Both the position numbers and the translations under genes were made by a program. Shown in pieces: positions 1-64,000 of a DNA stretch of 64,000 nt. The stretch covers positions 1,949,665 through 2,013,664 of the forward strand of contig NZ_CP058952.1 in the NCBI RefSeq assembly GCF_013423785.1, given 5' to 3'. A model generated the notes under the pieces. That model saw only the letters and a list, made by a program, of their open reading frames with translations. It did not search any database and had not been told where the DNA came from. Every line of letters starts with the position of its first letter. Within the stretch, counting starts at the first letter, position 1. This DNA comes from Chitinibacter fontanus (GTDB lineage: Bacteria > Pseudomonadota > Gammaproteobacteria > Burkholderiales > Chitinibacteraceae).

Positions 1-45
1 GCTGCGCGCATTGCCAATAGCCTGGCACGCAGGTTATTGGCATAA
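1..45 (+). CDS. C-terminal end of an unidentified gene (partial)
   Basis: The first 14 codons of frame 1 read through without a stop, encode AARIANSLARRLLA and end in TAA at 43-45. A strong terminator follows 30 bases later, which fits the tail of a + strand gene running in from the left. The piece is too short to name a family. It could also be a chance open stretch. Confidence 0.4.
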   Translation, partial: AARIANSLARRLLA

Positions 46-74
46 TCGGGCGGCTTGATTTATTCGATGCATAC

Positions 75-105
75 AAAAAAGCCTCAACCGAAGTTGAGGC
101 TTTTT
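75..105. terminator. bidirectional rho-independent terminator
   Basis: An 8-bp perfect stem (GCCTCAAC, 81-88, with GTTGAGGC, 93-100) closes a CGAA loop. It has A's on the left and T's on the right, so it can end both the gene entering from the left and the tRNA-Lys transcript on the minus strand. Confidence 0.85.
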
Positions 106-117
106 CATTAAATCGTG

Positions 118-190
118 TGGGTCGGGAGGGATTCGAACCCTCGACCAACGGATTAAAAGTCCGCTGCTCTACCGACTGAGCTACCGACCC
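118..190 (-). tRNA. tRNA-Lys (anticodon TTT), second of a tandem pair
   Basis: The minus strand folds as a full cloverleaf: acceptor GGGTCGG (184-190) pairs with CCGACCC (119-125), discriminator A is at 118, the T-loop TTCGAAT is present, and the anticodon loop CTTTTAA gives TTT. The body is identical to the copy at 214-286. The three bases after the discriminator read CAC, so the 3' CCA is not encoded and must be added enzymatically. Confidence 0.95.
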
Positions 191-210
191 AGAGGTCTTG
201 TATTTGGCGA

Positions 211-286
211 TGGTGGGTCGGGAGGGATTCGAACCCTCGACCAACGGATTAAAAGTCCGCTGCTCTACCGACTGAGCTACCGACCC
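211..286 (-). tRNA. tRNA-Lys (anticodon TTT), first of a tandem pair
   Basis: Same 73-nt body as its neighbour, with acceptor halves at 280-286 and 215-221. Here the CCA end is encoded (211-213 read TGG on the + strand). It lies nearer the promoter at 311-338, and 20 bases separate it from the second copy. Both copies are probably cut from one transcript. Confidence 0.95.
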
Positions 287-310
287 GCGTCGTCACATAC
301 AGAGATGCGC

Positions 311-338
311 ATTATAAGGTTATTTGACGCCCTGTCAA
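311..338 (-). promoter_or_regulatory. sigma-70 promoter of the tRNA-Lys pair
   Basis: Read on the minus strand there is a perfect TTGACA (333-338), a 16-base spacer and a perfect TATAAT (311-316). Transcription would start near 304, about 18 bases before the first tRNA. Strength near consensus suits a stable RNA operon. Confidence 0.85.
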
Positions 339-440
339 CGCCTAATTTGAAGTTTTTTTGATTTGCTTTGGCAATATGCCGCGCGACTAAGCGCCCGGCA
401 CACGGTAAACTACCGTCACCATTAAGAAAAAGGAAGAACG

Positions 441-821
441 ATGCGTATTTTGCATACGATGTTACGCGTGGGCGATTTGGAGCGTTCGATCGCGTTTTAC
501 ACCGAAGTCTTAGGCATGCAGCTCTTGCGCCGCAAGGACTTTCCCGAGGGGCGTTTTACCTTGGCTTTTGTTGGGTATGGGGCCGAGTCGGAGCAGGCTG
601 TGCTGGAGTTGACGCACAATTGGGATACCCCGCATTACGAATTGGGTACTGGTTACGGGCATATTGCATTGGAAACCGACGATATTTTTGCCACTTGCGA
701 TGCGGTGCGTGCCAAGGGTGGTAAGGTGGTGCGTGAGCCCGGCCCGATGAAGCATGGCACGACGGTGATTGCGTTTGTGGAAGATCCCGATGGTTATAAA
801 ATCGAGTTTATTCAGCCTTAA
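441..821 (+). CDS. gloA: lactoylglutathione lyase (glyoxalase I)
   Basis: Converts the hemithioacetal of methylglyoxal and glutathione to S-lactoylglutathione, the first step of cytosolic methylglyoxal detoxification. The 126-residue protein has the length and double beta-alpha-beta fold of the family ([13 protein letters not shown]-like start). All four metal ligands known for the E. coli enzyme are at matching positions: His5, Glu56, His74 and Glu122. The start ATG follows an AGGAAG ribosome site at 431-436. It appears to be a single-gene unit, with a different type of gene 83 bases downstream. The nickel/cobalt-type class of the enzyme is inferred from the short E. coli-like length. Confidence 0.95.
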
Positions 822-904
822 TTGGGTATCTCCCTGTGAGGCATAATTTGATTGCGTTTGGTGTGTATACATCCACCAAGTATTGATTGGATAAAGTTCA
901 GCTT

Positions 905-2302
905 ATGTTAAAACGAGTATTAGCCTTATCAACCTTGCTGCCGGGCATGGCCATGGCAGCGGGTTTGGATGGCAGCACGATGTCGCTTAATTGGATTATT
1001 CCGTTTGCGGGTTTATTGCTGTCGATCGCCCTGTTTCCGATTTTTGCGCCTCATTTTTGGCATGATAATTTTGGAAAGGTTGCCGCATTTTGGGGAGCAT
1101 TGTTCGTGGTGCCGTTCGCGCTGCATGCAGGAGTAGTGCCAACAGCGGAAGTGATTGTGCATGCGATGCTGGAAGAATATATCCCGTTTATCCTGATCTT
1201 GTTTGCGCTCTATACCGTTTCAGGTGGCATCTTGGTATGGGGTAATCTGCATGGTTCACCCAAGCTCAATACCGGTATTTTGGCGCTGGGCACGGTGCTT
1301 GCCTCGATTATGGGCACCACGGGTGCGGCGATGTTGTTGATTCGTCCAATTTTGAAAGCGAACGACAATCGCTTGCACAATGTGCATGTGGTGGTGTTTT
1401 TTATTTTCTTGGTCGCTAACGTTGGCGGCGGTTTGACCCCGCTGGGTGATCCGCCTTTATTTCTCGGCTTTCTGAAAGGGGTGGATTTTCTGTGGACGGT
1501 TGAGCACATGGCTGGCCCCGTGCTGCTGATGAGTGTCTTGCTATTGGCAATGTTCTACGCGATTGATAGTTACTACTTCAAGAAAGAGGGGGTGTTGCCC
1601 CGTGATAAAACCCCAGATAGCGCTTTGAAGATTTATGGTAAACGCAATTTCGTTTTATTGGCCGCTATTGTTGGTTTGGTGGTGATGTCGGGTGTTTGGA
1701 AGCCCGGTATCGAGTGGGAAGTGATGGGCTCACACCTTGGCTTGCAAGATATCGTTCGTGATGTGCTGTTGTTAGTGATCGGTGCAATTTCTCTCAAAAT
1801 AACGCCAGCTCAAGTGCGTGCGGGCAATGATTTTAACTGGGGGCCTATCCTTGAAGTTGCCAAGCTATTTGCAGGTATCTTTATTGCGATGGCGCCAGCA
1901 ATTGCAATTTTGCAAGCGGGCACTTCGGGGGCAATGGCAGGGCTGGTGAAATTGGTGAGCTACGCAGATGGTACACCGCATGATGCGATGTACTTCTGGT
2001 TGACGGGTACTTTATCGGCCTTTCTTGATAATGCACCGACTTATCTGGTGTTCTTTAATCTGGCGCATGGTGATGCGGCGCATATGATGGGGCCAATGGC
2101 ATCCACATTATTGGCCATTTCATCTGGTGCCGTATTTATGGGGGCGATGAGTTACATTGGTAACGCGCCCAACTTCATGGTTAAGGCGGTTGCAGAAGAC
2201 CGTGGAGTCAAAATGCCAAGTTTCTTTGGCTATATGGCCTGGTCGCTGGCTTGCCTATTGCCTGTGTGTATTGTGATGACGCTGGTGTTTTTCCATTATT
2301 GA
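905..2302 (+). CDS. NhaD-type sodium:proton antiporter family protein
   Basis: A hydrophobic 465-residue inner-membrane protein with about a dozen predicted spans, of the ArsB/NhaD (ion transporter) superfamily. The conserved stretch ANVGGGLTPLGDPPLFLG (around residue 180) and the later NAPTYLVFFN and NAPNFMVKA segments are typical of NhaD-like carriers. Known members exchange Na+ or Li+ for protons, but the substrate cannot be read from sequence. The frame is also open from a TTG at 887. The ATG at 905 is preferred because it begins a signal-like segment (MLKRVLALSTLLPGMAMA). A terminator follows at 2327. Confidence 0.85.
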   Translation: MLKRVLALSTLLPGMAMAAGLDGSTMSLNWIIPFAGLLLSIALFPIFAPHFWHDNFGKVAAFWGALFVVPFALHAGVVPTAEVIVHAMLEEYIPFILILFALYTVSGGILVWGNLHGSPKLNTGILALGTVLASIMGTTGAAMLLIRPILKANDNRLHNVHVVVFFIFLVANVGGGLTPLGDPPLFLGFLKGVDFLWTVEHMAGPVLLMSVLLLAMFYAIDSYYFKKEGVLPRDKTPDSALKIYGKRNFVLLAAIVGLVVMSGVWKPGIEWEVMGSHLGLQDIVRDVLLLVIGAISLKITPAQVRAGNDFNWGPILEVAKLFAGIFIAMAPAIAILQAGTSGAMAGLVKLVSYADGTPHDAMYFWLTGTLSAFLDNAPTYLVFFNLAHGDAAHMMGPMASTLLAISSGAVFMGAMSYIGNAPNFMVKAVAEDRGVKMPSFFGYMAWSLACLLPVCIVMTLVFFHY

Positions 2303-2326
2303 GGTTCAAGTCTGTCACTGCATTAA

Positions 2327-2355
2327 GAAAACCCACCTTTGCGGTGGGTTTTTTT
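2327..2355 (+). terminator. rho-independent terminator of the NhaD-type gene
   Basis: Stem ACCCACC (2331-2337) with GGTGGGT (2343-2349), followed by seven T's. Confidence 0.9.
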
Positions 2356-2790
2356 CTGGGCGGCATTATTAACCTATTAAATTGCGCAATATTGACGCAT
2401 ATTTGTTGACAGTAATTATGCTGCAACGTGTAAAGATTAGCTTGAAAATCGTGCAAGGCGATGTATGCTATGACGCGAGCATAAGGTTGGTTCTTACCAT
2501 CGTTTGTATTGCCCGGCGCGCCAAGCTGGTGATTTTTATGCTGAGCATGTGGCCAATTTGTTGTTGCAAACAAAGAAAAATGCCACTAGCCAAGTAATAA
2601 AATTACAGGAATGGGTCAACTTTTTGCGCTGTATCAAGCAATTTGGCATCAGTAGAGTAAAAGCCAACGTAGGATTTGATTTGTATCAGTAGCGGCCTGC
2701 CAGCACTCCGTATACTGGCTTCATCGGGTGAAGGGAATAAAGCCTTTTACCTAGCAATCACTAAACACAACCCAAATAAGAGGTGTTACC
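2356..2790 (+). other. 435-bp non-coding region upstream of phosphoketolase
   Basis: No convincing gene is seen. Two short open frames (2382-2597, 2504-2692) lack ribosome sites and family resemblance. The region holds a candidate sigma-70 promoter (TTGACA at 2405-2410, 17 bases, TGTAAA at 2428-2433) that could give a long leader or a small RNA. Nearer the gene is the FNR-type promoter listed separately. The inverted repeat CTTCA-N5-TGAAG (2719-2733) lies over the predicted start point and could be an operator or a leader hairpin. Confidence 0.5.
2676..2716 (+). promoter_or_regulatory. candidate class II FNR/ANR-activated promoter of xfp
   Basis: TTGAT-TTGT-ATCAG (2676-2689) matches the FNR consensus TTGAT-N4-ATCAA at 9 of 10 positions. 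The -10 hexamer TATACT (2711-2716) starts 35 bases after the box starts, putting the box centre at about -40.5 to -41.5 from a start near 2723-2724, the class II position. No good -35 hexamer is present, as expected for an activator-dependent promoter. The ribose operon promoter has the same spacing. Confidence 0.65.
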
Positions 2791-5196
2791 GTGGCTCAAC
2801 CGTTATCTCCAAGCGTATTAGATAGAATGCACCGCTACTTCCAAGCGGCAAACTATTTGTCTGTTGGTCAAATTTACTTGCTCGACAACCCAATGCTGAA
2901 ACTGCCGCTGAAACGCGAGCACATCAAGCCACGTTTGTTGGGCCACTGGGGTACTACACCTGGTTTGAACTTCATCTTCGCTCACGCAAACCGCATCATC
3001 ACTGAGCGTGAAGTGAACATGATCTACATCACTGGCCCTGGCCATGGTGGTCCTGGTTTCGTTGCGAATACTTGGATTGAAGGTTCTTATGAAGAATTCT
3101 TCCCAAGCATCGACCGTACTGAAGCAGGTATGCAACGCCTGTTCAAACAATTCTCTTTCCCACGCGGCATCCCATCGCACGTAGCGCCTGAAACTCCAGG
3201 TTCTATGCACGAAGGTGGCGAGTTGGGTTACTCAGTATCACACGCTTACGGCGCGGCTTTGGACAATCCAGACCAAGTTGTTATCGCTGTAGTCGGTGAC
3301 GGTGAAGCTGAAACTGGCCCATTGGCTGCTTCTTGGCACTCAACTAAATACATCCACCCGATCAATGACGGTTTTGTATTGCCAATCTTGCACCTGAACG
3401 GCTACAAAATTGCCAACCCAACCTTGTTGGCACGGATGAACAAAGATGAAGTAACTGCCTTGTTCACTGGTTACGGCTACGAGCCAATCTTCGTTGAATT
3501 GACCAACGAAACATTCAATGACAAGCCAGAAACATTCGAAAAAATCCACCAAGACATGGCTGCGGCAATGGACTTGTGTATGGACAAATTCGCTGCAATC
3601 CGCGCTGCTGCGATTGCTGAAAAAGACGCTGGCAAACCAATCACTCGCCCACGTTGGCCAATGATTGTAATGCGCACGCCAAAAGGCTGGACTGGCCCGA
3701 AAGAAATCAAAGGCAAAAAAGTAGAAGACTACTGGCGCAGCCACCAAGTGCCATTCTCTGATATCGATGGCGAGAATGTGATCAACTTGGAAAACTGGAT
3801 GCGTTCATACAATGTAGACACATTGTTCAATGCTGATGGTTCTGTAAAAGAAGACATCGTGTCATTGGCACCAAAAGGCCAAAAACGTATCGGCTCTAAC
3901 CCAGTTGTACACGGCCAAGTGTCGAAAGACCTGAAAATGCCAGACTTCCGTAACTACGAAGTTAAATTTGCAAAACCAGGTACTGAAAACGCTGAAATGA
4001 CTCGCGTAATGGGTAATTTCCTTGCCGATGTCATGAAAGAAAACGAAGCAGAGAAAAACTTCCGTATCTTCGGCCCAGATGAAACTGCATCTAACCGTTG
4101 GAATGCTACGATTGAGTACTCTGGTAAAACTTGGTTGGCTAACCACTTCGAAGTGGATGGCGTGAACAAGAATGACAACCTGCAACAAGATGGCCGCGTA
4201 ATGGAAATCTTGTCTGAGCATACTTGCCAAGGTTGGCTCGAAGCGTACAACTTGACTGGTCGTCACGGTTTCTTTAGCTGCTACGAAGCGTTCATCCACG
4301 TGATCGATTCAATGTTTAACCAGCACGCTAAATGGCTGAAAACAACTCGTCACATCAACTGGCGCAAACCGATTCCATCGTTGAACTACTTGTTGACTTC
4401 ACACGTATGGCGTCAAGACCACAACGGCTTCTCTCACCAAGATCCAGGCTTTATCGATCACGTGGTGAACAAAAAAGCTGAAGTGATCCGTGTTTACTTG
4501 CCAGCTGATGCGAACACCTTGTTGTCTGTAACTGACCACGTATTGCGTTCACGTCACTATGTGAACGTGGTAGTAGCCGGTAAACAGCCAGCGCTGCAAT
4601 ACCTGACTATGGACCAAGCGATCAAACACGCAACTAAAGGTCTGGGTATCTGGGATTGGGCATCAAACGATCAAGACGGCGAGCCAGATGTAGTCATGGC
4701 GTGTGCGGGTGAAATCCCAACAATGGAAGCTTTGGCTGCAACTGATATGCTGCGTCAACACTTCCCAGATCTGAAAATCCGCTTCGTTAACGTTTGCGAT
4801 TTGATGACTCTGCAACCTGAAGAAGAGCACCCACACGGCTTGTCAGACCGCGAATTCGACGCGATCTTCACAACTGACAAACCTGTGATGTTTGCCTTCC
4901 ACGGCTACCCATGGTTGATCCACCGTCTGACTTACCGTCGTAACGGCCACGCTAACATCCATGCTCGTGGTTACATCGAAGAAGGTTCTACTTCGACTCC
5001 GTTCGACATGGTTGTGGTTAACCAGCTTGACCGCTTCAACTTGGCAATCGACGTGATCGATCGTGTACCTAAACTGCAAAAAATCGGTGCACATGTTCGT
5101 CAGAAACTGACTGACAAACTGGTTGAACACGCGCAGTACATCGCTAAATACGGCGATGACATGCCAGAAGTTAAAGATTGGAAATGGCCATACTAA
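2791..5196 (+). CDS. xfp: xylulose-5-phosphate/fructose-6-phosphate phosphoketolase
   Basis: A thiamine-diphosphate enzyme that cleaves xylulose 5-phosphate (and often fructose 6-phosphate) with phosphate to acetyl phosphate plus a triose or tetrose phosphate. The 801-residue length is normal. Diagnostic stretches are [40 protein letters not shown] and the ThDP/Mg motif GDGEAETG at 169-176. Start is GTG after AAGAGG (2778-2783). Codon choice differs from neighbours (heavy use of AAA, CGT, GGT, CCA, ACT), resembling rplY at 61.4 kb and implying high expression. No acetate kinase or phosphotransacetylase lies alongside. The promoter appears to be FNR-type. Preference for X5P or F6P cannot be told from sequence. 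Confidence 0.95.
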
Positions 5197-5270
5197 TCTA
5201 GCCGCAACGCTTCTAGTTACTGCGAGCCTCGCTCGCAGACTAGAGCCCACTGCGTAGCTAGAAAGCCAAA

Positions 5271-5303
5271 GCCCGCGTTGATTTATCAGCGCGGGTTTTT
5301 TTT
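5271..5303 (+). terminator. terminator of xfp
   Basis: Stem CCCGCG (5272-5277) with CGCGGG (5290-5295), followed by eight T's. A second hairpin just upstream (CTGCGAGC 5220-5227 with GCTCGCAG 5231-5238, extended by flanking CTAG repeats) may protect the 3' end of this abundant mRNA. Confidence 0.85.
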
Positions 5304-5478
5304 GGCATACAATCTAAGCAATGCCGATCAATACTGGCTTTGTCCAGTGTGTTTGGCGTTAATCACTATCGCGGCATTCACTTATTGGTGCAATGCCGCA
5401 ACAGCATTAAACTATTGAATATCAAAGCCTTGTCATTCATCGGCGTAGCCAGGCTGGGTCGATACAAAGAGATTATCC

Positions 5479-6282
5479 GTGAAGAAAGTGCCTAGCCCGT
5501 CATTGCAAGCCCTGATCAATATTGCCCGCGAAGTCGCTGCGAGCGAGGTGATGCCACGCTATCAAAAAGTAGTGGCTGAGCTTAAACACGACGGCAGCCT
5601 GTTTACGGAAGCGGATTTAGCGGCACAAACTGCCTTGCAACGTCTGCTTCCCCAGTTGGTTGATTGCCCAGTGTTGGGCGAGGAGATGAGTCAGGCTGAG
5701 CAAGAAGCACTATGGCATGATCACCCTGATGGGCTGTGGATTGTTGACCCGATTGATGGCACCAGCAATTTTGCGCATGGCCTGCCGTATTTTGCCGTTT
5801 CGATTGCGCTGTACCGTAATCATCGCCCGGTGCTCGGCGTGGTGTATCTGCCGGTGCTCGATGAATGCTTTGCCGCCGAGGCGGGTTGTGGCGCATGGCT
5901 CAATAGCGAAACATTGCCACTACTCAAAGATGATAAGCAGCTTAAACACGCAATGGCCTCAATCGAAACCAAGTGGCTCTCTGGCCATTTGGCAACCCGC
6001 GTCGTGACAGTGAACCCGTATCACAGCCATCGCAACTTTGGTGCTTCCACCATTGATTGGTGCTGGCTGGCCGCAGGCCGCACCGATGTGATGCTACACG
6101 GCGCACAAAAGCTCTGGGATTACGCCGCAGGCGTGCTGATTTTGCTCGAATCGGGCGGGCAGGTTGGGGCGCTATTTCACGACAATTACTGGGATGAAAA
6201 CCCATGGCATCGCAGCGCCGTTGCTGCACGTACCCCGAGCCTATTTACCAGTTGGTCGGATTGGGTTAGGAAAAATAAGTAG
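5479..6282 (+). CDS. inositol-monophosphatase-family phosphatase
   Basis: Mg2+-dependent, lithium-sensitive phosphatase superfamily (inositol monophosphatase, SuhB, CysQ, HisN-like). The metal-site motifs are all present: GEE near residue 73, WIVDPIDGTSNFAHG near 92-106 and the C-terminal WDYAAG. Its 267 residues fit the family. The natural substrate is uncertain; SuhB, CysQ and histidinol-phosphatase types share these motifs, and no his or sulfate gene is adjacent. Start GTG at 5479 has a weak AAAGAG site. Read as a single-gene unit on its own strand. Confidence 0.85.
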   Translation: MKKVPSPSLQALINIAREVAASEVMPRYQKVVAELKHDGSLFTEADLAAQTALQRLLPQLVDCPVLGEEMSQAEQEALWHDHPDGLWIVDPIDGTSNFAHGLPYFAVSIALYRNHRPVLGVVYLPVLDECFAAEAGCGAWLNSETLPLLKDDKQLKHAMASIETKWLSGHLATRVVTVNPYHSHRNFGASTIDWCWLAAGRTDVMLHGAQKLWDYAAGVLILLESGGQVGALFHDNYWDENPWHRSAVAARTPSLFTSWSDWVRKNK

Positions 6283-6477
6283 GGGTATTGCCATCAAGGC
6301 CTTGTTAATTCTTGTTTCTGGGTAATTATTCGGGGCTGGTGTTCTTGCATTGTTTTTCTTGTATGCCGCATTACACCCGAATGATTCCATCGGGGGGTAG
6401 CTGCAGCTTGTCAGTATTTACTGTGACAAGCTGGCAAGGCAACGCGACAATACTCGCTTTCATCACTGGAACGAGCG

Positions 6478-7122
6478 GTGCAACGACGCGCATTTTTAAG
6501 TTGTCTGGCGGCCTTGCCACTCTGGGCCCGCGCCGATGATCTGGCTCAATTGCAGCAAGAGGCTGAACGCCGTAAGCAGCTGTATTTAGCGCAGCTACAA
6601 GATTTGGCGCAGGCGCAGCCGAGCGCTATTTTTCACCAGCCACTGGATATTGTGCTGGGCCCTGCCTTAGCGCACCGGACGGTACTAGTCTTTAGCGACT
6701 TTAATTGTCCATATTGCCGGCAACTTGATCCGCTACTGCAACAACTCGCAGGTGATGACGTCCGTTTTGTGATGAAGTGGCAAACGCTGATGGCGGAAAC
6801 CAGCGGCTATGCGGCACATTATGCGCTACAGGTTTGGCGGCATCGGCGCTCGGTGTATCCCGATGTGCATCAGCAATTAATGCAAGCGCCATTGCCGCTG
6901 GAGTTGCAGCATATTGATGCCATAGCGCGCCGCACCAATACCTATCATTTGCTACCGAAAACCGCCCCACTGCCCTCGATATTGCAAGCCAGTGTGCAAT
7001 TAGGTCAGCAGCTACGCATTTTTGCGACGCCAACCATGCTGGTTGGTGCCCGAATGATGGGGGGAATGGTGGATATCGAAACTTTACAAGCGGCAATTGG
7101 GGAGTGGTCGCTAACGCCGTGA
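6478..7122 (+). CDS. exported thioredoxin-fold thiol:disulfide protein (CPYC)
   Basis: A 214-residue exported protein with a thioredoxin fold of the DsbA/DsbC/DsbG group. The N-terminus MQRRAFLSCLAALPLWARA is a signal peptide; its R-R-x-F-L pattern resembles a Tat signal, though a Sec route is possible. A helical linker (about 20-50) precedes VLVFSDFNCPYCRQL with redox pair CPYC near residue 80, and the cis-proline loop ATPTMLVG lies near 185. Likely a periplasmic oxidant or isomerase of cysteine pairs. The start is GTG at 6478 with no clear ribosome site, so the exact N-terminus is less certain. A second family member, dsbA, is at 14.1 kb. Confidence 0.75.
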   Translation: MQRRAFLSCLAALPLWARADDLAQLQQEAERRKQLYLAQLQDLAQAQPSAIFHQPLDIVLGPALAHRTVLVFSDFNCPYCRQLDPLLQQLAGDDVRFVMKWQTLMAETSGYAAHYALQVWRHRRSVYPDVHQQLMQAPLPLELQHIDAIARRTNTYHLLPKTAPLPSILQASVQLGQQLRIFATPTMLVGARMMGGMVDIETLQAAIGEWSLTP

Positions 7123-7177
7123 TTGGTGTATATAGCTACAGGCTGCGATTTAATTAGTATGTAGAAAGATACCCTGC

Positions 7178-7384
7178 TTATTTTTTGCGCTTAAGCTGGG
7201 CCAGCTCCTGTTTTTCTAAATAACGCTGCGCAGCAGCCTCACGACCTGATTGTTTGCGCTGCTGTAGAGCTTGATTGAGCCCTTGGCGCCGTTGCTGATG
7301 AATCAGCTCATCCTCAATATGCCCCGCTTCCTGCATCGCTTGTTTAAGCGCCTTGGCATCCTGCTTGGCTTGATTGATACCCAT
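7178..7384 (-). CDS. small basic, Gln-rich helical protein, unknown function
   Basis: Not a recognised family. The 68 residues are dominated by Gln, Ala, Lys, Arg and Glu with no Cys, Trp or hydrophobic segment, and end in a KRKK tail. It would form one long amphipathic helix and could bind nucleic acid or a partner protein. The frame opens at 7405, but the internal ATG at 7384 has GAGG five bases before it and is preferred. No neighbour on the same strand suggests a role. Confidence 0.6.
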   Translation of the reverse strand: MGINQAKQDAKALKQAMQEAGHIEDELIHQQRRQGLNQALQQRKQSGREAAAQRYLEKQELAQLKRKK

Positions 7385-7565
7385 AACAACCTCGCTGTGT
7401 GTCATGCTAACTGGTGTGCACGGCGGTGAATAATAATGCCGTTCTTGTTGGCATTAAATGCAGATTTGCACTGAAAAGCAAGGCATTGTCTGGCAAAGTG
7501 CCGCAAATTTGCCGCTAGAGCAGCGTATAATTGAGCGCTATTTATTTCCCTTCATGGAACCCAGC

Positions 7566-7904
7566 ATGTCAACTTTGCCCCCCTGTCCAGTTTGCGCGTC
7601 AACTTTTGTCTACGAAGACGGCGCTATGTTGATCTGCCCCGAGTGCGCGCATGAATGGAATCCATCCGATGCAGCACCCGAAGAGGCCGCCAAAGTCTGG
7701 AAAGACGCCAACGGCAATGTGCTGCAAGACGGCGACTCGGTGACGGTGATTAAAGACCTGAAAGTCAAAGGCTCATCCTTGGTGGTGAAAGTCGGCACCA
7801 AAGTCAAAAACATCCGCCTGATCGACGGCGATCACGACATCGACTGCAAAATCGACGGTATCGGCGCGATGCAGTTGAAAACTGAGTTTGTGAAGAAGGC
7901 CTGA
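7566..7904 (+). CDS. yjdM: PhnA/YjdM-family zinc-ribbon protein
   Basis: The 112-residue protein closely follows E. coli YjdM (formerly PhnA, 111 residues). An N-terminal zinc ribbon has two CxxC pairs (CPVC near residue 7 and CPEC near 25), then the C-terminal domain with [22 protein letters not shown] and GTKVKNIRL, ending in EFVKKA. Despite the old name it is not part of phosphonate uptake and its role is unsettled. The open frame extends upstream to 7458, but alignment with the family places the start at ATG 7566. A perfect TATAAT lies at 7526-7531, a possible -10. Confidence 0.9.
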
Positions 7905-8002
7905 GTTGGATTGCCGCCCTGTGCGGCAGCCTAGGCAATAAATCAACAAACAATCTAAATCTATACTTGGTGATGAGTGTAGATTTCACGTGCGCTACAA
8001 CC

Positions 8003-8527
8003 ATGAACAATGCCACAGAGTTGTGCCATAAAATTCGGGAGCAATTCTCATCTGCTCCTTTCCCAAGACATTGTGGCCTTCATGCCGCTATGGCAATGGA
8101 CGATTGGATAACGGATGAAAAAACTCTCAAGGAAATCACAGAGAGGGAAGATTATGCTGGTTCATGGTGGGACGTCCCGCGGGGGCATCTTCACAACTGC
8201 ATGATGGCTTTGTCTTATTTGGATGCAGCCGGAATAAATTTCTATTTACCTGCCTATATGACCGCCATTATCGAAAAACCATCTGATTTTGATAAACCCA
8301 GAGAGTACGCTAGCTCTTGGCAAATACTGTTCACAATGCTTCCCGAAGACAATGATCCTGAGCTAAGTGACTATTTCCAAGAACGATTTTCTGAGATACG
8401 TGGTGAAAGAAAAGATGTTTGTAGGGAGTTTCTTTGCTACGTTAAGGATTGTGAACTCTATGATGAGCATGCAAGAAGTATTGCTAATAAAGCATTAGCT
8501 AGTAACTTCTGGATAGCTAGCAACTAA
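8003..8527 (+). CDS. hypothetical protein, possibly DUF6714-like, in an AT-rich patch
   Basis: A 174-residue soluble protein. The motifs W-W-D-V-P-R-G-H-L, ALSYLDAAGINFYLPAYM and a charged C-terminal half recall the DUF6714 group of uncharacterised proteins, from memory only. Two 60-base lines counted inside the gene are 40% and 37% G+C, against 62% in a line of the next gene, and codon use differs from neighbours. The stop codon is embedded in an integron attC-like sequence, so it may be a captured gene cassette. Possible starts upstream are TTG 7967 and ATG 7973; ATG 8003 is an arbitrary choice as none has a good ribosome site. Confidence 0.65.
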   Translation: MNNATELCHKIREQFSSAPFPRHCGLHAAMAMDDWITDEKTLKEITEREDYAGSWWDVPRGHLHNCMMALSYLDAAGINFYLPAYMTAIIEKPSDFDKPREYASSWQILFTMLPEDNDPELSDYFQERFSEIRGERKDVCREFLCYVKDCELYDEHARSIANKALASNFWIASN

Positions 8528-8564
8528 CAATGCGCTCAACACTCTCTCACTTCGTTCGCTGAGC
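8522..8564 (+). other. attC-like half-site remnant after the AT-rich gene
   Basis: The stop codon runs into CTAACAATGCGCTCAAC and then CTCACTTCGTTCGCTGAG, which resembles the first half and stem of integron attC sites (core RYYYAAC; here 6 of 7). The matching second half ending in GTTRRRY is not seen before the terminator at 8629. A GTTGGAT at 7905-7911, right after the yjdM stop, fits GTTRRRY and could mark the other border. No integrase gene is in the window. Confidence 0.45.
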
Positions 8565-8628
8565 ATCTCCAAGCCTATTCCACCCATCACCGTAAAAACC
8601 GGCATTGTGCTGTAAGCGTGTAAAATAA

Positions 8629-8658
8629 GCCCGCGTTGCCTTTTTGCACGCGGGTTTT
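8629..8658 (+). terminator. terminator between the AT-rich gene and the radical SAM gene
   Basis: Stem CCCGCG (8630-8635) with CGCGGG (8649-8654), extended by TTGC/GCA, then TTTT. It ends only about ten bases before the next coding start. Confidence 0.7.
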
Positions 8659-8668
8659 GTGAGTGCCA

Positions 8669-10579
8669 ATGACTGCTTTTCGTGTTTTATCGCTAATCCC
8701 TCCCATGACGCAATTGAATACGCCGTATCCGTCGACGGCGTATATCACCGGCTTTTTACGCTCTGAGGTGGGTGGGCGGCTGGATGCGCGGCAGGAAGAT
8801 TTGGCGCTCGCGCTGGTTCTGCGCCTGTTTTCGCGTCAAGGTTTGGCCGAAATTCGCGACGCGGCGAGTAAAATCCCCGCGCGCAAGCAAAGCCATCAGG
8901 TGCAGCATTTTCTGCTGAACTTCGATCATTACGACGCGACGATCACGCCGACCATCGCCTTTTTGCAGGGGCGCGATAGTACGGTGAGTCATCGCATCGT
9001 CAGCCGTGCTTTTCTACCCGAAGGCGCGCGCTTTGCGCCGATTGACGCGTACACCATCGACGATAACGAAGACACGATGGCTTGGGCGTTTGGTGCGCTC
9101 GGCACGCAAGACCGCGCCCGCCATTTGGCGACGATGTATCTGAATGACTTGGCCGACGTAATTCGTGATGCGATTGATCCGCGCTTTGAATTCGTGCGCT
9201 ACGCCGAATCGCTGGCAATGTCGCAGCCGAATTTTCAGCCACTCGCCGCCGCGCTGGCCGCGCCACACAATCTGGTCGACGCGACTTTGCACGATTTAAG
9301 CTTGGCGGCTGTTGCCAAGCATCAGCCGAATCTGGTGCTGATTTCAGTGCCATTCCCCGGTGCGGTATACGCCGCTTTCCGAATTTCACAAAGCATCCGA
9401 GGGCAATATCCCGAGATTAAAATCGCGCTGGGCGGTGGTTTTGCAAATACCGAATTGCGCGAGCTGACCGAGCCGCGCGTGTTTGATTACTTTGATTTTG
9501 TCACGCTCGACGACGGCGAGCGCCCGCTGTTGGCGCTGATCGACCATTTGCAGGGCAAACGCTCGCAGCAGCGTTTGGTGCGCACCTTTATCCGTGAAGA
9601 TGGAAAGGTCAAATACATTAACCTAATGGAAGCCGACGTGCCGTTTTCCGACGTCGGTACGCCAACATGGGATGGCCTGCCGCTTGATCGCTACCTGTCA
9701 TTACTCGATATGCTGAACCCGATGCACCGCCTGTGGTCGGATGGACGCTGGAATAAGCTGACGATTGCGCACGGCTGCTATTGGAAGAAATGCAGCTTCT
9801 GCGATATTACGCTCGACTATATTTCTCGCTATGAAACGACGACGGCTGAAATGCTGGTCGATCGCATCGAGGCGATTATCGAAGAAACAGGTCAAACGGG
9901 TTTCCATTTTGTCGACGAAGCCGCGCCGCCAAAAATGCTGCGCGCGCTGGCCGAGGAGCTGCTGCGCCGCAAAGTGTCGATTTCGTGGTGGGGCAATATC
10001 CGCTTTGAAAAATCGTTCACGCCAGAGCTGTGCCAATTGCTCGCCGATAGCGGCTGTATCGCGATTTCGGGCGGGCTCGAAGTGGCATCGGATCGCCTGC
10101 TGAAATTAATGAAAAAAGGCGTATCAGTCGATCAGGTCGCGCGCGTGACCTATGGTTTTGCCGAAGCCGGGATTTTGGTCCACGCCTATTTGATGTACGG
10201 CTTTCCAACGCAAACGGTGCAAGACACCGTCGATGCGCTCGAATACGTGCGCCAGCTCTTCGAGCACGGCTGTATTCAATCGGGCTTTTTCCATCGCTTT
10301 GCCTGTACCGTGCACTCGCCCGTGGGCAAAAATCCGGAAGAATACGGCGTGGAGCTGATTCCGCTGCCGCCAGTGAGTTTTGCCAAAAATGACGTCGGCT
10401 TTATCGATAAAACGCCGATCGACCATGATTTAATGGGGCAGGGGCTGAATAAAGCCTTGTATAACTTCATGCATGGCATTGGTGTGGAAGAAGACGTGCG
10501 CGCTTGGTTTGATTGCAAAGTGCCGCGCCCGACGGTGCATCGCCACTTTATCGAGCGAGCGTTACAAAGCCGTGGCTAG
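8669..10579 (+). CDS. B12-binding-type radical SAM protein
   Basis: About 636 residues in two parts: an N-terminal half like the cobalamin-binding domain of BchE/class B radical SAM enzymes (SLIPPMTQLNTPYPSTAYITGFLR-like opening, LVLISVPFPGAVYAA, IALGGGFANTE), then a radical SAM domain. The cluster motif reads HGC-YWKK-C-SF-C, that is C-X4-C-X2-C, not the canonical C-X3-C-X2-C. No DxHxxG cobalamin-ligating motif is evident. Substrate unknown. The frame also has GTG at 8663; neither start has a clear ribosome site, and a terminator sits directly upstream. Neighbours give no pathway clue. Confidence 0.8.
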   Translation: MTAFRVLSLIPPMTQLNTPYPSTAYITGFLRSEVGGRLDARQEDLALALVLRLFSRQGLAEIRDAASKIPARKQSHQVQHFLLNFDHYDATITPTIAFLQGRDSTVSHRIVSRAFLPEGARFAPIDAYTIDDNEDTMAWAFGALGTQDRARHLATMYLNDLADVIRDAIDPRFEFVRYAESLAMSQPNFQPLAAALAAPHNLVDATLHDLSLAAVAKHQPNLVLISVPFPGAVYAAFRISQSIRGQYPEIKIALGGGFANTELRELTEPRVFDYFDFVTLDDGERPLLALIDHLQGKRSQQRLVRTFIREDGKVKYINLMEADVPFSDVGTPTWDGLPLDRYLSLLDMLNPMHRLWSDGRWNKLTIAHGCYWKKCSFCDITLDYISRYETTTAEMLVDRIEAIIEETGQTGFHFVDEAAPPKMLRALAEELLRRKVSISWWGNIRFEKSFTPELCQLLADSGCIAISGGLEVASDRLLKLMKKGVSVDQVARVTYGFAEAGILVHAYLMYGFPTQTVQDTVDALEYVRQLFEHGCIQSGFFHRFACTVHSPVGKNPEEYGVELIPLPPVSFAKNDVGFIDKTPIDHDLMGQGLNKALYNFMHGIGVEEDVRAWFDCKVPRPTVHRHFIERALQSRG

Positions 10580-10671
10580 GCTGCGGGCTGTGTATTGGGC
10601 AAAAGGCATTATCCAGAAACAACTAGCCAGCTATACCAATGTGGGTATGGTTGGTCTCAAGGCAGGGCTGT

Positions 10672-10890
10672 ATGACTACACCGCAAAAAAATAATCCGCA
10701 GCACGGCATTACGCTAGAGCAAATGCTGACCGATTTGGTCGAGCATTTCGGCTGGAAAGGGCTGCATAAACAGATTCCGCTGCAATGCTTTTTCAACGAG
10801 CCGTCGATTAAATCCAGCCTGAAATTCTTGCGCCGCACGCCGTGGGCGCGCGCCAAGGTTGAGGAGTTGGATGCAAAGATGCGACGTTAG
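10672..10890 (+). CDS. VF530/DUF2132 family small protein
   Basis: A 72-residue protein matching the VF530 (DUF2132) family: HGITLEQMLTDLVEHFGW, IPLQCFFNEPSIKSSLKFLRRTPWAR and a short helix. Members are described as small helical DNA-binding-like proteins of unknown role. The frame is open from ATG 10639, but ATG 10672 is preceded by AAGGCAGGG and gives the usual family length. It follows the radical SAM gene by 92 bases on the same strand. Confidence 0.85.
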   Translation: MTTPQKNNPQHGITLEQMLTDLVEHFGWKGLHKQIPLQCFFNEPSIKSSLKFLRRTPWARAKVEELDAKMRR

Positions 10891-10955
10891 TCTCAGCTTG
10901 TATTTCTTGCAATTTGTCAAAAATAAAATGTGTGTATGGCTAGGGGGCAAATTGC

Positions 10956-12101
10956 ATGAATGAGGCAGTAAAACCAAGCATTTTGATTGTGGATGACGAG
11001 GCGTTAACAAGAAAAGTCATCGCGCAATATTTGCAAGCTCAGTTTGAGGTGGTAGAAGCGGTTGATGGCGCAGATGGGCTGAACAAAGCGCGCGAGTTGA
11101 TGCCTGTGGCCGTCATCGCCGATGTGAATATGCCAGGCATGAATGGATTTGCTTTGTGCAAAGCCATTTGTGATGACTTTGAGCTATCCGACATCCCGGT
11201 CATGTTGATGTCGGCCGAAGAAAACACCGACGAACTATTAAAAGTCTACGATGTGGGCGGGCAAGGTTTTATTACCAAGCCAATTAATCATAAATTGCTG
11301 CTGTCCCGTATCGCTCACATGCTGCAAATCTGTCGTGGTTACGAGCAGCTGAAAACCCAAATCCACGCCGCCACCAGCACTGCCTTCACGGTCATGAGTA
11401 ATATGAGTGAAATTGGCATGGTGATGGAAATGCTTAAATCCCTCAATTATTGCCATACTCCGGGTGACTTGGCGCATCAGGTACTTGCCGCGCTACAACG
11501 CTTTACGCTGGATGGTGTTGTTCAGCTGGATACCGAGCCAGAGCCGCTGGTTTTGAATGTACGTGGCGAAGCGTCTGGGGTGGAGCGGGCGATTTTGCTG
11601 CAAATGGCAAAAATGGATCGGGTGGTTCAATATCGTTCACGCTTGTCGATTAACTATCCCCATGTGAAATTAATTGTGAACAATATGCCAATCACCGATG
11701 AGGCCTTGTGCGGCCGCTTACGTGACCATTTGGCCATTTTGATTGAGGCGGCCGAGGCTAGATTCGAGGCGATTAATGTCAAAGCCAATTTGCTGGCAAC
11801 CCAGAATCGGCTGGAAATCATGCGCTCGATTCAATCGCTGACGGGTGCTTTGTTGGAGATTGATCACCAGCAGCGCGAAGGTAAGGCGATCCGGTCCGTG
11901 CTATTAAGTGATGTATTGATGGAGCTGGAGCAATCTTTATCCGCCTTTGGTTTGACCGATAACCAAGAAGAAAACTTGCTTAATATTGTGCGCGCCGGTT
12001 GGGATAAGATCAGCGCCACCTATGAGGATGAGTCCGTTTTGCAAGATAAACTAACCCAGATTGCGCAAACCCTGAAAATGTCACTGGAGCAATCGGCATA
12101 A
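10956..12101 (+). CDS. response regulator with unrecognised C-terminal domain
   Basis: Residues 7-125 form a receiver domain: acidic pair Asp13-Asp14, phospho-acceptor Asp56 in VIADVNMPGMNG, LMSAEE with the conserved Ser, and FITKPIN with the conserved Lys. The remaining 255 residues are largely helical and show no HTH, GGDEF, EAL, HD-GYP or kinase motif. It is therefore likely a signalling output of a kind not named here, or a protein-interaction module. No kinase is adjacent; the nearest orphan kinase in the window is at 47.2 kb. ATG is preceded by TAGGGGG. Confidence 0.85.
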   Translation: MNEAVKPSILIVDDEALTRKVIAQYLQAQFEVVEAVDGADGLNKARELMPVAVIADVNMPGMNGFALCKAICDDFELSDIPVMLMSAEENTDELLKVYDVGGQGFITKPINHKLLLSRIAHMLQICRGYEQLKTQIHAATSTAFTVMSNMSEIGMVMEMLKSLNYCHTPGDLAHQVLAALQRFTLDGVVQLDTEPEPLVLNVRGEASGVERAILLQMAKMDRVVQYRSRLSINYPHVKLIVNNMPITDEALCGRLRDHLAILIEAAEARFEAINVKANLLATQNRLEIMRSIQSLTGALLEIDHQQREGKAIRSVLLSDVLMELEQSLSAFGLTDNQEENLLNIVRAGWDKISATYEDESVLQDKLTQIAQTLKMSLEQSA

Positions 12102-12130
12102 TTTTTTGAGCGGGTGGCTGGGAGGAAAAA

Positions 12131-12151
12131 AGCGGCTGAGGGCCGTTTTTT
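12131..12151 (+). terminator. weak terminator after the response regulator
   Basis: Short stem CGGC (12133-12136) with GCCG (12142-12145), an outer A-T pair and six T's. Confidence 0.45.
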
Positions 12152-12189
12152 ACGTGTATAGGACATGTACATATTCACACAAAATGTAA

Positions 12190-12218
12190 TTCGACTACGT
12201 AGTAAATTGGCGTATTAT
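12190..12218 (+). promoter_or_regulatory. possible promoter of the 75-residue gene
   Basis: TATTAT (12213-12218, 5 of 6 to the -10 consensus) lies 17 bases after a poor -35 (TTCGAC, 12190-12195). The surrounding DNA is markedly AT-rich. Confidence 0.3.
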
Positions 12219-12256
12219 ACAGTCATAAACTACACAAATGACCCAAGGAGTGAATC

Positions 12257-12484
12257 ATGTTAATGCTGATTTCATCACTAATCGAACGATTTTCAGGTGC
12301 TAGCTACGCATTGCCAGTGAATACTCGCGTGAATGTAGTGAATCAATTTGGCAACGAGCGCTACGATGGCCGCGTGTTAAAAGTTGAGGGCAACCGCGCC
12401 CGGGTTTGCTGGCCAAAAGGGGTTAAAACCGATGAATATCTGAGTGATCTGGTGCCGATCGACGAAGATGTCCGGTTTCAATAA
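12257..12484 (+). CDS. hypothetical small protein with SH3/Tudor-like barrel pattern
   Basis: 75 residues, not a family I can name. After a short hydrophobic N-terminus (MLMLISSLIERF), the alternating pattern VNVVNQFGNERYDGRVLKVEGNRARVCWPKG looks like the strands of a small beta-barrel of SH3/Tudor type. A good AAGGAG ribosome site stands before the ATG and the gene is framed by a promoter-like element and a strong terminator (12530), so it is a self-contained unit and very likely real. Confidence 0.7.
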   Translation: MLMLISSLIERFSGASYALPVNTRVNVVNQFGNERYDGRVLKVEGNRARVCWPKGVKTDEYLSDLVPIDEDVRFQ

Positions 12485-12529
12485 GCCAGATCAATGTAGC
12501 GCTTGCTAAATGAGTGCTAGCTAAATCTA

Positions 12530-12563
12530 AGCCACTGTGATTGCTGCAGTGGCTTTGTTTTTT
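12530..12563 (+). terminator. terminator of the 75-residue gene
   Basis: Stem AGCCACTG (12530-12537) with CAGTGGCT (12547-12554), then TTGTTTTTTG. Confidence 0.85.
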
Positions 12564-12753
12564 GTACCGGCTAAAAGGTATTGATCAGGATATTAGATTG
12601 CGTCTAATTCAAGAGCATATACCCTGTGGTGTATTCGGTGCGCAGAGCGTCGCTAGTTGTAAGCAAGAATGTAAAAAAGCTTTTAGTCTAGGCCGTCAGC
12701 GCTTATGATCAGCATTCCATCTTTGATCATTGATAATGTGCGATTGATCTAAT

Positions 12754-13542
12754 ATGCCCACCTACAAACCTCGCAGCGCCGATTATGTGCGCACCGAAAT
12801 CGACGGCCAGCGGCGTAAATTACTGAGCCGACGGGCCTTTGACCAATTCAATGCTTCGGTGCTCGGCCTGGGGGATTTGACGCTCGAATCCAAGCCGACC
12901 GACGCGATTGCGGCGGTGTTTGATCTGGAAGGTTTTACCCAGTTTTGTAATCAGATTGACCCGCATTTATCAGTACCCAGTTTTTTGCATCCATTTTTAA
13001 CTTGGTTGATGGCCGAGCTGCGCAATGAGATGAAGCAAAAAGATGAAGAAGAGGGGGTGGCACTCTGGTGCCCATTGCCATTCTTTACCAAGTTTCTCGG
13101 CGATGGCTTATTGGTGATCTGGTCGAGTAAGGGCTTATCGCAAGCGGCGATGCGCAATGTGATTGCCAGCGCTTGGAGTATTTGCAAAAAATATCAGCAT
13201 GACTTTTTACCCTCGCTGAAATCGCGCGTGGCCGAGCCGCCTAGTCGCCTACGGGTTGGCTTGGCGCGCGGTACGGTGTATTCGGTGGGTGAGGGTAACG
13301 ATTACATTGGCTCGTGCATCAATATGGCTTCGCGCTTGCAAAAGCTGCCCAGCATCAGCTTTGCGTTTAACCGACGGGGTTTTGATCTGGAAGATGATCG
13401 CACCACGCCGTTTTTTACCGATCGCATCGTCACGCGGGAAGTCTCGGTCCGCGGGATTGGCGACGGGGAGCTGGTATGTATTCTGCGTAGTGAGTTCGAG
13501 AAAATGAAATCGGCTGATAAAAAACTCTATCGCGAGGTGTAG
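12754..13542 (+). CDS. class III adenylate/guanylate cyclase-like protein
   Basis: 262 residues carrying one class III nucleotidyl cyclase domain. FDLEGFTQF supplies the first metal Asp (near residue 55), TKFLGDGLLVIW the substrate Lys and second Asp (near 113-118), and YIGSCINMASRLQ the Asn and Arg that stabilise the transition state. All expected catalytic positions seem filled, so it could make cAMP or cGMP; which one cannot be decided. No membrane or sensor domain is attached. A deaminase gene follows after 7 bases, suggesting co-transcription. The upstream 269 bases hold only the previous terminator and no clear promoter. Confidence 0.75.
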   Translation: MPTYKPRSADYVRTEIDGQRRKLLSRRAFDQFNASVLGLGDLTLESKPTDAIAAVFDLEGFTQFCNQIDPHLSVPSFLHPFLTWLMAELRNEMKQKDEEEGVALWCPLPFFTKFLGDGLLVIWSSKGLSQAAMRNVIASAWSICKKYQHDFLPSLKSRVAEPPSRLRVGLARGTVYSVGEGNDYIGSCINMASRLQKLPSISFAFNRRGFDLEDDRTTPFFTDRIVTREVSVRGIGDGELVCILRSEFEKMKSADKKLYREV

Positions 13543-13549
13543 TCCGCTG

Positions 13550-14041
13550 ATGTTTCGCGCTGTTGAGCATCCTCATCCTGATTTTATGTTGGCAGCGCTA
13601 GAGCAGGCCCGTTTGGCCTTGGCCGCCGGCAATTTGCCAATTGGCGCGGTGATTGTGCATGAAGGGCAAATCATTGCCCGTGCTCACAATGCCGTTGATG
13701 TGCCTGCCAACGATACCCAGCATGCGGAGCTATTGGCGATTCAAAGCGTGGCGCCTTTTTTGGCGGCACATAAACATCAATGCACGCTCTATACCACGCT
13801 AGAGCCCTGCATGATGTGTCTGGGCGCCATCATCAATGTTGGCATCGATGCGCTCGTCATTGGAGCTGCAGATACGTGGGTGGGGGCTTTGGGCTTGTTG
13901 GCGCATGGGGACTACTATCGCTACAAAGCTGAGTCCTTGGTGGTGAGTCAGGGCTTTATGGAGCAAGAATCCCAAGCGCTACTCAATGAATATGTGCAGC
14001 GCAAAGGTATACGGCAGCATTTGGCACAAAGCCTAAAATAG
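13550..14041 (+). CDS. nucleoside/base deaminase, CDA superfamily
   Basis: 163 residues with the zinc-dependent deaminase signature: HAE (near residue 62, catalytic Glu) and PCMMC (near 90, two Cys ligands), plus LPIGAVIVHEG at the substrate pocket. It resembles TadA and guanine-deaminase-type enzymes but lacks the TadA-typical KTGAAGS segment (it has TWVGALGLL), so a free base or nucleoside is a likelier substrate than tRNA. Probably co-transcribed with the cyclase-like gene upstream. Confidence 0.8.
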   Translation: MFRAVEHPHPDFMLAALEQARLALAAGNLPIGAVIVHEGQIIARAHNAVDVPANDTQHAELLAIQSVAPFLAAHKHQCTLYTTLEPCMMCLGAIINVGIDALVIGAADTWVGALGLLAHGDYYRYKAESLVVSQGFMEQESQALLNEYVQRKGIRQHLAQSLK

Positions 14042-14060
14042 GCTACTGAATAAACAATAA

Positions 14061-14086
14061 AAAAGCCACCGCATGCGGTGGCTTTT
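14061..14086. terminator. shared convergent terminator
   Basis: Symmetrical hairpin AAAAGCCACCGC-AT-GCGGTGGCTTTTT serving the deaminase gene (+) and dsbA (-). Confidence 0.9.
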
Positions 14087-14103
14087 TCTGTAGGGCGATA
14101 AGT

Positions 14104-14757
14104 TTATTTTTTCGCTTTAGCTGCTGTCGGGGCTTTGTTTTTCGCCAGTAATTCGTTGATCACTTTGGTGATGGTATCGTCTTCGCGGCCCACCATCGAT
14201 GGGCTAGTCACCCATTTACCATTGACGATAAACATCGGCACGCCATCAACTGCATAGGTTTTGGTCAGCTCACTGAGCTTGTTGAGCTGGTTTTTAGTAG
14301 AGAAACCATTGTAGTTGGCTTTAAATTTATTAACGTCGATACCTTGTTTTTTCACCCAGTCAAATAGTACGTCTTCCTTACGTAGCTCGATGCGGTCTTG
14401 CTGAATGGCTTTGAATACGGCCATTTGATGCTTTTTGGTTAAGCCCATAGCTTCGAGTGCGAGGAAAATCTTTGCATGACCTTCCATGTCATTGCGGCCA
14501 TCCCACATTACATGCACACGGCGGAAATTAACATTGGCTGGCAGTTTGGCTTCCCAAGCTTCTACTGATGGCTCAATCGCAAAGCAGTGTGGGCAGCCAT
14601 ACCAGAAAAACTCAATTACTTCTTGTTTGCCTGCCACTGCGATAGGTTGAGGCTGTGCTAGTGGCTTGTAATCTTTACCTTCGGTAAAGGCGTGCGCGCC
14701 CGTAGCGGCCAACAAGCTGGCAGTGACCACAAAAGTTTTAATCCATTGTTTTAACAT
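14104..14757 (-). CDS. dsbA: thiol:disulfide interchange protein DsbA
   Basis: Periplasmic oxidase that introduces disulfide bonds into exported proteins. A Sec signal peptide (1-23, ending GAHA) precedes FFWYGCPHC with the redox pair Cys55-Cys58 in the classical CPHC form, and the cis-proline loop GVPMFIVNG lies near residue 170. The Lys-rich C-terminus is unusual but harmless. The 217 residues are normal for DsbA. It follows the SPOR-domain gene (14812-15498) on the same strand, an arrangement common in betaproteobacteria. Confidence 0.95.
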   Translation of the reverse strand: MLKQWIKTFVVTASLLAATGAHAFTEGKDYKPLAQPQPIAVAGKQEVIEFFWYGCPHCFAIEPSVEAWEAKLPANVNFRRVHVMWDGRNDMEGHAKIFLALEAMGLTKKHQMAVFKAIQQDRIELRKEDVLFDWVKKQGIDVNKFKANYNGFSTKNQLNKLSELTKTYAVDGVPMFIVNGKWVTSPSMVGREDDTITKVINELLAKNKAPTAAKAKK

Positions 14758-14811
14758 CTTCGGCTCCAGTCAGACTTGAGGGCAGGTCAGCGCCTGCCGG
14801 CTTTAAAAGGC

Positions 14812-15498
14812 TTAGTTCACTTTAATAATCGTGCTATCGATACCGTTATTTTTAAGCAAATTACGGGTGCGCTCCAGATCGGCTGGGTCGGTAAATGGCC
14901 CTACCCGGACACGATGCCAAACCCCTTTTTCAGGAACATCAGTCGTCTGGATGCGAGACTCAATCCCTAATAAGGCCAATTTGGCTTTTAGGTTATCGGC
15001 ATCGTTTTCATTTTGGAAGGCGCCCACCTGCAGTAAGCCAGCCTTTGGTGCTGCTGCGCTAGAAGCTGCAGAGGCGCTCGGCTTCGGTTTGGCGCTGGTG
15101 CTTGGCTCTTTAGGGGCTGCGTTCGTTTTTTCGCTGGCTTCCGGCAGCATTTTGTAAAAATCGAATCGATCTTCACTGGCGTTCACTGCTTCCGGTTTGC
15201 TGGCGGCTGGCACGACGGTTACGACAGGTACGGCATCTTTGCCATTGCCTGGTTGCAAGATTTCTGGCGCTGAGGTGGCGGTTTCCGGGCCAGAGGCGAG
15301 CATTTCATTTGGCGTTGCTTTCTCTTTACTAAATGGATTGCCGCTGTAGTTCAGATACAGCGCCACCGCGACAGCAATGCCAATACCGACAAACAGGCCA
15401 ACTAGTAGCCCAGTTAATAAAGAGCTACCACCTGATTTGGAACCATTACTTGCGTTGGAACGACTGCTACTACGGCTTGACTTCATGTCGCGGCTCAT
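14812..15498 (-). CDS. SPOR-domain (FtsN-like) cell division protein
   Basis: 228 residues: a Ser/Arg-rich cytoplasmic tail (1-27), one membrane span (LLTGLLVGLFVGIGIAVAVA, about 28-50), a long low-complexity periplasmic linker rich in Pro, Ala, Ser and Lys, and a C-terminal SPOR domain (GLLQVGAFQNENDADNLKAK onward) that binds denuded septal peptidoglycan. This layout is that of FtsN. The frame opens at 15612, but ATG 15498 is preceded by GGAGAA and starts just before the cytoplasmic tail. dsbA follows on the same strand. Confidence 0.85.
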   Translation of the reverse strand: MSRDMKSSRSSSRSNASNGSKSGGSSLLTGLLVGLFVGIGIAVAVALYLNYSGNPFSKEKATPNEMLASGPETATSAPEILQPGNGKDAVPVVTVVPAASKPEAVNASEDRFDFYKMLPEASEKTNAAPKEPSTSAKPKPSASAASSAAAPKAGLLQVGAFQNENDADNLKAKLALLGIESRIQTTDVPEKGVWHRVRVGPFTDPADLERTRNLLKNNGIDSTIIKVN

Positions 15499-15716
15499 AC
15501 TTTCTCCGGTGCGCGAACCATTAAATAACTGCTTGAGCCGTGATTCTACCCCGCTGAATGGGCTTGTCCAGTTGAACAGTCCCAGTTGGCATTGGTTTGC
15601 ATTTGAATTCACTATTTTGGCTACGCACAGCGGCGTGATCTGCTTTGAGTGGTGATTTGCACCACATTGCGCGTACTGCTCTGAGGCAGAAAAATGAAAA
15701 AAGTTTCATCAGGGGC

Positions 15717-15744
15717 TTGCGTAAATTTCTAGCTCAGGTAGAAT
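15717..15744 (+). promoter_or_regulatory. promoter of tRNA-Thr
   Basis: TTGCGT (15717-15722), 16 bases, TAGAAT (15739-15744). Start expected near 15751, six bases before the tRNA. Confidence 0.65.
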
Positions 15745-15756
15745 GCGCAGCTCTTA

Positions 15757-15832
15757 GCCGATGTAGCTCAGTTGGTAGAGCACCTGACTTGTAATCAGGG
15801 GGTCGCGAGTTCGATTCCTGCCGTCGGCACCA
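15757..15832 (+). tRNA. tRNA-Thr (anticodon TGT)
   Basis: Cloverleaf with acceptor GCCGATG/CGTCGGC, anticodon stem CCTGA/TCAGG around loop CTTGTAA (anticodon TGT), T-loop TTCGATT and encoded CCA (15830-15832). It is followed at once by its own terminator. Confidence 0.95.
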
Positions 15833-15840
15833 AGAAAATT

Positions 15841-15876
15841 AAACCCCTGCAAATGCAAATTTGCAGGGGTTTTCTC
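15841..15876 (+). terminator. terminator of tRNA-Thr
   Basis: Perfect 11-bp stem CCCCTGCAAAT/ATTTGCAGGGG with loop GCAA and four T's. Confidence 0.9.
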
Positions 15877-15993
15877 ATTTCTAGTCGCTATTTCCCACCC
15901 CTTACCCCTAATTGTTTTGCTCACACTGTCTCTAAGCGGCGGGGCTGGCTACGTATATGCTCACTACTGTTAAATAACTTTAGGTGATGCTCG

Positions 15994-16248
15994 ATGCAAT
16001 TTTTGGCTCTGCGTGTACGCAATGCGCTGCTGATGCACGGTTATGATGAGCAGCAATGTGAAATAACCGAGGCAATTGAGGGCGAGCATTTCGTGGAAAA
16101 ACTAATTGCAGTGGCGCGCATTCAATCTGTTTCTGAGCAATATATTCTGGTGTCGTCCTCGCATGGGCGGATGTTGTATTGGGAATATGAAGGTGGTTTT
16201 AGTGCGCTAAGAACACGTCTCGCGGCTGCAGGTCTGCTGATCGATTAA
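15994..16248 (+). CDS. hypothetical 84-residue protein
   Basis: No family recognised. The protein is a small alpha/beta type: a helix (FLALRVRNALLMHGY), acidic stretch, then LVSSSHGRMLYWEYEGG and a closing helix (ALRTRLAAAGLLID). No signal, membrane segment or metal-binding cysteines. AGGTGA sits seven bases before the ATG, which supports translation. It lies between tRNA-Thr and umuDC on the same strand, with the umuDC promoter between, so is probably independent of both. Confidence 0.6.
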   Translation: MQFLALRVRNALLMHGYDEQQCEITEAIEGEHFVEKLIAVARIQSVSEQYILVSSSHGRMLYWEYEGGFSALRTRLAAAGLLID

Positions 16249-16299
16249 GACAATGATGAGTTTTGCTGATGTATAGCTGCTAAACGGCGCAGCAAACTA

Positions 16300-16328
16300 T
16301 TATCAGAAAAGAACGATCGTTCTATAAT
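16300..16328 (+). promoter_or_regulatory. umuDC promoter with a GAAC-N4-GTTC operator
   Basis: TTATCA (16300-16305), 17 bases, perfect TATAAT (16323-16328). Filling the spacer is the perfect 14-bp palindrome AGAACGATCGTTCT (16310-16323), ideally placed to block RNA polymerase. Its form GAAC-N4-GTTC is that of Gram-positive LexA/DinR boxes, not the CTGT-N8-ACAG of E. coli and most betaproteobacteria. No CTGT-N8-ACAG was seen in this upstream region. Confidence 0.7.
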
Positions 16329-16360
16329 GACTAGATCTTATGCGGTAAAAAGGTCTAGCC

Positions 16361-16807
16361 ATGGCAAGTTTTCTATCTGGCCCTTGGGCTGCCCAAGCCA
16401 GCCCAGTTTCATATGAATTACCCTTCATTGGCTCGGTATCGGCAGGGTTTCCATCTCCGGCGGCCGATTGGTCTGAGGAGCGGGTGGACTTAAACCTCCG
16501 CTATATTTCACACCCCGAGGCGACATTCTATTTCACCGTGTCTGGCGATAGCATGGTCAGCGTGAATCCGGAGCGCTCAATTCCTGATGGTGCCTTGCTA
16601 ATTGTTGACCGAGCCTTAGCCGCGCAGCACAACGATATTGTGGTGGCGATCGTCGATAACGATTTTACCGTCAAGCGGCTATTTCAGCGGCAGCAACGGC
16701 TGGCCTTGCTGGCGGAAAATCCGGCGTATGCACCGATTATTTTGGGTGATGAGCAGGAGTTGGTCATCTGGGGGGTTGTGCGGGCGTGGATCGTGGAGGC
16801 GCGATGA
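16361..16807 (+). CDS. umuD: UmuD-type self-cleaving DNA polymerase V subunit
   Basis: LexA-like S24 autoprotease that, on RecA stimulation, cuts itself to UmuD' and joins UmuC as polymerase V. The cleavage site is Ala28-Gly29 (SVSAGFPSPAADW, as in E. coli around Cys24-Gly25), the nucleophile is Ser64 in SGDSM and the general base Lys105 in FTVKRLF. It has 148 residues, slightly longer at the N-terminus and near the active Ser than E. coli UmuD. The stop overlaps the umuC start as ATGA. Damage control is implied by the operator-containing promoter 33 bases upstream. Confidence 0.93.
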   Translation: MASFLSGPWAAQASPVSYELPFIGSVSAGFPSPAADWSEERVDLNLRYISHPEATFYFTVSGDSMVSVNPERSIPDGALLIVDRALAAQHNDIVVAIVDNDFTVKRLFQRQQRLALLAENPAYAPIILGDEQELVIWGVVRAWIVEAR

Positions 16808-18078
16808 TTGCCCTAGTGGACGTCAATAATTTTTATGTGAGCTGCCAGCGCGTATTCGAGCCCCATTTGGTCGGCAAGCCCGTGGTGGTGTTGTCCAATA
16901 ATGATGGTTGTATCATTTCACGTTCGGCTGAGGCCAAGGCGCTGGGTATTCCGATGGCTGCTCCTTGGCACCAGCTTAGCCAGTTTGCGCGTGCCCACGG
17001 TGTGATTGCCTATAGCAGCAATTATGCTTTGTATGCTGATATGAGTCAGCGGGTGATGCAGGTGCTGGCGCGTTTTAGTCCGCAGCAAGAGGTGTACTCG
17101 ATTGACGAATGCTTTCTGGGGCTGCATGGGGTTCTTTCCGATCACACTGAGCTGGGTTTGCTGCTAAAACAAACGGTCTGGCGCTGGACGGGCTTGCCCA
17201 TTTGTGTCGGGATTGCGCCGACCAAAACATTGGCCAAGTTGGCTAACCATATTGCTAAACAGCGCCCTGAGTTTGCCGGTGTATGCGAGTGGGAAAAATT
17301 GCCGGTTCAGCAGCGGCAACAATTCATGGCGACGATGGATGTGGGTGAGGTCTGGGGTATTGGCCGCAAACTCTCTGTACGATTGAAACAGGATGGTATA
17401 CATACAGTTGCTGATTTGGCTGCCAGCCCTGCCGAGCAATTACGTCAACGCTACGGCGTAGTTTTGCAGCGCATTGTGGCCGAGCTCAATGGCTGTGCTT
17501 GCCTAGAGCTTGAAGAGGTCACGCCGGACAAACAGCAAATTTTATGCTCCCGCTCATTTGGTCAGCCGATTTTTAGCGAGCAACAATTGGCTGAGGCGAT
17601 TAGCACCTATCTGGCGCGGGCGGCGGAAAAACTACGGCAGCAGAATTCGCTTGCAGGTGCCGTGGGGATTTTTATTCGCACCAACCCGTTTCGCCCTAAT
17701 GAGCCACAATATCGTCAGCAAATGGTGTTGCCACTGACGCAACCGAGCAATGACACGCTGAAGCTCACCCGCATCGCGTTACGGATGTTGGCACGCCTTT
17801 ATCGCTCCGGTTTTGCCTACGCGAAAGCGGGGGTGATGTTGACGCAATTGCAGCCCAAGACCGCGATTCAGGGGCATTTATTTTTGCAGACGGCCGACCC
17901 GATAAAACGGGCTGAGCTCAATGCCACACTGGACGCAATTAATCGGCGCTGGGGGCGTGGGGCAATCGGTTTGGCGTGTGCTGGGAATAAAAAGCCCGCG
18001 TGGGCGATGAATCAGCAACATTTGTCGCCGTATTGGACCACGCGTTGGCCAGATATTCCCGTTGCCTTGGCAAAATAA
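16804..18078 (+). CDS. umuC: translesion DNA polymerase V catalytic subunit UmuC
   Basis: Y-family error-prone polymerase acting with UmuD'. Catalytic carboxylates are Asp6 (ALVDVNNFYVSC) and the pair Asp101-Glu102 (YSIDECFLGL); an HhH/fingers segment (WGIGRKLSVRL) and the little-finger domain follow. The C-terminus (PAWAMNQQHLSPYWTTRWPDIP) is the typical UmuC tail. Its 424 residues match the family. ATG 16804 overlaps the umuD stop by four bases; an upstream in-frame ATG at 16786 is disfavoured because it lies inside umuD without a family match. Confidence 0.95.
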   Translation: MIALVDVNNFYVSCQRVFEPHLVGKPVVVLSNNDGCIISRSAEAKALGIPMAAPWHQLSQFARAHGVIAYSSNYALYADMSQRVMQVLARFSPQQEVYSIDECFLGLHGVLSDHTELGLLLKQTVWRWTGLPICVGIAPTKTLAKLANHIAKQRPEFAGVCEWEKLPVQQRQQFMATMDVGEVWGIGRKLSVRLKQDGIHTVADLAASPAEQLRQRYGVVLQRIVAELNGCACLELEEVTPDKQQILCSRSFGQPIFSEQQLAEAISTYLARAAEKLRQQNSLAGAVGIFIRTNPFRPNEPQYRQQMVLPLTQPSNDTLKLTRIALRMLARLYRSGFAYAKAGVMLTQLQPKTAIQGHLFLQTADPIKRAELNATLDAINRRWGRGAIGLACAGNKKPAWAMNQQHLSPYWTTRWPDIPVALAK

Positions 18079-18083
18079 CCCAT

Positions 18084-18824
18084 TCAGGGTTTGAAGTAAG
18101 GCCGCCCGCGCTCGAGCGAGAGCTTATATTTTGTGGCTAGTTGCTCGTAAAGCTTCGAGTTTAAGGTTTGTGCTAAAGCTTGATTAAACCGTGCTTGCAA
18201 TGAAGCATTGTGAAAAATCAGGCGATAGTGCGTGGGTGGAAAGAGGGCATAAGGGCAAATTGCGGTAGGTACCCGGTGCTGTAGCTGATTGAAATGCTGG
18301 AATATATTGATATCACTGACTGCCACATCGATACGCCCCAAAGCCAGCATCCGATTCAGTAGCTCTTGCTGTGCCAATTCCGTATAGCGGGTTTTGTCGC
18401 TGGCTTGTTTAGCAAACTCATCCCCCAGTAACTGGCTGGCATTATGAAATGCACCCACCTGATAGCGGGCTAAATCCGTCATCGAGGCCAGTTTGATTTG
18501 GCGCTCGCACAGCGTAATCGCCATGTTCTGGTAAACAATGTAGGGATTGGACGCATATTGCCCCGCAGTGCTGATATAGGCATCCAGTTTGCCTTGGTTA
18601 AACAGGTATTGCGCTCGTTTATTCGGCAAATGGTCAATGCTGATCTTGAGCCCAGCTTGCTGGAAAATCGCGCTAATAATCTCGTATTCAACGCCTGTGC
18701 GCTGTTCTGCGTCGATGTAGGGTAGTTTGCTTTCCCCAAGCCCGATGCGGAGCGTCGGCGCAGCCAACAGCGTGGCTGAGAGAGTCAAACCACAGAAACA
18801 GAGCAAGGTGTAGAGCCGGCGCAT
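18084..18824 (-). CDS. periplasmic amino-acid-type solute-binding protein (family 3)
   Basis: 246 residues with a signal peptide (cleavage near LLAAP, residue 22) and the type II periplasmic-binding fold of family 3 (LRIGLGESKLPYIDAEQRTGVEYEII, GKLDAYISTAG, LGRIDVAVSDI). Such proteins bind polar amino acids for ABC import or act as sensors. No permease or ATPase gene is nearby, so it is an orphan and its ligand unknown. Its stop lies five bases from the umuC stop, with convergent transcription and no clear shared terminator. Confidence 0.75.
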   Translation of the reverse strand: MRRLYTLLCFCGLTLSATLLAAPTLRIGLGESKLPYIDAEQRTGVEYEIISAIFQQAGLKISIDHLPNKRAQYLFNQGKLDAYISTAGQYASNPYIVYQNMAITLCERQIKLASMTDLARYQVGAFHNASQLLGDEFAKQASDKTRYTELAQQELLNRMLALGRIDVAVSDINIFQHFNQLQHRVPTAICPYALFPPTHYRLIFHNASLQARFNQALAQTLNSKLYEQLATKYKLSLERGRPYFKP

Positions 18825-18932
18825 TGGGAAATAATAAGCAGTAACGTTGAAATGTTAATTTAGCATTTCTTGGCAGGCCTGCTGGAAAAGTATGTGGTAG
18901 GAGGCGGGCGAGAGATCGAATCGTTTTATGCG

Positions 18933-18977
18933 GTATTGCTGCGCAGACTTTATATTGATTGGTCTGCACAGCAATAC
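18933..18977. repeat. long inverted repeat downstream of trpS
   Basis: GTATTGCTGCGCAGAC (18933-18948) and GTCTGCACAGCAATAC (18962-18977) pair at 15 of 16 positions round a 13-base loop. It begins just after the trpS stop but has no T-tract on either strand, so it would stabilise the 3' end or slow polymerase; intrinsic termination is unlikely. Confidence 0.7.
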
Positions 18978-18988
18978 TTGGCAGAGTA

Positions 18989-20284
18989 TTAAGCTGCGTT
19001 CAATGCAGCTAGGGCATTGGCTAGCTCTTGCTGGTCAATTCCAGCGGCTAGTTGCACCGGGGCATCAGCGGTGAGAGCGGCAAGGCCTTCTTTTTTCAGC
19101 TTACCAACCCATTGCCCAGCGTCTTTACCAGAGGCAAAACCCGTGCTTTCGAGCAATAACTTGCCATGCGCATCGCTGAAGTTGAAGTAAAACTGACCAT
19201 CATTCAGCCGGAATTGTTTGAAAACCGGCAACGCCACCTTAACGGCCTTTTCTTTCGCTTGCGGCAGCGCATTCATACGGCGTAGACCAACGGCTTCGCG
19301 CACTTCTTTGAGCAATGGTGCGGCAATCGCACGCGCTTTGGCTGCGCCAATTTGCAGCAATTCTTCAATCTGCTCTGGGTGCGCCATCAGCTCGGCGTAA
19401 CGCTCGCGCATCGGGCCAACGTGGCTTTCGATCAGCTCGAGTAATTGTTTTTTCGCGTCGCCCCAGCCTAAACCCGCCACCAAGTCGGCGCGGAATTGTG
19501 CAGCTTGTTCTGGCGTAGCAAAGGCTTCATAAATCGTAACCAGATGACAATTGGGGTCTTTTGGCTCGCCGGGCAGCAGGCTGTTAGTCACAATGCGCGC
19601 GATCGCGTCTTTCAACGCTTTGCTGCCGCCTTCAAACAATGGAATCGTGTTGTCGTACGATTTGCTCATCTTGCGGCCATCCAAGCCTGGCAAGGTCGCA
19701 ACTTGTTCTTCGATATGCGCTTCAGGCAAGACGAAAAACTCTTTGCCCGCACCGAACAGATGGTTAAAGCGCGCCGCCACGTCGCGCGCCATTTCAATGT
19801 GTTGAATCTGATCGCGCCCCACCGGCACTTTGTGCGGGTTAAATAGCAAAATGTCCGCTGCCATCAAAATCGGGTAGCAGAACAAGCCCATCGTGATGCC
19901 TGCATCGGGGTCTTCACCCGCCGCTTCGTTGATGTCGGTGCTGGCTTTGTAGGCGTGCGCGCGGTTCATCTGGCCTTTGGCGGTTACACAAGTCAGCAAC
20001 CAGTTGAGTTCAGTGACTTCAGGCACGTCTGATTGGCGGTAGAACGTCACGCGTTCTGGATCAAGCCCGGCAGCCAGCCAAGTAGCGGCGATTTCAAGCC
20101 GCGAGCGCTCGATGCGGGCTGGATCATCGCATTTGATTAGCGCATGGTAGTCGGCCATAAAAAAGAAGCAATCGGTGTTGGCGGATTGGCTTGCCACAAT
20201 CGCCGGACGAATCGCGCCGACGTAATTGCCCAAATGGGGGGTGCCCGTTGTCGTAATCCCAGTTAAAACCCGCGTGCTGCTCAT
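18989..20284 (-). CDS. trpS: tryptophanyl-tRNA synthetase
   Basis: Charges tRNA-Trp. The class Ic Rossmann core shows the HIGH-like [13 protein letters not shown] near residue 12-24 and KMSKS-type [10 protein letters not shown] near 200. At 431 residues it is longer than the E. coli enzyme (about 330) because of a C-terminal extension ([20 protein letters not shown] onward) that recalls the small YegP/DUF1508 fold; betaproteobacterial TrpRS often has it, from memory. The frame opens at 20371, but ATG 20284 follows AAAGG and starts the conserved core. Confidence 0.95.
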
Positions 20285-20444
20285 TTGTATACCTTTCACA
20301 ATTCGCCTAACAAAATTGCCGACAAGTCTAGCAGTACCCCGCGCGAATGTGTGTGTTTTGGCGCATTCCATGCAGGAATCTGGCGGATTTTATTACCGCT
20401 AGCTGAGATAGAATATGGTATTCATTCGTGATGGAGCATTTTCA

Positions 20445-21188
20445 GTGCAGAAAACAATGCAAACAGGGGTATTGCTGCTGTTACTGGCGATCTCTCCACC
20501 TCTTTTAGCCGCTCGTCAGGCGGTCTTGCTCAAGCCGGTCAAACCCAATCTTGCAGCGCAACTCTGTCCGCAAATTTCTCCACCGTGCGATGCGGCAGAC
20601 ACTCAACTGTTTCAAACGGCAAATCAGCGGCAGTTTTTGCTCGATAGCAGTAAACCTGCCCTGATAGAGTTGCTTGCGAGCAAACCGAGTATTCGGCTTG
20701 GCACTTATCTTGACCTTAGTGGCTATCAACATTCGTGGGCCTTTGAAGGCGCGACGATGTCGATTTATCCAGTGCTTTACCCTGTAGGTAAGGACGATTG
20801 GGCGATTGCGGTGCTAATGAGCGCAAGCTGGCCCTATTCTGGCGGAGGCGGATCAATTGATCTTGCTGATTTTCTGCCATTCTCTCCACGGCAGCAGCCT
20901 ATTTCAGCCGATAATGCGTGGTATCAGTCAGTTCCGTTTGCCTGTAGCGAAATGATGCGCGCATGTTTTTTGGTCAATGGTAACGATGATTATGATAAAT
21001 CGCCGCACTGTCATGACGAATATAGTGGTTCTTTACGAATAAAATACCCTGACAATCCGCTACCCAATAGAGCCGATTGGACTTTTATTTGGTCTGAATA
21101 TCGCTGGCCTGCCCATGTTCCAAAGACACAGGCTGAACGACACCAAAAAAAACTCAAGTTACCGGCGCAAGTATGTTCAGTGCCTTAA
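20445..21188 (+). CDS. exported protein of unknown function
   Basis: A 247-residue protein whose N-terminus (MQKTMQTGVLLLLLAISPPLLAA) is a clear Sec signal peptide. The mature part has several Cys (pairs CPQISPPC, CSEMMRAC, CHDEY) that could form periplasmic disulfides, and many aromatic residues (SASWPYSGGGG, DWTFIWSEYRWP). I do not recognise the family. The frame is open from ATG 20415; GTG 20445 is preferred because GGAG lies eight bases before it and the signal peptide then starts at residue 1. Confidence 0.65.
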   Translation: MQKTMQTGVLLLLLAISPPLLAARQAVLLKPVKPNLAAQLCPQISPPCDAADTQLFQTANQRQFLLDSSKPALIELLASKPSIRLGTYLDLSGYQHSWAFEGATMSIYPVLYPVGKDDWAIAVLMSASWPYSGGGGSIDLADFLPFSPRQQPISADNAWYQSVPFACSEMMRACFLVNGNDDYDKSPHCHDEYSGSLRIKYPDNPLPNRADWTFIWSEYRWPAHVPKTQAERHQKKLKLPAQVCSVP

Positions 21189-21219
21189 TGCCGTGTAACC
21201 AATACAAATTTGGCAGTTT

Positions 21220-22140
21220 ATGAAAAAAAATAGCACTAGACCTCAAGGGGCAAAACTTCATCCACGCAATCCTCATCAAGGTCGCTATGACTTTCCCGCA
21301 CTGATTGCGGCTAGCCACGAGCTGGCCGCGTTTGTGGCCAAAAACGCCTATGGTGATGACAGTATCGACTTTGCTAACCCGCAGGCGGTCAAAGCGCTCA
21401 ATCGCGCGCTGCTCGCCCATTTTTATGGGATTAAATTCTGGGATACGCCAGATGGGTATCTTTGTCCACCCATCCCGGGGCGTGCCGATTACGTGCATAC
21501 CCTTGCTGATCTATTGGCAGAAAAAACCGGCCAGATTCCACGCGGCGACACGGTAAGCGGGTTGGATATTGGTGTTGGAGCGAATGCGATTTATCCGATG
21601 CTGGGGCGCGCTAGCTATGGCTGGCAATTTGTTGGCTCGGATATTGATCCTGTGTCCTTGCAAAACGCGGCACATATTTTCGCCAGTAATGCGGTACTGA
21701 AAGATGGCTTAGAAACGCGCTGGCAAAAAACGGCTCAGCATATCTTTACCGGCATTATCGGGCCCGACGATTACTTTGATTTCACGCTGTGCAACCCGCC
21801 GTTTCACGCCTCGGCTGCCGATGCGGCGGCGGGCAGCAATCGCAAATTGCGCAATTTGGGTTTGAGTCAATCTACTCGTCAGCAACCCAAGCTCAATTTT
21901 GCTGGCCAGCACAATGAGCTGTGGTGTGTGGGGGGAGAGGCGCGTTTTATTGCCCAAATGATTATCGAGAGCCAGCAATTTGCGACCCAAGTCGGCTGGT
22001 TTACCACGTTGGTGTCAAAAAGCGATAACTTACCCGCGATTTATCGTGCTTTGCAGCGAGTCAAGGCGGTAGACGTACGTACGCTGCCAATGGCCCAAGG
22101 TCAAAAACAAAGCCGTATCGTAGCTTGGCGGTTTTGCTAG
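21220..22140 (+). CDS. rlmF: 23S rRNA (adenine-1618-N6)-methyltransferase
   Basis: S-adenosylmethionine-dependent enzyme modifying A1618 of 23S rRNA. The 306-residue protein has the RlmF start ([17 protein letters not shown]), the SAM motif [15 protein letters not shown] near residue 111-125 and the N6-adenine methyltransferase motif NPPF ([12 protein letters not shown] near 190). It follows the exported protein gene by 31 bases. No special regulation visible. Confidence 0.93.
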
Positions 22141-22228
22141 CCATGTGAATATCGCAAAAAGTCCTAGCAAGTTGGCAGAAGATGACCTTAGATATAAAGA
22201 CCTCTTGGCGGATTTCTAGGTGTCCATT

Positions 22229-22510
22229 ATGCAATTTAATGAAGTTTTACCACTGCACTTTAGCACCATCTCTCGCGATCCGTTTCCTCATGTACTTATC
22301 GAGCGCGCCTTGCTGCAAATGGTGCCCGGCTCGCTGGAAGGCCCTAAATTTCGCAATCAGGTTTTGCACGCCGCAGGCTGGAAACACAGCAACCTGACCT
22401 CGTTTGGCAAGTACCCAGAGGAAGCTGCTGCGGCATTTAATCGTCTGCGCGAAGTGCTAGTGGCCAATGAAACACCAGATGGTATTTTGACCGCGCTAGG
22501 TAAAAAATAG
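22229..22510 (+). CDS. hypothetical 93-residue protein
   Basis: Not a recognised family. It is a soluble, mixed-charge protein (FNEVLPLHFSTISRDPFPHVLIERAL, GWKHSNLTSFGKYPEEAAAAFNRL) with no Cys and no membrane segment. The first in-frame start is GTG 22220; ATG 22229 has TAGG eight bases before it and gives MQFNEV. It lies 88 bases after rlmF on the same strand. GGGTAT follows two bases after the stop. Confidence 0.6.
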   Translation: MQFNEVLPLHFSTISRDPFPHVLIERALLQMVPGSLEGPKFRNQVLHAAGWKHSNLTSFGKYPEEAAAAFNRLREVLVANETPDGILTALGKK

Positions 22511-22748
22511 TGGGTATGCCATTGCAGCTATTAATAAATAAAGAATTGCAGTATATACCCTTGTTCTGCTTTGCTTTTTTAATCCGTTCTTTTGCGCCTC
22601 GGTGATTTTCGCTTGGTAAAATTACCGTTGGTCTGCTTGCTAATCTGACCGCAACTTTCGACTGAACTTTATCGTTAATTCCCCCACAAAGCGTGGGTGA
22701 TTATTGATGTCACCGTAATAAAACCATATTGTTCAATAGGAAGTGATA

Positions 22749-23483
22749 ATGCAATTCAGCCGTATTTTTCAAGCCTTGGCCGTTTCGACCACTTTTTTGC
22801 TCGGTAGCGCTTACGCCGCCGATGATCATGCTGCTCCGGTTAAGGCCGAGCCTTATGCTGTGGGTAAAACCATCACCAAAGCCGTGCAGGCTGGGGTAAC
22901 GCCTGCTCAGGCAATCGAGATTCTACAAGCGGGTAATCAGCGCTTTGCCAGCGGCAAGTCTTACAAATACGATTATCCAAAACAGGTTAAACAAACCGCG
23001 CTGGGCCAATATCCATTGGCCAGTGTAGTGGCGTGCATTGATTCGCGCTCTGCGCCCGAACAAGTCTTTAACACTGGGGTTGGTGAGATTTTTGATGCGC
23101 GAGTTGCTGGCAATACCGTGAATGAAGACATCGTTGGCAGCTTGGAATACGCGGCTAAAGTAGCGGGCTCACGCGCGATTGTGGTGTTAGGTCATACCTC
23201 ATGTGGCGCAATTAAAGGTGCTTGTGATGGCGTGAAGATGGGGAATTTAACTGGTCTATTGGATAAGTTGATGCCTGCTGTGAACGCAACCACCACGCAG
23301 GGTGAACGCAACTCGAAAAACCATACATTTGTTCATGACGTTACCGAAGAAAATGTGAAGCAAACCGTAGCAAAGATTCGTACTATGAGCCCGATTTTGA
23401 AGGAAATGGAAGACAAAGGTCAGATCAAGATTGTCGGCGCTATGTATGACACCAGCTCAGGCAAGGTTGAGTGGTTAAAATAA
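22749..23483 (+). CDS. periplasmic beta-class carbonic anhydrase
   Basis: Interconverts CO2 and bicarbonate. A Sec signal peptide (1-23, ...GSAYA) places it in the periplasm, less usual for the beta class. Zinc ligands are Cys96, His149 and Cys152, and Asp98-x-Arg100 form the catalytic dyad (ACIDSRSAPE; GHTSCGAIKGA). The 244 residues include an N-terminal extension carrying the signal. GTG 22743 is in frame, but AGGAAGTG before ATG 22749 fixes the start. A strong terminator follows. Confidence 0.9.
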   Translation: MQFSRIFQALAVSTTFLLGSAYAADDHAAPVKAEPYAVGKTITKAVQAGVTPAQAIEILQAGNQRFASGKSYKYDYPKQVKQTALGQYPLASVVACIDSRSAPEQVFNTGVGEIFDARVAGNTVNEDIVGSLEYAAKVAGSRAIVVLGHTSCGAIKGACDGVKMGNLTGLLDKLMPAVNATTTQGERNSKNHTFVHDVTEENVKQTVAKIRTMSPILKEMEDKGQIKIVGAMYDTSSGKVEWLK

Positions 23484-23515
23484 TCACCCGCTCCCGTATT
23501 AAACCGTATTAAATA

Positions 23516-23548
23516 AAAAGCCCCAGCTTCGGCTGGGGCTTTGTTTTG
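23516..23548. terminator. convergent terminator after the carbonic anhydrase
   Basis: Stem GCCCCAGC/GCTGGGGC around TTCG, T-rich on the right and A-rich on the left, so usable by both converging genes. Confidence 0.9.
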
Positions 23549-23560
23549 TCAATTACATGC

Positions 23561-24064
23561 CTATTCATTATTCGTTGGGTGGTTATTTGGGCGATGAATT
23601 TCATGACCAAGCGCAGCTTCTGCGAGTGCCAGTGGTGACCAGGCTTCACTATTTTCGCTATTAAACGGCAAATCAGATTTTTCTGGCGTGCTGATTTGCA
23701 TAATGCCGCAGATTTTCCAGCCAGCATCTACCCAGCGGAGTTGATACCCTGTGTAGTGAATCCAATAATGCTGGTCTTCGCGCGCAACATGCCAACGCAG
23801 CTCAACCGTGGCATGGTCGCTCCCGACAAACACTTGATCGACGATCTCGTAATGCGCATTACGAAACCCCTGCTGGTAATACCAGCTAAATAGCATTTCA
23901 GTGGTTTGGCGCAGCGGCTCAAATTCGGTCCAGTGTGTAATATCGCCATTTACATTGGTGGTGAACGGCATAATAAATGTCGAGGTCACGCTATCGACAT
24001 TCAAGGACGAATAGGCCAGACCAAATTGCTCAAAGAATTCTGTAAGTGCTGCTTGACGATTCAT
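23561..24064 (-). CDS. SnoaL/NTF2-like fold protein
   Basis: 167 residues with the pattern of a cone-shaped NTF2/SnoaL domain: an N-terminal helix (ALTEFFEQFGLAYSSLNVDSV), a threonine-rich strand (FIMPFTTNVNGD), a central helix and long strands (HATVELRWHVAR, YWIHYTGYQLRWVDAGWKICGIMQ). Such domains serve as enzymes or binding modules, so a function cannot be assigned. The Asn/Glu-rich tail is disordered. It stands alone on the minus strand between terminator and divergent nucleosidase-like gene. Confidence 0.65.
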   Translation of the reverse strand: MNRQAALTEFFEQFGLAYSSLNVDSVTSTFIMPFTTNVNGDITHWTEFEPLRQTTEMLFSWYYQQGFRNAHYEIVDQVFVGSDHATVELRWHVAREDQHYWIHYTGYQLRWVDAGWKICGIMQISTPEKSDLPFNSENSEAWSPLALAEAALGHEIHRPNNHPTNNE

Positions 24065-24224
24065 ACCTTAGATTACCTGCGCATTAAGTTTGTTGTTGTG
24101 TTTGTGTGATTTATTCTAGGCCAAGATATTCGCACTATGACAGAATGAATGTTTTATACCATTTCTGTGTTGTATTTCACGCTAGCAGTCGCGTGGCTTG
24201 GAGTGAAGCAGCTAAGACAAAACG

Positions 24225-24836
24225 ATGAAAATAACTGTGGTATTTCCTACCCGTACCGAAGCTAAGTTTTTTACGCGCAAAGATGTGGGCGTGGCGTTTT
24301 GTGGCGTAGGTTTAAGTTCTGCCGCTTACCATACCAGCAAAATTATTGCTCAACACCAGCCTGATTATTTAATTATGGCGGGGATTGCTGGTGTCTATCC
24401 TCATTCACAATTAAAGGTGGGGGATGTAGTGTTGGTTGCGAGTGAACGCGAGGCTGATCTGGGCTTTTTTACCCCTAGCGGTTTTACCCATTTGGCTGAT
24501 TTGGGTTTAGAGATGGATTTTCCTCTGCAGCGAAATTGGGTTTGCCCGTACCTCAATGCGCAGTTGCCATTGCCCTTGGCGCATAGCAATTCTCTGAATG
24601 CCGCGATGGCGCCATTTGCTGCGACCGACGAGATTTATTTGGAAAATATGGAAGGGGCTGCGTTTTTTCAGGTGTGCTTGGCTGAACAGCAACGATTTTT
24701 AGAGGTTCGTGCTATCTCGAATGTGGCGCAAATTAGTGAGGATGATTGGGATTTTGATGGCTCAATTCAGCAACTGACCCTCGCACTGGATCGATTGATC
24801 AACCACTTGCAGCAGAACGAGTTATTAAGTGCCTGA
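24225..24836 (+). CDS. nucleoside phosphorylase/nucleosidase family protein
   Basis: 203 residues of the PNP/UDP (MTA/SAH nucleosidase, futalosine hydrolase) superfamily. The glycine-rich GVGLSSAAYHTSK and MAGIAGVYPHS segments bind the leaving group, and YLENMEGAAFFQVC with FLEVRAISN near the C-terminus forms the nucleoside pocket (the E-x-E element). It is shorter than MTA/SAH nucleosidase (about 230). No menaquinone or methionine-salvage gene is nearby, so substrate stays open. Its last codons overlap the next gene. Confidence 0.75.
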   Translation: MKITVVFPTRTEAKFFTRKDVGVAFCGVGLSSAAYHTSKIIAQHQPDYLIMAGIAGVYPHSQLKVGDVVLVASEREADLGFFTPSGFTHLADLGLEMDFPLQRNWVCPYLNAQLPLPLAHSNSLNAAMAPFAATDEIYLENMEGAAFFQVCLAEQQRFLEVRAISNVAQISEDDWDFDGSIQQLTLALDRLINHLQQNELLSA

Positions 24837-25032
24837 ATCAACTAGAATCTGCCCGCAATGCGCGGCAACTTTTTGCTGTACGGGTGATGAGCCAAGCTCG
24901 GCATGTTGGTGTATGGCATTGCCGCCAGTATTGACTGTGCCTGAGAACTCTGTGGGTTGTTTGTGCCCAGCATGTTTAGGCTTAGCTATTGCGGCACAAA
25001 TCGAGCAAGCCAAGCTTATTCAAAACACTTGA
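24829..25032 (+). CDS. cysteine-rich CWC-type small protein
   Basis: 67 residues with four cysteine clusters: CPQC, FCCTG, CWC and CLCPAC. The order CPxC...CWC...LP fits the cysteine-rich CWC family, thought to bind zinc. The GTG start overlaps the upstream nucleosidase-like gene by eight bases, a sign of translational coupling. The 3' end overlaps the converging gene at 25016. Biochemical role unknown. Confidence 0.75.
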   Translation: MPESTRICPQCAATFCCTGDEPSSACWCMALPPVLTVPENSVGCLCPACLGLAIAAQIEQAKLIQNT

Positions 25033-25267
25033 AGTGTTCGTAATTGACTCGCATCAGCACAAACTTGCGCCGATTGAGGTGCAGGTTATAGGTATCTTGC
25101 TCTAGGCCTTGTGCGCGAAATAAGTCTCCACCACTGTGCAGCAATAATGCACCATTGGAAAGGCGGATCTTTTTGCCCTTGAGATCATTGCAATTGGCAC
25201 TGGCAAGACCGCTCATTAATAAAACCAGTACGAGTACCGTGCAGTAGTTAGCAGTCTTTAAGGTCAT
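25016..25267 (-). CDS. small exported protein of unknown function
   Basis: 83 residues with a Sec signal peptide (LVLVLLMSGLASA) and a short mature domain containing two Cys (CNDLKGKKIRLSNGALLLHSGG ... FKCFE at the very end) likely joined by a disulfide. No family recognised. Its start lies within the last 20 bases of the SleB-like gene, suggesting a two-gene unit, so a role at the cell envelope is plausible but unproven. Confidence 0.55.
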   Translation of the reverse strand: MTLKTANYCTVLVLVLLMSGLASANCNDLKGKKIRLSNGALLLHSGGDLFRAQGLEQDTYNLHLNRRKFVLMRVNYEHFKCFE

Positions 25268-25847
25268 AGAATAGATGGCTTCCGATGCGCTTTACCCGTT
25301 TTACATCGGGTGAACGGGTCCATTTAGGGCGTACGTAGTTGGCGTGATACAGCAGTGCTGTACTTGGTTTGGCCCCCTCGGCGATGTATTCATCCACAAT
25401 GGTTTTGATTTGTTGTAATGCTTGTGCATCGATACGCGCCGCGCTGGCTAAGGTTCGTGCGCTGCCGCGTTGGTGTGTCCAAGAAAATTGATGGCGTTGA
25501 TAGACCACATCGGTGACCGAGTCGGGGTAGCAAATGGAATCTACTCGCGCCATTGTGACGCCGAGTACCGCCTTAATGCCATTGATGCCTTCGCCGCGTG
25601 CTTCGTTAAATGCATTCAGGATCAAGGTTTCACGGTCTTGCGGGCTCATGCGTGCGCTACTTGGCTCGCTTGCGCTATCTGTATGAAGCTGAGTATTGAG
25701 TTGGGATTGTGTTTTAGCTTCGTGTTCGGCAGCAATGGTGGCCGCCAATTGCCCGATGCGGGGCATGGGAAAGGCAAAGAATGAAAACGAGTTTAGCGCA
25801 ACTAGCAGGGCAGCACCGCCCGCAATAATTTGATTCCGATTCGACAT
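25248..25847 (-). CDS. SleB-like cell wall hydrolase domain protein
   Basis: 199 residues: an N-terminal membrane anchor or signal (IIAGGAALLVALNSFSFFAFP), a variable Gln/Ser-rich linker and a C-terminal Hydrolase_2 (SleB) domain with NEARGEGINGIKAVLGVTMARV, CYPDSVTDVVYQRHQFSW and ALLYHANYVRPKW. The Glu of NEARGE is the expected catalytic acid of this muramidase/transglycosylase-like family. Probably cleaves peptidoglycan in the periplasm. A GTG start at 25880 is possible; ATG 25847 with AAGG close upstream is preferred. Followed by the small exported protein gene in overlap. Confidence 0.8.
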   Translation of the reverse strand: MSNRNQIIAGGAALLVALNSFSFFAFPMPRIGQLAATIAAEHEAKTQSQLNTQLHTDSASEPSSARMSPQDRETLILNAFNEARGEGINGIKAVLGVTMARVDSICYPDSVTDVVYQRHQFSWTHQRGSARTLASAARIDAQALQQIKTIVDEYIAEGAKPSTALLYHANYVRPKWTRSPDVKRVKRIGSHLFYDLKDC

Positions 25848-26015
25848 AGACCTTAATGCGCCTGTTGTTTCGTTGCGCACTAAGATCTAATAGGAGCAAG
25901 AATGCGACAGGCATATTACTAAAGTATCTATTATTGACTAGCTCGATGGTTAGGCGCGCGTACCTATTTACCTTGAAGGGGGCGTAAAATTACCTTTTTA
26001 AACAGAGGGTTTGGG

Positions 26016-26046
26016 CAAAAAAATGACACCGTTTTGCGGTGTCATT
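26016..26046 (-). terminator. terminator of the peptide transporter gene
   Basis: Perfect 10-bp stem AATGACACCG/CGGTGTCATT; read on the minus strand it ends in a run of T's. Confidence 0.9.
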
Positions 26047-26083
26047 CGGGTATTGCAAGGCTTGGCATGCCCAGAATTGCGAG

Positions 26084-27454
26084 CTAGTTCACGCCATGCA
26101 TGCGTTTTTGCAAGAAGCTGGTGCTCAGTAATAATAAGCCGCCAGCGGCGAAAGACATCATCACAAAAAACATGAAAAAGTCATTCAAGCTCACAATTTC
26201 CCAGCCCAGAAACTGCGGAGCAGGCTTACCTGCTTCAGGGTAAAAACCAGCCAGAATCCCTGCAAACCAGTTAGCCGCTGCTGTGGATAAAAACCAAACA
26301 CCCATCAGCAAGGAAGCAAATTTTGCAGGTGCCAGTTTATTAACCAGTGATAAGCCAATGGGTGACAGGCAAAGCTCACCCATTGAGTGCAGCCAGTACA
26401 TTGCTACCAGCCACATCATGGATAATTTCACACCGGGTGCCACTTGTTTTACGCCAAGCGCAATCACCAAAAAGCCCGCCGAGAGTAGCAATAAGCCATA
26501 GGCCATTTTGGTTGGAGATGCAGGTTCGCGGTCTTTATTGGCGAGCTTGACCCAAAATTGCGCCAGAATCGGGGCAAAGATCAGCACAAAAACGGGGTTG
26601 AGTGATTGAAACCAAGAGGTGGGGACTGTCCAGCCAAATACTTGGCGATCAAGGTTTTCATTGGCAAAGAACGTAAGTGAAACTCCTGCTTGTTCAAAGG
26701 CCGCCCAGAAGAAAATCACGAAGAAAGAAATTACCCCAATCACCAGCATCCGATCATAGTCTGTACGCGTCAAAGGCTCGTTGCGGCGTGCGGTTTGCGC
26801 CTGACTGCGATGCTCGGGCGCCAGGCCAATTTGGTTACCCTGTGGGTCAACGAGATATTTTCGTTGGAAAAAGGCAAATACCAGCAAGCTCATGACCATG
26901 CCCGTGCCTGCGGCAAAAAAACCCCAGCGAAAATCAGCCGGGTTGCCAGTGTCCCCTAGCGTTCCGCAGATCAGTGGGGCAAAGAATGAGCCTAAGTTAA
27001 TGCCCATATAGAAAATGGTATAAGCCGCATCTTTGCGTTTATCTTGTGCGGTATAAAGCTGGCCGACCATGGTTGAAATATTGGGCTTGAATAAGCCGTT
27101 ACCCAAAATGATCAGGCCAAGGCCCAGGTAAAACAATGGAATCGCAATATCCAGCTGGGTGTAATAGCTGCCTGACGCAAACAGGGAGTATTGTCCCAAG
27201 GCCATCAGCACGCCACCGACCATAATTGAACGGCGATTACCCCAGAAACGGTCGGCGATGTAACCACCAATCAGCGGGGTCAGAAAAACCAGCCCGGTAT
27301 ATTGGCCATAGAGAGCAGCAGTAAAGTGCTTATCGAATGAAAGCGCAGATAGCATAAATAATGCTAACAAGGCGCGGTTGCCGTAATACGAAAAGCGCTC
27401 CCACATTTCCGTGGCAAATAATAAATACAATCCTCGCGGATGCGTTGTATGCAT
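26084..27454 (-). CDS. POT-family proton-coupled di/tripeptide transporter
   Basis: A 456-residue inner-membrane protein of the POT/PTR family (DtpA-like), about 14 spans. The proton-coupling motif E-x-x-E-R-F-x-Y-Y is present as EMWERFSYYG near the first span, followed by GGYIADRFWGNRRSI (MFS loop 2-3) and FYMGINLGSFFAPL. It imports short peptides with protons. An upstream in-frame ATG (27478) lacks a ribosome site; AGGGG precedes ATG 27454. The 275-base upstream region contains two hairpins described separately. Confidence 0.93.
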   Translation of the reverse strand: MHTTHPRGLYLLFATEMWERFSYYGNRALLALFMLSALSFDKHFTAALYGQYTGLVFLTPLIGGYIADRFWGNRRSIMVGGVLMALGQYSLFASGSYYTQLDIAIPLFYLGLGLIILGNGLFKPNISTMVGQLYTAQDKRKDAAYTIFYMGINLGSFFAPLICGTLGDTGNPADFRWGFFAAGTGMVMSLLVFAFFQRKYLVDPQGNQIGLAPEHRSQAQTARRNEPLTRTDYDRMLVIGVISFFVIFFWAAFEQAGVSLTFFANENLDRQVFGWTVPTSWFQSLNPVFVLIFAPILAQFWVKLANKDREPASPTKMAYGLLLLSAGFLVIALGVKQVAPGVKLSMMWLVAMYWLHSMGELCLSPIGLSLVNKLAPAKFASLLMGVWFLSTAAANWFAGILAGFYPEAGKPAPQFLGWEIVSLNDFFMFFVMMSFAAGGLLLLSTSFLQKRMHGVN

Positions 27455-27603
27455 AAAAACCCCTGCTGCCGAAGCCATCGTCGGCGGTTGAACTGATCTT
27501 TTTTATTGATTTGGCAAATTGTAACGGTTTGTCCTTGCCCAAGGCGCGTAAAAAATGGTCTTTTTAGTGCGCTTACTTTGGCAATATGAACTTTTTATGC
27601 GCC

Positions 27604-27641
27604 AAAACAAACAGAGCGCTGATTAGCGCTCTGTTTGTTTT
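27604..27641. terminator. 17-bp perfect inverted repeat, likely terminator of the 27.7-kb minus gene
   Basis: AAAACAAACAGAGCGCT and its exact complement flank a GATT loop. The T-rich outer arm on the minus strand would act as the terminator tract for the gene ending at 27730. Confidence 0.75.
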
Positions 27642-27657
27642 GGGTGTAATGGCGGTT

Positions 27658-27680
27658 ATACCCTTGGTGGGTATTTTTTT
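27658..27680 (+). terminator. plus-strand terminator without an obvious gene before it
   Basis: Stem ATACCC/GGGTAT with loop TTGGT and seven T's. The only + strand DNA before it is the non-coding 27455-27657 stretch, so it may end an unrecognised small RNA or just stop antisense reads. Confidence 0.6.
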
Positions 27681-27729
27681 GAAGCCTTTGTTATAATTTT
27701 GGTCTATTGATATACCCTTGTTTGCTCGT

Positions 27730-28110
27730 TTAGTGGTGCGCCAGTGGGCTGACTTCCTTGGGGCGAGCCTGCAAGATGGCGTGGTGAACCGCATCATCTT
27801 GCAGGCCATGCCAGAATAAATGTGCTCCTAATGCATGGCTGTGATCGCTCACTTGTTGCCAGGCCAAAATAGCATCATCGGGGTTTTCAAACATCACGAT
27901 CGATTTATGGGCCTCGATGGCTTGGGCGAGGGTCATCATGCCAATATCGTTGAGATAATTGACCAGTGTGGTGCGAGATTTAGTCGTGCGCTCATCCGTG
28001 GTATCGTAAATCAGCACCAGAATGGCATCGCTCATTTGCTCGGACGCCAAGCGAACAAAATCAATACGAGATGAGACGGTGATACGACCTTTAGTTTTAC
28101 TGTTGCCCAT
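27730..28110 (-). CDS. hypothetical 126-residue protein
   Basis: No family recognised with confidence. A basic start (MGNSKTKGRITVSSRIDFVRLASEQ) leads into an alpha/beta domain: AILVLIYDTTDERTTKSRTTLVNYL, AQAIEAHKSIVMFENPDDAI and a His-rich C-terminus (HSHALGAHLFWHGLQDDAVHH) that might bind a metal. The frame opens at 28251, but ATG 28110 has an excellent AAGGAGG site, fixing the start. Its own long hairpin terminator follows. Transcribed away from the small gene at 28328. Confidence 0.65.
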   Translation of the reverse strand: MGNSKTKGRITVSSRIDFVRLASEQMSDAILVLIYDTTDERTTKSRTTLVNYLNDIGMMTLAQAIEAHKSIVMFENPDDAILAWQQVSDHSHALGAHLFWHGLQDDAVHHAILQARPKEVSPLAHH

Positions 28111-28327
28111 GATGGCCTCCTTGGCGTCGAATGCGCGGTTCAATTGCCGTGCTGTTCTTTTGGTGTAGCAGCTGGCGCGCCAAAGCCCAAATTTTTCTGC
28201 AAAATCAGCGCAGCCCGGTATGCACTGCTCCGGCAATAATACCGATGGCATGGCGGCAAAAGTTCACAGCGCCGGGGGCGGTAAGCTCTTAAGATTGCAG
28301 CATTCAAAGCCCAGTAGGTTGTTAATC

Positions 28328-28498
28328 ATGTCGGCCGATGTCAATTTAGAAACGCAAAGCTTGAGCGTAGAGCAGTACATCCTGCAGTTGTGTCGTTTGA
28401 TTGTACGCGAAGGGCAAAATCAGGCCCTGCGTCGAAGTTACGAGCTGATGTTGCAGCAGTTACGTGCAAGGCTGGTGCGTACTCATCCCCTGTATTAA
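28328..28498 (+). CDS. possible 56-residue helical protein
   Basis: A short open frame ending 108 bases before the ytfL-like gene: MSADVNLETQSLSVEQYILQL then a Gln/Arg/Leu-rich helix (YELMLQQLRARLVRTHPLY). TAGG lies nine bases before the ATG, a weak support. No family recognised, but the amphipathic helical composition is protein-like. Could be non-coding. Confidence 0.4.
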   Translation: MSADVNLETQSLSVEQYILQLCRLIVREGQNQALRRSYELMLQQLRARLVRTHPLY

Positions 28499-28606
28499 TC
28501 CTGCCCGAGTGGCACGGTTATGCTGACTTGCCATGCAGTATTCACTGTCGGAGTAGGCAATTAGCCGTTATGCTGAGGACAACGAATGTTGTGGCAGGTC
28601 TGATGC

Positions 28607-29923
28607 ATGATGAGTATTTTCACAAGCTCCCTCTTGATTGGACTACTGATTGTAGTCAGCGCTTTTTTTTCAATTTCCGAAATTTCCCTCGCGGCTAGTC
28701 GCAAAATGAAATTGGCGCAAATGCGCGATGATGGCGATGAACGCGCCGCGCTGGTGCTGGAACTACTGGCTCAACCCGGGCATTTCTTCACTGCGGTGCA
28801 GATTGGTGTCAACGCTGTTGCTATTTTGGCGGGTGTCCTCGGCGAAAGCGTATATGCGCAAGCTTTTACACAATTCTTTGCGCGATTTGTGCCTGCAGAT
28901 ATGGCGTTGACCTTGGGCTCGGCAGGCTCATTCTTATTAGTGACGGCCGTTTTTATCCTATTGGCCGACTTAATTCCGAAACGGATTGGTATGGTAGTGT
29001 CCGAATCCGTTGCGGTGCGGATTGTGCGCCCAATTCGCTTATGCGTGCTGGCATTGCGCCCCTTTGTCTGGTTTTTTAATGGCTTAGCGAATCAAGTACT
29101 TAAGTTATTGGGCTTACCGCAAGCACGAGTAAATGACATTACTACCGACGATATTTTGGCGCTGGCTAATGCCGGAGCCTTATCGGGTGTGGTGGCCAAG
29201 CAAGAGCAACAATTGATTGAAAATGTGTTTGAGCTGGAAGAGCGCACTGCGCCGTCGAGCATGACCGTGCGCGAGAGCATCGTCTGGATCGACCGGCTCG
29301 AATCGGAAGACAGCATCAAAGCCAAATTACTCGCTAGCCCGCACGCCAAATTTCCCGTCTGCATTGGCCACATCGATCAAGTCATTGGTTATGTGGATTC
29401 GCAAGATATTCTGAGTAATGTGCTGCGTGGCGAAAGTATTTCACTGCGCGGCGATGGTTTGCTGCGCAATGCGCTGATCTTGCCCGAAACCTTGTCACTG
29501 GCTGAAATCTTGGGCCAATTTAAAGCGGCACGCGAAGATTTTGCGCTGATTATCAACGAGTATGCGCTGGTGGTAGGGCTAATTACGCTCAACGACATTA
29601 CCGGCGCGCTGATGGGTGATCAAAGCGTGGCGCTCGACGAGGAGCAAATCGTGCAGCGCGATGCTAATTCATGGCTGGTCGATGGCGTGACGGCCATTGG
29701 TGATTTGGAGCGCGTGTTTCATATCGATGCATTCCCCGATGATGATCAATACGAAACGATTGCCGGTTTTATGATGTATATGCTGCGCAAAGTGCCCAAG
29801 CGCACCGATTTTGTCATTCATGCTGGCTTCAAATTTGAAGTAGTCGATATCGACCATTACAAAATTGACCAATTGCTGGTGACGCGCTGTGAAGCCGGTT
29901 CAGCCAATCCGCCCGCACTATAG
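28607..29923 (+). CDS. ytfL: YtfL/PaeA-type CNNM-CBS membrane protein
   Basis: A 438-residue protein that follows E. coli YtfL (PaeA, reported polyamine exporter) throughout: an N-terminal CNNM/DUF21 membrane domain (FFSISEISLAASRKMKLAQM, FFTAVQIGVNAVAIL, ADLIPKRIGM), a pair of CBS domains (VFELEERTAPSSMTVRE; ALVVGLITLNDI) and a C-terminal CorC_HlyC domain (ANSWLVDGVTAIGDLERVF, FEVVDIDHYKIDQLLVTR). Older names (hemolysin, magnesium/cobalt efflux) are misleading. Two ATG codons in tandem (28607, 28610) begin the frame. Substrate by analogy only. Confidence 0.88.
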   Translation: MMSIFTSSLLIGLLIVVSAFFSISEISLAASRKMKLAQMRDDGDERAALVLELLAQPGHFFTAVQIGVNAVAILAGVLGESVYAQAFTQFFARFVPADMALTLGSAGSFLLVTAVFILLADLIPKRIGMVVSESVAVRIVRPIRLCVLALRPFVWFFNGLANQVLKLLGLPQARVNDITTDDILALANAGALSGVVAKQEQQLIENVFELEERTAPSSMTVRESIVWIDRLESEDSIKAKLLASPHAKFPVCIGHIDQVIGYVDSQDILSNVLRGESISLRGDGLLRNALILPETLSLAEILGQFKAAREDFALIINEYALVVGLITLNDITGALMGDQSVALDEEQIVQRDANSWLVDGVTAIGDLERVFHIDAFPDDDQYETIAGFMMYMLRKVPKRTDFVIHAGFKFEVVDIDHYKIDQLLVTRCEAGSANPPAL

Positions 29924-30024
29924 TCTAAATATACCGCCAGCATGTATTGCTACACAGACGAATTTCATAGAGATCGTCGATAATATACCCCTGTCACTCA
30001 ACGCGGCTGGCCGCAGGTCTTGGT

Positions 30025-31224
30025 ATGCCACTTAATTCTCGGCAAGAATTTGCCCTGTTGATCACCCTGATGCTGGTGATGTTTAGCACCATTGTCGATT
30101 TTATGATCATGATGCCGCTCGCCTCATATCTAATGGCCGAGATGCACGTCAACACCGCGCAATTTGGCTTGCTGGTGTCGGCCTATTCGCTGGCGGCAGG
30201 GTGTTCATCACTGCTGGCTTCGTCGCTAGCCGATCGTTTTGATCGGCGCCATGCTTTGCTGTTTTGCTACGCAGGCTTGATGCTAGCGACTTTGGCGTGT
30301 GGTCTGGCTGGAGGCTTTGTGAGCTTATTGCTGGCGCGAATTTTGGCTGGGGTCTTCGGCGGTGTCATTGGCTCGATTTGTCTGGCGATTGTCGGCGATG
30401 TGGTGCCGCCCGAGCGCCGTGGCCAAGCGATGAGCTGGGTGATGTTGGGGTTTTCTTTATCAGCAGTCGCCGGTGTGCCGTTAGGTTTATGGCTGGCAGC
30501 GCATTACGGTTGGCGAGTGCCTTTTATCGTGCTGACGCTGATTTGCATGGTGATTGCCTTGGCGATGGTGAAGTGTGTGCCGCCGGTGCGCTCACATTTG
30601 GCGCAACTTGATCGCAATGCCACTTTGCTCGACAACTACCGCGAATTACTGCGCGAGCGCAATCATTGGTGGGCGGTGGGCCTGACGGCGATGTTGATGA
30701 TTTCAGGCTTTCTGGTCATCCCGTTTATTGCGCCAACCATGGTCGCCAATATCGGTATTTCGCCGCACGACCTGATGTACGTTTACTTGGTGGGTGGCGC
30801 GGCGACGATTTTTAGCCGCCCAATGATCGGGCGCTTGACCGATCGCTACCATGCTCCGCACGTGGTGGGGTGGCTGATTGTGTTAAGTTTTATCCCCATC
30901 GTGCTCGTCACGCAAAGTTTGCCTTGGTCTTTGCCGTGGCAACTGGCGATTTCGGCGCTGTTTTTTGTGTTTGTCAGCGGGCGCTTTATTCCTGCCACCG
31001 CAATGGTGACCGCTGCAACGCACCCGCATTTGCGCGGACGCTTGATGGCGTTTAATTCGGCGATTCAGAATTTTGCTTCCGGTAGTGCTTCGCTATTGGC
31101 TGGGCTGATTTTGACGCAGCAAGGCAATGGTTATTTGGCCAATTATGGTTGGATTGGCGTACTGAGTTGTGTGGCGGGTTTGCTGGCGATTTGGGTGGCA
31201 CGCCAGATTAAGGCCGTGTCATAA
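30025..31224 (+). CDS. major facilitator superfamily transporter
   Basis: 399 residues with twelve predicted spans of the drug/sugar-efflux type MFS (DHA-like). The loop 2-3 motif appears as SSLADRFDRRHAL and the repeat in the second half as SRPMIGRLTDRYH. No transport partner or regulator is adjacent, so the substrate is unknown; efflux is likelier than uptake judging by subgroup. AGG precedes ATG 30025. Ends ten bases before the converging cyclase gene. Confidence 0.85.
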   Translation: MPLNSRQEFALLITLMLVMFSTIVDFMIMMPLASYLMAEMHVNTAQFGLLVSAYSLAAGCSSLLASSLADRFDRRHALLFCYAGLMLATLACGLAGGFVSLLLARILAGVFGGVIGSICLAIVGDVVPPERRGQAMSWVMLGFSLSAVAGVPLGLWLAAHYGWRVPFIVLTLICMVIALAMVKCVPPVRSHLAQLDRNATLLDNYRELLRERNHWWAVGLTAMLMISGFLVIPFIAPTMVANIGISPHDLMYVYLVGGAATIFSRPMIGRLTDRYHAPHVVGWLIVLSFIPIVLVTQSLPWSLPWQLAISALFFVFVSGRFIPATAMVTAATHPHLRGRLMAFNSAIQNFASGSASLLAGLILTQQGNGYLANYGWIGVLSCVAGLLAIWVARQIKAVS

Positions 31225-31233
31225 AGCATAGGC

Positions 31234-32346
31234 CTACTTTTCGGTATGGCTAGGCGCTGCTGTTTCTGTCGAGTGCTGTTTGCAGGCAGCCTTCATCACA
31301 TACATGCGCTCATCTGCTTGGCGGATTAAGGCCTCTGGGCTGCAAAATTCATTTGGCCCGGTGGAAGCGCAGCCAACACTGAGGGAGACACATTCCTCAC
31401 GTTGAATCATTTCTTCATACAGGCGGCGTGTCACGATCAACTCAGCTTGTTCCTGAGTGCAATTAGGAAGCACGATGCAGAACTCGTCGCCGCCATAGCG
31501 AAAGCTACTGTCTTCGGTGCGTAAAATCCGGCGGATAGTTGTTGCCACAAAACGTAATATTTCGTCGCCATGCTGATGCCCGTACTGGTCATTGATTAGT
31601 TTGAAATCATTGACATCAATGTAGGCCACCGCCAATGGTTCACCTCGGCGCTCTGCCTGCCGTAGTCCCTTGGTCAGCGTTTCGCTGAGTTGGCGCGTGT
31701 TAAGTAAACCAGTGAGTGGGTCGGTGCGGGACACATCTTCGAGTTGGTGAGTGCGTTCGCGTACTTTTTCTTCTAAGCCGCGCGCGTATTGTTCAGATTT
31801 CTCACGCGATGATTCAATTTCAGCCACCAAACTGCGGATATACGTTTCAAATACCAGCGCAATATCAAACATAAATAATTTTTCCAGCGCTTGCAGTGTG
31901 AGCAAACGTTCTGGGGTATCGCCGATATGATCGGTGATTAAAGTATTTAAGAGCTGTTTAAGCGTGTGAATACCGGCAAGATAGAGTTTAGGCTCAACCC
32001 CTATGCGTTTATGCACTAAACCAATACGTAGGCGATTGTTGACATATGCAAGGTCGTAAACACCGCTAAATAAATCCAAAATGTATTTGCGCTGTGCTGC
32101 GCGCAACCTAGCCAAAGTATCTGAGTCACCAATTAATAAGGCGATCTCGGGTACGCTGGTCTGCAACTCGTAAAATTGTGTGACCAATGGCTCTATGCGT
32201 GCTTCTGCTACGCTATGAAAGCGGATCAGTGCATCGGCATCACTGTGGCTAAAATTGAATAGCGTTTTCCGATATTCAATTTCAAAATCAGTAATCCGCA
32301 TTTGCTCCAGCAAGGTTTGATCGGTTTGTTTCACACGACCTCGCAT
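31234..32346 (-). CDS. globin-coupled diguanylate cyclase (oxygen sensor, DosC-like)
   Basis: 370 residues: a globin-coupled sensor domain (about 15-165) with proximal haem His112 in LVHKRIGVEPK, a coiled coil (175-205, EKVRERTHQLEDVSRTDPLTG) and a GGDEF domain. The active site GGDEF is at 285-289 and an intact product-inhibition I-site, RTED, at 276-279. It should make c-di-GMP in response to O2 binding at haem, as in E. coli DosC. The start is ATG 32346; a GTG at 32334 with GAGG before it is an alternative. The gene stands alone. Confidence 0.92.
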   Translation of the reverse strand: MRGRVKQTDQTLLEQMRITDFEIEYRKTLFNFSHSDADALIRFHSVAEARIEPLVTQFYELQTSVPEIALLIGDSDTLARLRAAQRKYILDLFSGVYDLAYVNNRLRIGLVHKRIGVEPKLYLAGIHTLKQLLNTLITDHIGDTPERLLTLQALEKLFMFDIALVFETYIRSLVAEIESSREKSEQYARGLEEKVRERTHQLEDVSRTDPLTGLLNTRQLSETLTKGLRQAERRGEPLAVAYIDVNDFKLINDQYGHQHGDEILRFVATTIRRILRTEDSSFRYGGDEFCIVLPNCTQEQAELIVTRRLYEEMIQREECVSLSVGCASTGPNEFCSPEALIRQADERMYVMKAACKQHSTETAAPSHTEK

Positions 32347-32489
32347 CGATAATCGATATTAACCTACTTGTTATACGTATTGAATGAGATTAATTCAATT
32401 TCGCATTTTATTGGTAAGGGTATAGTCAGAAGATAGCGATTATATAAGGTTTCATGAGCTATACCCGGTAATGTATTTGCCATTAGGTG

Positions 32490-33488
32490 TCAGAGGTTTG
32501 CTCGCGCGTACTGTTTGGCAACGTTGTAGCCAAGTCGATATAAAGATTCTAAGTTGCTACGTGACCAGTCAAACACATCTGGTAAATCTTCGGGTTCAAT
32601 CGCGTCGAGCAACGGCACTTTGTGTAATTTGATGCGCTGATCAGCATTGTGTAGTGCCTCAAACAACTTCACATCGTCGCGGGCAATTTCAACCAGCGGG
32701 GTGATAATCGACATTACCCACGCATCGTATAAATCGCGTGGTTTGCGCAGTAGTTTTTCCGCGCCCAGTAGATCAAAAATCACGATTTCGGCCAGTTCAC
32801 CATCGTAATGATCAATCAGCGCCTTAAAGTTCAGGCAGTCAATCGCAGCGCCTTCGATATAGAAATCGTCGCCAATTTGCGTCGGTGGATACAAATACGG
32901 AAATGACAACGCGGCTTGCAGCTTTTGTGGGTCGATATCTGCTTGCGACCAATTAATCATCTGGCGTTGGCTAAGGTTATACGCGTTGATCCACAAATCA
33001 GTTGGGCATGACTTAAGCGCAGCAAAATCAATCAATTGCTCGGCAAATGGCACGTGCGCGCACAGGCCAAGCGATTGTGCCGATAAGTCGCTTGGGCAGG
33101 CGCTGGCCAGCACCAGCTCCGTGCTGTCTTTCACCGCCTGTGATACTGGATCGCTTACCGGCCAGCGCTGCAATGCTTGCACCATTGGATTGTGTTCCAG
33201 CCACTGACGATACAGCTCGGCCATTGGGCCGGGTTTATTAAACACTTTAAAATTGACTGGAAATGCCTGATACAGCACATCGGCAATGCCCATTTCCTGC
33301 ATGCCGCGCAGCGTGGCGATGGCGTCGCCATTTTTAGGTGCGCTGTACATCAGTCCCAGCAAAGCGCCAGCACCCGCCATCGAAATAATATCGAATTGCA
33401 GCCCTTGCTCGGCAAAGGCTTCCAGTGCGCCAGCGACCAAAGTGGCGTTGGGCGCGCCACCACTAATGATTAATGCCCGTTTGTGCAT
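32490..33488 (-). CDS. patatin-fold protein lacking catalytic Ser and Asp (pseudoenzyme)
   Basis: 332 residues with the patatin layout: glycine-rich oxyanion segment (IISGGAPNATLVAGAL), then the nucleophile-elbow position, then a later strand FYIEGAAIDCLNF. The elbow reads M37-A-G39-A-G instead of G-x-S-x-G, so the nucleophile Ser is Gly, and the DG(G/A) motif is EGA, so the dyad Asp is Glu. It is thus unlikely to be a lipase and may act by binding. ATG 33488 has GGAGC upstream; the frame opens at 33545. The active paralogue is at 51553-52662. Confidence 0.8.
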   Translation of the reverse strand: MHKRALIISGGAPNATLVAGALEAFAEQGLQFDIISMAGAGALLGLMYSAPKNGDAIATLRGMQEMGIADVLYQAFPVNFKVFNKPGPMAELYRQWLEHNPMVQALQRWPVSDPVSQAVKDSTELVLASACPSDLSAQSLGLCAHVPFAEQLIDFAALKSCPTDLWINAYNLSQRQMINWSQADIDPQKLQAALSFPYLYPPTQIGDDFYIEGAAIDCLNFKALIDHYDGELAEIVIFDLLGAEKLLRKPRDLYDAWVMSIITPLVEIARDDVKLFEALHNADQRIKLHKVPLLDAIEPEDLPDVFDWSRSNLESLYRLGYNVAKQYARANL

Positions 33489-33560
33489 ACCGTTGCTCCA
33501 TTTATAGGTGACGCCAACAGTAAGCTTTTGTGGGGTGATGTTCAAATGAAATTTAGACGT

Positions 33561-34322
33561 TTAACTGGCTGTCGCTGCGCTACTCACAAACCAGATTAGC
33601 CCTGCCGCATCCAGCTGAGCGCACAAATCGCGCATCGTCGCCTCGGCCGCATCACGCTCGCCGCTGGTACTAAATTCAATATGTGGCGTGGCATAGCGCG
33701 CATTGCCATAGCTCGGCAGGCTGCTAAATCCGGTGTTTGGATGCTGGTCCACCAGTGTTTGCATAATGCCGACCAGCTCTCCTTCCCGTGCATCGGGCAC
33801 GATAATGCTGCACACATGCGGTGCCTGCCCGTCGGTGAAGTGCGTCTCTAGCACCCATTCCAGCATCGGCCAAGCCATGCTGGGAAATCCGGGCAGCAGC
33901 GCGTGTTGGCGGAAAAAACACCCCGCCACTTGATTAACCGGATTAGGGATCAGGCTGCTGCCCGCTGGAAACTCGGCCATCTGAATTCGATAGGGAAAAG
34001 CTTGCTCGCCAAATCGGGCCTCAATCAAAGCAGCGGCCTCATCATGGCGATGTAAAGCGATGTCCGCTGCAGTGGCTAAGGCCAGCCGCGTATGGTCATC
34101 GGGCGTGGCGCCGATGCCACCAAATGAAATCACATTGGCATTGCTCGTCAACGTATCGCGAAATGCCGCAACCAAGGTTGCAGGATGATCGGGTAGGTAG
34201 CGCACCCCCGCCAGTTGATGCCCATGTCGCTGCAGGCTGGCTAGGGCGACGCCAAAGTGCTGGTCTTGGCGGCGCCCACTCAAAATTTCGTCGCCGATAA
34301 TCAATACCTGAAATTGTGCCAT
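33561..34322 (-). CDS. CinA-like molybdopterin-binding (MoCF) domain protein
   Basis: 253 residues beginning with the MoaB/MogA-like fold of the CinA N-terminal domain: FQVLIIGDEILSGRRQDQHF and the conserved GGIGATPDDHT near residue 85. The C-terminal pncC (nicotinamide-nucleotide amidase) half of full CinA is absent, as in the stand-alone MoCF proteins of many bacteria. Function uncertain, perhaps nucleotide hydrolysis. The frame opens at 34382; ATG 34322 aligns with the family. Transcribed divergently from the ribose operon. Confidence 0.8.
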   Translation of the reverse strand: MAQFQVLIIGDEILSGRRQDQHFGVALASLQRHGHQLAGVRYLPDHPATLVAAFRDTLTSNANVISFGGIGATPDDHTRLALATAADIALHRHDEAAALIEARFGEQAFPYRIQMAEFPAGSSLIPNPVNQVAGCFFRQHALLPGFPSMAWPMLEWVLETHFTDGQAPHVCSIIVPDAREGELVGIMQTLVDQHPNTGFSSLPSYGNARYATPHIEFSTSGERDAAEATMRDLCAQLDAAGLIWFVSSAATAS

Positions 34323-34460
34323 GTGCAATATCCGCTCAACGGTAGCCGCTAGAAAGGTACTTATTTTGTCACCACTACACATGCTGCGCCATCTGAAATC
34401 CTAGGCTGGCCGTGGGTTTAGCCCTATTTGAGGCTTAAGTAAGGGATTTTGGCACTAGGG

Positions 34461-34486
34461 ATGTAGTGTATATATTTTCGCTACAT
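34461..34486. promoter_or_regulatory. 26-bp imperfect palindrome upstream of the ribose operon
   Basis: ATGTAGTG - ten AT-rich bases - CGCTACAT, paired at 7 of 8 positions, five bases before the FNR-type box. Half-sites 18 bp apart centre to centre could take a dimeric regulator on nearly one DNA face. No regulator is identified for it. Confidence 0.35.
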
Positions 34487-34490
34487 GAAT

Positions 34491-34531
34491 TTGATATAAA
34501 TCAATTCGCTGTGCTGATTACGGTTTAGCAT
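34491..34531 (+). promoter_or_regulatory. candidate class II FNR/ANR promoter of the ribose operon
   Basis: TTGAT-ATAA-ATCAA (34491-34504) is a perfect match to the FNR consensus. The -10-like TAGCAT (34526-34531, 4 of 6) begins 35 bases after the box begins, so the box centre is at about -41 from a start near 34538. A -35 hexamer is missing. The geometry is the same as at xfp (2676/2711). Confidence 0.7.
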
Positions 34532-34544
34532 GTGCTCATCGTTA

Positions 34545-34560
34545 GCTAAAACGAGTTAGC
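34545..34560 (+). promoter_or_regulatory. Cra/FruR-like operator of the ribose operon
   Basis: GCTAAAACGAGTTAGC is a near-palindrome with a central CG, as usual for LacI-family sites, and close to the Cra consensus GCTGAAACGNTTCAGC. It lies at about +7 to +22 of the predicted transcript and 17 bases before the rbsK ATG, a repressing position. The FruR-like repressor at the operon end is the natural candidate to bind it. Confidence 0.6.
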
Positions 34561-34577
34561 AAGGTTATGGAGGCGAT

Positions 34578-35480
34578 ATGAATAAGGTATTGGTGGTTGG
34601 CAGTATTAATATGGATCTGGTCGCGCAGGTCGGGCATTACCCGCGCTTGGGGGAGACTTTGCTGGGGAGTGGATTTGCGACCTATCACGGTGGCAAAGGC
34701 GCCAATCAGGCAGTTGCCGCTGCGCGGCTCGGCGCACAAGTTACGATGATTGGCCGCGTGGGTGATGATGCCTTTGGGCGTGAGCTAACAGCCGGATTGC
34801 AAGCCGAAGGCATCAATACCGACTGGGTGAAAACCAGCCCCAATACCGCCAGTGGCATCGCGATGATTACGGTGTCGGACAGTGATAACGCCATTATCGT
34901 AGTGCCCGGTGCCAACGCACATTTAAGCCCCGCCGATATTGAGGCTGCCGAGGCGGCTTTTGAAAGTGCCGATGTGGTGATTGCCCAGCTGGAAACGCCG
35001 TTGGCGAGTATCGAAATGGCTGCGCTATTGGCCAATCGCTATGGCAAACCGTTTATTTTAAATCCTGCCCCAGCAATGCGTTTGCCTGTGAGTTTGCTCG
35101 ATAAAGTAGCGCTGCTAACACCGAATGAATTTGAATTGGGCATGGCGCTAGGCCGGCCTGAAAGTGAATGGCAGCAGGCCTTACAGCAATTGCCCGGCAA
35201 AGTGCTAATGACCGCAGGCGCTGACGGCGCATGGTTTACCGATGCCGCAGGTACTTTGCAGCAGCAAACGAGTTTTAAAGTGACTCCAGTCGATACCACC
35301 GGTGCAGGCGATACCTTTAATGGTGCCTTGGCCGCTTTTTGGGATTTGGGCCTATCCGCCGCCAGCCGCATGGCCTGTGCTGCCGGTGCTTTGTCGGTGA
35401 CCAAAGCCGGTGCGCAAAGCGGCATGCCTACCAAAGCGCAATTGCAGGCGTTTCTCAGTGAACAAGGAGAGGCAGAATGA
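34578..35480 (+). CDS. rbsK: ribokinase
   Basis: Phosphorylates ribose to ribose 5-phosphate in the cytosol. PfkB-family protein of 300 residues with the N-terminal VGSINMDLV, substrate loop GGKGANQAVAAARLG near residue 38-52 and the catalytic/anion-hole motif DTTGAGDTFNG near 241-251. GGAGG precedes the ATG. It is the first gene of the operon here, unlike E. coli (rbsDACBKR), and overlaps rbsD by four bases. Confidence 0.96.
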   Translation: MNKVLVVGSINMDLVAQVGHYPRLGETLLGSGFATYHGGKGANQAVAAARLGAQVTMIGRVGDDAFGRELTAGLQAEGINTDWVKTSPNTASGIAMITVSDSDNAIIVVPGANAHLSPADIEAAEAAFESADVVIAQLETPLASIEMAALLANRYGKPFILNPAPAMRLPVSLLDKVALLTPNEFELGMALGRPESEWQQALQQLPGKVLMTAGADGAWFTDAAGTLQQQTSFKVTPVDTTGAGDTFNGALAAFWDLGLSAASRMACAAGALSVTKAGAQSGMPTKAQLQAFLSEQGEAE

Positions 35481-35875
35481 AAAAGCTAGGTCATCTCAAC
35501 CGTGACATCAGCCGCGTATTGGCGGGCATGGGTCACACCGATTGCATTGTGATTGCCGACTGCGGCCTGCCAATTCCCGATCATGTGGAGTGTATCGACT
35601 TATCACTACAAATCGGTACGCCTTCGTATTTCGCGACGCTAAACAGCATCTTGGCCGATTTTCAGGTGGAACGTGCGGTACTGGCGAGCGAATGCCAAGC
35701 AAAAAATCCCGCCGTGGCCGAGCAGGCTGAGGGTTTGGCACAGCAGGGCGTGCAAATCGAGTATGTACCACACGAACAATTCAAGCAGCTCACCCACCAG
35801 GCCCGCGCGATTATCCGTACCGGAGAAGCCAGCCCTTACGCCAATATCGTGTTGTATTCCGGTGTGATCTTTTAG
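35477..35875 (+). CDS. rbsD: D-ribose pyranase
   Basis: Speeds the pyranose-furanose interconversion of ribose so that ribokinase receives the furanose form. 132 residues, close to the family length of about 139, with LNRDISRVLAGMGHTD bearing catalytic His20, IADCGLPIP and the C-terminal EASPYANIVLYSGVIF. Starts inside the rbsK stop (ATGA) and is followed nine bases later by rbsA with an AGGAG site. Confidence 0.95.
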   Translation: MKKLGHLNRDISRVLAGMGHTDCIVIADCGLPIPDHVECIDLSLQIGTPSYFATLNSILADFQVERAVLASECQAKNPAVAEQAEGLAQQGVQIEYVPHEQFKQLTHQARAIIRTGEASPYANIVLYSGVIF

Positions 35876-35884
35876 GAGCCGAGC

Positions 35885-37360
35885 ATGTTGATCCAAATGA
35901 AAGGCATCAGCAAAGCCTTTGGCCCCGTCCGGGTGCTCGAAGGCGTCGATTTTGCGTTGGAGCGCGGCGAGATTCATGCGCTGATGGGGGAGAACGGCGC
36001 AGGCAAATCAACCTTGATGAAGATCCTGTGCGGGGTGTATCAGGCGGATAGCGGCACCATCGCTGTTGATGGTAAAGATACCCCCATTAAAAATACCAGC
36101 GATGCTGAAAAACATGGCATCGCCATTATTCACCAAGAGCTAAACCTGATCCCGCAATTGTCGGTGATGGAAAACATGTTTTTAGGGCGCGAGCCACGCC
36201 ATTTTGGGGTGATCAACACCATCAAAATGCGCACGCAATGCTTGGAATACCTCAAGCTGCTCGGCATTGAAAACCTCGATCCCGATGTCGAAGCCGGCAC
36301 GCTATCGATTGGCCAGCAGCAAATGGTTGAGATCGCCAAGGCGCTGTCGCTCAATGCGCAAACGCTGATTATGGATGAGCCGACTGCGGCGCTGTCCGAG
36401 CGCGAAACTGAAAAACTGTTTGGCATTATTGCCGATCTGAAATCTCGTGGTGTCGGCATTGTGTATGTCTCGCACCGGATGGAGGAGATTTTCAAAGTCT
36501 GCGACAAAATTTCGGTACTGCGCGATGGCCAATTTGTCGGCGAGCGGGTGATTGCCCACACTGATTTTGACGAAATCGTCCGCATGATGGTCGGCCGCGA
36601 GATTGGCGATCGTTTTCCTGTACGGCAGGCCACGCTAGGCGAAGTGCGACTGAAAGTCAGCGACTTGGCCGATGCGACGATTAGCGGGATTAATTTTGAA
36701 GTACGTGCCGGTGAAGTGCTCGGTATCGCCGGGCTAATGGGCGCGGGTCGCAGTGAAATCCTGAAAACCATTTTTGGCATTAATCGCAAAGTGGCTGGCC
36801 GCGTAGAGCTTGATGGCCAAGCACTGAATGCGACGTCCCCTGCGGAAGCGATTGCTGCCGGAATTGGATTTGTGACTGAAGATCGTAAAAGCCAAGGGCT
36901 GGTGCTGGGCTTGTCGGTGCGCGAAAACGCCACCCTGGCCAATTTGGGCAAATACGCGCGTTTTGGTGTGATTAACCATGCCGAGCAAATGGCGGTGGTG
37001 CAGCGCGAAATCGACCGGATGCACATCCGCACTCGTGACGCCGAGCTGGAAGTGAAATCACTGTCGGGCGGTAATCAACAAAAAGTCGTGTTTGCCAAAT
37101 GGCTGGGTATTGCACCCAAAGTCCTTTTTCTCGATGAGCCTACCCGTGGCGTCGATGTCGGCGGTAAGGCTGAAATCTATCAAATCATTAATGAATTAGC
37201 GCAGTCAGGCGTGGCGATTGTGATGGTGTCATCCGAATTGCCGGAAGTCTTGGCCATGAGTGATCGCGTATTGGTGATGCATCAGGGAACACAGGCTGGG
37301 ATTTTCAGCCAGCCCGATGCTGAAACCGTAATGACTGCTGCAACTGGAGGTTTGAAATGA
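35885..37360 (+). CDS. rbsA: ribose ABC transporter ATP-binding protein
   Basis: Double ABC ATPase of 491 residues energising ribose import. The first cassette has Walker A GENGAGKST near residue 36, signature LSIGQQQMVEIAKAL and Walker B TLIMDEPTAAL; the second has a degenerate Walker A (GLMGAGRSEIL), signature LSGGNQQKV and Walker B VLFLDEPTRGVD. This paired pattern is typical of RbsA/MglA/XylG. Its stop overlaps the rbsC start by four bases. Confidence 0.96.
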   Translation: MLIQMKGISKAFGPVRVLEGVDFALERGEIHALMGENGAGKSTLMKILCGVYQADSGTIAVDGKDTPIKNTSDAEKHGIAIIHQELNLIPQLSVMENMFLGREPRHFGVINTIKMRTQCLEYLKLLGIENLDPDVEAGTLSIGQQQMVEIAKALSLNAQTLIMDEPTAALSERETEKLFGIIADLKSRGVGIVYVSHRMEEIFKVCDKISVLRDGQFVGERVIAHTDFDEIVRMMVGREIGDRFPVRQATLGEVRLKVSDLADATISGINFEVRAGEVLGIAGLMGAGRSEILKTIFGINRKVAGRVELDGQALNATSPAEAIAAGIGFVTEDRKSQGLVLGLSVRENATLANLGKYARFGVINHAEQMAVVQREIDRMHIRTRDAELEVKSLSGGNQQKVVFAKWLGIAPKVLFLDEPTRGVDVGGKAEIYQIINELAQSGVAIVMVSSELPEVLAMSDRVLVMHQGTQAGIFSQPDAETVMTAATGGLK

Positions 37361-38295
37361 ACGTACAACAGAAAGCAACGTTGCAAAAATTAGGGCCATT
37401 TATTGCCTTATTGGTACTGGCCGCTGGCTTGGCGATTACTAGCCCTGATTTTCTAACGGTAGGTAATTTATTGAATGTATTCCGCCAAGTTTCGATCAAT
37501 GCGCTGATTGCCTTTGGGATGACGCTGGTGATTTTGCTGGGCGGGATTGATTTGTCGGTAGGCTCGATTTTGGCGCTGTCTTCAGTGGTGACCGCCTTAA
37601 TGCTCAGCCATGGTGTCGATCCGGTGGTGGCGACCAGTGTGGGTATTCTGGCCGGTGCCGGGATGGGGATGGTCAATGGCCTGATTATTAGTAAAGGCAA
37701 AGTTGCGCCGTTTATTGCGACCTTGGGCACGATGACGATTTTGCGCGGTTTGTCGCTGGTGTTTTCCGAAGGCCGCCCAATTACGGGTCTGAATAGCGAC
37801 TTTTTCGCCATGCTTGGCGGTGGCTATGTGGCAGGCTTTATCCCCGTGCCAGTCATTCTGATGTTGGTGATGTTTGCCGTGTTCTGGTTTGTGCTCAAAC
37901 GCACCGTATTTGGTCGCCATGTGTATGCCGTCGGTGGCAATGAAGAAGCGGCGGCCTTGTCGGGCATTAAAACTGATCGCATCAAAATCTGGGTGTACAC
38001 GCTATCGGGCGCAATGGCCGCTACTGCCGGGATGATTCTGACTTCACGCCTCAATTCAGCTCAGCCGACGGCCGGGACTGGCTATGAGCTGGATGCAATT
38101 GCAGCGGTGGTGCTCGGCGGTACGAGCCTGACCGGTGGCCGTGGCTGGATTTTCGGTACCTTGGTTGGCGCCTTGCTGATCGGGATTTTGAACAATGGCT
38201 TAAATCTGTTGGGCGTGTCGTCGTTCTACCAGCAGGTGATTAAAGGCGTTGTGATTTTGCTGGCCGTATTACTTGATCGTGCCAACAAAAAGTAA
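37357..38295 (+). CDS. rbsC: ribose ABC transporter permease
   Basis: 312-residue inner-membrane permease, eight to ten spans, of the BPD_transp_2 family. The segments ISINALIAFGMTLVILLGGIDLSVGSIL and GTSLTGGRGWIFGTLVGALLIGILNNGLNLLGVSSFYQQV are hallmark RbsC regions, the second being near the ATPase contact. Translated by coupling to rbsA. A 99-base gap with a stem-loop separates it from rbsB. Confidence 0.96.
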   Translation: MNVQQKATLQKLGPFIALLVLAAGLAITSPDFLTVGNLLNVFRQVSINALIAFGMTLVILLGGIDLSVGSILALSSVVTALMLSHGVDPVVATSVGILAGAGMGMVNGLIISKGKVAPFIATLGTMTILRGLSLVFSEGRPITGLNSDFFAMLGGGYVAGFIPVPVILMLVMFAVFWFVLKRTVFGRHVYAVGGNEEAAALSGIKTDRIKIWVYTLSGAMAATAGMILTSRLNSAQPTAGTGYELDAIAAVVLGGTSLTGGRGWIFGTLVGALLIGILNNGLNLLGVSSFYQQVIKGVVILLAVLLDRANKK

Positions 38296-38328
38296 GTCGT
38301 TCGTGTTGTTAGATGTAGTAAACCAATA

Positions 38329-38363
38329 GCCGCCGGCGCCATTCTTAGCCGGCTACTGGCGGC
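38329..38363 (+). other. intercistronic stem-loop between rbsC and rbsB
   Basis: GCCGCC (38329-38334) pairs with GGCGGC (38358-38363); an alternative inner stem is CCGGC/GCCGG. No T-tract. Probably an RNA processing or stability element that raises rbsB message over upstream genes. Confidence 0.5.
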
Positions 38364-38394
38364 CTCTTGTTGATATGCCTGATTGGAGTCAGAT

Positions 38395-39324
38395 ATGAAA
38401 CGCGTACTTTCACCACTATTGATTGGTCTGTTGGCTACAGGGCTGATCGCATGTTCAAAGCAAGGCCCAGACACGCAAGTTGCGGTTGAGCCGACCGCTG
38501 TTGCTGGTCAGCTCAGTGTGGGCTTGGCTATTTCAACCCAAAATAACCCGTTCTTTGTCGCTTTGCGTGATGGCGCAGATGCCGAGGCCAAAGCGCAGGG
38601 CGTGAAGTTGATCACCGTTGATGCGCAGGATGATTCAGCCAAACAAATCTCGAACATCGAAGATTTGATCCAGAAAAAAGTGCAGGTGATTTTGATCAAC
38701 CCTGCTGATTCGGATGCGGTAGCTGGTGTAGTAAAAGAAGCCGTTAAAGCTGGGATTAAAGTGGTATCGCTCGATCGTAGCGTGAATGGCGCTGAAGTGA
38801 GTGCCCACATTGCTTCGGATAACGTAGCGGGTGGCAAAATGGCTGCTGAGTTCTTAATGGAAAAAATCGGCGGCAAAGGCAATATCGTTGAGCTGGAAGG
38901 CATCCCGGGCTCATCGGCCGCGCGTGAACGTGGCCAAGGCTTCCACGCTATCGTTGATGGCAAAGCAGACCTCAAACTAGTCGCCAAACAAGCGGCTGAT
39001 TTTGACCGTGCTAAAGGCTTGTCGGTAATGGAAAATATCCTGCAAGGCAATAAAGACGTTAAAGGCGTATTTGCACATAACGACGAAATGGCCTTGGGCG
39101 CATTTAAAGCGATCGAAGCGGCTGGCCTGAAAAATGTCGTGGTGGTGGGTTTTGATGCCACACCAGATGCGGTAAAAGCGGTTAAAGCTGGTCAACTGGC
39201 GGCAACGGTGCAACAAAAACCTGAGCTAATCGGTAAAATGGGCGTAGATACCGCGATCAAATTAGGCAAAGGTGAGGCCGTCGATAAATTTATCCCCGTG
39301 CCTTTGGATCTGGTAAAACAATAA
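38395..39324 (+). CDS. rbsB: ribose-binding protein, predicted lipoprotein
   Basis: 309-residue type I periplasmic binding protein (RbsB/Peripla_BP_4). The core is standard: VGLAISTQNNPFFVALRDGAD, LINPADSDAVAGVV, VVSLDRSVNGAEVSAHIASDN, ELEGIPGSSAARERGQGF, FAHNDEMALGAF. Unlike E. coli RbsB, its signal peptide ends in a lipobox (TGLIAC, Cys20-22 region), so it should be lipid-anchored rather than free in the periplasm. ATG 38395 is used; the frame opens at 38383. A strong terminator follows. Confidence 0.95.
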   Translation: MKRVLSPLLIGLLATGLIACSKQGPDTQVAVEPTAVAGQLSVGLAISTQNNPFFVALRDGADAEAKAQGVKLITVDAQDDSAKQISNIEDLIQKKVQVILINPADSDAVAGVVKEAVKAGIKVVSLDRSVNGAEVSAHIASDNVAGGKMAAEFLMEKIGGKGNIVELEGIPGSSAARERGQGFHAIVDGKADLKLVAKQAADFDRAKGLSVMENILQGNKDVKGVFAHNDEMALGAFKAIEAAGLKNVVVVGFDATPDAVKAVKAGQLAATVQQKPELIGKMGVDTAIKLGKGEAVDKFIPVPLDLVKQ

Positions 39325-39349
39325 GCACGGTTATCGACTGAGATCGACA

Positions 39350-39386
39350 GCCGGTGCCACGAGATTGTTGGCACCGGCTTTTTTAT
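39350..39386 (+). terminator. terminator between rbsB and rbsR
   Basis: Perfect 10-bp stem GCCGGTGCCA/TGGCACCGGC with a nine-base loop and TTTTTTATTT. The rbsR ribosome site begins within a few bases of its end. Confidence 0.85.
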
Positions 39387-39397
39387 TTGGAGCAGGC

Positions 39398-40429
39398 ATG
39401 AGTGCCTATCAACGCTTAACGATTGCCGATATTGCCGAATTGGCAGGGGTATCAAAAACCACTGCCAGCATGATTTTGAATGGCCGCGCCGAGCAATATA
39501 GGATTGCCGCGGCAACGGTCGCTCGTGTGCAGCAGGTGGCGGCTGAGCATCATTTTCAGCCCTCAGCTTCGGCGCGGTTATTACGCTCGCGGCGCAGCGG
39601 TACGCTGGGCTTGGTGATTCCTGAGCTAACTAACTTTGCCCATGCGATGTTGGCACAAATGCTGGAGCCAATTTGTCGTGAAGCGGGTTTTCAGTTGTTT
39701 GTGGTCAGCAGCAATGACGATGCCGAAATGGAAGTCAAAGCCGTTGAGCAACTACTGGCGCGGCAAGTTGATGGCCTGATGCTGGTTCCCTGTACCAATA
39801 ATGCCAAGCTCTACGCCAAATGGGCCAAGCGGATGCCGCTGGTGCTGGTTGATCGGCGGGTGATTGGCAGTCAGCTCCCGTTTGTGGTGACCGATGCCGA
39901 AACGCCTGTATGTGAGTTAATCAGCCGTACCTTGGCGCAAGGTGTGCGAGAGATCGCCTATTTTGGTGGTTTGCGTGATTTATCGCCCAGTGTGGATCGT
40001 TTGGCTGGTTTTCAACAAGCTTGGCAAGCACAAGGCTTGGAGGCTAATCCGGCCCTGATCAAGCATCGCGATTACCATCAGCACAGTGGTTTTGCGATGA
40101 TGAATGAGTGTTATGAACAGCTCGGGCGCTATCCCGAGGCGCTGTTTGTCGCGTCGATTTCATTGCTGGAGGGCGCATTGGAATTTATGAATAAGCACGA
40201 TCGCTTTAAAACCGCGCCGCGTTATTTGATGAGTTTTGACGATCATAGCCTGCTCGATTGTATGCCACGCCCGATCAATACTGTGGTGCAAGACAGCGCA
40301 CAACTGGCGCGTCACAGCTTGGATCGAATTGTGGCGCTGCTCGCTGGCCAGAGTGTGCAATCGGTGTGGGTGCCCGCTCGGCTACATTGGCGGCAAGATC
40401 TTGCGTCATCGGCGGGTGAATCTGCGTAA
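39398..40429 (+). CDS. rbsR: LacI/FruR-type repressor of the ribose operon
   Basis: 343 residues. An N-terminal LacI HTH (LTIADIAELAGVSKTTASMILNGR, residues 6-30) with a FruR/Cra-style hinge (QYRIAAATVARVQQVAAEHHFQPSASARLLR) is followed by a periplasmic-binding-like effector domain (GTLGLVIPELTNFAHAML ... SFDDHSLLDCMPRPINTVVQD). It is named from position at the end of the rbs genes; the HTH type matches the Cra-like operator at 34545. The start ATG 39398 follows GGAGCAGG; the frame opens at 39365. Confidence 0.88.
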   Translation: MSAYQRLTIADIAELAGVSKTTASMILNGRAEQYRIAAATVARVQQVAAEHHFQPSASARLLRSRRSGTLGLVIPELTNFAHAMLAQMLEPICREAGFQLFVVSSNDDAEMEVKAVEQLLARQVDGLMLVPCTNNAKLYAKWAKRMPLVLVDRRVIGSQLPFVVTDAETPVCELISRTLAQGVREIAYFGGLRDLSPSVDRLAGFQQAWQAQGLEANPALIKHRDYHQHSGFAMMNECYEQLGRYPEALFVASISLLEGALEFMNKHDRFKTAPRYLMSFDDHSLLDCMPRPINTVVQDSAQLARHSLDRIVALLAGQSVQSVWVPARLHWRQDLASSAGESA

Positions 40430-40468
40430 AATAGCCCTGACTTTTATTCATTAAGTAGGCTCGTGCTT

Positions 40469-40816
40469 ATGGCAACCCGTATTTTATTGATTCAGCTGCA
40501 ACCGCATTTAGTGCCCACACTGGACGAAGCCAAAGCGCGTGCTGCGCTAGCGGCCTTTGCCGAGCAGCCGCTGGTGACCGGCCATCGCGTCACCGAAGGC
40601 AATGAAAACGGCGCATTTATCAATTTTGAATACAAAACCAATGATCTGGCCGCGCTCTGGCATGAATGCAAGGAACGGATTTACCAAAACTCTTTGCTTG
40701 CGTTTCAATTGCAGCGCGCCACGATGGCGATTGCGCAGGGCGATGATGGCTGGGAAGATTGCTTGTTACTGCATCATTTTGACCCAGCCACCGAAGTGGA
40801 TGAATTTCTCGACTAA
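40469..40816 (+). CDS. hypothetical 115-residue protein
   Basis: Not a recognised family. An alpha/beta protein with a hydrophobic first strand (MATRILLIQLQPHLVPTL), a helix (AKARAALAAFAEQP), FINFEYKTNDLAALWHECKERIYQNSLLAFQLQ and an acidic tail ending DEFLD. No export signal. AAGTAGG lies nine bases before ATG 40469. It sits between rbsR and ppiC with a terminator after it, probably its own unit. Confidence 0.6.
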   Translation: MATRILLIQLQPHLVPTLDEAKARAALAAFAEQPLVTGHRVTEGNENGAFINFEYKTNDLAALWHECKERIYQNSLLAFQLQRATMAIAQGDDGWEDCLLLHHFDPATEVDEFLD

Positions 40817-40869
40817 TTCGCTCGGGCTCGCTTGAAAAATCACACCGCGGCCACGACCTAAGTAGCAGT

Positions 40870-40896
40870 AGGCGATGCAATAGTCGCCTTTTTTAT
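40870..40896 (+). terminator. terminator before ppiC
   Basis: Stem AGGCGA/TCGCCT around TGCAATAG, then six T's. Confidence 0.75.
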
Positions 40897-40917
40897 TGTT
40901 TAAAATTGGAGTTTCCC

Positions 40918-41196
40918 ATGGTTCAAGCCACTGCCAGCCACTTGCTTGTTAGCACTGAAGCACAATGTATCGCTCTGAAAGAGCAAATTGCTGCTGGTGC
41001 AGATTTCGCGGCTGTTGCCAAAGAGCATTCAAGCTGCCCGTCGGGCGCACAAGGCGGCGCATTGGGCTCGTTTGGCCCAGGCATGATGGTGCCAGAATTT
41101 GATAAAGTGGTTTTCAGCGCGCCACTGAACGAAGTACAAGGCCCGGTAAAAACACAATTTGGCTACCATTTGCTGGTAGTAACTAGCCGCGGTTAA
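40918..41196 (+). CDS. ppiC: parvulin-type peptidyl-prolyl isomerase
   Basis: Small cytosolic cis-trans prolyl isomerase. 92 residues, as in E. coli PpiC (93), all in one parvulin domain: ASHLLVSTEAQC, AGADFAAVAKEHSSCPSGAQGGALG, MVPEFDKVVF and VKTQFGYHLLVV. Active-site residues His8, Cys40 region and the final His are in place. GGAG stands before ATG 40918. Followed by a long inverted repeat shared with the converging beta-lactamase. Confidence 0.93.
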   Translation: MVQATASHLLVSTEAQCIALKEQIAAGADFAAVAKEHSSCPSGAQGGALGSFGPGMMVPEFDKVVFSAPLNEVQGPVKTQFGYHLLVVTSRG

Positions 41197-41220
41197 TTGA
41201 TTGCCATGATTTAGTTTTCT

Positions 41221-41275
41221 ATGGGGTATTTCTTTCTAGCTCATGTTTAAAATGACTTAGAAAGAAATACCCCAT
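41221..41275. repeat. 18-bp perfect inverted repeat between convergent genes
   Basis: ATGGGGTATTTCTTTCTA (41221-41238) and its exact complement (41258-41275) enclose a 19-base loop with four more pairs inside. Lies between ppiC and the beta-lactamase stop; no T-tract longer than three. Much longer than the usual terminator stem. Confidence 0.75.
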
Positions 41276-42058
41276 TTACTTGAGTAGTCCATATAGCCGT
41301 AGATTCGCCTTGGCAATCTCTAGCCGCAGCGGCAAATCTTTTGCATCGGGCACATCCATATTCAGCGCAAAGCTATAGATTTTCCCGCCTTGCTCAACCC
41401 AGCCGACAAACCAGCCAATTGATGGTGGCTTGCTGCCGGTCCAGCCGGTTTTGCCATACAACACCCAATCTTTACCGCGTTCCAGCTCACTAATTTCGCG
41501 TACCGCGGCCTGCCCTTTGGCCGAAAACGGCAGTTTACCTTGTGCAAGTTTGGCTAAAAATTGGCTTTGTTCTATCGCGCTGATTTGCAATGAGCCATTA
41601 ATCCAGAATTGGTCAACTGCATTACCAATGTTGGCATTGCCGTATTGCAGCCGGCTGAGTTGGCGCTGCATTTCAACCGCGCCCACTTTGCGTGCCAGCT
41701 GCTGATAAGCGGGCAAATTAGACACCTTAATCGCTTCGCGCAGCCCCATATCGTGTTCCCAGCTTTTTAGGTATTTGGGCTGGCCATCATGGTGATAAAA
41801 CACCTCGTCAACACTGCTGACAGCGCCGGTTTCCAGACCGATCAGGCTATTGGGGATTTTGAAGGTGGAGGCCGGCGAGAATCGTTGCGCTGCGCGCTCA
41901 GGGTTATGCCCAATCCAGCGTTGTTGGCTGATGTCATACAGCACAAAAGTGCCAGTACGCTCGCCAAATGCTTTGGCCATCGCGGGCGAGGTTTCCAGCT
42001 CAACGGCATGAGCCATGGTGCTGAGTAAACAAAATAATAGCGTGAAAAGTCGCAGCAT
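41276..42058 (-). CDS. class D (OXA-type) beta-lactamase
   Basis: Periplasmic serine hydrolase of beta-lactams. 260 residues with a signal peptide (1-18, ...MAHA). The active-site set is complete: S64-T-F-K67 (PASTFKIPNSLIGLETG), the SxV-box as SNL, YGN (LQYGNANIG), the FWINGSLQIS segment and K-T-G (YGKTGW). It looks like an intrinsic chromosomal enzyme: no integron, transposon or regulator adjoins it. The spectrum (penicillinase, oxacillinase, carbapenemase) cannot be read off. ATG 42058 follows GGACGAGC; the frame opens at 42076. Confidence 0.93.
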   Translation of the reverse strand: MLRLFTLLFCLLSTMAHAVELETSPAMAKAFGERTGTFVLYDISQQRWIGHNPERAAQRFSPASTFKIPNSLIGLETGAVSSVDEVFYHHDGQPKYLKSWEHDMGLREAIKVSNLPAYQQLARKVGAVEMQRQLSRLQYGNANIGNAVDQFWINGSLQISAIEQSQFLAKLAQGKLPFSAKGQAAVREISELERGKDWVLYGKTGWTGSKPPSIGWFVGWVEQGGKIYSFALNMDVPDAKDLPLRLEIAKANLRLYGLLK

Positions 42059-42135
42059 CGCTCGTCCGGCAGCCAATTAAAACGCCATTTTGCCTGAGCT
42101 TACCGGCAGCGCAGTCGGTAATAATGCCGCCTCGT

Positions 42136-42369
42136 TCAGCGCCAGCCGCTGCGCCATTGGGTTTCGTCGGCTAGCTCGCTCCAGTGCAAAGTGAAATGGC
42201 GTTTGCTGAGCACGGCTTCGAGCGTGACGTGTTCAACTTTTTGCGCATCGTCTACGTTCAGCGTCACCTGCACGACGATAAAGTGCTTTTCACGATTTTG
42301 TGGCTGAACTGCGGTCCATTTGGTATTGGCGAGCTTTTTCGGGTGCCAGCTGCGACGCGCTTGAGTCAT
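42136..42369 (-). CDS. TIGR02450-like small Trp-rich protein
   Basis: 77 residues matching, by memory, the small tryptophan-rich family TIGR02450: an N-terminal WHPKKLANTKWTAVQPQNREKHFIV and a C-terminal strand-rich part (HVTLEAVLSKRHFTLHWSEL) ending in W-R-S-G-W-R. Function unknown in the family. Follows the GNAT gene on the same strand by nine bases and probably shares its transcript. Confidence 0.75.
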   Translation of the reverse strand: MTQARRSWHPKKLANTKWTAVQPQNREKHFIVVQVTLNVDDAQKVEHVTLEAVLSKRHFTLHWSELADETQWRSGWR

Positions 42370-42378
42370 GGTGAATGC

Positions 42379-42900
42379 CTATCCATCAATCGGGTGTTCG
42401 GGCGTTTGCAGGGTTTTTTGGTAGAGCGCCAAATCAAGCCAGTGGCCAAATTTGAAGCCAACCTGGGGGAGTATGCCATTGCAGACAAAGCCTAGCTTCT
42501 TGTGTAGTGAAATACTACCTTCATTGCTCGTATCAATAGCACCGATCATGGTGTGCTTTTGCTGTGCTTGCGCGCGTAATATCAATTGCTGCAATAGCTG
42601 CTCACCCAAGCCTTGGCCACGAAATGCACTATCGACATAAATAGCGTGTTCCACGGTGTATTTGAAGGCTGGAAAAGCTCGAAACGGCCCATAGCTTGCA
42701 AAGCCCATTAAGCTGCCGTTGTTGTGTTCAAAACCGATCACTGGAAAATCACCTAGTTGTTTGGCCGCAAACCAGCTTTCCATTTGATCCATATTGCGGG
42801 CTCGGTAATCGTACAGGGCTGTGGAATGCGCAATTGCATCGTTAAAAATAGCCAGAATTGCGGCAGCATGCCGCTCAAACGTACATTCAATCAGGTGCAT
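42379..42900 (-). CDS. GNAT acetyltransferase, phosphinothricin-acetyltransferase-like
   Basis: 173 residues of the GNAT fold: AILAIFNDAIAHSTALYDY near the start, GFASYGPFRAFPAFKYTVEHAIYV, the acetyl-CoA loop RGQGLGEQLLQQL and SISLHKKLGFVCNGILPQVG. This pattern is that of Pat/MnaT-type N-acetyltransferases acting on phosphinothricin, methionine sulfone or similar amino acids; substrate here unproven. ATG 42900 with GGA upstream is preferred over 42984. Lies between the PotD-like gene (50 bases upstream) and the Trp-rich gene. Confidence 0.85.
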   Translation of the reverse strand: MHLIECTFERHAAAILAIFNDAIAHSTALYDYRARNMDQMESWFAAKQLGDFPVIGFEHNNGSLMGFASYGPFRAFPAFKYTVEHAIYVDSAFRGQGLGEQLLQQLILRAQAQQKHTMIGAIDTSNEGSISLHKKLGFVCNGILPQVGFKFGHWLDLALYQKTLQTPEHPIDG

Positions 42901-42950
42901 GATAGATCCAGCAGTTTCTGTTATTTGCAAAGCGTGTAATCTGCTCGGCT

Positions 42951-43961
42951 TTATTTTTTGTGCCCACCGACAATTCGAGCCCACAGATTGGCGCGTTCGG
43001 CCGCATTTTCTACCGGCTCGAGCCAGATGATTTTATGGTTGTCGGCGTTATTAACGGATTCCTGAGTCGTGTTGTTCAAACCTTGCTGGTTTACCAACTG
43101 CTGGCTCATTTCCTTGCCCAAGGTAAAGTTGATCCACGCGTGCGCCAGATTCAAATTTTTGGCACCAGGCAGAATCGCCCAGCAATCGAGCCAGGCCAGA
43201 GCACCTTCGTTCGGAATCACATAGCCAATATCAGCACCGGCTTTTTTGAGTAAAGCGATTTGCTGTCCGCCATAATTGGCATAAATCAGCGCAATGGAAT
43301 TGGTGCGATATAAATCGACCACTTCTTCCGGCGTATTGTAGAACTTGAAAACATTTTGCCGCAGATCGACCAGTTTTCGCGTGGTATTGGCGATTTGCTG
43401 CGGGCTGAGGCGGAACGGATTTGGGTAGCCCAATTGCATGGCGGCTACGCTGAAATTGTGCGCACTGCCATTAAAGGCCAGTACTTTATCGCGGTATTGT
43501 GGATTCCACATCTCGCTCATGGATTTAGGCGGTGTCTTGACCAGCTTGCGGTTATAAATAAGGCCCATTTCAGAGTAGGTGTAGGGCACCGCATACAGCT
43601 GACCATCGCGTGATAGCGCAGTAATTTTGTGAAAACGGGGCAACTGCTTCTTTAGATTCGGGATTTGCGTGCGTTGGATGGGGACTGCCAAACCTTGATC
43701 AATGAAAGTTTGCAAGATGGCTGTATTTAGAGCCAAAACATCATAATTTTGGCCATGATTTTTACTGGCGCGTAACCACAGCTCGTCATCCGCGCCTACC
43801 AGCGTTAGCTCAACCCGCGCATTAAACTTTGCTTCAAATTGCCGCACTTGTTCCGGCTCGGCGTAACCTGGCCAAGCGAGCACACGCAAAACTTCTGCAG
43901 CATGGGCGCTAAGCGCCAGCAGGCTGAGTGTAGCAATCGAAAGTGCTCTGTGGAGCGGCAC
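42951..43961 (-). CDS. PotD-like polyamine/solute-binding protein
   Basis: 336 residues with a signal peptide (1-21, ...LSAHA) and the spermidine/putrescine-binding fold (VLRVLAWPGYAEPEQVRQFEAKFNARVE, YAVPYTYSEMGLIYNRK, ALIYANYGGQQIALLKKAGADIGYVIPNEGALAWLDCWAI). The acidic/aromatic pocket residues of PotD seem partly conserved. It is an orphan: no potA, potB or potC lies nearby. The ligand could be a polyamine, but that is inference from fold. Followed on the same strand by the GNAT gene. Confidence 0.82.
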   Translation of the reverse strand: MPLHRALSIATLSLLALSAHAAEVLRVLAWPGYAEPEQVRQFEAKFNARVELTLVGADDELWLRASKNHGQNYDVLALNTAILQTFIDQGLAVPIQRTQIPNLKKQLPRFHKITALSRDGQLYAVPYTYSEMGLIYNRKLVKTPPKSMSEMWNPQYRDKVLAFNGSAHNFSVAAMQLGYPNPFRLSPQQIANTTRKLVDLRQNVFKFYNTPEEVVDLYRTNSIALIYANYGGQQIALLKKAGADIGYVIPNEGALAWLDCWAILPGAKNLNLAHAWINFTLGKEMSQQLVNQQGLNNTTQESVNNADNHKIIWLEPVENAAERANLWARIVGGHKK

Positions 43962-44173
43962 GGGTTAACCTTATGTTGTTCTGGGGCTTTGATCTTTAGG
44001 GCTATTTCTACTATAGCCGCTGCAATTTTAGCTGGAGATGTGCCGCAGGAGTATCTGTATTTCTGCTTATAGCAGCCGATTGGCGCTGCAAGTGTGAAAT
44101 TGCGCGCACAGACTGCTTGCTCCAATTACAATATCGGCCTTCGCGAAGAACATTGCATGCAAAAGGCCGGATT

Positions 44174-44893
44174 ATGAAAAAAACCTCACTCGATCGTATT
44201 TTACAAAGTCAGGGCTTTGGCTCGCGCAAAGGCTGTCGGGATTTGATCGAAGAAGGCGAGGTCAAAGTCAATGGCGAGCTGGTGACCAAATGGAAGACCG
44301 AGTTCGATCCCGAAGGCTTGCAATTTACGGTGTTTGACGAAGAGTGGGAATACCGCGAAAAAGTCTATCTGGTGCTTAATAAACCTAGCGGCTACGAATG
44401 CTCGCGCAAGCCCACACACCATCCGGCAGTGTTGACGCTGTTCCCCGAAAACATGGAATGGCGCGATGTGCAGCCGGTCGGGCGACTCGATCACGATACC
44501 ACTGGCATGTTGCTGTTGTCGGACGATGGTGCGTTTATTTACGCACAAAGCTCGCCCAAGCGTCATCAGCCCAAAACCTATCTGGCAACGACTGCCGAGC
44601 CAGTGACCGACAAGCTGGTCGCCGATCTGCTGGCTGGTGTGAAGCTGATTGATGAGGACGAGCCCATCGCCGCTGTGTCGGCGGTAAAACGCGGCGATCA
44701 TCAGATCGAGATCGTGCTCGAGCAAGGCAAATATCATCAGGTTAAGCGCATGCTGGCGGCGGCTGGCAACCATTGTGCCGCACTGAGTCGCACTGCGATT
44801 GGCAATTTGCAATTGGCCGATCTGGATTTGGAAGAAGGCGAGTGGCGTTTCTTGACCGAGGCTGAGTTGCAAATTCTGAATAAACAGGATTGA
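44174..44893 (+). CDS. rsuA: 16S rRNA pseudouridine synthase, RsuA type
   Basis: Isomerises uridine in 16S rRNA (U516 in E. coli). 239 residues: an S4 RNA-binding domain (LDRILQSQGFGSRKGCRDLIEEGEVKVNG, 5-33) then the RsuA/RluB-type catalytic domain with Asp106 in GRLDHDTTGMLLLSDDG and the closing GKYHQVKRMLAAAGN. The frame opens at 44117, but ATG 44174 with AAGG upstream begins the S4 domain. RluE/RluF paralogues are alternative assignments; RsuA is preferred by length and S4 domain. Confidence 0.85.
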   Translation: MKKTSLDRILQSQGFGSRKGCRDLIEEGEVKVNGELVTKWKTEFDPEGLQFTVFDEEWEYREKVYLVLNKPSGYECSRKPTHHPAVLTLFPENMEWRDVQPVGRLDHDTTGMLLLSDDGAFIYAQSSPKRHQPKTYLATTAEPVTDKLVADLLAGVKLIDEDEPIAAVSAVKRGDHQIEIVLEQGKYHQVKRMLAAAGNHCAALSRTAIGNLQLADLDLEEGEWRFLTEAELQILNKQD

Positions 44894-44917
44894 TGAGTAT
44901 TGCGTGCTGAGCTTTGT

Positions 44918-44943
44918 GGGTATTGCCCTGTGTGGCAATACCC
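44918..44943. repeat. hairpin after rsuA
   Basis: Perfect 10-bp stem GGGTATTGCC/GGCAATACCC with loop CTGTGT, between two convergent genes and without a T-tract. Confidence 0.7.
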
Positions 44944-44948
44944 GTGAC

Positions 44949-45449
44949 TTATGCTGTGAGCACCTTACGCAGAAATAGTTTGCCTTCCAAGCCGGGGCCA
45001 TACACGTCGGGCAAGCAGCCGCTCGGCAAATAGCCATTTTTCCCGTAAAACGCGATGACATCAAAATCGGCAGGGTAGGTGGATAAGTACAGGCAATAGA
45101 CGTTTTTCCCCGCCAGCCAGTTTTCAACTGTGTGCAGCAATTGCGAGCCCAGCCCTTGCCGTTGATGTTGTGGGCTTACCGCGACTTGTTGAATTTCGGC
45201 GCTTTGCCAACCGCCACACAGATCGCTTGGGCGGGTTTCCAGCCAGACCGAAATCGCACCGGCGGGTGCGCCAGCGGCATTGCGAGCGCCAAAAAATTGC
45301 ACCCCGCAAAATAGCTGTCGTTGGATTTTGGTGGTCAGCCATTGTTGATGCTCGGCGCGCTGGTGATCATAAGCCGTGTATTCGGCGTAACCGATCAATG
45401 GTAAAAATGGCTCGATGGCGGCCCAATCATTCAGTGCTTCGATGTGCAT
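44949..45449 (-). CDS. GNAT-family acetyltransferase
   Basis: 166 residues: an N-terminal helical part (AIEPFLPLIGYAEYTAYDHQ), central strands (GAPAGAISVWLETRPSD, AEIQQVAVSPQ) and the acetyl-CoA pyrophosphate loop HQRQGLGSQLLHTVENWL, then FDVIAFYGKNGYLPSG. Acceptor unknown. It converges on rsuA and is divergent from argH, whose promoter region it borders. Confidence 0.85.
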   Translation of the reverse strand: MHIEALNDWAAIEPFLPLIGYAEYTAYDHQRAEHQQWLTTKIQRQLFCGVQFFGARNAAGAPAGAISVWLETRPSDLCGGWQSAEIQQVAVSPQHQRQGLGSQLLHTVENWLAGKNVYCLYLSTYPADFDVIAFYGKNGYLPSGCLPDVYGPGLEGKLFLRKVLTA

Positions 45450-45661
45450 AATTATTCCTAGTGATGGCTACCATCTTGCCACTCAAACCGGTTGGCTGCG
45501 GGGTTGTTGCGGCATGCTTTGATGCACATCAGGCTGCGGTGCAAGCTTTGTATTGGCTTTGCACCTGAGCGGCCTAGCGTTGGGGCATATACTCTGCGCC
45601 TTATTGCAGTTTTCCCGTATAATCGCTGCTGTTTTTCTTATCCATTCTCGGAAACCTTGCA

Positions 45662-47050
45662 ATGTCTGATTCCGCCAATAAAACCTGGTCTGGCCGTTTT
45701 AACGAGCCTGTGTCTGAGCTAGTTAAACGCTATACCGCTTCGGTCTTTTTTGATAACCGCATGGCCGAAGTCGACATTCAGGGCTCATTGGCACATGCCG
45801 GTATGCTCAATCAAGTGGGCGTATTATCCGATGAAGATTTGCGTGCGATCCAAGGCGGCATGGCCGATATCCTCGACGATATTCGCGCCGGCCGTTTTGA
45901 GTGGAGTCTGGATTTAGAAGACGTACACATGAATATCGAGCGCCGCCTGACCGATAAAATCGGCGACGCTGGTAAGCGCCTGCACACTGGCCGTTCACGT
46001 AATGACCAAGTGGCCACCGATATCCGTCTGTATTTGCGCGGTGCGATTGATGTTTTGCTCGGTTTGGTGCGCGATTTACAGCGCTCGCTGGTGGATCTGG
46101 CCGAGAAAAATGCCAGCACGGTGATGCCTGGCTTCACCCATTTGCAAGTGGCGCAGCCGGTGACCTTTGGCCACCACATGCTCGCTTACGTTGAAATGCT
46201 GGGCCGTGACGCTGAGCGTCTGGCTGATGCGCGTAAACGCGTGAACCGCATGCCTTTGGGCTCGGCAGCACTGGCCGGTACGACTTTCCCAATTGATCGC
46301 ACGATCACCGCTAAATTGCTCGGTTTTGAAGGCATCTGCGAAAACTCGCTCGACGCCGTTTCAGATCGTGACTTTGCGATCGAATTTACCGCCGCCGGCG
46401 CGCTGATCATGACGCACCTGTCGCGCTTGTCGGAAGAATTGATTTTGTGGATGAGCCCACGCTACGGCTTTATCGATATCGCCGATCGCTTCTGCACCGG
46501 CTCATCGATCATGCCGCAAAAGAAAAACCCGGACGTACCTGAATTAGTGCGCGGTAAAACGGGTCGCGTGAATGGCCATTTGGTGGCCTTGCTCACGCTG
46601 ATGAAAGGCCAGCCGCTGGCCTACAACAAAGACAATCAGGAAGATAAAGAAGGCCTGTTTGATACGGTTGATACACTGACCGACACATTGCGCATTTACG
46701 CTGACATGATGCGCGGTATTACCGTGAAGCCAGAAGCGATGGAACGCGCAGCGAAACAAGGTTTTGCGACCGCGACTGACTTGGCCGATTATCTGGTGAA
46801 ACGTGGCTTGCCATTCCGCGATGCGCACGAAGCCGTAGCGCTGGCTGTGCGTTATGCCGAAGAGAAGAAAAAAGACTTGGCTGATCTGACGCTGGTTGAG
46901 CTGAAATCATTCTCGCCATTGATCGAAGACGACGTGCAGCAAGTGCTCACATTGCAAGGCTCGCTCGATGCGCGTAATCACGTTGGCGGTACTGCGCCAT
47001 TCCAAGTCTTGGTGCAAGTGGCTAAATGGCGCGAACGCATCGGCGGCTAA
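45662..47050 (+). CDS. argH: argininosuccinate lyase
   Basis: Last step of arginine synthesis, splitting argininosuccinate to arginine and fumarate. 462 residues, family length. Conserved regions of the fumarase/aspartase superfamily are present: [18 protein letters not shown] near 107, [16 protein letters not shown] with the catalytic His near 163, and the flexible loop [12 protein letters not shown] with catalytic Ser near 280. A perfect TATAAT at 45618-45623 is a likely -10. No other arg gene adjoins. A strong terminator follows. Confidence 0.97.
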
Positions 47051-47065
47051 TCACATTAAGCTTAT

Positions 47066-47097
47066 AAAAACCCCAGACTACGGTCTGGGGTTTTTTA
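47066..47097 (+). terminator. terminator of argH
   Basis: Stem CCCCAGAC/GTCTGGGG, loop TACG, six T's. Confidence 0.92.
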
Positions 47098-47193
47098 TTG
47101 CCAGACCGTCAGCACAAACCGTCAATTAGTTTGGTATTGAAGCTAGGTGGACTATATTGCAACGTGCTTGCAGCAAGGTAAAAGGAGCGGATT

Positions 47194-49428
47194 ATGGGTG
47201 CCGGTTTGGCTGTTGAGTCTCAACGCTCCGAGTTGCAATTGCGCCGCTTGCAGCGGCATTTTCTGATTTTCTTGTGTGCAATTGTCGTGCCAGTATTGGC
47301 GGCATTATGGATGTACAAACATCATATTGAATCCGTCGAGGAGTCGCGTCTGTTGGCTGCGGTGGAATCGCATTCTATGCAGCAGCAGCTAGCTTTTGAG
47401 CAGGTTATCAATGTAGCTACCAGCCATTTACAACGCCTTAGTCTGCAATTTACCGATGCAATGGCTCGCCCAGAGTTGGGTGTGGATGATGCTGTTTGGC
47501 AGCATCTATCGCAATTTGGCGTGCGACGCACTGGCGCGGGGGGTCTAGTGGGTTCCAAGCTGGACCCGTGGTGGCGCGAGCGTTTTGGTGAGCTGTATGT
47601 CAGCTCCAGCGCACCCAAGCAAGCCACGCTGACCAAAGAAATCGCAGCTGCGATGGCGCTATTTCCTGCAATGCACGCGGCGCATCAGGCGCATCCTTTT
47701 TTTCAATGGTCGTATTACTACTCGCCACGGGAAGACTTCTCCAGCATTTATCCGTTTATTGCCGAAAAGGAGTTGATGCAGGCCACAGGCACCAAAACGA
47801 TCGACGAAATGTTGAAAGTGGTGATGGATGCTGGCGGTACCAAGCCAGTGCAAATGATGTCGCCAAATCGCAACCCGCAGCGCGAAAGCCGCTGGACCCA
47901 GCCGTATTACGATGCCGGTGGGAAAGGTGCAATGGTTAGTTTGCTACGTCCCCAGTATTTACAGGATGAATACGTTGGCGTGCTGGGTACGGATGTCACC
48001 TTGCGCATGTTCTCTGAAGTGCTTAAAACTGATGCTAGCTATCTAGGGCACGCCTTGGTGGTGGATTCACTCGGCCATGTCTTGGCCGATGATGCTGGGC
48101 AAGTAATGGAAAGCAAAGATATTTTGAAAGCCAATAATGTCTTGCCTGCCACTTTGACGCAATTACCTTTAGCCAGCATCTTGGCGCAGAAGAAATCGTT
48201 GCAAGGTAATGGTCAATGGCGTTGGCTGGTGTTGCCTTTGCAGGGTAGCCAGTGGCATTTGCTGGTGTATTTTTCCGAACTGGAATTGGAGCAAGCCAAA
48301 GCCAAGCAGGTGGCGAATACCCCGTTTGTGTTGTTGGGGCTGCTGGCATTATTGCTGGGCGCAGCATGGGCTATTTCGTATTTCTTCGCGCTGCCCGCTT
48401 TGCGGTTGGTAGATTTTCTGCGCCGCTTACAAGCTGATCCGCATGTGGAAATGCCGCAAGTGCCTAATGCCTGGCAAGGTGCATTCAGTCAGGTAGCCGC
48501 GACGGCACAGGAGCGAGCTGCGTATTTGACCGAAGTACAAGGCCATTCTGCCCATTTGGAGCACACCGTCGCGCTGCGTACCAGCGAATTGCGTGAAGCC
48601 AATGAGGTGCTACAGCAAACCATTTTGCAGCTGAAAAATACCCAGAAGATGTTGGTGGAATCCGAGAAGATGGCCGCTTTGGGCTCGCTGGTCGCAGGGG
48701 TTGCACATGAGCTCAATACGCCAATCGGGGTAAGTGTCACTATGAGCTCAACACTACAAGAGAAAAACCGTGAGCTTGCCGAGCACATGAGCGCCCAGAC
48801 CTTACGTAAAACCGTGCTGGCTGAATATGTCAATGTTACCGAACAAGGGCTGCAAATTTTGATGCGCAACTTGGAGCAGGCGGCCCAATTGGTGAGCAGC
48901 TTCAAACAGGTTGCCGTTGATCAAACCAGCGATCAGCGGCGGCGTTTTGATCTGGCCGAACTGGTGTTGCAAGTCATGCAAACCATGGGGGTGCTGTACG
49001 GCGACGATAAGCTTAAATCTAATCTGGCCCCCGATTTAGTGTTGGATAGTTTTCCGGGGGCGCTGGTACAGGTACTCAATAATCTGATTGCCAATGCGGA
49101 AACGCATGCCTTTGTTGGGATGGAGGCCGGATTGGTCATGATAGAAGCGCAGCCAGTTGATGAGCAGACTATCCGCTTGAGTGTCCGCGATAATGGGGTC
49201 GGTATTAAGCCTGAACATCTCGCGCATATTTTTGAGCCTTTCTTTACCACTAAACTGGGGCAGGGCGGTTCTGGTCTGGGCTTAAATATTGTTTATAACA
49301 TCGTGCATTCCGTACTGGGTGGAACCATTGAGGTGCATAGTGCGCTGGGCTTGGGGGCCGAGTTTGTTATTACTTTGCCTAGGATCGCGCCTGAGCGCTT
49401 GCCAGAATCAACTCGCGCCTTGGAATAA
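47194..49428 (+). CDS. orphan transmembrane sensor histidine kinase
   Basis: 744 residues. Span 1 (FLIFLCAIVVPVLAALWMY, about 24-43), a large periplasmic sensor of Cache-like type (45-375; PYYDAGGKGAMVSLLRPQYL and YVGVLGTDVTLRMF are Cache hallmarks), span 2 (FVLLGLLALLLGAAWAISYFF, 380-402), a coiled coil, then the kinase. H-box His in VAGVAHELNTPIG near 505, N-box NNLIANAETHAF near 630 and G-boxes DNGVGIKPEH and GSGLGLNIVYNIV. GGAG precedes the ATG. No response regulator is adjacent, so the partner is elsewhere. Confidence 0.9.
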   Translation: MGAGLAVESQRSELQLRRLQRHFLIFLCAIVVPVLAALWMYKHHIESVEESRLLAAVESHSMQQQLAFEQVINVATSHLQRLSLQFTDAMARPELGVDDAVWQHLSQFGVRRTGAGGLVGSKLDPWWRERFGELYVSSSAPKQATLTKEIAAAMALFPAMHAAHQAHPFFQWSYYYSPREDFSSIYPFIAEKELMQATGTKTIDEMLKVVMDAGGTKPVQMMSPNRNPQRESRWTQPYYDAGGKGAMVSLLRPQYLQDEYVGVLGTDVTLRMFSEVLKTDASYLGHALVVDSLGHVLADDAGQVMESKDILKANNVLPATLTQLPLASILAQKKSLQGNGQWRWLVLPLQGSQWHLLVYFSELELEQAKAKQVANTPFVLLGLLALLLGAAWAISYFFALPALRLVDFLRRLQADPHVEMPQVPNAWQGAFSQVAATAQERAAYLTEVQGHSAHLEHTVALRTSELREANEVLQQTILQLKNTQKMLVESEKMAALGSLVAGVAHELNTPIGVSVTMSSTLQEKNRELAEHMSAQTLRKTVLAEYVNVTEQGLQILMRNLEQAAQLVSSFKQVAVDQTSDQRRRFDLAELVLQVMQTMGVLYGDDKLKSNLAPDLVLDSFPGALVQVLNNLIANAETHAFVGMEAGLVMIEAQPVDEQTIRLSVRDNGVGIKPEHLAHIFEPFFTTKLGQGGSGLGLNIVYNIVHSVLGGTIEVHSALGLGAEFVITLPRIAPERLPESTRALE

Positions 49429-49506
49429 GGGTGCCGCATTTTCCGGCCCAGTAATCTGTTTTGCCGATTAGAATAGAGCGCTTTGGCTTAGAGTGCGGAT
49501 CTGCTT

Positions 49507-49968
49507 ATGACGCTGCAATGGCGCTGGTATCGTTTTGCCGATTTTGATGCCTTGACCCTCTTTCAATATCTGCGTTTAAGGCAGGATGTGTTTGTAGTCG
49601 AGCAGAAGTGTGCTTATCCAGATATAGATGAGCTCGATTTGGTGTCCTCGCATTTACTTGGCTGGGATGGAGAACGGATTGCCGCCTGTTTACGTTTGGT
49701 GCCCCCTGGTTTGAAATTTGCCGAGCCCTCATTGGGTCGAGTAATTACCGCAGGCTTTGCCCGAGGTACAGGGGTGGGGCATATGCTAATTAAACAAGGT
49801 TTAATCGGTGCTAGTGAGCAATACCCTGGTCTGGCTAATCGTATTGGCGCTCAGGCGCATTTACAGGCATATTACGGCCGCCATGGATTTGTGACTGTCT
49901 CTGATCAATATGATGAAGATGGCATTCCCCACGTAGATATGTTGTGGAGGAGATCAAGCAATGTTTGA
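49507..49968 (+). CDS. elaA: ElaA-family GNAT acyltransferase
   Basis: 153 residues following the E. coli ElaA pattern: YLRLRQDVFVVEQKCAYPDIDELDLVSSHLLGW at the start, then LGRVITAGFARGTGVGHMLIKQGL (acetyl-CoA loop) and HLQAYYGRHGFVTVSDQYDEDGIPHVDML at the end. Function of the family is unsettled. Its last eight bases overlap the YkgJ-type gene, so the two are translated together. Confidence 0.9.
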   Translation: MTLQWRWYRFADFDALTLFQYLRLRQDVFVVEQKCAYPDIDELDLVSSHLLGWDGERIAACLRLVPPGLKFAEPSLGRVITAGFARGTGVGHMLIKQGLIGASEQYPGLANRIGAQAHLQAYYGRHGFVTVSDQYDEDGIPHVDMLWRRSSNV

Positions 49969-50314
49969 GCAGCGCGACCAGATTCGTTTTTTGCGTACGC
50001 AAATTCCACAGTTTGATTGCATACCAGGCTGCCATGATTGTTGCGGCCCGGTCACTACGTCCAGTGAAGAAATTTCCCGCTTACCCCGTGTCTCTGCAAC
50101 TGTGCGTGCCAAAGCGCTGGAAGAATATAATTGCCCGCATTTAGCTGAGCAAGGCTGTACGGTTTATACCGAGCGACCTTTGATTTGCCGTTTATTTGGC
50201 ACGACGCCCAGTTTGCCATGTCCCCATGGGCGCAGGCCCGCTGCCTTAACTGATCCACGCATCGAGCAATTGATTCAACGCTTCTTTGTTGAAGTGCGCC
50301 AAGTGTTGGTGTGA
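49961..50314 (+). CDS. YkgJ-type cysteine cluster protein
   Basis: 117 residues of the YkgJ/CxxCxxCC family, thought to bind zinc or iron-sulfur. Metal-binding cysteines: FDCIPGCHDCCGP near the start, NCPHLAEQGCTVYTERPLICRLFG in the middle and LPCPHG. No activity is established. ATG 49961 overlaps the elaA end, and transcription probably continues from that gene. Confidence 0.85.
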   Translation: MFEQRDQIRFLRTQIPQFDCIPGCHDCCGPVTTSSEEISRLPRVSATVRAKALEEYNCPHLAEQGCTVYTERPLICRLFGTTPSLPCPHGRRPAALTDPRIEQLIQRFFVEVRQVLV

Positions 50315-50358
50315 TGCATGGCTTGGTGGGAATAACCAATTATCGGAATCTGCGTACT

Positions 50359-50377
50359 TGTAAGTAAATACCTTACA
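50359..50377 (+). promoter_or_regulatory. candidate operator upstream of the oxidoreductase gene
   Basis: Perfect 6-bp inverted repeat TGTAAG-N7-CTTACA, 55 bases before the start of the Gfo/Idh/MocA gene. Could be a protein-binding site; no regulator recognised. Confidence 0.35.
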
Positions 50378-50431
50378 GACAGCCGAGGATGATTTCGTTA
50401 TAAAGTCAAATTTGAATATTTAAGGGCTGCA

Positions 50432-51481
50432 GTGTTGATTACTGAACCTAGTTTGCGCGTGGGCTTGATTGCTTATGGCTATGCGGCCAAGACCTTTCAC
50501 GCGCCATTAATTGATGCCACTGCTGGCCTAAAACTGACTGCGATAGCCACTTCACGTCCAGCTGATGTGATCGCTGATTGGCCTGATATGGTGGTGAAAA
50601 CCGAGCCTGATCGCCTGATTACGCATCCGGGGCTCGATCTGGTGGTGATTGCGACGCCCAACGACACCCATTACCCCCTCGCACGGGCTGCACTGGCAGC
50701 AGGCAAGCATGTGGTGATTGATAAGCCGTTCACGCTTGATTTGCGTGAAGCCGATGATCTGGTTCAACGCGCTGAAGAGGCGGGAAAATTATTATCGGTA
50801 TTTCACAATCGCCGCTGGGATAACGACTTTCTGCATCTTAAATCGCTGCTAGCGCGTAAGGCACTGGGCCGCGTGGTGCAGTTTAACTCCAACTTTGATC
50901 GTTTCCGCCCGCAAGTACGCCAGCGCTGGCGTGAGTCGGATGTGGCTGGCGCGGGGCTGTGGTATGACCTCGGCCCCCATTTGCTCGATCAGGCCCTGCA
51001 ATTGTTTGGGTTGCCTGAGCGTATCAGTGCAGATCTGGCACTGCGTCGAGAAGGTGCGCAAGCGGTTGATGATTTTCAGGTGGTGCTGCATTACCCAGCA
51101 ATGCGGGCGGTGTTATCGGCCAGTACCCTAGTGCACGGCGGTACGCCGCGCTTTCTGGTGCAGGGCACCGAGGCGGCCTATGCGGTTGAAGGGTTGGATT
51201 TGCAGGAAAGCTGGCTCAAGGCCGGCTCCCGTCCTGACCGTGTTGATTGGGGGCATGACTCACGCTATGCGACGCTATATCGCAGCGAAAACGATCAGAT
51301 CAGTAGTGAGCAGCAGGCTTTGCCTGCTGGTGACTATGCGGCCTACTACGCGGGGATTCGTGATGCGATCTGGGGGCGTGCGGCCAACCCAGTGCCTGCC
51401 AGCGAAGCGCGTGATGTGATGTGGCTGCTCGATCTGGCGCGCCAGAGCGCAGCGGAAGGGCGGCAGATTGCAGTGATTTAA
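50432..51481 (+). CDS. Gfo/Idh/MocA family NAD(P)-dependent oxidoreductase
   Basis: 349 residues with an N-terminal Rossmann domain (LRVGLIAYGYAAKTFHAPLI, an G-x-G-x-A variant; VVIATPNDTHYPLARAALAAGKHVVIDKPF) and the C-terminal alpha/beta domain (FHNRRWDNDFLHLKSLL, GLWYDLGPHLLDQALQLFG). The EKP-type catalytic Lys is in VVIDKP near residue 100. YdgJ-like subgroup; sugar or inositol-type substrate unknown. GTG start after AAGGG; ends at a strong terminator. Confidence 0.88.
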   Translation: MLITEPSLRVGLIAYGYAAKTFHAPLIDATAGLKLTAIATSRPADVIADWPDMVVKTEPDRLITHPGLDLVVIATPNDTHYPLARAALAAGKHVVIDKPFTLDLREADDLVQRAEEAGKLLSVFHNRRWDNDFLHLKSLLARKALGRVVQFNSNFDRFRPQVRQRWRESDVAGAGLWYDLGPHLLDQALQLFGLPERISADLALRREGAQAVDDFQVVLHYPAMRAVLSASTLVHGGTPRFLVQGTEAAYAVEGLDLQESWLKAGSRPDRVDWGHDSRYATLYRSENDQISSEQQALPAGDYAAYYAGIRDAIWGRAANPVPASEARDVMWLLDLARQSAAEGRQIAVI

Positions 51482-51495
51482 TGTTTGGAATAGAT

Positions 51496-51529
51496 AAAGG
51501 GGTATATTGCTATACCCCTTTATTTTTTA
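51496..51529. terminator. convergent terminator with an extra hairpin
   Basis: Perfect 11-bp stem AAAGGGGTATA/TATACCCCTTT with loop TTGC and ATTTTTT. A second small hairpin AGTAAAG/CTTTACT (51534-51554) follows up to the patatin stop. Confidence 0.9.
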
Positions 51530-51552
51530 AATGAGTAAAGATATACCCTTTA

Positions 51553-52662
51553 CTATTGGGCATCTCTCAAGCTGGCGATGCGTGCTTGAATAAACTGCTG
51601 CGCTTGTTTTTCACCGTCGGCCATCAGGCGAGTAATATTCTCACTGCTGCGATCGAGCTTGCTTTCGTAATCGAGTGTTTTTTGCATTTCTTCCGACATT
51701 TCAATAAATGGAATATGGTAAGGGCGCACTTCATCGCTGCTTAAACACTTGGGTAACAAAACTGGCGCTTTGATGCCGCGCGAGGCTAAAAACTCTGGTT
51801 TAAAGGCGTCTTTTAGCAATAACTCATTGAGCGTGCGAATACTGGTCAGCTGCTGAAACAGCGACACATTACCGATTAGCTCATTGCGCCGGTCTGAAAT
51901 CGCTTCCGGGGTTTTCGGTACTTCGCTGCAACCATTGGGGTTGATTTTAATCACCCAGATTTCTTCGGGCAGATTTTCCATGCCGACCATCTCGGGTTTG
52001 ATGACTTCATCGATTGGTGGATTGTCGGAAAATAGACCATCCCAGTAAGCTTGGCCATCAAATTCAACCGCTTCAAAAATATTTGGTACGGCGCATGAGG
52101 CCAGAATATGCTCGATGCGAATTGCCTCGGTGCGTGAGTTAAATTTAGCCAAAGTGCCGGTGAGCACTTCGGCCGCGCCTAAAATCAATGCTGGCAGTTG
52201 CGGTTGAGGGCCAAGGCGTGCGAGTTCATCAAAATCGATATGATCCGCTAGTAAGCCACGAAAATCGGTGAAATTGGGACGTAAATTCGATGTACTCATA
52301 CTCGACATCATTTGCATCAGTGGCGAGTAAGGGCTCAAATTAAATTGGGGCACTTGCCCACGATTGACTGCGCGGATCGATTCGACCACGTAATGGTTAA
52401 ATTGTGCTTCGGCAGCGGATTGCGCGGTATTGTCCGCCCAGAAATCGAGCATGCGCTGTGGCAGATATTGATCCCCCTTTAACAGCGCGTACCACAGCAG
52501 CGTGGCACATAGTGCGCCACCCGAAGTGCCGGTGATGCTGACTAATTGGTAGTGGTCTTCAAAGCCTGCGTCATACAGTGCTTTTAATGCGCCAGCCGTA
52601 AACGCCGTCTGGCTACCGCCACCTTGGCAGGTGATGGCGATTTTTCTTTTTGGCTTAACCAT
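51553..52662 (-). CDS. patatin-like phospholipase, active-site residues intact
   Basis: 369 residues. The oxyanion loop CQGGGSQTAFTAGAL (12-26), nucleophile Ser47 in GTSGG and the catalytic Asp in YWDGLFSDNPPI complete the Ser-Asp dyad, so lipid acyl hydrolase activity is expected. No signal peptide, so cytosolic. ATG 52662 has AAGGAG seven bases upstream. An in-frame start further up (52698) has no site. The possible small gene at 52655-52951 overlaps the start by eight bases. Compare the non-catalytic paralogue at 32490-33488. Confidence 0.88.
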   Translation of the reverse strand: MVKPKRKIAITCQGGGSQTAFTAGALKALYDAGFEDHYQLVSITGTSGGALCATLLWYALLKGDQYLPQRMLDFWADNTAQSAAEAQFNHYVVESIRAVNRGQVPQFNLSPYSPLMQMMSSMSTSNLRPNFTDFRGLLADHIDFDELARLGPQPQLPALILGAAEVLTGTLAKFNSRTEAIRIEHILASCAVPNIFEAVEFDGQAYWDGLFSDNPPIDEVIKPEMVGMENLPEEIWVIKINPNGCSEVPKTPEAISDRRNELIGNVSLFQQLTSIRTLNELLLKDAFKPEFLASRGIKAPVLLPKCLSSDEVRPYHIPFIEMSEEMQKTLDYESKLDRSSENITRLMADGEKQAQQFIQARIASLRDAQ

Positions 52663-52951
52663 AACGTCTCCTTGGATCATCGGGGTAGCGCTGTTCATTG
52701 ATATTGTTGCTGGCAGAACGGGTGTGGCTAGGGTCGCTGGGGGTGTATGAGAGCCCAGCTCGATCGCGGTGCTTCGCTGTCAGGGCTGCCGCTAAGCTCA
52801 GTGCAGAATTGGCGGGATATACTGGTGTGGGAAGGTATTCAAGTCGGAGGATAAATTGCTGAGCCTGCTGATGGGCTTGCGCCCGAGCGATATCCAGTTG
52901 GATACCGCCCGCCAAGCCTGTAGTCCGCGAAAGGGTTTGCAGAGGTGACAT
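52655..52951 (-). CDS. possible small gene coupled to the patatin gene
   Basis: A 98-residue open frame ending inside the start of the patatin gene (ATGGTTAA overlap). The N-terminal MSPLQTLSRTTGLAGGIQLDIARAQ is followed by a Pro/Ser/Asn/Arg-rich, likely disordered tail. GAGAAG lies near the ATG. No family recognised. The coupling supports it, but the composition is compatible with a chance frame. Confidence 0.35.
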   Translation of the reverse strand: MSPLQTLSRTTGLAGGIQLDIARAQAHQQAQQFILRLEYLPTPVYPANSALSLAAALTAKHRDRAGLSYTPSDPSHTRSASNNINEQRYPDDPRRRYG

Positions 52952-53045
52952 GGGGTTCTTCTCAAGCGAAAGACCGCTAAATTTGAGCACCAAATGTAAA
53001 TCAAATTCCGGGAAAAAAAGAAAGTTATTTATTGTTTTCGCGTAA

Positions 53046-53801
53046 TTATTCTGTGTGGTGACGGGCGTTATGCAGAAGTTCGCGCACTAAATTGACATCG
53101 GTTTCTATCAGGCTGTATTCATCCTGGCCGGGCGCGCCCATTTTGACTGCTGGGTTGCGATAATTCATGCCGCTCGGAAATGGTGCCCGACCTGAGCTAT
53201 GAAACTCTCTGCAACCCGTTTTTTGCACCAGCTCGCCAATATTATTGACGCGCACCCCGGCGCCGGGCATCACAATCAAGCGATCACCGGCTTGTTGCTG
53301 CAATTGTTTGAGCAGTGCCGCGCCTTCCAGTGCCGTGGCGGCTTGGCCGCTGGAGAGTAGGCGCGTGCAGCCGGTGCTGATAATGTCCTCTAGCGCTTGC
53401 TGTGGGTCGCGGGCGACATCAAAGGCGCGATGGAAGGTGACAGGCATGGTGCCGGCCAATTCAACTAACCGTTTAGTGCGGGGTATGTCGATAGAGCCAT
53501 CTTGGTTTAATAGCCCGATAACAATACCATCCACCCCTATCTTGCGGCAGGCTAAAACATCGCGTTCCATTACTTCAAATTCCAGCTCGGAATAGAGAAA
53601 ATCGCCGCCACGGGGCCGAATAATCGCATTCAGTGTAATCCACAACCGATCACGCGCGGCGGCAAGCTGGCCGAATGATGGGGTGGTGCCGCCTTCAAGC
53701 AGATTGTCACAAAATTCAACCCGGTGTGCCCCACCTTCCTGAGCGGCAAGGCAAGAAGTTACTGAGCCTGCGCAAATTTCTAACACAATATCGTTGGTCA
53801 T
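53046..53801 (-). CDS. cutC: CutC family protein
   Basis: A TIM-barrel protein named for copper homeostasis, though copper binding is debated. 251 residues with the conserved core LEICAGSVTSCLAAQEGGAHRVEFCDNLLEGGTTPSFG, GGDFLYSELEFEVMERDV, GIVIGLL, MPVTFHRAFDVARDP, LLSSGQAATALEGAALL and MPGAGVRVNNIGELV near the end. Single-gene unit; no copper efflux genes are adjacent. Confidence 0.93.
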   Translation of the reverse strand: MTNDIVLEICAGSVTSCLAAQEGGAHRVEFCDNLLEGGTTPSFGQLAAARDRLWITLNAIIRPRGGDFLYSELEFEVMERDVLACRKIGVDGIVIGLLNQDGSIDIPRTKRLVELAGTMPVTFHRAFDVARDPQQALEDIISTGCTRLLSSGQAATALEGAALLKQLQQQAGDRLIVMPGAGVRVNNIGELVQKTGCREFHSSGRAPFPSGMNYRNPAVKMGAPGQDEYSLIETDVNLVRELLHNARHHTE

Positions 53802-53914
53802 TCTGAATTCTCGGCTCTAAATCGGTATCGCCTGATTATGAGCGCCGACTTTAGCGCTGGGCAAGTAAGTAATTACCAGCCCTTCGTGTTGGCTGGGGGC
53901 TGCCGGTTTGGCTA

Positions 53915-53940
53915 GAAAAAACGCCGCACAAGGCGGCGTT
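53915..53940 (-). terminator. terminator of the dynamin-like gene
   Basis: Stem AACGCCGC/GCGGCGTT around ACAAG; on the minus strand followed by six T's. Confidence 0.88.
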
Positions 53941-53965
53941 ATATTTGGGTGGGGCTGCCAGCAGA

Positions 53966-55960
53966 TTATGCTGCTTTGCGATCCATATTGGCATGCAGTG
54001 CAGTATAGACTCCGCGTAGTTGCGCATTGAGCTCACCGATCTGCTCGGCTAGCTGGCGCTGCATTTCCTCAAGTTCTTGGATACGATCTTCCAAAGTGTC
54101 GGTGGCTTTGTGAATGCGTTTGATGGATTCCAGTCGGCGGCGCAATTGCAATTGGTGCTCGCGCACTTGCGTTTCCATTGGCGCCATCACCGCTTTGAGC
54201 CAATTTTCGACGTCACGGTTAGCGACTTCAAACACATACACCACGCGGCTGGCGACGGTTTCAAAGAATTTGTGTGTCAAACGGCCACGGCTGGTCGTCA
54301 GCAGATTGCCGACGGTGTTGAAATGCTCGCGGAACGATTTTTCCAGACGCGCCAACTCTTTGTGATATTTCAACGTTGAGAATGGTGGTGGTGTTGCAGT
54401 GCCTAGACCGTGTTCTTCGCTGAACTTTTTATACATCGCTGCCATCATGGCCTGAATTTCGGCAACTTGTTCGGCAGATTTTGAGATTGAAGCATTCACA
54501 TCGACAAAGAATTTATCCATCGTGGCCGATAGACCGCCATCGCCAAATGAGAACAAACTACGCTCCATTTGGTCGCGAATGCGGTCAATTTCGGCTTTAA
54601 GTGCATCCTTGCCGAGCAACGAGAACAATTTATTAGTTTGCTGAGTGAATACCGAGCGTAAAGCTTGAAAACGCACCAGCCCTTGTTCAAATTGTTTTTT
54701 GTCGAGCTGAACCTTGTCCATCATCTGGGCAATGACGTCTTGATTTTTGCCGCGCAGACCAGTGAGTTCAGAGAGCTGTTCTTTGACGCCATCTTGGCGA
54801 GCCTGCAAGATCGCGCGCACTGCAGTTACCACATCTTCAACTTCACTTTGGCTGGCGTCACGCACAATATCTTGTTTGCCAGGGAGTAAGTCTTCCGAGA
54901 GTGCCGTTTCGAGTGCAATTAAACGAGATTTGCTTAGTAGTGCATCATCATTCTGCACTTTGGCTACCAAGGCTTTTTGCGCTGAGACTGGATAAACCTG
55001 AGAGGCCGGCATCGCAAGCAGCTCTGCGGTGGTTTTAACCTGTTTACTGATCTCGGCTTCAATTTCTTGGTGTGATTTTAGGTCATCCCACAGGCCGTCG
55101 ATTTTATTGAGGACGACCAGACGGCCGCGTTTGCCACTCTGGTTACGCACAATATGGTTGCGCCATACTTCGATGTCCGATTTGGTGACGCCCGTGTCGG
55201 CGGCCAAAATGAACAGAATCGCATGTGCATTCGGCAATAGATTGAGTGTCAACTCCGGCTCGGTACCTATGGCGTTCAGGCCTGGGGTATCCAGAATTAC
55301 TAAGCCTTGTTCCAGCAAAGGATGCGGGAAATTGATGATGGCATGACGCCAGCACGGAATTTCAACCTCGCCGTTAGCATCAAGCGCCACGACTTGATCG
55401 GGATCGGTTTCATCGAACAGGCCAAATTTTTTAGCTGTTTCGACATTAACTCGTTGCGTGCGGCCGATTTCCTTGAAGGCTTCCTGCATCGAGTCAGCAT
55501 CGTCGATGTCGAGTGCAATGGTGTGCCATTCGTCTTGATAACGGCGATATTCAATGGTGGTGACGTTATCTGCGCGCGTTTCGATGGGGAGCAACTGCAA
55601 GCAAGGGGCTTTGCTACCATCGTACAACAGCTCGGTAGGGCACATCGTGGTGCGACCTGCGCTTGAGGGCAAAATGCGCTTGCCATAATGGGCAAAGAAA
55701 ATCGCATTGATTAATTCGGATTTGCCACGAGAAAATTCGGCGACAAAAGCAATATTAAGCTTGTCTTCTTTCAGGCGGTCGATCATGCCTTGGATACGCA
55801 GTGCGGTTTGCGAATCATTCAGGTCTTGATCGGTTAACCAGCGAGAAAGCTGAGCAATCGAATGGGTCAAGTTGCCGCGCCATGCGCTATAGGCTTGGAA
55901 ATTGGCAACTAAATGGTCGTTGGCGGCGACCTCTTGTTGGTGCAGGTATTCGGTACTCAT
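53966..55960 (-). CDS. bacterial dynamin-like GTPase
   Basis: 664 residues. G1 is FSRGKSE at 77-82 (the usual leading G is A: VAEFSRGKS), the G2 threonine lies near TTMCPTELL, G3 is DTPGLNA and G4 LNKIDG. Long helical and coiled-coil parts (about 350-560) with a second coiled coil at the C-terminus (TDTLEDRIQELEEMQRQLAEQI) complete a dynamin-like plan. No transmembrane span is obvious. Dynamin-like proteins remodel membranes; some act in phage defence, but nothing here suggests which. ATG 55960 with GGGGA upstream is preferred over 56131. Followed by a terminator. Confidence 0.85.
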   Translation of the reverse strand: MSTEYLHQQEVAANDHLVANFQAYSAWRGNLTHSIAQLSRWLTDQDLNDSQTALRIQGMIDRLKEDKLNIAFVAEFSRGKSELINAIFFAHYGKRILPSSAGRTTMCPTELLYDGSKAPCLQLLPIETRADNVTTIEYRRYQDEWHTIALDIDDADSMQEAFKEIGRTQRVNVETAKKFGLFDETDPDQVVALDANGEVEIPCWRHAIINFPHPLLEQGLVILDTPGLNAIGTEPELTLNLLPNAHAILFILAADTGVTKSDIEVWRNHIVRNQSGKRGRLVVLNKIDGLWDDLKSHQEIEAEISKQVKTTAELLAMPASQVYPVSAQKALVAKVQNDDALLSKSRLIALETALSEDLLPGKQDIVRDASQSEVEDVVTAVRAILQARQDGVKEQLSELTGLRGKNQDVIAQMMDKVQLDKKQFEQGLVRFQALRSVFTQQTNKLFSLLGKDALKAEIDRIRDQMERSLFSFGDGGLSATMDKFFVDVNASISKSAEQVAEIQAMMAAMYKKFSEEHGLGTATPPPFSTLKYHKELARLEKSFREHFNTVGNLLTTSRGRLTHKFFETVASRVVYVFEVANRDVENWLKAVMAPMETQVREHQLQLRRRLESIKRIHKATDTLEDRIQELEEMQRQLAEQIGELNAQLRGVYTALHANMDRKAA

Positions 55961-56049
55961 TCTTGTCCCCTTACGCGGTGCGCGTAGTCTGCGTGGCTTT
56001 GGGTAAGCCTTCTTCGTACATTGATTTATGCCGCTTGCACAGTCGCTTG

Positions 56050-56865
56050 TCAATCTTGGCAGTGCGGACAAAAGAAAGTTGCACGCTGCCCCTGCCGAAT
56101 TGAGCAAATGGGCGTACCACAAACGCGACACGGTTGGCCTGTGCGGCCATATACAAAGCTGTTAATCATGAAGTAGCCGGCCTTGCCATCACTATCGACG
56201 TAGTCCCTCAATGTGCTACCTCCAGCAGCGATTGCTTCGCTCAGCGTAGCTTTGATTTCGGTACAAAGCGAGCTGATTTGCTCGGCCGATAGGGTTGTGC
56301 CGGGGGTGTTGGGGTTGATACGGGCGCGAAATAGCGATTCGGAGGCATAAATATTACCTACGCCAACCACCAATTGATTATCCATGATCAATTGTTTGAT
56401 AGCAGTGCGTTTGTTCACTAGACGTTGCGCTAAATACTTGGGATTAAATTCGGCAGTTAAGGGTTCCGGTCCCAGAGTACTCAATAGGCTGTGTTGAAGC
56501 GGGTTGCCTGTAATCCACAGCCAAGCGCCAAAACGCCGTGGATCGCGATAACGCAATCGGGTACCGTTGTGTAACACTAGGTCAATGTGATCATGCTTTT
56601 CTGCGGGAAAGGCTTCTGTGAGTACCCGCAAGCTACCCGACATGCCCAAGTGAATCAAAATGGTGCCTGTACCAAGCTCTAGCAATAAATATTTGGCGCG
56701 GCGCCGCACGGATAATATGGTCTGCTCAGAGATTAGTTCATTTAAATCGCTTGGTACCGGCCAGCGCAAACGTGGGTTGCGGACTATGATTTCCTTAATC
56801 TTGGCCTGCGCTAAATGATCTTGAATCCCGCGGCGTGTGGTTTCTACTTCGGGTAATTCGGGCAT
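56050..56865 (-). CDS. mutM: formamidopyrimidine-DNA glycosylase (Fpg)
   Basis: Excises 8-oxoguanine and formamidopyrimidines and nicks the resulting abasic site. 271 residues starting with the catalytic Pro2 and Glu3 ([14 protein letters not shown]), a HhH/H2TH region and the C-terminal zinc finger CRVC...CPHC ([20 protein letters not shown]). ATG 56865 is the mature start (the frame has an ATG six bases earlier). Divergent from the TPR-lolB-ispE cluster, as often in betaproteobacteria; the dynamin-like gene follows 89 bases further along the same strand. Confidence 0.95.
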
Positions 56866-56950
56866 GGTCAATCGCTTGAAGTTGGACTTTAATCCCTAGT
56901 TTACCTAATATCGGCATTCTATTGCCTTCAGCTTACTGATTGGATCATTT

Positions 56951-58690
56951 ATGACCTTGCGCACTTCGGCTCTTTTTGCTTCGCTTCTGTTAGGCCTTAC
57001 TGCTTGCGCAACCCCGCCGGGCGCTAGCGCGCCTACCGCTTCTGCAGTGACTAGTGCGCCAAGTGCGGCAGAGCCTGCTCCCGAATATGATCCATCTAGC
57101 CTACCCAAGCTTGCGTTGGATGATGAGCTAGTGATGCGGTTCTTGATTGGCGATGTAGCTGCACAGCGCGGAAATCTGCCCCTTGCCGCAGAGGCATGGG
57201 TGGATTTGGCTCGTCGAACAAAAGATCCTCGCGTAGCGCAACGTGCTGCGCAGCTTTCGGTGGCTTCCGGCCAATTGGCTCTAGCGCAAGATGCGACCGA
57301 AATTTGGACTGCCGCCGCGCCGCAGGCGCTGCCTGCCCGTCAGTTAATGATCAGCTTATTATTGCGCAACGGGCGTATTGCTGATGCCGAAGTGCACTTA
57401 AACGCGATGTTTGCGGCGAAGCCGCAGGAGGTGGCGCCTTTCTTTGTGCAAATGCACCAACTGTGGGGTAAAGACGTTGATCGTGAAGCGGTACTGCAGT
57501 TGACGTTGCGCCTGACTGAGGCCTATGCACCGATGCCTGAGGCGCATTTTGCCCGTGCGGTCGCGTATAGCAATGCTCAGCAGCCAGATTTGGCGCAACA
57601 AGAGCTTGATGCCGCGCTGAAACTGCGTCCCCTGTGGGAACCCGCGGTGCTGTATAAGGTGCAATTGAATGACGGTAAAGACGCTGCATCTTTGGATTTG
57701 CTGGCCGCAGCCGCCAAAGCCAATCCAATGTCGAGTCAAATTACTCTGGCGCAAGCACGGATTGCGGCCGATACCGCTCAGTACCAGCAAGCAGGGCAAT
57801 ATTATGAGTCGGTATTAGCGCGTGACCCAAATCAGCTCGAGGCGCTAGTAGGGGCAGGCCTGATTGCGATGCAATTAAATGAAGTTGCTAAGGCGCAGCA
57901 ATACCTGACGCGTTCGGTGCAGCTTAACCCGAAAAGTGCGGGGCATTTGGCGCCTTATCTAGGGCAGCTTGCTGAGCAGCGTCACCAGTATGCATTGGCA
58001 ATCGAGTGGTATGGCAAAGCTGAGGGGGATCGCAAAGCACAATCAGCCCAACGCTTGCCGCGCTTATATGCCAAGCTTGGTCAGCAGAGCAAGGCGGATC
58101 AAGCGCTGCGGGCATTGCCTGTAACAACGACGCAGGAGCAGATTGATAAGGCCCAGATTGAGGCGCAGGTTTGGCGGGAACGCAAAGACCTTAGCCGGGC
58201 CGTTGCCACATTAACGGAAGCCATTGCTCGATTGCCACAAGAGGCTGAGTTGTACTATGACCGTTCGCTCTATCTTGATTTGGCGGGCGATACGGCTGGT
58301 GCCGAAGCCGATTTACGGCAGTTTTTGGCTATGCAGCCTGAGAGTGTGAATGGCCAGAACGCCTTGGGGTATATCTTGGCGAATCGCACCAATCGTTATG
58401 CAGAGGCAGATACCTATCTTGTTAAGGCGTATGCGCAGCAGCCCGAAAACCCAGTTATTCTCGACTCGCTCGGTTGGTTGCGGTTTAAACAAGGTAAATT
58501 GAGCGAAGCTTTAGCGTTGTTGGAAAAAGCATATCTAGCGATGCCTGATGCGGAAGTGGGTGCTCATTTGGCCGAAATTTTATGGACCAAAGGTGATAAA
58601 GCTCGCGCGAAGCAAATTCTGGATGAAGTGCTGGCTATTCAGCCAGATGATGAAGTCGCGTTGGAAGTGCGCCAGCGCTTGGGCCTGTAA
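56951..58690 (+). CDS. tetratricopeptide-repeat outer-membrane-type lipoprotein
   Basis: 579 residues. The signal ends in a lipobox (LLGLTAC, Cys21 region), giving a lipidated N-terminus, then an Ala/Pro/Ser-rich linker and a long array of TPR helices (PLAAEAWVDLARRTKDPRVAQRA, LDSLGWLRFKQGKLSEALALLEKAYL, ARAKQILDEVLAIQPDDE). The same gene type precedes lolB in many betaproteobacteria, function not settled. Stop and lolB start are directly adjacent. RBS is GGATC-like, weak. Confidence 0.85.
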   Translation: MTLRTSALFASLLLGLTACATPPGASAPTASAVTSAPSAAEPAPEYDPSSLPKLALDDELVMRFLIGDVAAQRGNLPLAAEAWVDLARRTKDPRVAQRAAQLSVASGQLALAQDATEIWTAAAPQALPARQLMISLLLRNGRIADAEVHLNAMFAAKPQEVAPFFVQMHQLWGKDVDREAVLQLTLRLTEAYAPMPEAHFARAVAYSNAQQPDLAQQELDAALKLRPLWEPAVLYKVQLNDGKDAASLDLLAAAAKANPMSSQITLAQARIAADTAQYQQAGQYYESVLARDPNQLEALVGAGLIAMQLNEVAKAQQYLTRSVQLNPKSAGHLAPYLGQLAEQRHQYALAIEWYGKAEGDRKAQSAQRLPRLYAKLGQQSKADQALRALPVTTTQEQIDKAQIEAQVWRERKDLSRAVATLTEAIARLPQEAELYYDRSLYLDLAGDTAGAEADLRQFLAMQPESVNGQNALGYILANRTNRYAEADTYLVKAYAQQPENPVILDSLGWLRFKQGKLSEALALLEKAYLAMPDAEVGAHLAEILWTKGDKARAKQILDEVLAIQPDDEVALEVRQRLGL

Positions 58691-59227
58691 ATGAGCTGGA
58701 AGCGTCTGATTGTCGGTGTAAGTGCGCTATTGCTTGCGTGTACACAAGCCCCACTGGCGCCGCCACAGGCGGGTTTTTCTGCGAGCGGCAAAGTCAATAT
58801 TCGACAAGGCAATCAATCGGATACGGCGCAGTTTGCTTGGCGCGCAAGTCCAAATGAAGATCAGCTAAGCCTTGCAACTCCATTTGGGTCGGTGCTGGCT
58901 GAGCTGCAACTGCGCTATCAGGGCGATGAAATTATTTCTGCGCAGCTTAATCAGGCCGGTCAGATCACTCAGGCCGAAGATCCTGAAGCCTTGCTACAGC
59001 AGCTAACCGGTTTGCAGTTACCTGTTTCAGGCTTACGCTGGTGGTTGCGGGGTCAGGCGCGGCCTGATGTGCCTTTCACGCGGGAAGGGGAAGTGCTGCT
59101 GCAAAACGGTTGGCGAATTAGCGCGAGTGATTATCGCAATGGCCCGCAACCTTATCGTATTGAATTATTGCGTGACGATTTGAAAGTCCGCATTTTGATT
59201 AATGAATGGATCACATCAAGCCCATGA
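58691..59227 (+). CDS. lolB: outer-membrane lipoprotein receptor LolB
   Basis: Receives lipoproteins from LolA and inserts them in the outer membrane. 178 residues with a lipobox (LLLAC, Cys17 region) and the LolB beta-sandwich: FSASGKVNIRQGNQSDTAQFAWRAS, LSLATPFGSVLAELQL, LTGLQLPVSGLRWWLRGQ, NGWRISASDY and KVRILINEWI. It starts directly after the TPR gene stop and overlaps ispE by ATGA, so these genes form one translation unit. Confidence 0.93.
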   Translation: MSWKRLIVGVSALLLACTQAPLAPPQAGFSASGKVNIRQGNQSDTAQFAWRASPNEDQLSLATPFGSVLAELQLRYQGDEIISAQLNQAGQITQAEDPEALLQQLTGLQLPVSGLRWWLRGQARPDVPFTREGEVLLQNGWRISASDYRNGPQPYRIELLRDDLKVRILINEWITSSP

Positions 59228-60126
59228 GTTTCACCCCCATAATTGATGCGCAAGGTTTTGCCGCTTTCCCTGCGCCCGCCAAACTGAACTTGTTTTTGCA
59301 TATCACTGGGCGACGTGCCGATGGTTATCATTTACTCGAATCGATTTTTCAGTTGATCGATGCGCATGACACGATCTGGCTGCGAGTGCGTCAAGACGGT
59401 CAAGTAATTCACCACAACCCAATCGAGAATGTCCCTGCTGAAAGCGATTTGACTGTGCGTGCCGCCCGATTATTGCAAGGGCATACTCAACAGCAGTTGG
59501 GAGTCGATATTCGCGTAGAAAAGCGGTTGCCTATGGGCGGCGGGATGGGCGGTGGCAGTTCAGATGCTGCAACGGTATTGCTGGCATTGAATCGCTTATG
59601 GTCGCTCAATTTATCGCGTCAGGCCTTGATGACCTTGGGTTTGCAACTTGGTGCCGATGTGCCTTTTTTCATTTTTGGGCGCAATGCCTTGGTGGAAGGT
59701 ATTGGCGAAATCATGACGCCAATCGAGACGCCCGTGGCTCATTTTGTTGTGCTGCATCCACCCGTGCATGTGCCAACCCCCGCGATTTTTGGCGACCCAG
59801 AGTTGACAAGGGATACGCCATCACTTAAAGTCGCGCTCCTTGAAGGAAGGGCTGATCAGGTCGAATTAAAAAACGATCTGGAACCAGTTGCGGTGCGCAA
59901 ATTTCCGCAGATTGCTGAATGTATCCAATGGCTTAGCCAGTATGCTCCAGCAAAAATGACAGGATCTGGTAGTTGCGTATTTGCCCAATTTATTGCTGAT
60001 GGCGCTGAAAAAAACGCTTCACAAAATCGTGCAAATGCCGTAATATCCTGCCTTCCTAAAGAGATGACCGGTTTTGTTAGTTCAACGCTGAGTCAACACC
60101 AGTTACTCGATTTTGCATCAGATTGA
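59224..60126 (+). CDS. ispE: 4-diphosphocytidyl-2-C-methyl-D-erythritol kinase
   Basis: Fourth step of the MEP isoprenoid pathway. GHMP-kinase of 300 residues: APAKLNLFLHITGRRADGYHLLES (substrate site), the GHMP ATP loop PMGGGMGGGSSDAAT near 98-112, and the C-terminal MTGSGSCVFAQF. An ATG at 59206 is possible; ATG 59224 overlaps the lolB stop and matches the family N-terminus. tRNA-Gln follows 17 bases after the stop in the same direction. Confidence 0.94.
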   Translation: MSFTPIIDAQGFAAFPAPAKLNLFLHITGRRADGYHLLESIFQLIDAHDTIWLRVRQDGQVIHHNPIENVPAESDLTVRAARLLQGHTQQQLGVDIRVEKRLPMGGGMGGGSSDAATVLLALNRLWSLNLSRQALMTLGLQLGADVPFFIFGRNALVEGIGEIMTPIETPVAHFVVLHPPVHVPTPAIFGDPELTRDTPSLKVALLEGRADQVELKNDLEPVAVRKFPQIAECIQWLSQYAPAKMTGSGSCVFAQFIADGAEKNASQNRANAVISCLPKEMTGFVSSTLSQHQLLDFASD

Positions 60127-60143
60127 TTTGACGCAGTATCGTT

Positions 60144-60220
60144 AGGGGAGTCGCCAAGTTGGTTAAGGCATCGGATTTTGATTCCGACATGCGAAGGTTC
60201 GAATCCTTCTTCCCCTGCCA
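60144..60220 (+). tRNA. tRNA-Gln (anticodon TTG)
   Basis: 77-nt cloverleaf. Acceptor AGGGGAG (60144-60150) pairs with TTCCCCT (one G-T), anticodon stem TCGGA/TCCGA with loop TTTTGAT (TTG), T-loop TTCGAAT, discriminator G and encoded CCA (60218-60220). It lies between ispE and prs, with no promoter of its own evident, so is probably cut from their transcript. Confidence 0.95.
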
Positions 60221-60230
60221 CCTATAAAAA

Positions 60231-60269
60231 GAAAAGCGTGTAATCACAAGTTACACGCTTTTCGTTTTT
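60231..60269 (+). terminator. terminator/attenuator between tRNA-Gln and prs
   Basis: Perfect 13-bp stem GAAAAGCGTGTAA/TTACACGCTTTTC, loop TCACAAG, then GTTTTTC. Only 12 bases separate its end from the prs ATG, so prs must be read through it or start within it. Confidence 0.85.
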
Positions 60270-60281
60270 CAGGAAACGGAA

Positions 60282-61232
60282 ATGGCTTACGACAGCCTCA
60301 TGGTATTTACCGGCAACGCTAACCCGCGCCTTGCTGAACGTGTAGTAAATCACCTCGATATTTCATTGGGGCGTGCCACTGTTGGCCGTTTCTCTGATGG
60401 CGAAGTGACGGTTGAGTTGCTCGAAAACGTGCGTGGTCGCGACGTTTTTGTTTTGCAGTCGACTTGCGTACCTACCAACGACAACATCATGGAAATGATG
60501 TTGATGGTCGATGCATTAAAACGCGCCTCTGCTGGCCGTATTACTGCCGCGATTCCATACTTTGGTTATGCACGTCAGGATCGCCGTCCACGCTCAGCTC
60601 GGGTGCCGATTTCTGCCAAGATCGTTGCGAACATGCTGCAAGTGGCTGGCGTTGATCGCGTGTTGACGGTGGATGTCCACGCTGATCAGATCCAAGGCTT
60701 CTTCGACATTCCGGTGGATAATATTTATTCGACACCGGTGTTGCTCGCCGATATCCGTGCGAAAAACCATGAAGACCTGATGATTGTTTCTCCTGACGTG
60801 GGCGGCGTATTGCGTGCTCGTGCGATGGCGAAACAGTTGGGTGTTGATATGGCCATCATCGACAAGCGTCGTCCGAAAGCCAATGTGGCCGAGGTGATGC
60901 ACATTATCGGTGACGTGAAAGATCGCACCTGTATCATCATCGATGACATGATCGACACCGCCAATACCCTGTGTAAAGCGGCTGAAGCGTTGAAAAAATT
61001 TGGCGCTAAAAAGGTCATGGCTTATGCGACTCACCCGGTATTCTCGGGCGCAGCGGTTGAGCGTATCTTGCAATCGGCTTTGGATGAAGTCGTTGTAACC
61101 GATACGATCCCGGTGTCAGAAGAAGCACAAGCCAGCGGTCGTGTCCGCGTGGTGTCGATTGCGGGTCTGTTGGCTGAAACCATGCGTCGCATCAACAACG
61201 AAGAGTCTGTATCTAGCCTGTTCGTCGATTAA
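60282..61232 (+). CDS. prs: ribose-phosphate pyrophosphokinase
   Basis: Makes PRPP from ribose 5-phosphate and ATP for purine, pyrimidine, histidine, tryptophan and NAD synthesis. 316 residues, class I length. Conserved elements: [72 protein letters not shown], the PRPP loop [15 protein letters not shown] and [21 protein letters not shown] ribosome site. It links to the ribose operon only through the shared product ribose 5-phosphate. Confidence 0.97.
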
Positions 61233-61284
61233 GTTTTAAATGCCTGAGGGTATATGCTTGCAGGCATTGCAGTAAAAGTATTCA

Positions 61285-61297
61285 GGGGTTATACCCC
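61285..61297 (+). other. short GGGGT-TAT-ACCCC hairpin between prs and rplY
   Basis: A 5-bp stem with a 3-base loop in the 125-base gap; GGGTATA also occurs at 61248-61254. Too small to be a terminator alone. Confidence 0.4.
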
Positions 61298-61357
61298 GAA
61301 TCGTGCGCTTCTCTGGTCGCGGGGGGCGCATGTTTATTTCCAAACTGGAGTTTTAAA

Positions 61358-61936
61358 ATGACTTTCGAATTAAATGCTACAAGCCGCGCAAAGCAGGGCA
61401 CTGGTGCGAGCCGCCGCCTGCGTAAAGCCGGTCAATTGCCAGGTATCGTTTACGGTGGTTCTGTTGAGCCAACCGCAATCAGCTTGGACCACAACAGCAT
61501 GTACTACACGCTGCAAAACGAAAAATTCCACACTGCTCTGATCAATCTGTCGATTGACGGCGCTGCTGCTGAGCAAGTTTTGTTGCGCGCAGTTCAATAC
61601 CACCCGTTCAAACAGCAAGTACAACACGTTGACTTCCAACGCGTAACTGCTGATTCTGTGATCGAGTTGAAAGTACCACTGCACTTCGTGAACGGCGATA
61701 CTTGCCTGGGCGTGAAACTGCAAGGCGGCGCGATCAGCAACATCTTGAACGAAGTAATGGTACGTTGCGTTGCTTCTAAATTGCCAGAGTTCATCACTGT
61801 TGACCAAGCCAACTTGGCAGTGGGTAACCTGTCAGTTCACTTGTCTGACCTGGTATTGCCAGAAGGCGTACAGCTGGTTTCGTTGCTACGTGGCGCGGAC
61901 TTGGCGGTATCTATGCTCAACGGCGCAAAAGGCTAA
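61358..61936 (+). CDS. rplY: 50S ribosomal protein L25, CTC type
   Basis: Binds 5S rRNA in the large subunit. 192 residues: the L25 domain (MTFELNATSRAKQGTGASRRLRKAGQLPGIVYGG ... VDFQRVTADSVIELKVPLHFVN) plus the C-terminal TL5/CTC domain (LPEFITVDQANLAVGNLSVHLSDLVLPEGVQLV), so the long bacterial form and not the short E. coli one. Codons are strongly biased (AAA, CGT, GGT, CCA), as expected for a ribosomal gene. GGAG precedes the ATG; terminator after it. Confidence 0.96.
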   Translation: MTFELNATSRAKQGTGASRRLRKAGQLPGIVYGGSVEPTAISLDHNSMYYTLQNEKFHTALINLSIDGAAAEQVLLRAVQYHPFKQQVQHVDFQRVTADSVIELKVPLHFVNGDTCLGVKLQGGAISNILNEVMVRCVASKLPEFITVDQANLAVGNLSVHLSDLVLPEGVQLVSLLRGADLAVSMLNGAKG

Positions 61937-61965
61937 TCCCTTTTCCTGTTTGGCATTGCCTGACG

Positions 61966-61993
61966 AAAAACCCCGCTTTGGCGGGGTTTTTTC
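61966..61993 (+). terminator. terminator of rplY
   Basis: Stem CCCCGC/GCGGGG, loop TTTG, six T's. Confidence 0.9.
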
Positions 61994-62065
61994 ATTTCAA
62001 GCCCGATTAGGCGGGTAAACACGGTATCATTTCGTTCGACACTTTTTTCTGCATCGATTCGTACA

Positions 62066-62683
62066 ATGGCAATCAAATTAATCGTAGGGCTGGGTAATCC
62101 TGGCGCTGAATATGAAGCCACGCGGCATAACGCGGGCTTTTGGCTGGTCGATCAGCTCGCACGCGACGGCAAGATTATGCTGCGCCACGACAGCAAATTT
62201 CATGGCCTGATTGGGCGCGTCAATATTGCTGGGCATGATGTCTGGCTGCTACAGCCGCAAACCTTTATGAATCGCAGTGGTTTGGCGGTGGTGGCCTTGG
62301 CGCAGTTTTATAAGATTTTGCCGGATGAAATCTTGGTGGTGCACGACGAGCTCGATATTGCGCCGGGCTTGGCCAAGCTCAAGCAAGGTGGTGGACATGG
62401 CGGCCACAATGGTTTGCGCGATATTCAGGCGCATCTCGGTACGCCCAATTTCTGGCGTCTGCGCATCGGCGTTGGTCATCCGGGTAATAAGGCCGAAGTG
62501 GCTAATTTCGTGCTCAAGCCGCCGCGCAAAGAAGAGCAAGCGCTAATTGATGACGCGCTGATGAAATCGCTGGTGGTGCTGCCCAAGCTGCTGGCAGGCC
62601 AAGCTGGCGCGGCAATGAGTTTGCTGCACACCGATGAAAGTAAAAAACGTGAGCACAAGCCCGCACCAAAGGCGGCAGAATAA
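62066..62683 (+). CDS. pth: peptidyl-tRNA hydrolase
   Basis: Releases peptides from stalled peptidyl-tRNA. 205 residues (family about 194) with [19 protein letters not shown] including catalytic His21, [36 protein letters not shown] and the DGAPRKEE-like helix. The C-terminal tail is Lys/Pro/Glu-rich and probably disordered. Comes after the rplY terminator, so it likely has its own promoter in 61994-62065, but no consensus hexamers are obvious. Confidence 0.95.
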
Positions 62684-62799
62684 CTAAACAAGCACAAGCT
62701 CTCCAGCATCGTTACCTCGCCTTGCCGTACTCATTGTACTGTCTGCGGCTGCAGTGCCTTGCTGGATAACTTTTGCAGAGTTACATAAAGTGGCAAGAA

Positions 62800-63855
62800 A
62801 TGAGCAAAAAAGTAGCTATCCCCGTCAATATAGTGACCGGCTTTCTTGGCGTTGGCAAAACCACCGCCTTGATGAATCTGCTCGCCAATAAGCCTGCCGA
62901 TGAATACTGGGCGATTGTCGTCAATGAGTTTGGCGAAGTCGGTATCGACGGTGCCAGCTTGTCGGCGGCAGGGGAGGGCTTGCAGGTTGCTGAAGTACCC
63001 GGTGGCTGTATTTGCTGCACCACCAGCCCGCAATTACGTGTGACGCTCACAAGACTGGCAAGGGGTATGCGTCCAGACCGCTTGCTAATTGAGCCTTCTG
63101 GCTTGGGACACCCGGCGGGTATTGTGGATTTGCTACGTGACCCGATGCTGGCGAGTGCATTTGAATTGCGCGCGATCATTACCTTGCTTGACCCGCGCCA
63201 TTTGAACGATAGTCGCTACACCACACACGAAACCTGGCGCGATCAACTGCAGCTGGCCGATGTGCTGATTTTGAATAAATGCGATCTGGCCGACGCAGAG
63301 CAAATTGCTGCCGCCGAAAAAATGGCCGCCGCACAATTCCCACCCAAGCTGGCGGTGGCGCACACGCGACAAGGCATTTTTGCTGCCGAGTTACTCGATC
63401 TGGAATTACACCCCGAGCGCTGGTCTGATGCGCCCGAGTCGATTGCTCAGACGCATTCCCACCGACTGATGCCGCGCCGTAAAACCAGTGCGGAGATTGA
63501 GCCAATTCAGCCTGCCGCTTGGCCGATGCGTAAACAACAATCGAGTTTAGGCTCGCACAGCTGTGGTTGGATCTTTGCGCCAGACACGCTGTTTTCCAGT
63601 TCAAAAGTGGCGGCGCTGTTTGAGGTATTGAGCCAGCCGAGCGAGTTGGGGCTCAGTGGATTGAGCCGGGCCAAAGGCGTGTTTCAAACCGAGCGCGATT
63701 GGTATCGCTTTGACTGGGTGGAGGGTATGGTGGGCGCAGCGCCGAGCGCCTATCGCCGCGACAGTCGCTTTGAAGTGATTGTAGAAAGTGAAACAGCGCC
63801 CGATTGGACGCTGTTAGAAGCTAAGCTGCTTGCGACACTCATTACGCCGCGTTGA
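62800..63855 (+). CDS. COG0523 family GTPase (YjiA/CobW-like)
   Basis: 351 residues of the G3E GTPases thought to act as metal chaperones. G1 is GFLGVGKTTALMNLL near 20-34, the metal-binding CxCC motif is GGCICC near residue 65, G3-type ELIEPSGLGHPAG follows and G4 is NKCDLAD. The CobW C-terminal domain is in the second half (HSCGWIFAPDTLFSSSKVAALFEVL). The cargo metal (Zn, Co, Ni) is not told by sequence; no metal gene adjoins. The frame opens at 62773. Confidence 0.9.
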   Translation: MSKKVAIPVNIVTGFLGVGKTTALMNLLANKPADEYWAIVVNEFGEVGIDGASLSAAGEGLQVAEVPGGCICCTTSPQLRVTLTRLARGMRPDRLLIEPSGLGHPAGIVDLLRDPMLASAFELRAIITLLDPRHLNDSRYTTHETWRDQLQLADVLILNKCDLADAEQIAAAEKMAAAQFPPKLAVAHTRQGIFAAELLDLELHPERWSDAPESIAQTHSHRLMPRRKTSAEIEPIQPAAWPMRKQQSSLGSHSCGWIFAPDTLFSSSKVAALFEVLSQPSELGLSGLSRAKGVFQTERDWYRFDWVEGMVGAAPSAYRRDSRFEVIVESETAPDWTLLEAKLLATLITPR

Positions 63856-63859
63856 ACAT

Positions 63860-64000
63860 TTAGTCGCTCAACGCGCTACGCACTTGCCACATATAGGCAT
63901 CGGCCATTTCGCCCAGCCCCGCTTCACGCAATGCCTTTTGCCAGCGGTCGATACAAAATTGCAGGTCATCAGCGGTTTTCATCACGTCAAACACGTCGAG
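63860..64000 (-). CDS. C-terminal part of a minus-strand gene (partial)
   Basis: The last 46 codons of a frame running in from the right, ending TAA at 63860-63862; the stretch ends RSALSD and is rich in Ala, Asp, Glu and Arg (VFDVMKTADDLQFCIDRWQK, GLGEMADAYMW). It converges on the COG0523 gene with four bases between stops. No family can be named from the fragment. Confidence 0.6.
   Translation of the reverse strand, partial: LDVFDVMKTADDLQFCIDRWQKALREAGLGEMADAYMWQVRSALSD

Follow-up and report, generated by a model that had tools for sequence, protein, structure and literature searches.

The window, by which we mean the whole stretch of 64,000 nucleotides that was analysed, is part of a genome of 3.63 Mb (G000), where the phosphoketolase gene xfp lies at C1:1952455-1954857. 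The open reading frame encodes a full phosphoketolase, with XFP_N, XFP and XFP_C domains found by profile search, which bears out the gene assignment made in a preliminary description of this DNA. A gene for a CitMHS_2-type transporter, ending at position 2302, precedes xfp, and predicted intrinsic terminators follow both genes (Table 1), so that xfp looks like a single-gene unit bounded by terminators on both sides. Because of the terminator after the transporter gene, xfp needs a promoter of its own within the 435 bases before its start codon. Two tandem tRNA-Lys (TTT) genes are also present in the window, at 117-190 and 211-286 on the minus strand.

Table 1. Features of the xfp locus and of related loci. 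Plain ranges are positions in the window; ranges with C1 are positions in the G000 genome.
Feature	Position	Strand	Basis or remarks
Intrinsic terminator 3' of the transporter gene	2325..2355	+	fold z -5.7
Second, weaker FNR-like site, TTGCGCTGTATCAA	2624..2637	+	conservation; centre about -92.5, 52 bp 5' of the main box
FNR box, TTGATTTGTATCAG	2676..2689	+	direct reading, conserved across genera; centre about -40.5 (class II position)
-10 hexamer, TATACT	2711..2716	+	sequence, conserved; 21 bases (2690-2710) 3' of the box, without a -35
Predicted transcription start, A	2723..2723	+	predicted from sequence; 7 bases past the -10
Likely ribosome-binding site of xfp, AAGAGGTG	2778..2785	+	sequence
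xfp, D-xylulose 5-phosphate/fructose 6-phosphate phosphoketolase	2791..5196	+	801 aa, GTG start, domain matches
Intrinsic terminator 3' of xfp	5268..5299	+	fold z -5.7
Perfect FNR box 5' of rbsK, TTGATATAAATCAA	34491..34504	+	sequence, conserved in several genera; N21, then TAGCAT
rbsK, ribokinase-like gene	34578-35480		named from sequence
ackA, acetate kinase	L204/L211, G000:C1:1740858-1742048	minus	degenerate FNR box and -10
fnr	G000 C1:3590089-3590832 (L068:590-1333)		NCBIfam Fnr PRK11161, 268.6 bits, cut-off 228

The preliminary description had proposed a promoter with an FNR-type box, a gap of 21 bases, the hexamer TATACT and no -35 hexamer, the box being centred at about -41 as in class II activation. 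Direct reading recovers the box, the gap and the hexamer exactly where it had placed them. The 14-bp box TTGATTTGTATCAG, close to the form TTGAT-N4-ATCAA, agrees with TTGATNNNNATCAA at nine of ten positions, and with the predicted start its centre falls at -40.5, where class II sites are expected near -41.5 with a -10 hexamer 21-22 bases away. The hexamers at spacings of 16, 17 and 18 bases (GTAGCG, AGTAGC and CAGTAG) match TTGACA at two of six positions at most, and a promoter driven by a -35 was rejected for lack of such a match. In a consensus scan for sigma-70 promoters, the interval from the box to xfp gave no match and the sequence further upstream gave two, against 1.7 expected.

The box by itself was rejected as evidence: matches with up to two mismatches number 40 in the window, much the same as in shuffled sequences (34.5 expected). 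Genome-wide, TTGATNNNNATCAR has 34 strand matches at 26 distinct sites compared with 11 for the reversed control, and 14 of the 23 box loci inspected hold sites inside open reading frames, the other nine being intergenic. The combination of box, spacing and TANNNT is mildly enriched (10 versus 6), which makes it a weak means of finding a regulon across the genome. As judged from sequence comparison, it is by its position and conservation, rather than by the box itself, that the xfp site rises above chance.

That conservation was assessed among 54 xfp matches in 61 genomes. The 420 bases 5' of the match start were examined at 47 of them, seven matches with a missing N-terminus or a weak match having been left out. 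The genera are numbered here; g1, to which the window belongs, is Chitinibacter, g4 Chitiniphilus, g8 Jeongeupia and g10 Chitinilyticum. Genus g9 is partly Formivibrio, the MAG G030 among its genomes bearing that name, and from identity we infer that g11 is Deefgea. The nearest named relative of G000 in the GTDB listing is Chitinibacter sp. GC72, with 99% identity in the xfp protein, followed by Chitinilyticum, Deefgea, Jeongeupia, Chitiniphilus and Formivibrio, genera whose family we take to be Chitinibacteraceae. The layout of box and -10 is present in 34 of the 47 upstream regions. The 13 regions without it comprise a second xfp copy in G032 (L061), eight regions from other families and four g9 pieces (L028, L065, L066 and L067) from two genomes, one of them fragmented.

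To score the layout, the motif of the window (ten box and six -10 positions, spacing 21 or 22) was compared with 400 dinucleotide shuffles of each region. Counting first copies only, p was at most 0.005 in all 29 genomes of g1, g2, g3, g4, g5, g6, g8, g10 and g11, which are related and hence do not amount to 29 independent tests. The spacing between box and -10 is 21 bases in 27 of these genomes and 22 in two. A tenth genus, g7, is weak overall: two genomes, whose box stands at a much greater distance from the gene, reach p 0.01, and three of the five fail to beat the shuffles (p 0.11-0.13). Among eight genus representatives with a spacing of 21, mean pairwise identity is 0.89 and 0.84 in the box halves and 0.90 in the -10, compared with 0.41 in the spacer, 0.27 in the 70 bases upstream and 0.33 in the bases downstream. 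Since the layout was kept in nine genera while its flanks drifted to chance identity, it is under selection. In g4, g8 and g10 both halves of the box change jointly (TTGAC...GTCA), and the symmetry expected of a site for a dimer is thus preserved; FixK2 targets printed in PMC9104804 carry the same variants. In g2 and g4 another recurring element, about TTTAGTGATT-A-TCAC, was seen by eye upstream of the xfp box, with GTAACTTTGTCAC as its counterpart in g3. It lies roughly 20-45 bases 5' of the FNR box (L017-L021, L029, L030, L052, L053 and the g6 loci), in genera without the second FNR-like site described below.

A wider scan covered the xfp upstream regions at 79 of 80 GTDB loci, one being too short. 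A relaxed box occurs at eight of the 79, and the reversed pattern, used as a control, at none. Six of the eight are in the Chitinibacter family and all six have the -10 in place, whereas the two outside it (L186 and L190) lack such a -10; for this reason the layout looks like a trait of the Chitinibacter family and not a general one.

One alternative is that another promoter drives xfp, the box being a relic or chiefly a site of repression. In its favour, the xfp start is a prediction and FNR is able to repress from some positions. However, the -10 has been conserved together with its distance from the box amid diverged sequence, the stretch from the box to the gene contains no further promoter match, and the upstream terminator opposes read-through into xfp; we regard this alternative as very improbable.

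The genome was searched for an FNR homologue with N-terminal cysteines, as the preliminary description had suggested, and one was found that carries all four cluster cysteines and scores above the curated cut-off. It aligns with Aliivibrio FNR (5cvr) at an E value of 8e-62, with the three N-terminal cysteines in register and the fourth aligned in VCELP/VCEIP, and has an E-x-x-S-R recognition helix. The fnr gene itself has a perfect box, TTGATCTAGATCAA, 89 bases 5' of its start codon. All 17 of the FNR-type proteins examined, drawn from 15 genomes of the family, have the C-X2-C-X5-C pattern and an E-T-V-S-R helix; the fourth cysteine was found in 15 by a narrow pattern and in the other two by eye (ICELP in L077, VCTFP in L078).

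A different member of the CRP/FNR family, either of the nitric-oxide-sensing DNR/NnrR type or of the FixK type, might occupy the xfp box in place of FNR. FixK2 is not known to carry an oxygen-sensing Fe-S cluster. The boxes of DNR, NnrR and FixK are nearly identical to that of FNR, and FixK2 targets given in PMC9104804 include TTGACCTGCGTCAA and TTGCGCTAGGTCAA. In the G000 genome five HTH_Crp_2 proteins exceed the cut-off and one more falls short of it, and a second FNR-like protein is present in some relatives in the family. Against this, four of these six were put to the Fnr model and one reached its cut-off, the protein with the E-T-V-S-R helix; the helices of the other three read SREMVNR, TRESVNK and SREMIAR, and that of a fifth protein, which was outside the model test, SREMIAK. 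We therefore consider a different regulator unlikely, and FNR the better candidate.

The gene ccoN (cbb3 oxidase), a classic target of FNR/ANR, offers a comparison. In 21 of 22 family genomes ccoN is preceded by a box matching at 9-10 of ten positions, in most cases followed after 22 bases by a -10-like sequence; the sole exception, where the box is missing, is G022 of g9. Xfp is likewise without the box in all four g9 upstream pieces, though two g9 genomes have FNR. The g9 loci (L028, L065-L067 and L285) therefore lack the box at both xfp and ccoN, and perhaps an oxygen-free lifestyle made the switch unnecessary in this genus. In g4, g8 and g10 a degenerate xfp box is found alongside a perfect ccoN box, which suggests, by inference from the two sequences, that xfp reacts later than ccoN as oxygen falls.

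Taken together, the box, its constant spacing from a -10 that lacks a -35, conservation in nine genera and an FNR with its cluster ligands argue that xfp is transcribed from an FNR-dependent class II promoter. We give this reading a probability of about 0.88, the start site and the effect of oxygen being predictions. The FNR-type regulation of phosphoketolase that had been suggested earlier is thus backed by the fnr gene, by the geometry in nine genera and by the similar layout at ccoN. At low oxygen FNR would keep its [4Fe-4S] cluster, dimerise, bind the box at 2676-2689 and touch RNA polymerase at the point that lacks a -35 contact, and transcription would start near 2723; in air the cluster would be lost and xfp only weakly expressed. 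The phosphoketolase would split xylulose 5-phosphate or fructose 6-phosphate to yield acetyl phosphate, which acetate kinase, encoded by ackA elsewhere in the genome, would turn into ATP without respiration. Very probably, then, the cell switches on an ATP-yielding phosphoketolase pathway as oxygen runs low.

Beyond what the preliminary description contained, we found a second FNR-like site upstream of the xfp box and boxes at rbsK and ackA. Every one of the 11 g1 and g11 genomes has the second site, 51-52 bp 5' of the main box; it scores 8-9 of ten (8 of ten in the window, where it is centred at -92.5 and its left half departs from the consensus). Between g1 and g11 it is 0.83 identical, compared with the random level of 0.23-0.26 in its flanks and in the stretch between the two sites. 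It may be the site of another factor, or a chance resemblance, rather than an FNR site: its left half (TTGCG, TTGCT or TTGTT) deviates from TTGAT, the score is just 8-9 of ten, and it is confined to g1 and g11. Its retention in 11 of 11 genomes at a fixed distance, with identity far above that of the flanks, argues the other way, and we hold that view to be the less probable one, with appreciable weight. The second site probably tunes the response of xfp in g1 and g11; as a likely mechanism, the main box would activate the gene and the second site would damp it at high FNR activity.

The arrangement resembles that of E. coli yfiD, where one site near -41 activates and another lies near -93 (at -93.5 according to PMC11264516). 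The two differ in that damping by the upstream site was tested at yfiD, and in that the candidate site at xfp is weaker; the discussion of the same paper also describes a test promoter on which an additional FNR site, placed between -85 and -95, exerted strong repression.

The second gene with a box, rbsK, was examined in 21 upstream regions. The box is perfect in all five g1 regions and in the single g10 and g11 regions, matches at nine of ten positions in two g7 regions and at eight in two g8 regions, and has no convincing counterpart in the ten regions of g2-g6 and g9. The rbsK gene probably belongs to the same regulon as xfp. At ackA, TTGATATTCGCCAA is followed in G000 by 22 bases and then TAGACT. 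Among 23 ackA upstream regions, the box is retained in all six g1 genomes, TTGATATGTACCAA occurs in three regions (two from g3, one from g5), and TTGATTTTGGCCAA in one of two from g7; the other 13 regions (g2, g4, g6, g8, g9, g10, g11 and one of two from g7) give poor matches. The route from ribose to ATP through acetyl phosphate includes the reactions of ribokinase, phosphoketolase and acetate kinase, so that common control of the three genes by FNR would be coherent. Perfect FNR boxes were also noted at L099 (G000:C1:1688977-1688990) and L106 (G000:C1:2744505-2744518), whose neighbours look from their sequence like genes for a PTS sugar permease and a carbohydrate-binding protein, respectively.

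A more speculative proposal, which we regard as doubtful, is that in Chitinibacter and g11 the two xfp sites form a yfiD-type band-pass and, with the boxed rbsK and ackA, a module for making ATP from pentose via acetate at the oxygen interface. The strong box at -40.5 would turn xfp on as oxygen falls and the weaker site at -92.5 would turn it down in full anoxia; if this were so, phosphoketolase would peak in micro-oxia.

We found no description of FNR control of xfp in the Chitinibacter family in the searchable literature, and no papers on Chitinibacter and phosphoketolase. The present analysis provides a testable and well-supported link from oxygen sensing to the phosphoketolase-acetate kinase route in Chitinibacter-family betaproteobacteria. 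In addition, two genera carry naturally paired FNR-like sites spaced as in yfiD, a system for studying the second-site effect outside the enterics.

Control of phosphoketolase by the FNR family has precedents elsewhere, and the mechanism is an ordinary one of a known kind. The closest is bll2518-bll2517 (phosphoketolase-acetate kinase) of Bradyrhizobium diazoefficiens, both genes of which drop about 10-fold without fixK2 (PMC9104804). As in our case, a phosphoketolase there stands under a CRP/FNR-family activator at low oxygen, with the box TTGACCTCACGCAA; the systems differ in that FixK2 depends on FixLJ whereas the candidate regulator in Chitinibacter is FNR, and in that xfp and ackA form one predicted operon in B. 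diazoefficiens and lie apart in G000 (PMC9104804). The B. diazoefficiens phosphoketolase gene also appears in a table of micro-oxia proteins and transcripts in PMC6515984. For Pseudomonas aeruginosa, a table in PMC8575079 includes the phosphoketolase PA3613 among anaerobic-metabolism genes changed without the sRNA ErsA, and ackA-pta is said there to be activated by Anr; PA3613 is not mentioned in the main text of PMC6588701. In Rhodopseudomonas palustris, PMC3050613 lists the putative phosphoketolase Rpal_1869 as a putative FixK target whose level in a fixK mutant was 9.4-fold lower under one condition, with small or no effects in others, and a putative phosphoketolase is a predicted FixK target in PMC2908626 as well. 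The regulator in R. palustris is the alphaproteobacterial FixK (PMC3050613), whereas in G000 it would be FNR.

Follow-up and report, generated by a model that had tools for sequence, protein, structure and literature searches.

The ribose operon of Chitinibacter fontanus is likely to be transcribed from an FNR-dependent promoter of class II, on which a local LacI-family repressor would also act. The operon lies in a 64,000-nucleotide stretch of contig NZ_CP058952.1 (hereafter, the window) and has the gene order rbsKDACB, with the gene of the LacI-family repressor, here called RbsR, at its end (Table 1). When oxygen is absent, FNR would bind TTGATATAAATCAA around −41.5 and recruit RNA polymerase to TAGCAT, a −10 element without a −35. 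The repressor encoded in the operon would bind TGCTGATTACGGTTTAGCA over the spacer and the −10 and block transcription until ribose is present. Because FNR activation would be combined with repression relieved by ribose, output would need low oxygen and ribose together.

Table 1. Features of the ribose promoter and operon and of the xfp locus in the window.
Feature	Position	Strand	Remarks
xfp FNR box TTGATTTGTATCAG	2676..2689	+	one mismatch; TATACT at 2711-2716
xfp, phosphoketolase	2791..5196	+	PF09364/PF03894/PF09363
Element A, inverted repeat ATGTAGT-N12-RCTACAT	34461..34486	.	conserved at rbs across ten genera
FNR box TTGATATAAATCAA	34491..34504	+	perfect match to TTGATNNNNATCAA; centre about −40.5/−41.5 from predicted start
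Extended −10 TGATATAAA within FNR box	34492..34500	+	candidate older or overlapping promoter
Operator-like palindrome TGCTGATTACGGTTTAGCA	34512..34530	.	putative site of the operon's LacI-family repressor
−10 element TAGCAT of candidate FNR-dependent promoter	34526..34531	+	doubles as the operator's right arm
Second LacI-type palindrome GCTAAAACGAGTTAGC	34545..34560	.	related palindromes in several close relatives
rbsK, ribokinase	34578..35480	+	TIGR02152 above cut-off
rbsD, D-ribose pyranase	35477..35875	+	NF008761 above cut-off
rbsA, sugar ABC transporter ATPase	35885..37360	+	
rbsC, permease	37357..38295	+	
rbsB, ribose-binding protein	38383..39324	+	NF007936 above cut-off
LacI-family repressor, here called RbsR	39365..40429	+	best models fructose/sucrose repressor and Cra, under cut-offs

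The genome encodes one classical FNR (P0004), with Cys19, Cys22, Cys28 and Cys110 and the recognition helix ETVSR; the four other CRP-family proteins of the genome are without this helix. An FNR orthologue was found in 43 of 43 family genomes. At the ribose promoter, the perfect FNR consensus and the TAGCAT at an offset of 35 bases from its first base, both reported in the first-pass annotation, were found exactly as described. Perfect TTGATNNNNATCAA sites number eight in the 3.63-Mb, one-contig genome, and the rbs box is the only one in the window. TANNNT was present at offset 34–36 (on either strand) at 4/8 perfect boxes; by chance, 5.3% of sites should have one (binomial p ~5e-4). The four boxes with a TANNNT so spaced are those at ccoN, on the hemN side of hemN-fnr, at rbs, and at one place within a coding region. 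By contrast, a genome scan with a loose class II pattern (TTGAN6TCAA, 20–22 bases, TANNNT) yielded 10 matches versus 8 for a reversed-pattern control, i.e., no enrichment.

We compared the region upstream of rbsK across the family, in which Chitinibacter and Deefgea are the closest named relatives at the rbs locus. An FNR or FNR-like box was found 35–36 bases 5' of TAGCAT in 25/25 genomes of five Chitinibacteraceae genera, which is the spacing of a class II FNR site relative to a predicted start. In genera g1, g4 and g7, the box and TAGCAT were present at offset 35 or 36 in 14/14 rbsK-carrying genomes, and in g9 and g10 a weaker box (TTGATNNNNRTCTA) was present at offset 35 in 11/11 genomes examined. 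The exact TTGATATAAATCAA followed by GCTGATTACGGTTTAGC was detected in 13 of the 43 family genomes; a fourteenth (G005) has the box with one operator base changed. An FNR matrix was trained on the ccoN, xfp and fnr/hemN boxes, with the rbs boxes left out of training. The rbs box outscored Markov-shuffled upstream DNA in each of the 25 genomes of g1, g4, g7, g9 and g10 (p 0.0025–0.027), and TANNNT was always located 35 or 36 bases 3' of the box so scored (25/25). In genera outside these five, no upstream region had a box that was both significant by the matrix and followed by a −10 at the class II spacing. TAGCAT was found wherever an FNR or FNR-like box was present (25/25 genomes) and never without one (0/11), counts that are not independent because the linked changes sit on one or two tree branches.

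This conservation across genomes is decisive for the reality of the arrangement, and we conclude from the aligned sequences that the pairing of the rbs box with TAGCAT is not due to chance. It is very improbable that the box is accidental or a relict and that the operon uses another promoter, e.g., TTGGCA-16-TATATT at 34449-34476, or the older −10 described below alone. A generic promoter scan did choose TTGGCA-16-TATATT, and weak FNR-like matches are common, with 262 places at ≤1 mismatch. However, the alignment of relatives shows no conservation of the TTGGCA −35, and in g1, g4 and g7 the half-sites of the box are invariant, while the bases separating it from neighbouring elements vary. The FNR control of the ribose operon proposed in the first-pass annotation is therefore well supported by the cross-genome comparison, as a prediction from promoter sequence. 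In two g4 genomes (L149 and L150, i.e., G010 and G011), RbsK is 61–63% and the repressor 56% identical to those of the window, with Xfp at 92%; this may reflect a replacement of the g4 rbs genes under a promoter whose FNR box was retained.

In nine genomes without an FNR box (g2, g3, g5, g6 and g11), the aligned box position contains TGnTATAA(A/C), with TTCCC or close variants 17–18 bases 5' of it, and reads as a plain extended −10 promoter. In the no-box genome G002, for example, CTGATATAACTCAC stands at the position occupied here by TTGATATAAATCAA. In these five genera, the operator begins ~10 bases past the −10 and ends in TAGCAA, TAGCTA or TAGCTT, never in TAGCAT. All genomes of the FNR genera have TAGCAT, and their TTCCC −35 has been lost. 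TGATATAAA is retained within the FNR box in g1, g4 and g7, where the older promoter has perhaps been kept inside the new site. The spacer of the rbs box, ATAA, whose four bases could in principle vary, is identical in 14/14 genomes of these three genera, against nine different spacers among their ccoN boxes, and the mean spacer difference per site is 0 for rbs, 0.70 for ccoN and 0.17 for xfp. In g9 and g10, TATAAA has been lost, yet the box and TAGCAT hold the 35-base spacing, so that the FNR arrangement stands alone there. Together with the frozen spacer, this pattern speaks for class II activation in every genus with the box, plus an older −10 kept in the genus of the window.

What the retained −10 might do was considered in two ways. 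It is conceivable, although we lean against it, that the two promoters form an oxygen switch, in which TGATATAAA would drive a start at ~34507 in air, anaerobic FNR would cover it and activate the TAGCAT promoter, and the ribose control of the repressor would act on both. The occurrence of TGnTATAA at the same place in the nine no-box genomes and the frozen ATAA are consistent with such a switch, but a preferred DNA shape could also freeze the spacer, and TATAAA is missing in g9 and g10. The loss of the −35 of the older promoter in g1 and g7 makes its strength doubtful; extended −10 promoters can function without a −35. It is unlikely that FNR represses only, by covering the −10 of the ribose promoter, with TAGCAT conserved solely as the operator's right arm. 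The box does overlap TGATATAAA, and the TAGC arm is found with or without a box, but the last T of TAGCAT occurs solely in box genomes, and g9 and g10, which have no TATAAA to repress, keep the exact class II spacing. Class II activation by FNR thus remains the preferred reading. A conceivable course of events, as a whole less likely than not, is that a few base changes overwrote the older −10 with an FNR site, that the right operator arm gained its last T and became the new −10, and that, in the genus of the window, both promoters share those 14 bases, FNR switching the polymerase from one to the other with oxygen.

TGCTGATTACGGTTTAGCA occurs once in the genome, even when three mismatches are allowed, and is conserved across the family. 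Since a LacI-family gene is part of the operon, its protein is the most likely ligand, and TGCTGATTACGGTTTAGCA is probably its operator. Orthologues of the repressor were found in 40/43 family genomes; in g9 the gene is not adjacent to rbsK, and in two Neisseriaceae rbs loci both the TGCTGATTACGGTTTAGCA-type operator and the repressor gene are absent. That its TAGCAT doubles as the right arm of TGCTGATTACGGTTTAGCA had been overlooked in the first-pass annotation, as had the ordinary promoter of the other genera and the presence of TGATATAAA, with its frozen spacer, inside the box. Upstream of the FNR box, arms of element A, (T/C)GTAG..(C/T)TACA at 14–15 bases apart, were identified in 33/36 rbsK-carrying family genomes. 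Perfect or near copies of element A elsewhere in the genome numbered 12 places versus 18 for the control; it was thus rejected as a regulon motif and seems private to rbs. An RNA element was also rejected, with no Rfam match in 34300-34700. Between the two arms of the repeat, C/A mismatches were seen in place of compensating changes, which makes a DNA site more likely than an RNA element. A Crp site, either for element A or for the box, was rejected on half-site and spacing, which misfit TGTGA-N6-TCACA.

We examined the direction of the change by phylogenetic analysis. In the first tree, the distribution of the box was cleanly explained by FNR control having been gained once. When RbsD and RbsA were added to the tree rows, with the outgroup included, the root moved and the change looked like a loss. 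A tree was then built with other outgroups from CcoN, FNR and Xfp, the markers on which a transfer of rbs genes should have the least effect. In this tree, the no-box genomes as one clade were rejected (p-AU 0.003), whereas the box genomes as one clade were not (p 0.50). A single gain agrees with this tree, and two changes fit equally; the trees disagree on the root. On the basis of these clade tests, replacement of an ordinary promoter by FNR control is the favoured direction. The region looks like a natural rewiring of a sugar operon to oxygen, since related genera have a seemingly oxygen-blind promoter at the same spot. At a single alignable position, present-day promoters can be followed here from the ordinary form to the FNR-dependent one, a series that is rarely available, and a change of regulator at promoters is testable here by a handful of point changes.

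The first-pass annotation had further linked rbs to xfp. The xfp box and its TATACT do have the same offset, 35, as at rbs. However, the boxes at ccoN (COX1-family oxidase subunit) and on the hemN side of the hemN-fnr intergenic region, which contains the perfect box TTGATCTAGATCAA, have an offset of 36. An offset of 35–36 is usual for class II FNR sites and not a special rbs-xfp signature, and equal offsets at rbs and xfp consequently add nothing to the case for a shared regulon. The pentose regulon also fared poorly in the comparison of genomes, in that the boxes were not gained or kept together. An xfp box is present in g2, g5, g6, g11 and one g3 genome, all without an rbs box, which indicates that the two FNR controls do not travel together. 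A route from ribose to phosphoketolase without oxygen is biochemically sensible, and an xfp-rbs pentose regulon is plausible. If the gain reading is true, rbs would have joined an oxygen regulon that already contained xfp.

The E. coli rbs operon is controlled by Crp and RbsR, and we agree with the earlier statement that FNR control of rbs is not the textbook case. The operon described here resembles that of E. coli in its enzymes, its transporter and the LacI-family repressor gene at its end, but it has an FNR box in place of the Crp site and the order K-D-A-C-B-R. Its repressor is nearer to the fructose/sucrose (329.7 bits) and Cra (242.5) models than to E. coli RbsR (108.7). In the papers searched, most subscription papers being out of reach, we found no account of a ribose operon activated by FNR. 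The probable FNR promoter represents a known type at an operon where it was not expected, and its overlap with an older promoter is unusual. The prediction that follows is that ribose uptake is tied to oxygen in Chitinibacter-like bacteria, unlike in the Crp-based textbook case.

Among 23 FNR-activated E. coli promoters, 19 have the FNR site at −41.5 (PMC3688515). The rbs promoter resembles this class in its box near −41.5, its poor or absent −35, its −10 ~35 bases from the start of the box, and a regulator that is a classical [4Fe-4S]-type FNR (PMC3688515). It differs in that the rbs box contains an extended −10 motif and in that activation is predicted. A close parallel is the PN promoter of the Azoarcus bzd operon, which has AcpR/FNR at −41.5 together with BzdR operators (PMC6678401). 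Like the rbs promoter as predicted, PN serves betaproteobacterial catabolism, with an FNR-type activator at −41.5 and with the −10 and start lying under the main operator of a local repressor. PN serves benzoate degradation instead of sugar uptake and has another repressor with TGCA-type operators, and no older −10 inside the activator site appears in the part of the text consulted (PMC6678401). In alphaproteobacteria, a phosphoketolase gene is listed as a putative target of FixK/FNR-type regulators, and in those two papers we saw nothing that connects it with a ribose operon (PMC3050613, PMC2908626).

Several further observations were made in the course of the analysis. A perfect FNR box at 1501-1514 of L004 (genome 1688977) lies ~140 bases 5' of a PTS EIICB sugar transporter gene, with no −10 at class II distance. 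Another, at 1501-1514 of L006 (genome 2744505), lies ~190 bases 5' of the gene for a secreted-looking protein with CBM 5/12 modules of the chitin-binding type. The Neisseria gonorrhoeae record NZ_CP119140.1, which is classed as a plasmid and has a length of 2.17 Mb, contains ccoN and fnr and looks like a mislabelled chromosome. In the window itself, ~2.2 kb upstream of the ribose promoter (31234-32346), there is a gene for a protoglobin-GGDEF protein, which is likely an oxygen-sensing diguanylate cyclase.
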